Made by a program: the position numbers and the translations under genes
In this document: piece after piece, positions 1 to 35,494 of the stretch
Numbering within the stretch: position 1 is the first letter of the stretch
How the letters are laid out: each line of letters opens with the position of its first letter
The notes under the pieces: model-generated
The model's input: the letters and a program-made list of their open reading frames with translations, nothing else
Databases searched by the model: none
What the model was told of the DNA's origin: nothing
Source: Woeseiaceae bacterium
Lineage (GTDB): Bacteria; Pseudomonadota; Gammaproteobacteria; Steroidobacterales; Woeseiaceae
Assembly (NCBI GenBank): GCA_028277265.1
Contig: JANQGP010000406.1
Location: 1-35,494, forward strand
DNA length: 35,494 nt
Direction: 5' to 3'

Positions 1-4
1 GAAG

Positions 5-400
5 ATGAGTATGACCGATCCGATCGCAGACATGCTGACGCGCATTCGCAACGGGCAGAAAGCACGCAAAGTTGCCGTATCCATGCCGGCCTCGAAGCAA
101 AAGGAAGCCATTGCGAGAGTATTGCAGGACGAAGGCTACATCACCGGTTTCGCGCTGGATGGTGAAGGCGCCGCGAAAGAGCTCACGGTGGAGCTCAAGT
201 ACTTCGAAGGCGTGCCTGTCATCGAGAAGATACAGCGTGCGAGCCGCCCGGGTCTGCGCGTCTATCGCGGCAAGGAAGGGCTGCCGAAAGTGCTGGGTGG
301 CCTGGGCGTGGCTATCGTGTCGACGTCGGCTGGCGTCATGAGCGATCGCCAGGCCCGTGAGAAAGGTATTGGTGGTGAGGTTCTTTGCATCGTCTCGTGA
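5..400 (+). CDS. rpsH: 30S ribosomal protein S8
   Basis: [19 protein letters not shown]-terminus and [27 protein letters not shown]-terminus; spc operon order. Confidence 0.98.
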
Positions 401-431
401 TGCCTGAATCTCATTGAGAAGAGACAAGACT

Positions 432-965
432 ATGTCAAGAGTTGCAAAAGCACCGGTTGAGCTGCCAAAAGGCGTGGAGTTCCGGCAGGACGGCAACGTC
501 GTAACGCTGAAGGGCGGCAACGGCGAGCTGTCGCTCGAACTGAATTCCGAGGTCGAGCTTGAGCAGGAAGACAATGTGCTGACCCTGAGTCCGCGTTCGG
601 GCTCGCGCTTCTCGACGGCGATCGCCGGCACGATGCGCGCACTGCTCGCAAACATGGCCAGGGGTGTATCGGAAGGCTTCGAGAAGAAGCTCGAGCTGAA
701 GGGCGTCGGCTATCGCGCGCAGGCCCAGGGCAAGAGCCTGAACCTGTCGCTTGGTTTCTCGCACCCGGTGGTCTACCAGGCGCCGGACGGCGTCAGCATC
801 GAAACGCCGAGCCAGACCGAAATCGTCGTCAAGGGTGCCGACAAGCAGAAGGTTGGCCAGGCCGCCGCGGAAATCCGCGGCTTCCGTCCGCCGGAACCCT
901 ACAAGGGCAAAGGCGTTCGCTATTCCGATGAGCGTGTACAACTCAAGGAAGCGAAGAAGAAATAG
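432..965 (+). CDS. rplF: 50S ribosomal protein L6
   Basis: [46 protein letters not shown] at 432 preferred over the upstream TTG at 414. Confidence 0.98.
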
Positions 966-979
966 TCAGGTATAAACGC

Positions 980-1339
980 ATGAAACTGGACAAGAAACAA
1001 AACCGTCTGCGCCGTGCCCGTCGAGGCCGCGCGAAGATTCGTGAACTCGAGGCGAATCGCCTGAGCATTCACCGCACGCCGCGTCACATCTACGCGCAGG
1101 TGATCGCGGGTGACGGCGGCAAGGTACTGGTGTCGGCGTCGACGCTCGAAGCCGAGGTTCGCAAGGGCATCAAGAACGGCGGCAATGTCGAAGCTGCGAC
1201 TATCGTCGGTGCGCGCATCGCCGAGAAGGCAAAGGCCGCCGGCATCGACACGGTCGCGTTCGACCGTTCCGGTTTTCGTTACCACGGTCGTGTGAAGGCA
1301 CTGGCCGACGCTGCCCGCGAAGCGGGCCTGAAGTTCTAA
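980..1339 (+). CDS. rplR: 50S ribosomal protein L18
   Basis: [16 protein letters not shown] ... [27 protein letters not shown]. Confidence 0.98.
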
Positions 1340-1351
1340 AGGCATTTGAAG

Positions 1352-1858
1352 ATGGCAAGAAACGAACAGAATCAAGCTGGCGACGACCTCATAGAAAAAC
1401 TGGTCACCGTCAACCGCGTCGCCAAGGTCGTCAAGGGCGGCCGCCAGTTCGGCTTCACCGCGCTCACCGTTGTCGGTGACGGTCAGGGCCAGGTGGGCTT
1501 CGGTTACGGCAAGGCACGGGAGGTGCCGATCGCGATCCAGAAGGCGATGCAGGCTGCACGCCGGAATATGATCAACGTCAACCTCAACAACGACACGCTG
1601 CAGTACGCCAAGAAGGGCCGCCACGGCGCGACGATGGTCTACATGCAGCCGGCTTCCGAAGGTACGGGCGTCATCGCCGGTGGTGCGATGCGTGCTGTCT
1701 TCGAGGCTGCCGGTGTCCGCAACGTGCTCGCCAAGAGTTACGGTTCGCGCAACCCGATCAACGTCGTTCGCGCAACCATCAAGGGCCTGTCGGAGATTCA
1801 CTCGCCGCAGGCGATTGCTGCAAAGCGCGGCAAGAAGGTCAAGGAGATCCTGGCGTAA
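1352..1858 (+). CDS. rpsE: 30S ribosomal protein S5
   Basis: [45 protein letters not shown]. Confidence 0.98.
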
Positions 1859-1897
1859 GCGCCCGGGTCAGTTGGAAAGAGTTTCAGAGACAAGATC

Positions 1898-2086
1898 ATG
1901 GCGAAGCCGAAAGAGTTGAAGGTCACGCTGGTCAAGAGCAAGCATGGCCGTCTGAAAAGCCACAAGGCCTGTGTTGCCGGCTTGGGTCTGCGCAGGATGC
2001 ACCAGACCGTTACGGTTCAGGACACGCCGGAAAACCGCGGCATGATCAATCGAGTTTCGTACCTGTTGTCGGTAGAGGAAGCCTGA
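1898..2086 (+). CDS. rpmD: 50S ribosomal protein L30
   Basis: [31 protein letters not shown]. Confidence 0.97.
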
Positions 2087-2087
2087 C

Positions 2088-2522
2088 ATGCGTCTAAACG
2101 AATTGTCGCCCGCCAAGGGTGCGAAGAAAGCCGGCAAGCGTCTCGGCCGCGGGCACGCCGCCGGCCAGGGCAAGACGAGTGGCCGCGGCCAGAAGGGCCA
2201 GCACGCTCGCTCGGGCGGTTACCACAAGGTCGGCTTCGAAGGCGGCCAGATGCCCCTGCAGCGTCGCCTGCCGAAAGTGGGCTTCCGTTCGCGCATGGCC
2301 AAGTACACGGCCGAGCTGCGTTTGCACGAGCTCGAATTGCCGGCAGCCGATGTCATCGACATGGACGTGCTGAAAAAGGACAACCTCGTTCCGGCGTTCG
2401 TGACCAAGGTTAAAGTCATCAAGTCGGGCGAGATTACGAAAGCGGTCAAGTTGAAGGGCCTGGCGGTCACCAAAGGTGCCCGTGAGGCGATCGAGAAAGC
2501 TGGCGGCAGCATCGAAGACTAA
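2088..2522 (+). CDS. rplO: 50S ribosomal protein L15
   Basis: [41 protein letters not shown]. Confidence 0.98.
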
Positions 2523-2538
2523 TTAACTGGGAATCACT

Positions 2539-3900
<1,362 letters not shown>

Positions 3901-3924
3901 TTCGTCAGCGACAGGAGAGAGCTC

Positions 3925-4038
3925 ATGAAAGTCAGAGCATCAGTCAAGAAGATCTGCAGAAACTGCAAGATCATCCGGCGCAACGGCGTTGTCCGGGTCA
4001 TCTGCACTGACGCACGTCATAAGCAGCGCCAGGGTTGA
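3925..4038 (+). CDS. rpmJ: 50S ribosomal protein L36 (Cys-containing type)
   Basis: Translated by eye: [37 protein letters not shown]; zinc ligands CxxC...C...H retained; too short for the ORF track. Confidence 0.97.
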
Positions 4039-4067
4039 GTCCGGCGAAACTGATAAGGATTTGTTAA

Positions 4068-4424
4068 GTGGCACGTATAGCAGGCATTAACATCCCGTTG
4101 AACAAGCACGTCGTGATTGCATTGACGGGTATCTACGGTATTGGACAAACGCGCGCGAAGCAGATTTGCGATGCGGCAGGCGTCGCGCCTGAAACGCCGG
4201 TCAAGGACCTGGCCGAACCCGAGGTGGCGAAGCTGCGTACCGCCGTCGCCGCCTTCACCGTTGAAGGCGACCTGCGTCGCGAGACTTCGATGAACATCAA
4301 GCGTCTGATGGACCTCGGTTCGTACCGTGGAATCCGTCATCGCCGAGGCCTGCCGCTGCGCGGCCAGCGCACCCGCACGAATGCCCGGACCCGCAAGGGA
4401 CCGAAGCGCCCCATTAAGAGGTAG
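4068..4424 (+). CDS. rpsM: 30S ribosomal protein S13
   Basis: GTG start; [26 protein letters not shown] ... [20 protein letters not shown]. Confidence 0.98.
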
Positions 4425-4431
4425 TTCTCAG

Positions 4432-4812
4432 ATGGCAGAACCGAAGAAGAAGAAGGTTAAAAAGCACGTTGTCGACGCAATTGCGCACATCCATGCTTCC
4501 TTCAACAACACGATCATCACGATTACCGATCGTCAGGGTAATGCGCTCTCTTGGGCGACAGCCGGTGGCTGCGGTTTTCGTGGTTCGCGCAAATCCACGC
4601 CGTTCGCTGCCCAGGTTGCGTCGGACAAGGCGGGCAAGGTTGCCCTCGAGTTCGGCGTCAAGAACCTGGATGTGCGAGTACGTGGGCCAGGTCCGGGTCG
4701 CGAGTCCGCAGTACGCGCCCTGAACGCCCTGGGTTTTCGTATTCAGAACATTGAGGACGTGACGCCTATCCCGCACAACGGATGCCGTCCGCCCAAGAAA
4801 CGCCGCGTATAG
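4432..4812 (+). CDS. rpsK: 30S ribosomal protein S11
   Basis: [29 protein letters not shown] ... [21 protein letters not shown] at 4432. Confidence 0.98.
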
Positions 4813-4822
4813 AGGCCGAACA

Positions 4823-5443
4823 ATGGCAAGATATCTAGGACCAAAGTGCAAACTGTCCCGCCGCGAGGGCACGGACCTGTTTCTGAAGAGCGGCGTGCGC
4901 CCGCTCGAGTCGAAGTGCAAGCTCGAGGTACCCCCGGGTGGCCCGACGCAGCGTCGTCCGCGTCTGTCGGATTACGGCCTGCAGCTTCGCGAGAAACAGA
5001 AACTCCGTCGCATGTACGGTGTGCTCGAGCGTCAGTTTCGCAACTACTACAAGCGCGCCGCCCAGCTGAAGGGCTCGACGGGTGAAAACCTGCTGCGCCT
5101 GCTGGAAGGCCGTCTCGACAACACGGTATACCGCATGGGCTTTGCGTCCACGCGCGCCGAGGCACGCCAGCTCGTGAGCCACAAGAGCATCGAGGTAAAC
5201 GGCAAGGTGGTGAACATCCCGTCCGCCCAGCTCAAGGCCGGCGACAGCGTGTCCGTTCGCGAAAAGGCGAAGAAGCAGCTGCGTATCCAGAACGCAATGG
5301 AAATTGCGAGCCAGGTCGGCCTGCCCGAGTGGGTAGATGTCGACGCCAAGAAGATGACGGGCATACTCAAATCGTTGCCGGATCGCGAAGACATTCTTCC
5401 CGACATCAACGAAAACCTCGTCGTCGAGCTGTACTCGAAGTAA
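4823..5443 (+). CDS. rpsD: 30S ribosomal protein S4
   Basis: [24 protein letters not shown]4-domain [24 protein letters not shown]. Confidence 0.98.
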
Positions 5444-5460
5444 TCGGAGGGTAGCTACCC

Positions 5461-6462
5461 ATGCAGGAATCAGTACACGAATTTCTGAAGCCGCGCGTCG
5501 TAAAAGTAACGCCGGTCAACGATCTGCAAGCGAAGGTCGTCATCGAGCCGTTCGAACGGGGCTTCGGTCACACGCTCGGCAACGCGCTGCGGCGCATTCT
5601 GCTGTCGTCGATGCCAGGCGCGGCGATCACGGAGGCCGAGATCGAGGGTGTGCTCCACGAGTACACGAGCATCGAAGGCGTACAGGAAGACGTCGTCGAT
5701 ATTCTCCTGAACCTCAAGCAAGTTGCCGTCACGATGAATACGCGTGATTCGGCCGAACTGCGAGTCTCGAAGAAAGGTCCGGGTCCGGTCACTGCCGGCG
5801 ACATCCAGCTGGATCATGACGTCGAAATCATGAATCCGGAGCTGATCATCGCCAACCTGACCAAGGTCGGCGAGCTGAACATGATTCTCAAGGTGGAGCG
5901 CGGTCGCGGCTATCGTCCCGCCACGCAGCGCCCGTCGTTCGAGGAGCAGGCCGGTCCGATCGGTCGCCTGCAGCTCGACGCGTCGTTCAGCCCGGTCATC
6001 CGCGTGACGTACGGCGTCGAAGCGGCACGCGTGGAGCAGCGCACCGACCTCGACAAGCTCCTGATCGACATCGAGACGAACGGCACGATCGACCCGGAAG
6101 AGGCCATACGCCGCGCGGGCAGCATCCTCAAGGACCAGCTGTCGGTCTTCGTTGACCTGCAGGGCCAGGAAGAAGGTATTGGCGCGCAGGCCGAAAACCA
6201 GGTGGATCCGATCCTCCTGCGGCCGGTCGACGAGCTTGAGCTGACGGTTCGTTCCGCCAACTGCCTCAAGGCAGAGAACATCATGTACATCGGTGATCTC
6301 GTGCAGCGCACCGAGGTCGAGCTTCTGCGTACGCCGAACCTCGGTAAGAAGTCCCTGACGGAGATCAAGGAGGTTCTGGAAGGCCACGGTCTTGGCCTGG
6401 GTATGCACCTCGAGAACTGGCCGCCGGCCAGCCTGCGTCCCGAGCACGAGCTCATGATGTAA
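5461..6462 (+). CDS. rpoA: DNA-directed RNA polymerase subunit alpha
   Basis: [24 protein letters not shown]; alpha-[24 protein letters not shown]. Confidence 0.99.
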
Positions 6463-6486
6463 GAATCAGATACCAGGAATAGAACA

Positions 6487-6870
6487 ATGCGACATAGAAA
6501 ATCCGGTCGTCGACTGGGTCGTACCAGCTCTCACCGCAAGGCCATGTTCCGCAACATGGCGTCGTCGATGATCAGGCATGAGACGATCCGTACGACGCTT
6601 CCCAAGGCCAAGGAGTTGCGCCGTGTCGTCGAGCCGCTCATCACGCTCGCGAAAGAAGACAGCGTGGCGAACCGCCGCCTCGCTTTCGATCGCCTGCGCG
6701 ACAAGGAGGTAGTCGGCAAGCTGTTCTCCGAGATCGGTCCGCGCTTCAAGGAGCGGCCGGGCGGCTATCTCCGTATCCTCAAGACGGGGCCGCGCCCGGG
6801 CGACGCTGCGCCGATGGCTATCGTCATGCTGACCGAGCAGGCCGAGGCCGAGATTGTGGCGGAAGACTAG
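6487..6870 (+). CDS. rplQ: 50S ribosomal protein L17
   Basis: [29 protein letters not shown]. Confidence 0.98.
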
Positions 6871-6898
6871 CGGTCTCTCCGTCGAGCCGAGTATCCGT

Positions 6899-6926
6899 AA
6901 AAGCCGGGCTACGCCCGGCTTTTTCT
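6899..6926 (+). terminator. Rho-independent terminator of the alpha operon
   Basis: Perfect 9-bp stem AAGCCGGGC-tac-GCCCGGCTT followed by a T tract, 29 nt after rplQ. Confidence 0.93.
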
Positions 6927-6943
6927 TTGCCTACAATAAGTGC

Positions 6944-7819
6944 ATGAACGACGTCAACAGAAAAACCGTATCACTGGTCCTCGGCAGCGGCGGTGCCCGT
7001 GGTCTCGCCCACATCGGGGTCATCCAGGTGCTGGAGGAACGCGGTTACGAGATCCGTTCGATCGCGGGCTGTTCCGTCGGCGCGCTGGTGGGCGGAATCT
7101 ACGCGGCCGGCCGACTCGACGAGTACGAGGACTGGGTTCGCGGTATCTCGAAACTCGATATGGTGAACATGATGGACATTGCCTGGGAAGGCGGCGGTCT
7201 GGTGCGCGGCGATCGCATCATCCAGAAGATGATCGATCTTGTCGGTGATCGCCAGATCGAGGAATTGCCGATTCGTTTCACCGCCGTGGCGACCGAACTC
7301 GACAGTGGCCGCGAGGTGTGGCTCAGCAAGGGACCCCTGTTCGATGCGATCCGTTCGTCCTGCTCGTTGCCACTGTTCTTCACGCCCGTAAAGTTCGGCG
7401 AAGACCTGCTCATCGATGGCGGCGTCGTCAACCCGGTGCCCATCGCACCGACGTTCGACGACCACACCGACATCACGATTGCCGTGAATCTCGGTGGCAA
7501 ACCCGTCAGGACCGAGTCGACCGAGCGTGCGCTCGTACCGGTCGACAACCCGCCGCCGACCCCCGGCCGCTTCCGCCAGTGGGTCAATCGCATGAAGACC
7601 CGCATGCCGTTGCGCAGACGCGTGGACGTCGGTGCTTACGACGTTGCCTATATGGCGTTCGATGCCATGCAGAGCACGATTGCGCGGCAGAAGCTTGCCG
7701 CTTACCCGCCGGACCTGATCCTCGAGGTGCCACGAGACGCGGCACGGACCTTCGATGTCGATCGCGCGGCCGAGCTGATCGCACTCGGACGCGAGCTGGC
7801 TGACGCCAATTTGCCCTGA
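6944..7819 (+). CDS. Patatin-like phospholipase (RssA-like)
   Basis: GSGGARGLAHIGV oxyanion loop, GCSVG nucleophile elbow, DGG motif. Confidence 0.92.
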   Translation: MNDVNRKTVSLVLGSGGARGLAHIGVIQVLEERGYEIRSIAGCSVGALVGGIYAAGRLDEYEDWVRGISKLDMVNMMDIAWEGGGLVRGDRIIQKMIDLVGDRQIEELPIRFTAVATELDSGREVWLSKGPLFDAIRSSCSLPLFFTPVKFGEDLLIDGGVVNPVPIAPTFDDHTDITIAVNLGGKPVRTESTERALVPVDNPPPTPGRFRQWVNRMKTRMPLRRRVDVGAYDVAYMAFDAMQSTIARQKLAAYPPDLILEVPRDAARTFDVDRAAELIALGRELADANLP

Positions 7820-7881
7820 CAGCGACCGCTTGAGGACGAGTAACTTACTGAAAAACAAAGACTTAGTCCGATTCTCGCAAT

Positions 7882-7897
7882 TGTGAGTCGGCTCACA
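7882..7897 (+). promoter_or_regulatory. Putative CRP/Vfr-type binding site
   Basis: TGTGA-GTCGGC-TCACA; both half-sites match the CRP core exactly; candidate -10 CATAAA at 7917-7922. Confidence 0.6.
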
Positions 7898-7958
7898 GCC
7901 AATCGGCTGCGGGAAGCATAAAGTACTCGTAACGTTGGCGGTTTGAGAGGACAGGCCA

Positions 7959-8276
7959 ATTAGCAAGGACAACAAGGCATTTGACGATTGCGTCATCCTG
8001 TCGAAGGAAGCCTTCGATCCCGATGCCGTGTTTCTCGACGACATCGTCGACGACGACGTATTGCCCTATCTGAGTCTCTCGGTCGATGGATTGACGACGG
8101 CCGGCGAGGGCAAGAAAGGTGCCCTGGAGCTGCGTCCCGAGGACGTGGCAGCCAACGATGCACCGCCGCCCGACACGGAGATACCCGACACCACGCTCGG
8201 CAGCACCCAGGCACTCGAGGTCTATGGCTGGGAGTCGTCGCTCTGGAGAAAGATCAAGGGCTACCTGGGGTTCTGA
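7959..8276 (+). CDS. Small acidic protein of unknown function; start uncertain (ATT 7959, CTG 7998 or GTG 8028)
   Basis: Frame open from the TGA at 7944-7946 to 8276; ISKDNKAFDDCVILSKEAFDPDAVFLDDIVDDDVLPYLSLSVDG...GWESSLWRKIKGYLGF; GAGAGG about 8 nt upstream of the ATT. Confidence 0.6.
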   Translation: MSKDNKAFDDCVILSKEAFDPDAVFLDDIVDDDVLPYLSLSVDGLTTAGEGKKGALELRPEDVAANDAPPPDTEIPDTTLGSTQALEVYGWESSLWRKIKGYLGF

Positions 8277-8288
8277 TAACATCCCCGC

Positions 8289-9122
8289 ATGATCTTCAAA
8301 GACAAGACCGTCATCATCACGGGCGGCTCGGAGGGTGTGGGTGCGGCAGCCGCACGCTTGTTCGCCGAGGCCGGCGCCAACCTGATGCTCGTGGCGCGCA
8401 ACAAGAAGAACCTCGAGGCAACCGCGGAAGACGTCCGGGACAAGACACGCGTCGAAATCTTCCCGATGGACGTGTCCGACACGGAGTCCTGTGCCGACCT
8501 GTTCAAGAAAGCGCAGTTCGAATTCGGACGCGTCGATGTTCTCGTCAACAACGCGGGCTACCACGCGCGCGGGCTGGTCAAGGATGTTCCCGCCGCGGAT
8601 CTCGGGCGCATTATCGACGTGAATCTCAAAGCGCCGATCATGCTCAGTCGTCTCGCGGTCCCTTTCCTGCAGGAAGCCGGCGGCGGTGCAATCGTAAACG
8701 TCGCATCACTGCACGGCCGTCTTGCCAGCGTCGGTGCAACGACGTATTCGGCAAGCAAGTTCGGGCTGCGCGTCTTCTCGCTCGCAATGCACGAAGAGAT
8801 GCGCGACAGCGGCATCAAGATCGCCGTCGTTTCGCCCGGTCCGATCGACACGGGATTCATCATGGAAAACCTCGACGACGTCGACGACATCGTGTTCTCA
8901 CAACCAATGAGTACGGCCGACGACGTTGCCCAGGCCATCCTCGACCTTTGCGGTAACAGTATCCGTGAGCAGGCGATGCCGGTGTCCAGCGGCATCCTGA
9001 CGACGCTTGCCTACGTCGCTCCCTGGCTCGGCAGGTTCCTGCGGCCGATGCTCGAGAAGAAAGGCGCGCGCGTGAAAGCGCGTCTCAAGGCCGAGCGCAA
9101 GGCCGCAGCTTCCGGCAACTAA
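8289..9122 (+). CDS. Short-chain dehydrogenase/reductase
   Basis: TGGSEGVGAAAARLFAEAGA (TGxxxGxG), NNAG, YSASK. Confidence 0.93.
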   Translation: MIFKDKTVIITGGSEGVGAAAARLFAEAGANLMLVARNKKNLEATAEDVRDKTRVEIFPMDVSDTESCADLFKKAQFEFGRVDVLVNNAGYHARGLVKDVPAADLGRIIDVNLKAPIMLSRLAVPFLQEAGGGAIVNVASLHGRLASVGATTYSASKFGLRVFSLAMHEEMRDSGIKIAVVSPGPIDTGFIMENLDDVDDIVFSQPMSTADDVAQAILDLCGNSIREQAMPVSSGILTTLAYVAPWLGRFLRPMLEKKGARVKARLKAERKAAASGN

Positions 9123-9198
9123 AAAAGCGGCCCGGCGGGGGAAGCCGGGCCACCCGGAGTCACGCTACGCCGGGGGAAGACGCGCGTTTCTGCCTGGA
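9101..9198. repeat. Direct repeat copy 1 (partner at 10954-11055)
   Basis: AAAAAGCGGCCCGGCGGGGGAAGCCGGGCCACCCGGAGTCACGCTrCGCCGGGGG...AAGACGCGCGyTTCTGCCTG shared; weaker similarity upstream (GGCCGCrGCyTCCGG). Confidence 0.92.
9121..9151 (-). terminator. Rho-independent terminator (minus strand) for the TPR gene
   Basis: Stem GGCCCGGC/GCCGGGCC with 7-nt loop; read on the minus strand it is followed by GC and a T6 tract. Confidence 0.82.
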
Positions 9199-9201
9199 TC
9201 G

Positions 9202-9768
9202 TTACTCGCCGGCGTCAGAGCCGGCGTCGAGTTTCCTGAGGTTGTTGGCCGCGAATCTGGCATGATGGCTGCCGAGTGCCATCGCGGCCTGAAAGTCGGC
9301 GCGCGCGCTCACCGCATCGCCCGAGACCGCAAGCAATACGCCACGATTTGACAGGGCGATCGCGAGATCCGAGCGGTATTTTTGGTGTTCGAAACTCCTT
9401 CGGGATTTTTTTGAGGCGCGTGCCTCGAGTTTCTTCATCCCGTCCACAGCTGCCTGGCAGGCCTCAGCTGCTTTGCCGAGGTCGGCCGTTTTCACATACG
9501 CGACGCACAAGTTGTTCTGCGAGGAGAATGTGCGCAGCGTGGAGGGGCTCCGTCGCGTCAGCCTGGTGATAGCTTGCTCGTAGTTGCCGGTCTGAATGCT
9601 GCGGCCATAGGCTCTGTCTACCACGATGCCCATCTTGAAAGGCGTCGCAGGCTGGTCGTCGGCCAGCGCCACAGTAGGAGCCAGGGCCGCGAGAGCAACG
9701 ATGACTGGAAAGCGACGCTTACGTCTGTATCGGTGTTCAGTTCCATGTTTCATTTGCATCTGCCTCAA
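9202..9768 (-). CDS. Exported TPR-like repeat protein
   Basis: N-terminal signal RRKRRFPVIVALAALAPTVALA|DD; NNLCVAYVKTADLGKAAEACQAAV and SNRGVLLAVSGDAVSARADFQAAMAL resemble TPR units. Confidence 0.75.
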   Translation of the reverse strand: MRQMQMKHGTEHRYRRKRRFPVIVALAALAPTVALADDQPATPFKMGIVVDRAYGRSIQTGNYEQAITRLTRRSPSTLRTFSSQNNLCVAYVKTADLGKAAEACQAAVDGMKKLEARASKKSRRSFEHQKYRSDLAIALSNRGVLLAVSGDAVSARADFQAAMALGSHHARFAANNLRKLDAGSDAGE

Positions 9769-9879
9769 AGCGATTCGTGTTTATGCCAAGACGGATGAGA
9801 CCGGCTTGGTCGCGAACGAATCTACTTCCCGGGGCCAGCAGCGACAAACGAAAAAAAATCTCCGCAACGTGAAAAAAAT

Positions 9880-10803
9880 TCAGTCAGGATCCGCGAATTC
9901 CTGTAATACCCATGACTTGAAAGCCCGCAAGTCCCGGTTTTCACTGTCGTCTTTGCGGCTGACGATGTAGTAGGCTTCGGCGGTCTCGAGTTCTTCATCG
10001 AAGAGCTGCACGAGGCTGTTCGAGTCGAACCACGCTTCGCAAAGACGCCTCGGAATCAGGGCGGCGCCCAGGCCTCGCTCGGCCGCGCGAGCGACCGCGA
10101 TCATCGATGCCATCCGAATCGTGTTCTTCGGGTCGGGCAGGCGCAGCCGCGATTGCTTTGACCAGTCGCGCCAGGCATTCGGCCAGGTTTCATGCAGGAC
10201 GAGCGGAAAATCGCTGACGATCCGCCCGCCCCGTACCCTTACGCTGTCGTAGAAATCGAGAGATCCCGCAGGGACGAGGCGCAGTGAAAAAAGGCGTTCC
10301 GCATCGAGTGAGTCAGGTGCCCTGGAGAATATACGTATCGATACGTCCGCAGATTCGGGATGCTTTTCGAGTGTTTCATCGCTTGTGTCGACGCGGATAT
10401 CCAGGTCCGGGTGGTGATGGAGGAACTCGTTGAGTCTCGGAATGAACAGCTCGCTGGCGAAAAAGGGTTGCACCGAGATGCGTAGCGTACGCGCGGCTGT
10501 CTGTTCCGAATGTCGGGCGACGCTCGCGTCGAGTTCGTCGAGAATCGGCTTGATGTCTTCGTAAAACGCCCTGCCCTCACTTGTCAGGCGCAATGAGCGT
10601 GGGGTCCGTTCAAACAGTTGTCGGCCGAGCGCAGTCTCAAGTTGCCGGATCTGGTGACTCACGGCCGAAGCGGTCAGGTGCGATGCTTCCGCAGCCCGGC
10701 GAAAGCTCTCGTACCTGGCGGCTGCGCAAAAGACGCGCAATGCGCGCAGCGAGTAGTTGGGACGGGTTGGCGCCATACCGGGCCATTGCAGCTTCCGTGC
10801 CAT
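9880..10803 (-). CDS. LysR-family transcriptional regulator (GcvA-like HTH)
   Basis: SLRALRVFCAAARYESFRRAAEASHLTASAVSHQIRQLETALGRQLFER; start at MARK (10803) or MAPT (10776); the longer ORF to 10923 is less likely. Confidence 0.92.
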   Translation of the reverse strand: MARKLQWPGMAPTRPNYSLRALRVFCAAARYESFRRAAEASHLTASAVSHQIRQLETALGRQLFERTPRSLRLTSEGRAFYEDIKPILDELDASVARHSEQTAARTLRISVQPFFASELFIPRLNEFLHHHPDLDIRVDTSDETLEKHPESADVSIRIFSRAPDSLDAERLFSLRLVPAGSLDFYDSVRVRGGRIVSDFPLVLHETWPNAWRDWSKQSRLRLPDPKNTIRMASMIAVARAAERGLGAALIPRRLCEAWFDSNSLVQLFDEELETAEAYYIVSRKDDSENRDLRAFKSWVLQEFADPD

Positions 10804-10861
10804 GTCGACTCGCCGTAGGACAAGAGCAACTCGTTGGAATAATTGCAGATTTCCGGGGCCA

Positions 10862-10881
10862 TCGTCGACGCGCGTCGACGA
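10862..10881. promoter_or_regulatory. Perfect 20-bp palindrome upstream of the LysR gene
   Basis: TCGTCGACGCGCGTCGACGA equals its own reverse complement. Confidence 0.5.
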
Positions 10882-10953
10882 ATTCGCACCACAAGACGGC
10901 AATGCCGGCTTGGCGTGCACCACAACGAGACGAACCGTGAGACGGCGTTGCCA

Positions 10954-11055
10954 GGCCGCGGCCTCCGGAAATCAAAAAGCGGCCCGGCGGGGGAAGCCGG
11001 GCCACCCGGAGTCACGCTGCGCCGGGGGGTAAGACGCGCGCTTCTGCCTGCTGGA
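10954..11055. repeat. Direct repeat copy 2 (partner at 9101-9198)
   Basis: See copy 1; differs by a few substitutions and short indels. Confidence 0.92.
10974..11003 (-). terminator. Rho-independent terminator (minus strand)
   Basis: Same GGCCCGGC/GCCGGGCC hairpin; followed by GC and T5 on the minus strand. Confidence 0.75.
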
Positions 11056-11195
11056 CGATTTGCAGGTTCCGTGCCAGATCGTCCGGATCAGAGCGATTTT
11101 CAAGCTGCTGAAAAAGAAAGGAATTTGTCGAGGCGCCCTGGGCGTCAACGGCGGGCATGCACCGCATCATCGCAACAGGGACGTCGGGCGCACCA

Positions 11196-12545
11196 CTATG
11201 AAGCGCGTGCGAATGCGTCGCGCGTCAGGTTCTCAGGTGTATCGGCCATCACGCGAACATCATCCTCGATACGGATACCGCCGTAGGGCCGCAGCCAGTC
11301 GACGGCGTCCCAGTTCACATGCGACTCAGCGGGCGCGCCGCGCAAGTTCTCGAGCAACATGTCGATCACGTAGATTCCGGGCTCGATCGTGAGCACCATG
11401 TCTTCTTCGAGCACACGTGTCAGGCGCAGGAACGGATGGCCGCTTGGCGGGTCCACGATGGTTCCGGCCTCATCCTGCTGGTGGCCGCCAACGTCGTGAA
11501 CCTGGATGCCCAGCAGGTGCCCGAGGCCGTGCGGGAAGAACGCGGCGGTGACGCCGGTCTCGAGCAGCGTATCCGGCTGGCCCCGCGCCAGTCCGGCTTC
11601 GACCAGCACTTCGGCAATCAGGCCATGTGCGCCTATGTGCAGATCACGATAGTCCACGCCGGCATGTACCTGGCTGACGACGTCGAGCTCGAGACGGTCC
11701 ATGCGTGCAATGAGCTCGGCGAACCGCCGGTCGTCTTTCGCATACGTACGCGTGATGTCCGACGCGTAGCCGTGCACCTGCGCACCGGCGTCGATCAGGA
11801 ACGATCGAATCTCGGCCGGTGGCTGGCGATCGAGGTCCGTATAGTGCAACACGGCGCCGTGTTCGTTGAGCGCTACGATATTGCCGTACGGCAGCTCGGA
11901 ATCCGTGTGGCTGACAGCCTGACAGTATGCGCGGTGAATCTCGAATTCGGGCAGGCCGTCTCGAAACGCCGCTTCGGCGGCAAGGTGACCGGCCGCTGCG
12001 CGCTCGGCCGCGAGGCGCATGACGGCGAGTTCATACCCGGTCTTCACGCCGCGTGCGAAATGCAGGATATTGATCGCCGTGGTCGGATTGATGCGGTCGA
12101 TACCGAAGGCGAGAGATTCGTCGTCGAATTCGCCGATGGCAATGCACTTCTCGCGATCCTCGGGAAGATGGACGGCCGCCTCGTTCGTGTCGCTGATCAC
12201 GCGAACGTCGAAATGGTCGGTCCAGTATCCCGACGGGCTGCCGGGGACGACGTGCCAGTAATCGCGCGGCTGGTAGTAGACGAGAACCGGTGTTTCCCCG
12301 GGCGTATAGACGACGTACGAGAACGGCAGCGCCGTCAGCGGGACCCAGCCGACGAAGTGCGGATTGGCCTTGAACGGATGGTAGTAATCGTCGAGAAAAG
12401 CGAGCTTCGGCGAACCTGAGAAAACCACGACATGACTCGCACCGGCCTGCTCGAGGGCGTGATCGTGACGGGCTTTGACGGACTCGAGGTGGGCGCCGTA
12501 TAGTGCGCCGAGCGCCGGATTGTCATCACTGTAGTTCGCGTTCAT
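11196..12545 (-). CDS. pepQ: Xaa-Pro dipeptidase
   Basis: FLDDYYHPFKANPHFVGWVPLTALP N-domain; metal-site regions SFLIDAGAQVHGYASDITRTY, FFPHGLGHLLGIQVHDVGG, LTIEPGIY. Confidence 0.93.
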   Translation of the reverse strand: MNANYSDDNPALGALYGAHLESVKARHDHALEQAGASHVVVFSGSPKLAFLDDYYHPFKANPHFVGWVPLTALPFSYVVYTPGETPVLVYYQPRDYWHVVPGSPSGYWTDHFDVRVISDTNEAAVHLPEDREKCIAIGEFDDESLAFGIDRINPTTAINILHFARGVKTGYELAVMRLAAERAAAGHLAAEAAFRDGLPEFEIHRAYCQAVSHTDSELPYGNIVALNEHGAVLHYTDLDRQPPAEIRSFLIDAGAQVHGYASDITRTYAKDDRRFAELIARMDRLELDVVSQVHAGVDYRDLHIGAHGLIAEVLVEAGLARGQPDTLLETGVTAAFFPHGLGHLLGIQVHDVGGHQQDEAGTIVDPPSGHPFLRLTRVLEEDMVLTIEPGIYVIDMLLENLRGAPAESHVNWDAVDWLRPYGGIRIEDDVRVMADTPENLTRDAFARAS

Positions 12546-12621
12546 GGCCGGATCATACCCTGTTGCCGCCGCATCCGGCGAGTGCCATCATTGGCAGCCG
12601 TCCCGCGCCGCGGAGCACAGA

Positions 12622-14337
12622 ATGAAACGGTTTGTATGGCTGATTCCTGGCATCTTCTTCCTCACTCCCGCTGTCGACGTCATGGCCGCTGATCCGGGCT
12701 ACGACCGCGTCGCCGGACGCGCGCATGCGTCGCGTTCGGAGGTGATCGCACCGCATGGCATGGCTGCAACGAGCCAGCCGCTCGCCACCCAGATCGCGCT
12801 CGACATCCTCAAGAAGGGCGGGAGCGCCGTCGATGCCGCGATCGCAGCCAACGCCGCGCTCGGACTCATGGAGCCGACAGGCTGCGGCATCGGTGGGGAC
12901 CTGTACGCCATTGTGTGGGACGCGGGAAAGCGGGAACTGACCGGCCTGAACGCATCCGGCCGATCGCCCGAAGCCATGACGCTCGAGTACTTCCGCGACA
13001 ACGGAATCGACAGGATTCCGCCGTTCGGTCCTTTGCCCGTGAGCGTTCCGGGCGCCGTAGACGGGTGGTTCGAACTGCACGCGCGCTACGGTCGCCTGCC
13101 GATGACCGACATTCTCGCGCCGGCGATTCGCTACGCGCGCGAGGGTTTTCCCGTGTCCGAGGTCATTGCCTATTACTTCGAGAGGAACAAGCAGCGCATC
13201 GGCCACTACCCGGGATTCGCCGAAACGTTCATGCCGGGCGGCGACGTGCCCAAAAAAGGCGAGATGTTCAGGAACCCACGCCTTGCAAACACCTATGAAG
13301 CGATCGCCGAAAAAGGTCGCGACGAGTTCTACAAGGGAGATATTGCGCGTGCCATCGACGCGTACATGACCGAACAGGGGGGGCTCCTGACGTACGACGA
13401 TCTCGCCGCTCACCGATCCGAATGGGTTACGCCGGTATCGAGCAACTATCGCGGTTGGGACGTTTACGAGCTTCCGCCCAACGGGCAGGGCATTGCGGCG
13501 CTGCAGATTCTGAACATTCTCGAGGGCTTCGACATCGCCGCGATGGGTTTTGGCAGTGCCGACTACATCCACACGCTGGTCGAGGCCAAGAAGCTTGCGT
13601 TCGAGGACCGGGCGAAGTACTACGCCGACATGGATTTCGCCGACGTCCCCGTCGACTGGCTGATTTCGAAAGACTATGCCGATGAACGGCGAGCGCTCAT
13701 CTCGGCCGACAAGGCGGCTGAATCATACCCCGCGGGCGACAGGAAACTCGACGCGGGCGACACGATCTACCTGACCGTAGCCGACGAGGACGGCAACATG
13801 GTCTCGCTGATCCAGAGCAACTACCGTGGCATGGGGTCGGGCATGACGCCGGGGGAGCTCGGCTTCGTACTGCAGGATCGCGCCGAGCTGTTCGCGCTCG
13901 ATGAGAACCATGCCAACGTGGTGGAGGGCGGCAAGCGCCCTTTCCAGACGATCATTCCGGCCTTCGTCATGAAAGACGGCGAACCGTTGATCAGCTTCGG
14001 CGTCATGGGCGGGTCGATGCAGCCACAGGGTCATGCTCAGATCATCGTCAACATGGTTGATTTCGGCATGAACCTGCAGGAAGCGGGTGACGCTGCGCGC
14101 ATCAATCACGTCGGATCGTCCAGCCCGACCGGCACGACCATGTCGGACGGCGGCGTCGTCCATCTCGAGAAGGGGTTCAGCGCGGAAGTACGTGCAGAAC
14201 TCGAGCGCCGCGGGCATACGCTGGGTCCGTCGAACGGCAGCTTCGGCGGCTACCAGGCGATCATGTTCGACAAGTCGGAGGGCGTGTATTATGGCGCGTC
14301 CGAGGTACGCAAGGACGGCCAGGCCGCTGGTTACTAG
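12622..14337 (+). CDS. Gamma-glutamyltransferase family protein (exported)
   Basis: Signal MKRFVWLIPGIFFLTPAVDVMAAD; GGSAVDAAIAANAALGLMEPTGCGIGGDLYAI; SLIQSNYRGMGSGM. Confidence 0.92.
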   Translation: MKRFVWLIPGIFFLTPAVDVMAADPGYDRVAGRAHASRSEVIAPHGMAATSQPLATQIALDILKKGGSAVDAAIAANAALGLMEPTGCGIGGDLYAIVWDAGKRELTGLNASGRSPEAMTLEYFRDNGIDRIPPFGPLPVSVPGAVDGWFELHARYGRLPMTDILAPAIRYAREGFPVSEVIAYYFERNKQRIGHYPGFAETFMPGGDVPKKGEMFRNPRLANTYEAIAEKGRDEFYKGDIARAIDAYMTEQGGLLTYDDLAAHRSEWVTPVSSNYRGWDVYELPPNGQGIAALQILNILEGFDIAAMGFGSADYIHTLVEAKKLAFEDRAKYYADMDFADVPVDWLISKDYADERRALISADKAAESYPAGDRKLDAGDTIYLTVADEDGNMVSLIQSNYRGMGSGMTPGELGFVLQDRAELFALDENHANVVEGGKRPFQTIIPAFVMKDGEPLISFGVMGGSMQPQGHAQIIVNMVDFGMNLQEAGDAARINHVGSSSPTGTTMSDGGVVHLEKGFSAEVRAELERRGHTLGPSNGSFGGYQAIMFDKSEGVYYGASEVRKDGQAAGY

Positions 14338-14385
14338 CAGTCTGTCGACCGAGCCTTCAACTACTTATTCGGCAGGCTGCCAGGC

Positions 14386-15396
14386 ATGAGCAAGGACATC
14401 TTTCTGACGGGCATTACGACGACCGGTACACCGCACATCGGCAACTACGTCGGCGCGATTCGCCCTGGTATCGAGGCGAGTAAGGACCTCACGACGAAGC
14501 ACTTCTATTTTCTTGCCGACTATCACTCGCTCGCCAAGAACGAGGACCCTGACAGGATCGTCCGGTCGACGCTCGAGATTGCCGCGGCATGGATGGCGCT
14601 CGGTCTCGATACCGAGCATGCCTATTTCTATCGGCAGTCGGACATTCCCGAGATTCTCGAGCTCACGTGGGTCCTGCACGGCATGACGGCCAAGGGCTTG
14701 ATGAATCGCGCGCACTCTTACAAGGCGTCGGTGCAGGCCAACGTCGACAGCGGCAACAAAGACCCGGACAAAGGCGTGATGATGGCGCTTTACAGTTACC
14801 CGGTTCTGATGGCAGCGGATATCCTGATGTTCAAGTCGACCAAAGTGCCGGTCGGCCAGGACCAGAAGCAGCACGTCGAGATGGCACGCGACATCGCACA
14901 ACGCTTCAATCACAACTACCGCGAGACGTTCGTGTTGCCGGAGGCCGTGATCGGCGAGAACACAGCCGTGCTGAAAGGACTCGATGGCCGCAAGATGTCG
15001 AAGAGCTACGACAACACGATCCCGTTGTTCGCCCCCGAGAAGCGGCTGCGCAAGCTGATCATGAAGATCAAGACGAACAGCCAGGAGCCGGGGGAACCCA
15101 AGGACACGGAAGGCAATACGCTATTCGACATCTACAAGGCATTTGCAACGCCCGCGGAGACGGCCGAGATCGCCGAAGCCTATGCAAACGGCATCGCCTG
15201 GGGTGAAATGAAGCAGCGTTTGTTCGAGTATATCGACGAGCACATCAAACCGGCGCGGGAGGAATACGATCGACTCATCGCCGACCCGGGCGTGGTCGAA
15301 GCCGAGTTGAGAAAAGGTGCAGAACGAGCACGCGAGATCTCCGTTCCGTACCTTGCCGAGATTCGGGACGCGGTCGGCATCAGAAAACTGGGCTAG
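14386..15396 (+). CDS. trpS: Tryptophanyl-tRNA synthetase
   Basis: GITTTGTPHIGNYVGAI class I HxGN motif; KMSKS. Confidence 0.95.
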   Translation: MSKDIFLTGITTTGTPHIGNYVGAIRPGIEASKDLTTKHFYFLADYHSLAKNEDPDRIVRSTLEIAAAWMALGLDTEHAYFYRQSDIPEILELTWVLHGMTAKGLMNRAHSYKASVQANVDSGNKDPDKGVMMALYSYPVLMAADILMFKSTKVPVGQDQKQHVEMARDIAQRFNHNYRETFVLPEAVIGENTAVLKGLDGRKMSKSYDNTIPLFAPEKRLRKLIMKIKTNSQEPGEPKDTEGNTLFDIYKAFATPAETAEIAEAYANGIAWGEMKQRLFEYIDEHIKPAREEYDRLIADPGVVEAELRKGAERAREISVPYLAEIRDAVGIRKLG

Positions 15397-15426
15397 GGCC
15401 CACAGAGTCAGCAGGACCTGGTCACT

Positions 15427-15681
15427 ATGAGCAAAGAACGAGTCAGGGAGCTTCTGGGTCAGCTGCGCGACGAGTTGCGCAAGACGGGCGTCGACGCCGA
15501 GCTCGACAAGATGATCGATGAACTCGACGACGAGGTTAACGCCGTCGTCGACACAGGCGCCGACGTCACCGATCTGGTCGATCGCGCCAAGGGATTCGAA
15601 GCCGACTTCGCCTCCCGGCATCCCGCCGTGGAACGGTTCATGCGCGAGGTGATAGATACACTTGTCCGGATGGGCATCTGA
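15427..15681 (+). CDS. DUF4404-like small protein
   Basis: RELLGQLRDELRKTG...LVDRAKGFEADFASRHPAVERFMREVIDTLVRMGI. Confidence 0.75.
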   Translation: MSKERVRELLGQLRDELRKTGVDAELDKMIDELDDEVNAVVDTGADVTDLVDRAKGFEADFASRHPAVERFMREVIDTLVRMGI

Positions 15682-15702
15682 TACAACGACACAGGGGGTG
15701 CC

Positions 15703-16074
15703 ATGAAACTGGGAGCGTTCTCCGTAAGCCTTGCCGTCAAGGACCTGGCGGCGTCGCGCGACTTCTACGAGAAGCTCGGATTCGAGCAGTTCGGTGGAGA
15801 CCCGGCGCACAACTATCTCATCATGAAGAACGGTGACCATGTCATCGGTTTGTTCCAGGGGATGTTCGAAAAGAACATGCTGACGTTCAATCCCGGCTGG
15901 GACCAGTCCTGTGTCGAACTCGAGGAGTTCACCGACGTGCGCGAAATGCAAAAAGCGCTCAAGGCGGAGGGCGTCACGTTCGACGTTGAAGCGGACGAAT
16001 CGACTCGGGGCCCGGCCAGCTTCATGATCACCGACCCGGACGGCAACCCGATCCTGATAGACCAGCACCGATAG
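15703..16074 (+). CDS. VOC (glyoxalase/bleomycin-resistance) family protein
   Basis: [27 protein letters not shown]...[17 protein letters not shown]. Confidence 0.9.
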
Positions 16075-16081
16075 CGATGAG

Positions 16082-16192
16082 ATGAAGTGGCTGGTCTACA
16101 TCGTCCTGCTGATGCTGCTTGCCGCGCTTCTGAAAGCGAGCTTCGGCCGAGGCAGGAGGCGACCGACCGACGAAGACGGGGAAGACGATTGA
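16082..16192 (+). CDS. 36-aa single-TM small protein
   Basis: MKWLVYIVLLMLLAALLKASFGRGRRRPTDEDGEDD*; hydrophobic helix followed by charged tail; below the ORF-track length. Confidence 0.45.
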   Translation: MKWLVYIVLLMLLAALLKASFGRGRRRPTDEDGEDD

Positions 16193-16252
16193 TCGGACGG
16201 GACACCAGGCGCTGCACTGGAGGTACCCCGCGCGGCCACCTAGAATAGGTGT

Positions 16253-16663
16253 ATGCGCTTCGTTTCCAGGGTCGACGGCTGGCTTATTCCGGTTCTCGTC
16301 ATTTCGATCGCCGGCATGCTTGCGGCATTCGTCGCGGTACTCGTCGGCGATACGCCGATATGGCTACAGATCGTCGTCGCGATCGCTTCGGTCTTCTTCT
16401 GCGGACTGCTGTTCGCAATACTGAAAAGCACCTTCTACGTTGTGGAGCACGGCGTGCTGCGGATCGTTTCCGGGCCGTTCCGCTGGAAGATCGCGATCTC
16501 GGACATCGTCGAGATAACGCCGACGCGCAACCCCCTGTCGTCGCCCGCGCTGTCGCTCGATCGACTGAAGGTCAGGTACGGCGAGCGCCGTTTCGTGCTC
16601 GTATCACCGGCGGACAAGGACGGTTTCGTCAGGGCGATCGAAAACGAACGCCCGACGACATGA
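16253..16663 (+). CDS. Membrane-anchored bacterial PH-domain-like protein
   Basis: Two N-terminal TM helices then STFYVVEHGVLRIVSGPFRWKIAISDIVEITPTRNPLSSPALSLDRLKVRYG. Confidence 0.75.
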   Translation: MRFVSRVDGWLIPVLVISIAGMLAAFVAVLVGDTPIWLQIVVAIASVFFCGLLFAILKSTFYVVEHGVLRIVSGPFRWKIAISDIVEITPTRNPLSSPALSLDRLKVRYGERRFVLVSPADKDGFVRAIENERPTT

Positions 16664-17187
16664 CGTGCGATCGGCAGCTCGTAACCGCGCGACTGTTCCT
16701 CACGCGCATAACGGCCGATGACGTCGGCCTGATGCTGGCGGTCTGGAACGACCCCGCGTTCATCAAGCACGTCGGCGATCGTGGCATCCGCACCGAGGAT
16801 GAGGCGCGCGAAGCGCTCGACGCAGGGATATTCCGGTCTTACAGGGAGTACGGTTACGGACCGTTCAAGATGGTACGCAAGGACGATGCGGCCGTGCTGG
16901 GCATCTGCGGTCTGTTCAAGCGCGACAACCTGGAAGATCCGGACATCGGTTTCGCGATTCTGCCGGCCTATTACCGTCGGGGTTATGCCGGGGAAGCCGC
17001 TCGCGCCGTTGTCGCCCATGCGCGCGACGATCTCGGCGTTCGCAAGCTGACGGCCATAGTCTCGCCCGGCAACACGGCATCGATCGGGTTGCTCGAAAAG
17101 CTGGGACTGACGTTCAGTCGAATGATTACAATGCCGGGAGACGACGAGGCGATCTGTCTCTACGAGATGATGCTGGAAAACGAGTAG
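16660..17187 (+). CDS. GNAT-family N-acetyltransferase (RimJ/RimL-like)
   Basis: LVTARLFLTRITADD...DIGFAILPAYYRRGYAGEAARAVVAHA...NTASIGLLEKLGL; ATGA overlap with the upstream gene. Confidence 0.9.
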   Translation: MTCDRQLVTARLFLTRITADDVGLMLAVWNDPAFIKHVGDRGIRTEDEAREALDAGIFRSYREYGYGPFKMVRKDDAAVLGICGLFKRDNLEDPDIGFAILPAYYRRGYAGEAARAVVAHARDDLGVRKLTAIVSPGNTASIGLLEKLGLTFSRMITMPGDDEAICLYEMMLENE

Positions 17188-17188
17188 C

Positions 17189-17677
17189 ATGGAGTTCCTG
17201 AAGACCGATGGCGCCCGGACCGGCCTGTTTTTCGGGGCGACATCCGGTGTAATCACGACGATCGGCCTGATCGTGGGCCTGAATTCCGGGACCCAGTCGG
17301 TCACGGCCGTACTCGGCGGCATACTCGTCATCGCGGTCGCGGATGCGATGTCGGACGCGCTCGGAATCCATCTCGCCGAGGAAGCCGATCCCCGGACCGA
17401 TCACGGGCACGTGTGGGCCGCAACGATTACGACCTTCCTCACCAAGTTCATCTTCTCGATCAGCTTTGCCGTGCCGCTCCTGCTGCTGCCGCTCCAGCCG
17501 GCCGTGATTGCGTCGGTTGCCTGGGGCATCCTCGTCATAGTCATCCTCAGCTATTTCCTGGCGCGCGCGCAGCAGGCATCGCCGCTCGCCATCATCGCGG
17601 AGCATGTCGGCATTGCCGTGCTCGTCGTCGTGCTTTCGCATTACATCGGCGTCTGGGTGGCCGCTACGTTCGGATAG
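17189..17677 (+). CDS. VIT1/CCC1-family membrane protein
   Basis: LFFGATSGVITTIGLIVGLNSGTQSVTAVLGGILVIAVADAMSDALGIHLAEEAD. Confidence 0.8.
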   Translation: MEFLKTDGARTGLFFGATSGVITTIGLIVGLNSGTQSVTAVLGGILVIAVADAMSDALGIHLAEEADPRTDHGHVWAATITTFLTKFIFSISFAVPLLLLPLQPAVIASVAWGILVIVILSYFLARAQQASPLAIIAEHVGIAVLVVVLSHYIGVWVAATFG

Positions 17678-17696
17678 GAGAGGGCAAACTAAGCGA

Positions 17697-17834
17697 ATGA
17701 ACGAACCAGGTACTTTTGTTATTGTTCCTCGCAATACGTGGCATACGCCACGCGTGCACAGTCCGACGGCGATGCTGTTCATCACGCCGGGCGAGGGCAC
17801 CGGGAATCGTGAGGAACCTCCACGCAAGGGCTGA
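17697..17834 (+). pseudogene. 5'-truncated cupin-domain remnant
   Basis: Only MNEPGTFVIVPRNTWHTPRVHSPTAMLFITPGEGTGNREEPPRKG remains, resembling the C-terminal part of a cupin barrel. Confidence 0.55.
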
Positions 17835-17836
17835 CA

Positions 17837-18232
17837 GTGGCGGACAGCGGCGACAAGACAGGGTGGCAGGAGCTGCGCGAATTCGCGGACGTCGACCTGA
17901 CGCAATCCTACGTGCTGTCGTGGCAGGCCTTCAGCGATACCCTGCTCATCGACGTCGACCTGTACCTCGAGCCGGATCACCCGTTCTACGAGCAGCCCCG
18001 GCCGGCCGAGAAGGTCTGCATTCGTCCTGCACTGATCGAGTTTCCGTACGTCGACTCGCTACGCCTCGGGGACTCATCGCCACGTCAACTTGTTGAGATA
18101 GTTGGTGATCTTGGCCACGGCGCGATCGAAGACCTGAGCGTTTCCGGAGACGGCTGTTACGAAATCCGCGGGGAATTTGGTACCGTGTCCGTGAGCGCCG
18201 AGCGTCCCATACTAAGACTAAAAGGGCCCTGA
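17837..18232 (+). CDS. Hypothetical protein
   Basis: 131 aa, GTG start 2 nt after the preceding stop; no family recognised. Confidence 0.7.
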   Translation: MADSGDKTGWQELREFADVDLTQSYVLSWQAFSDTLLIDVDLYLEPDHPFYEQPRPAEKVCIRPALIEFPYVDSLRLGDSSPRQLVEIVGDLGHGAIEDLSVSGDGCYEIRGEFGTVSVSAERPILRLKGP

Positions 18233-18246
18233 GCCGGGAGCCGCCT

Positions 18247-18600
18247 GTGAGATCGGAGAATCGCATCGACTATGTCGAGATCCCCGTTACCGACATGAAG
18301 AAATCCCGCGCGTTCTTCGAGGCGCTGTTTGGCTGGGAGTTCGTCGAGTGGGGCGACGAGTACTATAGCTTCAGCGACGGGCGGCTTGACGGCGGTATCC
18401 GGCTCGCTGAGGAGCCGGCACCGGTGACCGGAATCCTGCTCGTGTTCTACAGCGACGAACTGGAGCGTGACGTCGAGCGAGTGAAGAAGCTCGGTGGCAC
18501 GATCTCGCAGGAGATATTCTCGTTCCCGGGCGGCCGCCGCTTTCATTTCATGGATCCGGTTGGCACGGAGTTTGCCATCTGGTCTGAAGTCCCCGGTTAA
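18247..18600 (+). CDS. VOC-family protein
   Basis: IDYVEIPVTDMKKSRAFFEALFGWEF...RFHFMDPVGTEFAIWSE; GTG start. Confidence 0.9.
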   Translation: MRSENRIDYVEIPVTDMKKSRAFFEALFGWEFVEWGDEYYSFSDGRLDGGIRLAEEPAPVTGILLVFYSDELERDVERVKKLGGTISQEIFSFPGGRRFHFMDPVGTEFAIWSEVPG

Positions 18601-18612
18601 CGGAGTCCGTTC

Positions 18613-19239
18613 ATGGCAATACTCGTCGATCATCCCTGCGTGCAGCACAAGCTCGCGATCCTTCGCGACGTGGACACCGGCCACAAACGATTTCGCGAGC
18701 TCTCGACGGAAATCACCAAGTTCGTCTGCTACGAGGCGCTAAAGCAGGTGCGCACGAGAGAAGTCACGGTGGAAACGCCGGTCGCGCCGGCCCTGTGCCG
18801 CAAGATCGACACGGACCTCGTCGTCGTACCGATTCTGCGCGCCGGTGTCGGGATGCTCGAAGGTATCCTCGAGCTCGTGCCCACGGCGCGCGTCGGGTTC
18901 GTGGGCCTTTACCGCGACGAAGCGACGAAGCAGCCGGTCACCTATTACGAGCGGTTTCCTCCCCAGATTCGCGGGGGTACGTGCATCGTGATCGATCCTA
19001 TGTTGGCAACCGGCGGTTCGACGGTTGCGGCGCTCGACTTGCTCAAAAGAAGCGGCGCCGAAGACATTGTCGTGGTCTGCATCGTAACCTGCCCCGAGGG
19101 TATCGAACTCGTCGAGTCGTCACACCCCGACGTGAAGATCTATGCCGCCGCGGTCGATGAGCGGCTCAACGAGAAGAAGTATATCGTTCCAGGTCTTGGC
19201 GACGCAGGTGACCGCCTTTTCGGGACCTCGCAGCACTGA
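18613..19239 (+). CDS. upp: Uracil phosphoribosyltransferase
   Basis: VVVPILRAGVGMLEG; CIVIDPMLATGGSTVAALDLLK (PRPP loop); YIVPGLGDAGDRLFGT. Confidence 0.97.
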   Translation: MAILVDHPCVQHKLAILRDVDTGHKRFRELSTEITKFVCYEALKQVRTREVTVETPVAPALCRKIDTDLVVVPILRAGVGMLEGILELVPTARVGFVGLYRDEATKQPVTYYERFPPQIRGGTCIVIDPMLATGGSTVAALDLLKRSGAEDIVVVCIVTCPEGIELVESSHPDVKIYAAAVDERLNEKKYIVPGLGDAGDRLFGTSQH

Positions 19240-19250
19240 AGGGGACGGGC

Positions 19251-19673
19251 ATGGCCGAAAACAAGACGAAGCCGACAGGTTCGAGCGTCACCGAGTTCGC
19301 AAAGTCCATCGAGAACCCGCAAATGCGGGCGGATGCGAGGAAGGTCGCGTCGATGATGCGTCGCGTCACGGGTAAGCGCGCGAAGATGTGGGGCAGCAGT
19401 ATCGTCGGATACGGCACGTACCACTACAAGTACGATAGCGGGCGCGAAGGCGATTTCATGTTGACCGGGTATTCGCCGCGCAAACAGGCACTGACCGTAT
19501 ACATCATGCCGGGCTTCAGTACATTCGGCCCGTTGATGAAGAAGCTCGGCAAGTACAAGACCGGCAAGTCCTGTCTCTACATCAAGCGGCTTTCCGATGT
19601 GGACGAGAAAGTGCTCGAGGAGCTGATCGACCGCTCGGTCAAGCTCATGCGCGAGAAATACGAGACGTGGTGA
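19251..19673 (+). CDS. DUF1801-domain protein
   Basis: AKMWGSSIVGYGTYHYKYDSGREGDFMLTGYSPRKQALTVYIMPGF. Confidence 0.88.
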   Translation: MAENKTKPTGSSVTEFAKSIENPQMRADARKVASMMRRVTGKRAKMWGSSIVGYGTYHYKYDSGREGDFMLTGYSPRKQALTVYIMPGFSTFGPLMKKLGKYKTGKSCLYIKRLSDVDEKVLEELIDRSVKLMREKYETW

Positions 19674-19680
19674 GCGCGAC

Positions 19681-20301
19681 GTGAACAGCAAAATCACAGG
19701 ATCGCGCCTCGACGGCAATCGTCTGATCATCGAGACGACCGCCGGCGATCAGGTCTACGACGCCAAGTTCCTCGTCGCGGCTCTGCTCGTCTTCGTTGCC
19801 CGCGGCAGCGGGCGCATCGAACCCGAGGAGTCGGCCAAGATGATCGAACTGATCGAGCAGCATTTCCACATGCAGGGGGCCGAGTCCCTGGAGCTGCTGA
19901 CTTTCGCGATCTCCGAATTGGCCGACAAACCAGCGCTTGCGGATTTCCTGCAGGAGCTCGGCCCGACGCTGACCGACGCCGACAAGGAGGATATCGCGCT
20001 GATGGGGCTCAAGGTCGTGGCAGCGGACGGCAGACGCGACATCGCCGAAATGGAGCAGTTCAATACCGCAATGCGACTGATAGGCGCCTCGCCTGAAATC
20101 GTCCACCGCGCGTTCGATCGATATTTCGCCGAAACGATGCCCGGGGAGGAGCGCGGGCGCGCCTGCCGATGCAGCTATTTCCGGAGTGATTCCCGCAGCG
20201 ACTCGAGTTCTCCCCAGCGCTCGATCCGCTGCTCGAGCCGTTCCTCCGCCGAACCGAGCTCCTGCAGCTTCTGCTGCACGAGCTCTGCGTCCTGCGTATA
20301 G
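19681..20301 (+). CDS. TerB-like protein with atypical C-terminal extension
   Basis: GTG start; LVAALLVFVARGSGRIEPEESAKMIELIEQHF...LMGLKVVAADGRRDIAEMEQF; the last ~40 aa overlap uup antisense. Confidence 0.7.
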   Translation: MNSKITGSRLDGNRLIIETTAGDQVYDAKFLVAALLVFVARGSGRIEPEESAKMIELIEQHFHMQGAESLELLTFAISELADKPALADFLQELGPTLTDADKEDIALMGLKVVAADGRRDIAEMEQFNTAMRLIGASPEIVHRAFDRYFAETMPGEERGRACRCSYFRSDSRSDSSSPQRSIRCSSRSSAEPSSCSFCCTSSASCV

Positions 20302-22076
20302 AACCCCGGTGCGGCGATAGCCGCCTGGAGTGCCGCGACGGCCGCCTCGAGCTGATCGATCTCGCCCGGAAGCCGGTCGAGTTCGCGCTGGTCCTTGTAG
20401 CTCAGCTTGGTAGGCTTGCGGTTCCTGCGCTGCTCGGCTGCCGCCTGTCTTCGGCGTTCCTGTTCGAACGGGCTATCGGTGACCGCGAGTTCATGCCCGC
20501 GGCGGAGCCAGTCGCTATAGCCGCCGACGTATTCCAGGACGCGGCCGTCCTGCTCGAACACGATCGTGCTGGTTACGACGTTGTCCAGGAACTCGCGGTC
20601 GTGACTGACCACGATCAGGGTTCCCGCGTACTCGCACAGCTTTTGCTCGAGTACCTCGAGCGTCTCGATGTCGAGATCGTTGGTCGGTTCGTCGAGCACG
20701 AGAAGGTTCGCGGGTCGCGTCAGCAGCTTTGCGAGAATGACGCGATTGCGTTCACCGCCCGAAAGGGCCTTTACGGGCATCATCGAGCGCTTGGGGCTGA
20801 ACAGGAAGCCTTTCAGGTAGCCGACGACGTGCCGGTCCTTGCCGTTCAGACGGATGTAGGTGCGGCCTTCACCAACGTTGTAGGCGACGGACTTTTCCAG
20901 GTCGAGTTCCTGGCGCAGCTGGTCGAAGTAGCCGGTCTCCAGGCCGGTGCCCATCTTGAGTGTGCCGGTCTGTGGCTGCAGTTCGCCGAGCAACAGACGC
21001 AACAACGTGGTCTTGCCGACGCCGTTGTTTCCGATCAGACCGATACGGTCGCCGCGCATGATCTTGATCGAGAAATTCTCGATGACGGGTTCGTCCCCGT
21101 AGCTGTAGCCGATGTTGCGCGCGCGTATGACCTTTCGGCCGGACTGCTCGGCCTCCTCGATATGGATACGCGCCGCCCCCTCGCGCGCGACGCGCTCCTC
21201 GCGTTCCTCACGCATCTTCAGGAGAGCACGAACCCGGCCTTCGTTGCGGGTGCGTCGCGCCTTGATCCCCTGGCGGATCCAGGCTTCTTCTTCCGCCAGC
21301 TTCTTGTCGAATTTCCGTTCCGCGACGATTTCGTTTTCGAGCGCCTTTTCCTTGCGACGCAGGAAGTTACGGTAATCGCCCGGCCAGCTCGTCAGCTTGC
21401 CGCGATCGATTTCGACGATACGTGTCGCGAGGCGTTGCAGAAACGCGCGATCGTGCGTTATGAACAGCACGGCGCCGGGGTATCCGTACACACGGTCCTC
21501 GAGCCAGCGGATCGTCGCGATGTCGAGATGGTTTGTCGGCTCATCGAGTAACAGGAGATCGGGTTTCTGGACCAGCGCCTTGGCCAGTGCGACGCGTCGC
21601 CGCCAGCCGCCCGATAGCTGGTTCATTCTCTTGTCAGCCGGCAGGCTGAGCTCGGTAATCGTCGTTTCGACGCGCTGTTCGAGGTGCCACCCGTCGTGCG
21701 CATCGATTTTGGCGTGCAGCGCCTCGAGCTCACGTAGCCCGTGCTTGTCGAGATCGAGCTTCGAGCGTTCTTGGTAGTCGCGCAGCAGCGTCTCGATCTG
21801 CGTCAGCCCGTCGCGGATGACGTCGATCACGGGCTGGTCCATCGCCTCCGGCAGCGTCTGTTCGAGCTGGCTGACGATCAGGTCGTTGCGGGCCGTGATC
21901 TCCCCGCGATCCGGCTCCAGTGTCCCCATGAGGAGTTTGAGCGTTGTCGACTTGCCGGCACCGTTGCGACCGATGAGACACACGCGCTCGCCGGCGTCGA
22001 TCGAGAACTCGGCGTCGCGAAGGATGAGCTGTTCGCCAAACTCGAGGCAGATGTCGTCGAAGCGCAGCAGTGACAT
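20175..22076 (-). CDS. uup: ABC-F family ATPase (Uup-like)
   Basis: Two Walker A motifs (GRNGAGKST, GNNGVGKTT), signature motifs LSGGWRRRVALA and LSGGERNRVILA, C-terminal coiled coil. Confidence 0.92.
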   Translation of the reverse strand: MSLLRFDDICLEFGEQLILRDAEFSIDAGERVCLIGRNGAGKSTTLKLLMGTLEPDRGEITARNDLIVSQLEQTLPEAMDQPVIDVIRDGLTQIETLLRDYQERSKLDLDKHGLRELEALHAKIDAHDGWHLEQRVETTITELSLPADKRMNQLSGGWRRRVALAKALVQKPDLLLLDEPTNHLDIATIRWLEDRVYGYPGAVLFITHDRAFLQRLATRIVEIDRGKLTSWPGDYRNFLRRKEKALENEIVAERKFDKKLAEEEAWIRQGIKARRTRNEGRVRALLKMREEREERVAREGAARIHIEEAEQSGRKVIRARNIGYSYGDEPVIENFSIKIMRGDRIGLIGNNGVGKTTLLRLLLGELQPQTGTLKMGTGLETGYFDQLRQELDLEKSVAYNVGEGRTYIRLNGKDRHVVGYLKGFLFSPKRSMMPVKALSGGERNRVILAKLLTRPANLLVLDEPTNDLDIETLEVLEQKLCEYAGTLIVVSHDREFLDNVVTSTIVFEQDGRVLEYVGGYSDWLRRGHELAVTDSPFEQERRRQAAAEQRRNRKPTKLSYKDQRELDRLPGEIDQLEAAVAALQAAIAAPGFYTQDAELVQQKLQELGSAEERLEQRIERWGELESLRESLRK

Positions 22077-22139
22077 GGGTTGATCCGGGGTATTGGCGTG
22101 TATCCTACCCGATTGGCTTCAACCACACAGGTGACCGGG

Positions 22140-22346
22140 ATGAGCGAAGATCGCTTCATCGAACTCGAGACGCGGCTTGCGCACCAGGACCAGCTTCTCC
22201 ACGAACTCAACGAGGTCGTGACGAGCCAGCAGGCCCGCATGATGGATCTCGAACAGTTGTGCAAAGCCCTGCTCGAGCGTGTGCGATCGCTGGGGGACGG
22301 CGTGACGACGGGCGGTCCCGATGACGAGCGACCGCCGCATTTCTAG
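22140..22346 (+). CDS. slyX: SlyX-family protein
   Basis: RFIELETRLAHQDQLLHELNEVVTSQQARMMDLEQLCKALLERV; C-terminal PPHF. Confidence 0.88.
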   Translation: MSEDRFIELETRLAHQDQLLHELNEVVTSQQARMMDLEQLCKALLERVRSLGDGVTTGGPDDERPPHF

Positions 22347-22402
22347 CAGCCTGTTGCGACGTTTGTCGTATAGTGATCGTTACGCAGCATCGGAGAGTCG
22401 CC

Positions 22403-25400
22403 ATGCCGAAGAAAACCGGACTTTTCGTTATCGCCTTGCTGATACTCGCAGGACCCGCCGCCGGCCAGGATGGCATCCCCGACGAGCTTGCCGGCTGGCA
22501 GGACTGGGTGCTCGAGGACCACGAATACCGCACCTGTCCGTTCTACTTCGATCGCCCGGCGACCGCGCGCGATGACTTCGTATGCACCTGGCCGGGCCGT
22601 CTGCGACTCGATGTCTCGTCAACCGGCGGCCGTTTCTCGCAGGACTGGACCGTTTATGGCGAGGCGCAGTGGGTCAACCTGCCCGGCAACACCGACCATT
22701 GGCCGGACCGGGTCACGGTTGACGATCGGCCGGTCGAGGTCGTCGCGCGGGACAACCTCCCGACTGTTCGCCTCGATCCCGGCTCGCACCGGGTATCCGG
22801 GCGATTTGCCTGGGACGAGCAGCCCGGCGTCCTGACGCTGCCCCGCTCCAGCGCTCTTCTTAGCCTGACCGTCGAGGGAGACACGGTCGAGCGCCCGGAG
22901 TTTTCCGGCAACGGCGTCTTCCTCGGCGAACGGCGGCGCGATACGCGTGCCGTCGATTCCGTGCGACTCGTCGTCTATCGGCTGATTGCCGACGATGTCC
23001 CGATGCGCGTGCTGACGCAACTGCAGGTCGACGTATCGGGGAGCGTTCGCGAAGAGTCGTTCGGTCCGGTTCTGCCCGGGGGTTTCATACCGCTGTCATT
23101 GCACAGCGAACTGCCGGCGAAACTCGAGGCGGACGGCGTTCTGCGGCTCCAGGTACGGCCGGGCCGATGGATCGTGCGCCTCGCCGCGAGAGCCGGTGGT
23201 GTCGCCGATAGCATCACGGTGCCGGCGGGCGGCGTCAACATGCCGGCCGAGGAAGTCTGGAGCTATCGCGCCAACGATCGCTTTCGCGTGACCGCCGCCG
23301 AAGGTCCGCCACCGGTCGACCCCGCCCAGGTCGATGTACCCGGGCCGTGGCGGAACCTGCCGGCCTACGGAATTGCATCGGGCGAAAGCCTGTCCGTGGT
23401 CGAGCGCAGTCGCGGCGTCATTTCGGCCAGCAACGAGCTTTCGTTGTATCGCACGATGTGGCTGGATTTCAGCGGGGCCGGGTTTGTCGTCGAGGACGAT
23501 ATCGGCGGACAGATGCGCACCGACTGGCGCCTCGACATGGGCGGACCCTACACGCTGCTGACGGCGACCGAGAACGACGAGAGCCTGCTCATTACGCGAG
23601 GCAGCGATGAGGGTGAAACCGGAATCGAGGTTCGCCAGACCAACGTGGAGATCAGTGCGCTCGGGCGAAGCGAAACGCGCGGTGCGATGCCCGTAACCGG
23701 CTGGGACGCGAGATTCGCGAGTGTCAATGCCGTCCTCAACCTGCCGCCCGGCAACAAGCTGCTGACGACATCGGGCGTCGACGGCGCACAGGGAAGCTGG
23801 ACCGGCCAGTGGCAGTTGCTCGACTTCTTCCTCGTACTGATCATCACGATCGCCGTTTGGCGCCTGTTCAACCCGGTCTCGGGCGTTATCGCGCTGCTTG
23901 CACTGACGCTGAGTTTTCACGAGCCGTTCGCCCCGACCTGGTTGTGGCTCAATCTGCTTGCAGCGATCGCACTGCTGCGCGTGACCCCGGACGGCAAGCT
24001 GCGCCGGTGGGTGCGTGGCTACCAGCTGGTCAGTGCGGCGTTGCTGGTCGTCGCTCTCGTGCCGTTTGTCGCCGGGCAGCTTCGCATTGCGATCTATCCG
24101 CAGCTCGAGTCGCAATACCCGCGGTCGCCACTGTTCGTCCCCGGCGCGGCAGCGCCGACGGACGAGATGGAGCAGCCGGAGTTGCGGATGCGAAAGGCGG
24201 CGATGGCCCCGGAGTCGCAGGTTTCATCGGCCGACTCGATGCTCGAGGAGATCGTCGTGACGGGTTCCGGCGACCTGCGGACATTCTCGCGCTACGCGCC
24301 CAATGCCATTGTCCAGGCCGGGCAGGGGATTCCGTCGTGGCGCTGGAACACGTACTCGCTGAGGTGGAATGGTCCCGTTGACCCCGAGCAGGCCATGCGC
24401 CTCGTCGTTTTGCCGCGCTGGCTCGTCAGCACGCTGCGGTTCGTCGAGGTCATGCTGCTACTGCTGTTCGCGGGTATCGTTGCCGCCGAGATTCTGAACC
24501 GGCAGTGGCGACTGCCGGGCGGTCTTGCGCTCGGGCGAAGTCCTGTCACAGGCGTGCTCGCGGCAGGCGTATGCGCCTCGTTGATGCTGACCGGCTCGCC
24601 TGCCGAAGCGGACATGCCGAGCGAGGAATTGCTTCAACAGCTCCAGCAGCGTCTCCTCGAGCCCCCCGATTGCGTGCCGCGCTGCGCCGAAATCGTTGCC
24701 GCTGGTGTCGAGGTCGGTGGCGAGGCGATCAGCATGTCGCTGAACGTGCACGCGCACGAAAGCGTCGCCATTCCGTTGCCGGGCACGTCGCGTGGCTGGC
24801 ATCCACAGGTAACAGCAGTCAATGGCAGCGCCGATGCGCGGGTATTCCGCGACGCCGGTTCGCGGCTCTGGCTGTACGTCACCCCGGGCATGCACAGCGT
24901 GAGCCTTCGCGGCGCGATCCCGGCGGCCGATAGTCTCGAGATTCCGTTCGCGTCGCCGCCGCGCGTGATCACCGTTGACAGCGATGGCTGGTTCGTTGCG
25001 GGTATCAGGGATCGTCGCCTGCTGTCGGGTTCGCTGCAACTGACACGGCTGCAAGTCGAAGCCGGCGGCGACACGATTCGTTGGGAGAGCAGCCGCTTCC
25101 CGCCGTTCGCGAGGGTCGAGCGGACGATCGAGCTGGATCTCGACTGGCGCGTCAGGACGACCGTGCAACGTGTCGCGCCAACGCAGGGTGCGGTAACCCT
25201 CGAGCTGCCGCTGATCGAAGGCGAAGATATCGTCAGCGGCGAATTCACCGTCCGGGACGGCACGGTGCTCGTGTCGATGAACCCGCAGCAGAACAGCGTT
25301 AGCTGGACGTCGAATCTGCCGCGCACGTCGCCGCTGACACTGACGGCCGGCGACGGTTCATTATGGTCCGAGCGCTGGCGCATCGCTGTCGGCAACATCT

Positions 25401-26452
25401 GGAACGTCGCTTTCGACGGCGTGCCGGAGAGCAATACGGGCGCCGAGGTCGACGCCGTACGTGTCGCGGAGTTCGATCCGCGCGCGGGCGAGACCCTGAC
25501 ACTCGTCGCCACGCGTCCCGAGGCGGCGGAAGGCGATACGCTCGCGTTCGACGCTGTTTCGCTCCAGGTGGACCAGGGTGATCGCAGTGCCGACGTCACG
25601 CTCGAACTCGACTATCGCAGTACGCGCGGCGCACAGCACATCCTGCGTTTGCCGGACGGCATCGAAATCAGGAGGGTTGCAATTGACGGTGTCGAGCAGA
25701 CGCTGCGCTCGGAGGCCGGCGAACTCACGCTGCCGATTCTGCCCGGGGAACACCGCGTCAGCATCGCCTGGCGGGCCGCCGACGGTTCATCCTGGCGCAC
25801 GGCGACTCCGGCCGTGGACCTCGGGGCGCCGGCGAGCAACATCGAGATCGGTATTGCGATGCCGGGCAGTCGCTGGATCCTCGGGACATCCGGGCCCAGG
25901 CTCGGCCCTGCCGTGCTGTACTGGTCGGAACTCGCTGCGATGGTCCTGTTCGCGCTGATTCTCGGGCGTATCGGACTGACGCCGCTCTCGACCCGGCACT
26001 GGCTGTTGCTCGGCCTCGGTTTCAGTACTTTCAGCTGGGGAATGCTGGCGCTCGTCGTCGTCTGGCTGGTCGCCTGTGGCGCCCGTGAGAAGATCAAAGC
26101 CGACGCCATGAACTGGTGGCAGTTCGACCTTGTCCAGGTCGCCATCGGCGGCCTCACCGTCGTCGCGTTGCTCGGCATCATCTCGGCGTTGCCGCAGGGC
26201 CTGCTCGGGACGCCGGACATGCACGTGGCCGGCCACGGTTCGTTCGGCAGCGACCTGAACTGGTTCGCCGACCGCAGTGACTCCGCGTTACCTGCAGCGT
26301 CAGCGTTTACCGCGCCCATGTGGGTTTACAAGACGCTGATCCTGGCCTGGGCGCTTTGGCTCAGCTTCGCGCTGCTGCGCTGGCTGCCGTGGGTATGGCG
26401 TTGCTTCAGTGACGACGGCTTCTGGCGCAAGCGGGTGAAGGGCCAGTCATGA
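22403..26452 (+). CDS. Large (~1350 aa) multi-domain envelope membrane protein of unknown function
   Basis: Signal MPKKTGLFVIALLILAGPAAGQ; extracytoplasmic beta-rich regions alternate with TM clusters (about nt 23810-24100, 24430-24500, 25910-26090, 26130-26200, 26330-26400). Confidence 0.85.
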   Translation: MPKKTGLFVIALLILAGPAAGQDGIPDELAGWQDWVLEDHEYRTCPFYFDRPATARDDFVCTWPGRLRLDVSSTGGRFSQDWTVYGEAQWVNLPGNTDHWPDRVTVDDRPVEVVARDNLPTVRLDPGSHRVSGRFAWDEQPGVLTLPRSSALLSLTVEGDTVERPEFSGNGVFLGERRRDTRAVDSVRLVVYRLIADDVPMRVLTQLQVDVSGSVREESFGPVLPGGFIPLSLHSELPAKLEADGVLRLQVRPGRWIVRLAARAGGVADSITVPAGGVNMPAEEVWSYRANDRFRVTAAEGPPPVDPAQVDVPGPWRNLPAYGIASGESLSVVERSRGVISASNELSLYRTMWLDFSGAGFVVEDDIGGQMRTDWRLDMGGPYTLLTATENDESLLITRGSDEGETGIEVRQTNVEISALGRSETRGAMPVTGWDARFASVNAVLNLPPGNKLLTTSGVDGAQGSWTGQWQLLDFFLVLIITIAVWRLFNPVSGVIALLALTLSFHEPFAPTWLWLNLLAAIALLRVTPDGKLRRWVRGYQLVSAALLVVALVPFVAGQLRIAIYPQLESQYPRSPLFVPGAAAPTDEMEQPELRMRKAAMAPESQVSSADSMLEEIVVTGSGDLRTFSRYAPNAIVQAGQGIPSWRWNTYSLRWNGPVDPEQAMRLVVLPRWLVSTLRFVEVMLLLLFAGIVAAEILNRQWRLPGGLALGRSPVTGVLAAGVCASLMLTGSPAEADMPSEELLQQLQQRLLEPPDCVPRCAEIVAAGVEVGGEAISMSLNVHAHESVAIPLPGTSRGWHPQVTAVNGSADARVFRDAGSRLWLYVTPGMHSVSLRGAIPAADSLEIPFASPPRVITVDSDGWFVAGIRDRRLLSGSLQLTRLQVEAGGDTIRWESSRFPPFARVERTIELDLDWRVRTTVQRVAPTQGAVTLELPLIEGEDIVSGEFTVRDGTVLVSMNPQQNSVSWTSNLPRTSPLTLTAGDGSLWSERWRIAVGNIWNVAFDGVPESNTGAEVDAVRVAEFDPRAGETLTLVATRPEAAEGDTLAFDAVSLQVDQGDRSADVTLELDYRSTRGAQHILRLPDGIEIRRVAIDGVEQTLRSEAGELTLPILPGEHRVSIAWRAADGSSWRTATPAVDLGAPASNIEIGIAMPGSRWILGTSGPRLGPAVLYWSELAAMVLFALILGRIGLTPLSTRHWLLLGLGFSTFSWGMLALVVVWLVACGAREKIKADAMNWWQFDLVQVAIGGLTVVALLGIISALPQGLLGTPDMHVAGHGSFGSDLNWFADRSDSALPAASAFTAPMWVYKTLILAWALWLSFALLRWLPWVWRCFSDDGFWRKRVKGQS

Positions 26453-27057
26453 AGATCGCGTGGATCGCAATCTTCCTTGGCGTGCTGATATGGTCCGGTA
26501 TCGGGCCGAAGGACTTTCTGACCTGGTGCCTCGAAGTTTCGCCGGCGGTGATCGGGGGCGCGATCCTGTGGATTACGCGAGAGCGCTTTCCGCTGACGAC
26601 GATGACCTACGTCCTGATCCTGGTTCATTGCGTGATTCTGATGGTCGGCGGTCACTACACCTATGCCGACGTACCGATCGGCGAGTGGTTCCGCGAGGCG
26701 TTTGACGGTACCCGCAACAACTACGACAAGCTCGGTCACTTCGTGCAGGGTTTCGTTCCGGCGATCATCGCCCGCGAGCTCATGATTCGTCTCCACGTCT
26801 TCAACTCGGTGCGCTGGCGCGATTTCTTCATTGTGAGCTTCTGCCTCGGGTTCAGTGCGTTCTACGAGTTGATCGAATGGTGGGTAGCGCTCCTGTCTGA
26901 GGAGGCTGCCGCCAGCTTCCTCGGCATGCAGGGATATATCTGGGATACGCAGTCGGACATGGGCTGGGCGCTGATCGGTGCGGTGCTTGCGTTGGCTCTC
27001 CTCGGCCGCTGGCACGATCGACAACTGCGTGAACACGGTTTCATCAACGAGGTCTGA
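26449..27057 (+). CDS. DUF2238 / YjdF-family inner membrane protein
   Basis: YDKLGHFVQGFVPAIIARELM...GFSAFYELIEWWVALLS...YIWDTQSDMGWALIGAVLAL; ATGA overlap with the upstream gene. Confidence 0.9.
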   Translation: MKIAWIAIFLGVLIWSGIGPKDFLTWCLEVSPAVIGGAILWITRERFPLTTMTYVLILVHCVILMVGGHYTYADVPIGEWFREAFDGTRNNYDKLGHFVQGFVPAIIARELMIRLHVFNSVRWRDFFIVSFCLGFSAFYELIEWWVALLSEEAAASFLGMQGYIWDTQSDMGWALIGAVLALALLGRWHDRQLREHGFINEV

Positions 27058-27063
27058 TCGACT

Positions 27064-27768
27064 GTGAGACGCCTTCTCGCTACCTGTTGTCTGATGTCCT
27101 GCGTCGGCCTTGCGCAGGCAAACGAGTGCGTCGTCTTGTTGCACGGCCTGATTCGCTCGTCGACTTCGATGAACAAGATGCAGCGCGAACTCGACGACGC
27201 CGGGTTCGTGACCGCGAACATCGACTATCCGTCGCGCGACTACACGATCGAGGAACTGGCCGACATGGCCGTGCCGCAAGGCCTCGCGGAGTGCCGCAGC
27301 CATGACGGCGTCGAACGCATTCATTTCGTGACACATTCGCTCGGCGGGATTCTCGTGCGCCAGTACCTGAGTGGCAACGAAATCCCGGAGCTGGGGCGCG
27401 TGGTCATGCTGGGACCGCCGAACCAGGGCAGTATCGCGGCCGACGACATGGGCGGCGTTCCCGGATTCGAGTGGCTCAACGGCCCCGCCGGGCGGCAGCT
27501 CGGCAAAGGCGAGGATAGCGTGCCGCGCAGGCTCGGCCCGGCCGACTTCGAGCTCGGTGTAATCGCCGGAAGCCGGACCATTGACCCGATCACGTCGGCG
27601 GTGCTCGATGACCCGGACGACGGCCGCGTCTCGGTTGAAGATACGAAGCTCGAGGGCATGACGGACTTCGTTGTCGTCGAACATTCTCACGCCTTCATGA
27701 TGCGCATGCAGAGACCGATCGAGCTGACGATCAGGTTCCTCCGGACCGGCGCATTCGAGAGCGAGTGA
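27064..27768 (+). CDS. Exported alpha/beta hydrolase (lipase/esterase-like)
   Basis: GTG start; signal MRRLLATCCLMSCVGLAQA; VVLLHGLIRS; nucleophile elbow THSLGG; EHSHAFMM candidate catalytic His. Confidence 0.87.
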   Translation: MRRLLATCCLMSCVGLAQANECVVLLHGLIRSSTSMNKMQRELDDAGFVTANIDYPSRDYTIEELADMAVPQGLAECRSHDGVERIHFVTHSLGGILVRQYLSGNEIPELGRVVMLGPPNQGSIAADDMGGVPGFEWLNGPAGRQLGKGEDSVPRRLGPADFELGVIAGSRTIDPITSAVLDDPDDGRVSVEDTKLEGMTDFVVVEHSHAFMMRMQRPIELTIRFLRTGAFESE

Positions 27769-27871
27769 CGCGGGTGCGGAAACGCCCACCCGGACAGCTC
27801 GTTCCGGGGTACAATCGCGGCCTGCTACCTTCGCGATGTCGAATCCGGCAGCCAATCAGAGGAACCACCCT

Positions 27872-30112
27872 ATGTTGCGTAACAAGTTGCGACTCCTGAT
27901 CCCTTTCTTCGGCGCGCTCGTCGTCGCCGCCGGATGCGGATCGAAGACCGACGAAGAAACACCGGAGACGACCGGGACGGAGAACATGTCCAAACCATTC
28001 ACGATGTTTGCAGGCGATGCGCCCGTCGCTGAGAAACGTCCCGTCGAGATCGAGCAACACGGCGAGACACGGGTAGACAACTACGCCTGGCTGCGGGACG
28101 AGAACTGGCAGGAAGTACTGCGCGACCCCGACGTATTGAGCGAGGACATTCGAGACCAGTTGGTCGCCGAGAACGCTTTCTACGAGGCAGCGACCGACGA
28201 CCTCGACGCGTTGCGGGACACGTTGTTCGACGAGATGCGGGGGCGCATCAAGGAGGACGACAGCTCGGTTCCCTCTCCCGACGGGCCGTATGCCTATGCC
28301 GTTCGATATCGCGAAGGGGGGGAGTATCCGGTCTACGTACGTACATCTCGCGAAGGTGGCGAAGAGACGATTCTCTTCGACGGCGACGCTGAATCGGAAG
28401 GAGAGGATTTCTTCAAGGTGATCTCGGTCGATCACAGTCCGAATCACGAGATGATTGCCTACGGCGTCGATCGCCTGGGGTCCGAGTATTACGATATTCG
28501 CGTTCGCATTATCGAAAGCGGGGAAGAATTCGAAGAGTCCATTCCGTCGACCGGTGGCTCATCCGTGTGGGCTGCCGACTCGAAGTCCTTCTATTACGTC
28601 GAGCGCGACGACAATCAGCGACCAAAGCGGGTCAAGCAGCACGTTCTCGGCACCGACCCGGCCGATGACGTTCTCGTCTACGAAGAGGCCGATGACACGA
28701 TGTTCCTCTTCGTCGAGAAGAGCCAGAGCGGCGAGTTCATATTCATCGGTTCAGCCAAAGGCACGACCAGCGAATTCCGTTACCTGCGTGCTGACGCGGA
28801 GCCTGGAACGGAACCCGTCCTGATTGCGCCGGGCGTCGACGACGAGCTCTACTACGTCGAGCACCATGGCGACCATTTCTACATCCAGACGAATGCGGAT
28901 GGCGCGGTTGATTTCAAGATCGTACGGGTGCCGATAGACAATCCAGGTCGCGAACACTGGGAAGAGTGGCTCGAGCACCGCGCCGGCGTCTACGTCCTCG
29001 GTTTCATACCGTTCGCGGATCGACTCGTCCTTCTCGAGCGGGAAAACGCGTTGCCGCGCATCGTCGTATCGGACTACGAGCTGGCGTCGTCCTTCGAGAT
29101 CGAGTTCGACGAGGCGGCCTATCAGCTGGGCCTTTCCTCGGGCTATGAGTTCGATACGGATACCGTTCGTTATACCTACGAATCGCCTTCGACACCCGAA
29201 CAGACGTTCGACTTCGACATGTCATCCCGCGAGCGCACGCTCAGGAAGACGCAGGAAATCCCGAGCGGCCACAACCCCGATCTGTACGTGGTGGAGCGGC
29301 TGTTCGTCACCGCGGAAGACGGTGCCGAGATTCCCGTCACCGTGCTGAGACTCGAGATGACCGAGGTCGATGGCAATGCGCCGTTATTGCTGTACGGGTA
29401 CGGCAGCTACGGTTCGACTATTGGTGCGTGGTTCAACAGCAGCATACTCTCGCTCGTGGATCGAGGCGTCGTCTATGCGGTCGCGCATGTTCGCGGCGGT
29501 TCCGCGAAAGGACGGCAATGGTACCTCGACGGGAAACTCGACAAGAAGGTCAACTCGTTCAAGGACTTTGCACGTTCGGCCGAAGAATTGCAGAAGCGCG
29601 GTTACGGGCGCGAGGGCGAAACCGTCATCTACGGCGGCTCCGCGGGCGGGCTGCTCGTCGGCGCCACGGTCAACTTGCGGCCGGACCTGTTCGCGGGCGT
29701 CATTGCAGCCGTGCCTTTCGTCGACACGCTCAACACGATTTCCGATGCCAGCTTGCCGCTCACGCCGCCGGAATGGGTGGAGTGGGGCGACCCGATCAAC
29801 GATGCGGAGGCTTTCAGGACGATCGCGGCATACTCGCCCTACGACAACATTCGTCCGGGCGTCGAGTATCCGCCGATCCTCGCGACGGCGGGGCTGACCG
29901 ATTATCGCGTTACCTACTGGGAACCGGCCAAATGGGTGGCCCGTCTGCGCGACGAGGCCGGTGGCGGCCCGTTCTTCATGAAGACCAACATGGGGGCAGG
30001 TCATGCGGGATCGGCGGCCCGATTCGAAAGGCTGAAGGAGCGCACCCATGATTATGCGTTCGCACTCCGGATCTTCGGATTGACCGAGACGCGGCCCGTC
30101 AGTCACGAGTAG
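27872..30112 (+). CDS. S9A prolyl oligopeptidase family / oligopeptidase B-like, predicted lipoprotein
   Basis: Lipobox-like VVAAGC after LIPFFGAL; RVDNYAWLRD; GGSAGGLLVGATVNLRPDLF; NMGAGHAG. Confidence 0.92.
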   Translation: MLRNKLRLLIPFFGALVVAAGCGSKTDEETPETTGTENMSKPFTMFAGDAPVAEKRPVEIEQHGETRVDNYAWLRDENWQEVLRDPDVLSEDIRDQLVAENAFYEAATDDLDALRDTLFDEMRGRIKEDDSSVPSPDGPYAYAVRYREGGEYPVYVRTSREGGEETILFDGDAESEGEDFFKVISVDHSPNHEMIAYGVDRLGSEYYDIRVRIIESGEEFEESIPSTGGSSVWAADSKSFYYVERDDNQRPKRVKQHVLGTDPADDVLVYEEADDTMFLFVEKSQSGEFIFIGSAKGTTSEFRYLRADAEPGTEPVLIAPGVDDELYYVEHHGDHFYIQTNADGAVDFKIVRVPIDNPGREHWEEWLEHRAGVYVLGFIPFADRLVLLERENALPRIVVSDYELASSFEIEFDEAAYQLGLSSGYEFDTDTVRYTYESPSTPEQTFDFDMSSRERTLRKTQEIPSGHNPDLYVVERLFVTAEDGAEIPVTVLRLEMTEVDGNAPLLLYGYGSYGSTIGAWFNSSILSLVDRGVVYAVAHVRGGSAKGRQWYLDGKLDKKVNSFKDFARSAEELQKRGYGREGETVIYGGSAGGLLVGATVNLRPDLFAGVIAAVPFVDTLNTISDASLPLTPPEWVEWGDPINDAEAFRTIAAYSPYDNIRPGVEYPPILATAGLTDYRVTYWEPAKWVARLRDEAGGGPFFMKTNMGAGHAGSAARFERLKERTHDYAFALRIFGLTETRPVSHE

Positions 30113-30731
30113 TCGCGTCTCGCGGGCCGGGCCGCGGCCGGAGAGTGCCTTTGTAGGCGGCGATTAAGCCCAGGACCGGCGTCTCGACGCGCACGTCGAA
30201 CGCAAACGATCCGTCGCGCTCGTGTTCGAACGAAGCTCCTTTCGGCAACAGCGCGCGGGGCAAAGGAAGCAGCCCGATTCTCCAGCGAACGGGCACAAAC
30301 CGGAGCTTCCCGTCTTTCCAGGTAATCGCCGTTGCAACGGTGATCATCCCGAACCGCTCGCGCAGCATTCCTGCGTCTCGTCCGGCACCGACCGAGAGAC
30401 GGCTTCGAAACCGCCTGCCGCCGATGGATCGTGTCCAGGTCTCGCCTTTTGGTGCTACCTCGATCGAGACCCGAACCTCGGATTGCCGGGTGCCGGCGGG
30501 AAATCCGAACAGGGCAGCAACCAGGCGCCCCGCGAGGTTGTTTGCGCCTCGAACCGAAGCGCTGCCTATCCAATCCGAGCTGCGTTCCCCGCAGTGCAGC
30601 TCCTGCAAGGGCGCGGGCAACTCGTGGAACGTATCGCCCAGCACGGCCGGAAAGACTGCGTTGCTCACGTCAGCGAAGAACTCGCGACTGGATTCCCGGG
30701 TCCTGTATGTCGCAGAAACTCCTTCGCCCAA
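30099..30731 (-). CDS. DUF4166-like protein
   Basis: LQELHCGERSSDWIGSASVRGANNLAGRLVAALFGFPAG...GETWTRSIGGRRFRSRLS. Confidence 0.7.
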   Translation of the reverse strand: MGEGVSATYRTRESSREFFADVSNAVFPAVLGDTFHELPAPLQELHCGERSSDWIGSASVRGANNLAGRLVAALFGFPAGTRQSEVRVSIEVAPKGETWTRSIGGRRFRSRLSVGAGRDAGMLRERFGMITVATAITWKDGKLRFVPVRWRIGLLPLPRALLPKGASFEHERDGSFAFDVRVETPVLGLIAAYKGTLRPRPGPRDATTRD

Positions 30732-31128
30732 GAAACCGGTATCTGTTTCGTGCGACCAGCCCGTAAAGGTAATCCCGCACGCCCACCGGCAGCACGTTCA
30801 AGACGGCGAGAATTCTCCAGACGCCGCCAAGCTGCTTTCCCACCCGCACTATGGCATCGAGCGACGTGAAAGCGCGGCCTTTTTCGATGTACAGCCAGGA
30901 CAACGGGTCGTCAGGATCCATGCCGTAGTGCCGCAGAAGCGCGGCGCCGAGTTCCGATTGCACGGGAACGATGCGAAACGCTTCCTGAGCGTCGTTTCCT
31001 GCTATCCACGCGGCGCCTTTTGCACACAATCCGCAATTCGCGTCCATCACCGTGAAGTGATCCGGCACGTCGAATCGAGGGACCGCCGGATCGTCGAGGA
31101 AAGAGAAGCGTTCGCGGGAAATTCGCAT
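30670..31128 (-). CDS. DCC-family (DUF393) thiol-disulfide oxidoreductase-like protein
   Basis: VMDANCGLCAKGAAWIAGND (DxxCxxC); FRIVPVQSELGAALLRHYG; RRSFC near the C-terminus. Confidence 0.85.
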   Translation of the reverse strand: MRISRERFSFLDDPAVPRFDVPDHFTVMDANCGLCAKGAAWIAGNDAQEAFRIVPVQSELGAALLRHYGMDPDDPLSWLYIEKGRAFTSLDAIVRVGKQLGGVWRILAVLNVLPVGVRDYLYGLVARNRYRFLGRRSFCDIQDPGIQSRVLR

Positions 31129-31277
31129 TGGGTCCGGCCAATGGTCTGACGGTGCACCTGTCTCCTTACGGTACTCGTATAGTCGTCGAAAGTCGCCCCG
31201 ATCGCAGCGTCGGCAAATCGGATTGCGCGTTCTTCGTCCGTCGACCTGGCGTGTTTGGCAGTGCCACAGACCTCGGC

Positions 31278-31328
31278 TTGACAAACGCAGTTAAATATTA
31301 TTAAAGTCGATTTCAATAATATTTAACT
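31278..31328 (+). promoter_or_regulatory. Promoter with overlapping AT-rich inverted repeat
   Basis: TTGACA at 31278-31283; perfect 14-bp arms AGTTAAATATTATT (31289-31302) / AATAATATTTAACT (31315-31328), 12-nt spacer; 15 nt upstream of the DUF2089 ORF. Confidence 0.75.
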
Positions 31329-31343
31329 ACCTGATGGCTGCAA

Positions 31344-31667
31344 ATGTCCAAGGGAAACACGCGGCACGCTGTTGCGCCCGACTGGGTCGAGATCCTGACC
31401 GACGACGAACTCAACTTCGTTCGGCGCTTCGTCGTGCATTCCGGATCGCTAAAGGCACTGGCTCGGGAGTACGAAGTCTCCTATCCAACGCTGCGAAGCC
31501 GCCTCGACGTACTGATAGAGCGCATCGAGTCGGCGCAATCCCACGACGCGGAGGGCCCTTTGAAGACCGAGGTTCGCCGGTTACTCCGGGATGGGGCCAT
31601 TTCGATTCACGCCGCGCGAGAGATCTTGTCGGCTATGGAACAGGAGAAGGAAGAATGGGAGAAGTAA
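31344..31667 (+). CDS. DUF2089-family HTH-like protein without N-terminal zinc ribbon
   Basis: WVEILTDDELNFVRRFVVHSGSLKALAREYEVSYPTLRSRLDVLIERI. Confidence 0.87.
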   Translation: MSKGNTRHAVAPDWVEILTDDELNFVRRFVVHSGSLKALAREYEVSYPTLRSRLDVLIERIESAQSHDAEGPLKTEVRRLLRDGAISIHAAREILSAMEQEKEEWEK

Positions 31668-31969
31668 TCGTTGCGGTCGCTCTAGCGGCCGCGCTCGGTG
31701 CGATCACCGCAATCGGAATGACCGCGCTCGAGCGGTACTGCATCGCAGCCCGGGCGGTATCCGGCTTGAAGATCGCCACATCGTCGGCGCTCGTTCTCTG
31801 CACAGCCGGAATGGCGTTGGCGATTTTCGGCCCGTACTCGAGCGAGTCGTCCGAAGCGCTTTTCACCTTTTGTATCGTTCAGTTCGGTGTTCTGGCGCAC
31901 TTTCTCCGGAAGCTCATCGGAAACGTTGCCGAGATGGAACTCAAGCGCATGATCGCTCACGATCTCTGA
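31655..31969 (+). CDS. Small membrane protein
   Basis: 104 aa, three hydrophobic segments, overlaps DUF2089 by 13 nt. Confidence 0.75.
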   Translation: MGEVIVAVALAAALGAITAIGMTALERYCIAARAVSGLKIATSSALVLCTAGMALAIFGPYSSESSEALFTFCIVQFGVLAHFLRKLIGNVAEMELKRMIAHDL

Positions 31970-32003
31970 ACCGGCGGCCTCCAGATAATTGTTCAACGGG
32001 CTG

Positions 32004-35494
<3,491 letters not shown>

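Follow-up and report, generated by a model that had tools for sequence, protein, structure and literature searches.

A membrane protein of about 1350 residues in Pseudomonadota, very probably built of two tandem units, with a TonB-box-like motif in its linker

What job could be served by a 1350-aa membrane protein that occurs full-length across much of Pseudomonadota and has neither a name nor a domain model? This real annotation gap is posed by one gene in the window, a 35,494-nucleotide stretch of DNA from a Woeseiaceae bacterium (contig JANQGP010000406.1, assembly GCA_028277265.1), which the first-pass annotation had described as a membrane protein with internal repeats and no recognised family.

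Gene, relatives and neighbourhood

The open reading frame is real: it begins with ATG, with GGAGAG a few bases 5′ of it, encodes 1349 aa and is single-copy in the window's genome (an alternative GTG start at 22373 would add 10 residues). Neither the protein nor 25 homologues matched a family in Pfam, NCBIfam or PDB sequences (a profile was used for the PDB only), in agreement with the first-pass annotation. Matches were found in 32/60 near relatives, 38/274 genomes of the class and 25/299 genomes of the phylum, and copies are full length except where a contig end or a disrupted frame cuts them short; the family is patchily spread in Pseudomonadota as a full-length protein. A scan of genome contigs with the single sequence as query returned no relatives, and the same scan with an alignment as query gave 567 confirmed relatives, the best 80 of which were analysed. 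These best 80 include members from Woeseiaceae, Rhodanobacteraceae, Methylococcales, Thiomargarita and Mariprofundaceae, together with metagenome-assembled genomes labelled Desulfobulbaceae, Nitrospirae, Myxococcales and Acidobacteria. An Azoarcus copy lies on a plasmid and is annotated 'hypothetical protein'.

Across the gene neighbourhoods of about 80 loci, no neighbour was kept beyond its lineage and none pointed to a function. Synteny was lineage-local only, with a putative mpl gene in methylotrophs, a putative prmC gene in Xanthomonadales, and ABC-F and DUF2238 genes in Woeseia-like genomes, which argues against a functional operon. In Woeseia-like genomes DUF2238 and an alpha/beta hydrolase lie 3′ of the gene; DUF2238 is kept there in about eight such loci, where it and the gene are probably co-transcribed.

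Two related halves, each with periplasmic lobes and membrane helices

Three segments sharing a PG-x-H-x-V-S pattern had been picked out by eye in the first-pass annotation. They are present, within 1–4 nt of the positions it gave (Table 1), and profile-profile comparison with hhalign linked segment 1 to segment 2 (E 4.4e-11), segment 1 to segment 3 (E 4.3e-7) and segment 2 to segment 3 (E 4.4e-7), with negative controls; the profiles were windows cut from alignments of 71–73 homologues, and each E-value stands for one pairwise comparison. Among the 25 homologues, segments 1 and 2 always keep the glycine of PG-x-H; segment 3 always keeps the proline, with its glycine at least 90% conserved. The histidine and serine showed no conservation. 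In the AlphaFold models each segment consists of consecutive beta strands inside a beta-domain. The protein has four such domains, as against three segments, the fourth (N2) having no recognisable PG-x-H segment.

Profiles of the N-half (aa 18–735) and the C-half (aa 690–1349) aligned over 407 columns (hhalign probability 97%, E 3.6e-11) with a score of 100.6, as against 15–23 for reversed or column-shuffled controls. The periplasmic parts of both halves alone gave E 1e-10. Between single domains, N1 matched C1 at E 7e-9, C1 matched C2 across the repeat segment at E 5e-6, and N2 matched C2 weakly (pairwise E 1.3e-4). Homology between the halves covers the periplasmic lobes and runs on into TM helix 1. 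For TM helices 2–5, sequence homology between the halves was undetectable by hhalign, so their duplication is read from element order only; these helices agree between the halves in order and number and no further. When a C-half HMM was run across whole genomes, it independently picked up the repeat of the N-half, though weakly, in four of them (E 6e-4 to 0.05), and no half-length, single-unit relatives were found in 200 genomes.

AlphaFold2 models of the halves reached mean pLDDT values of 85.5 and 87.9 (pTM 0.60 and 0.52); the two halves were folded separately, so the models say nothing on their mutual packing. The order of elements is alike in both: a signal-like helix leads into a pair of beta-domains (~430 aa), and after four TM helices come a short beta-hairpin and a single further TM helix. 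Hydropathy and AlphaFold2 both place a second signal-like hydrophobic stretch where the first-pass annotation had seen one, and its proposal of duplicated extracytoplasmic beta-domains joined by TM clusters agrees with the half-to-half alignment and the models. Each unit carries basic residues after TM1, TM3 and TM5, and by the positive-inside rule the lobes, hairpins and linker would therefore be periplasmic and the C-terminus cytoplasmic. Taking these observations together, we conclude with high confidence that this is a tandemly duplicated inner-membrane protein with the architecture given in Table 1.

Table 1. Features of the gene and its downstream neighbour, in window coordinates (AF2, AlphaFold2)
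Feature	Position (nt)	Strand	Evidence or remark
Whole gene, two tandem units, 1349 aa	22403..26452	+	ORF; full-length homologues, 28–80% identity
N-terminal signal peptide or signal anchor	22403..22468	+	Hydropathy; K-K start, hydrophobic core, then A-G-Q
Beta-domain N1, unit 1; contains segment 1, begins just before second conserved Cys (C61)	22571..23206	+	AF2; hhalign N1-C1
Segment 1 (LPGNTDHW...PGSHRVSG)	22679..22822	+	hhalign; Gly127 invariant
Beta-domain N2, unit 1; no clear PG-x-H segment	23207..23812	+	AF2; weak hhalign N2-C2
Four TM helices, unit 1	23816..24094	+	AF2 helices at model 455–547; hydropathy
Disordered linker between units (aa 567–638), predicted periplasmic	24101..24316	+	Low pLDDT; variable length and sequence; positive-inside pattern
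TonB-box-like motif LEEIVVTG (aa 614–621)	24242..24265	+	Linker enrichment; core common to Plug-containing ORFs; local identity
Conserved beta-hairpin, unit 1 (W-x-W...L-x-W-x-GPV), predicted periplasmic	24347..24412	+	AF2; invariant columns
Fifth TM helix, unit 1	24416..24493	+	AF2
Second signal-like hydrophobic helix, predicted to re-enter periplasm	24542..24613	+	Hydropathy; AF2
Beta-domain C1, unit 2; contains segment 2, C-x-P-x-C at start	24671..25327	+	AF2; hhalign
Segment 2 (LPGTSRGW...PGMHSVSL)	24776..24922	+	hhalign
Beta-domain C2, unit 2; contains segment 3	25328..25906	+	AF2; weak Peptidase_M1_N profile match
Segment 3 (LPDGIEIRRVAIDG...PGEHRVSI)	25649..25780	+	hhalign
Four TM helices, unit 2	25919..26203	+	AF2 model 484–578
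Conserved beta-hairpin, unit 2, predicted periplasmic	26252..26317	+	AF2
Last TM helix, then basic tail, predicted cytoplasmic	26318..26410	+	AF2
DUF2238 gene, downstream, ATGA overlap	26449..27057	+	

A TonB-box-like motif in the inter-half linker

The linker between the halves has AlphaFold2 pLDDT values of ~35–50 over most of its length, and from the positive-inside charge pattern we infer that it faces the periplasm. Its length and sequence are highly variable, and in many relatives a core resembling E-E-I-V-V-T-G lies a short way ahead of the conserved hairpin. A strict form of the motif occurs in 16/78 linkers, compared with a mean of 0.028 and a maximum of 1 in shuffled linkers (1000 trials), a count that describes the strength of the signal and is not a blind test, because the pattern was chosen after the motif had been seen in the window. 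Outside the linkers, the strict motif had 0 matches in 100,809 aa of the same proteins. Among 18 same-genus proteins, mean identity was 56% in the motif's eight columns, 23% in the preceding linker, 31% in the nine columns after the motif and 60% over the whole protein.

The L-E-E-I-V-V-T-G core is common to this protein and to TonB-dependent receptors (PF07715/PF00593). A DNA pattern search of the window's genome, covering one spelling family of the motif only, gave nine occurrences: seven in Plug-domain ORFs, where the motif directly precedes the Plug domain, one in this gene and one in an Rhs-like ORF. Unlike the receptors, the protein here has neither Plug domain nor outer-membrane barrel (Pfam and models), is predicted to sit in the inner membrane and carries its motif in a mid-protein linker. 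In a tree of C-halves that separates two deep clades (SH-aLRT 100), a slightly looser pattern was present in 20/37 members of clade I and in 0/39 of clade II, which comprises Methylococcales and others; in certain members of clade I, L008, L014, L015 and L044 among them, the motif is absent or decayed. Rhodanobacter lindaniclasticus falls in clade I, and Methylobacter tundripaludum, without the motif, in clade II. Motif-bearing genomes have 5.75 Plug domains per Mb versus 2.44 (p 7e-5), a difference confounded by kinship.

Two known systems resemble this arrangement in part. Bacteriocins with a TonB box of their own, such as pyocin S2, are likewise non-receptor carriers; they are secreted and imported from outside, whereas the protein here would be a resident of the inner membrane (PMC9022066). 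Long ExbB, like our protein, sits in the inner membrane and has a disordered stretch in the periplasm, and its periplasmic extension binds the C-terminal domain of the TonB paralogue HasB; however, it does so on the side opposite the TonB-box site and belongs to the motor itself (PMC9008036). A search of the openly searchable literature for TonB boxes in resident inner-membrane proteins found none. Should the motif in the linker function as a TonB box, the clients of TonB would extend beyond outer-membrane receptors and imported bacteriocins.

Fold likeness and possible roles

With Foldseek, the best PDB structure match of both halves was yeast Ost1/human ribophorin I (E 1e-7 and 2e-9), followed, among others, by M1 aminopeptidase N-terminal domains (probability 1.0, roughly 150–240 columns). 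In Ost1 a pair of similar luminal beta-domains is combined with a single TM helix (PMC7226087), and each half shows a comparable layout, its two similar beta-domains standing in a row ahead of a membrane helix (AlphaFold2 and Foldseek). TM-scores to Ost1 were low (0.13–0.28, with an rmsd of about 20 Å over ~370 columns), which we read here as the same domains set at different angles, a likeness of local structure only. Ost1 differs in being a single eukaryotic unit with one TM helix, complexed with Stt3, whereas our protein has two units with at least ten TM helices and occurs in bacteria most of which lack Stt3. The sequence signal for kinship with M1 or ribophorin is weak. Ribophorin in Pfam had no match among the 25 homologues at E<=1, nor was there a PDB sequence match, and the PF17900 model of the M1 N-terminal domain matched neither the protein nor the 25 homologues; an M1 N-domain profile from the window's own order matched C2 only, weakly (pairwise E 3.6e-4 versus 0.13 reversed). 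The beta-domain fold is shared with M1 aminopeptidases and the catalytic domain is not: no peptidase family matched, and the models consist of beta lobes and membrane helices only, with no M1 zinc-binding domain. Through its likeness to ribophorin I, the protein provides a bacterial context for a fold that is familiar chiefly from the eukaryotic oligosaccharyltransferase and from M1 peptidases.

What might such a protein do? Because neighbours are unconserved, exosortase does not co-occur and STT3 is mostly absent, we favour a non-catalytic, periplasm-facing scaffold whose linker, in clade I, docks on TonB, a reading drawn from sequence that we hold tentatively, at a little short of an even chance. 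On this scaffold reading, the lobes would bind an envelope partner or a glycan or peptide substrate in the periplasm, the TonB-box-like motif would dock on TonB in clade I, and clade II homologues would perform the core job without it. The same duplicated scaffold could also do without TonB throughout, the motif serving as a site for a protease, or as a generic strand-forming element of linkers that receptors and Rhs proteins have too. Clade II, which has kept the rest of the protein, and the Rhs-like ORF, whose identical motif lies outside any receptor, both speak for this; we nevertheless consider it a minority possibility, as the core agrees letter for letter with that of the genome's receptors just before their Plug domain, is confined to the linker in what would be the right compartment, and is conserved within an otherwise unalignable stretch. 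Returning to the docking scaffold, a stronger form of it makes the protein itself a resident inner-membrane client of TonB: TonB-ExbBD would pull on the tether between the ribophorin-like halves, so that the proton gradient would drive work at the inner membrane or in the periplasm and not at an outer-membrane receptor. We think this unlikely.

Other roles are less probable still. A bacterial counterpart of ribophorin I, that is, a non-catalytic accessory of an oligosaccharyltransferase or other glycan-transferring enzyme that holds acceptor proteins or glycans, would accord with the best structural match of both halves and with the mild over-representation of STT3/PglB-type genes in carriers (5/25 versus 5/274, Fisher p 5e-4). 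Three of the five STT3-bearing carriers belong to one genus, however, 20/25 carriers and the window's genome have no STT3 match, and no glycan-transfer gene is among the conserved neighbours; since the fold occurs in M1 aminopeptidases too, the likeness does not point to glycosylation in particular, and we regard such a counterpart as decidedly unlikely. Improbable to a slightly greater degree is an ion or solute transporter whose two 5-TM bundles would together make up a pseudo-symmetric pathway, with the periplasmic lobes as its gate: two equivalent bundles after duplication are typical of transporters, but among the 25 homologues no invariant charged residue lies clearly within the helices (judged by eye), and no transporter fold is among the structural matches listed. 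A part in exosortase/PEP-CTERM or exopolysaccharide machinery is very improbable. It was suggested, as a lead only, by carrier lineages such as methylotrophs and Azoarcus, which we take to be exosortase bearers; the co-occurrence count gave no association (2/25 carriers over the cut-off, 3 with a weak one, versus 53/299 overall, and none in the window's genome), and the link was rejected.

The first-pass annotation had not noticed that the duplication takes in the entire protein, that the fold resembles ribophorin I, or that the linker carries a TonB-box-like motif.

Paired cysteines and a split homologue

The invariant periplasmic cysteines of the 1349-aa protein fall into two pairs, one opening each lobe, and Cys45/Cys61 and Cys757/Cys761 are possibly disulfides at equivalent places of both units. 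In genome G044, the homologue (G044:C18:29513-33557) is divided over a pair of overlapping ORFs, whose reading frames run to 798 aa and 597 aa, and the break lies almost exactly where units 1 and 2 meet; the congener G057 carries its homologue in one ORF. The two-ORF form reflects either a real gene fission or a frameshift.

Neighbouring genes and a plasmid-borne homologue

An ABC-F type ATPase occupies the same upstream place in about 14 of the roughly 80 loci compared. The downstream DUF2238 gene overlaps the 1349-aa gene at ATGA and is followed by a hydrolase bearing a signal peptide; both genes again lie downstream of the homologue in Woeseia-like genomes.

Positions of the invariant cysteines and flanking genes in the window
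Feature	Position (nt)	Strand	Location
Cys45	22535		
Cys61	22583		
Cys757	24671		
Cys761	24683		
ABC-F type ATPase	20175-22076	-	upstream of 1349-aa gene, divergent
DUF2238 membrane protein, then alpha/beta hydrolase	26449-27768		3' of 1349-aa gene

The sole match among 72,556 plasmid records was a homologue near the replication initiation gene of pAZKH, a 738-kb plasmid of Azoarcus sp. KH32C; this suggests occasional horizontal transfer.

A TonB-box-like core in an Rhs-like ORF

For their import, bacteriocins are known to make use of a TonB box of this kind. In the host genome, IEEIVVTG (G000:C177:12590) was also observed in the C-terminal part of an Rhs-repeat-like ORF (L174), so called by eye and with no Pfam match at E<=0.01; this is a TonB-box-like core outside any receptor.
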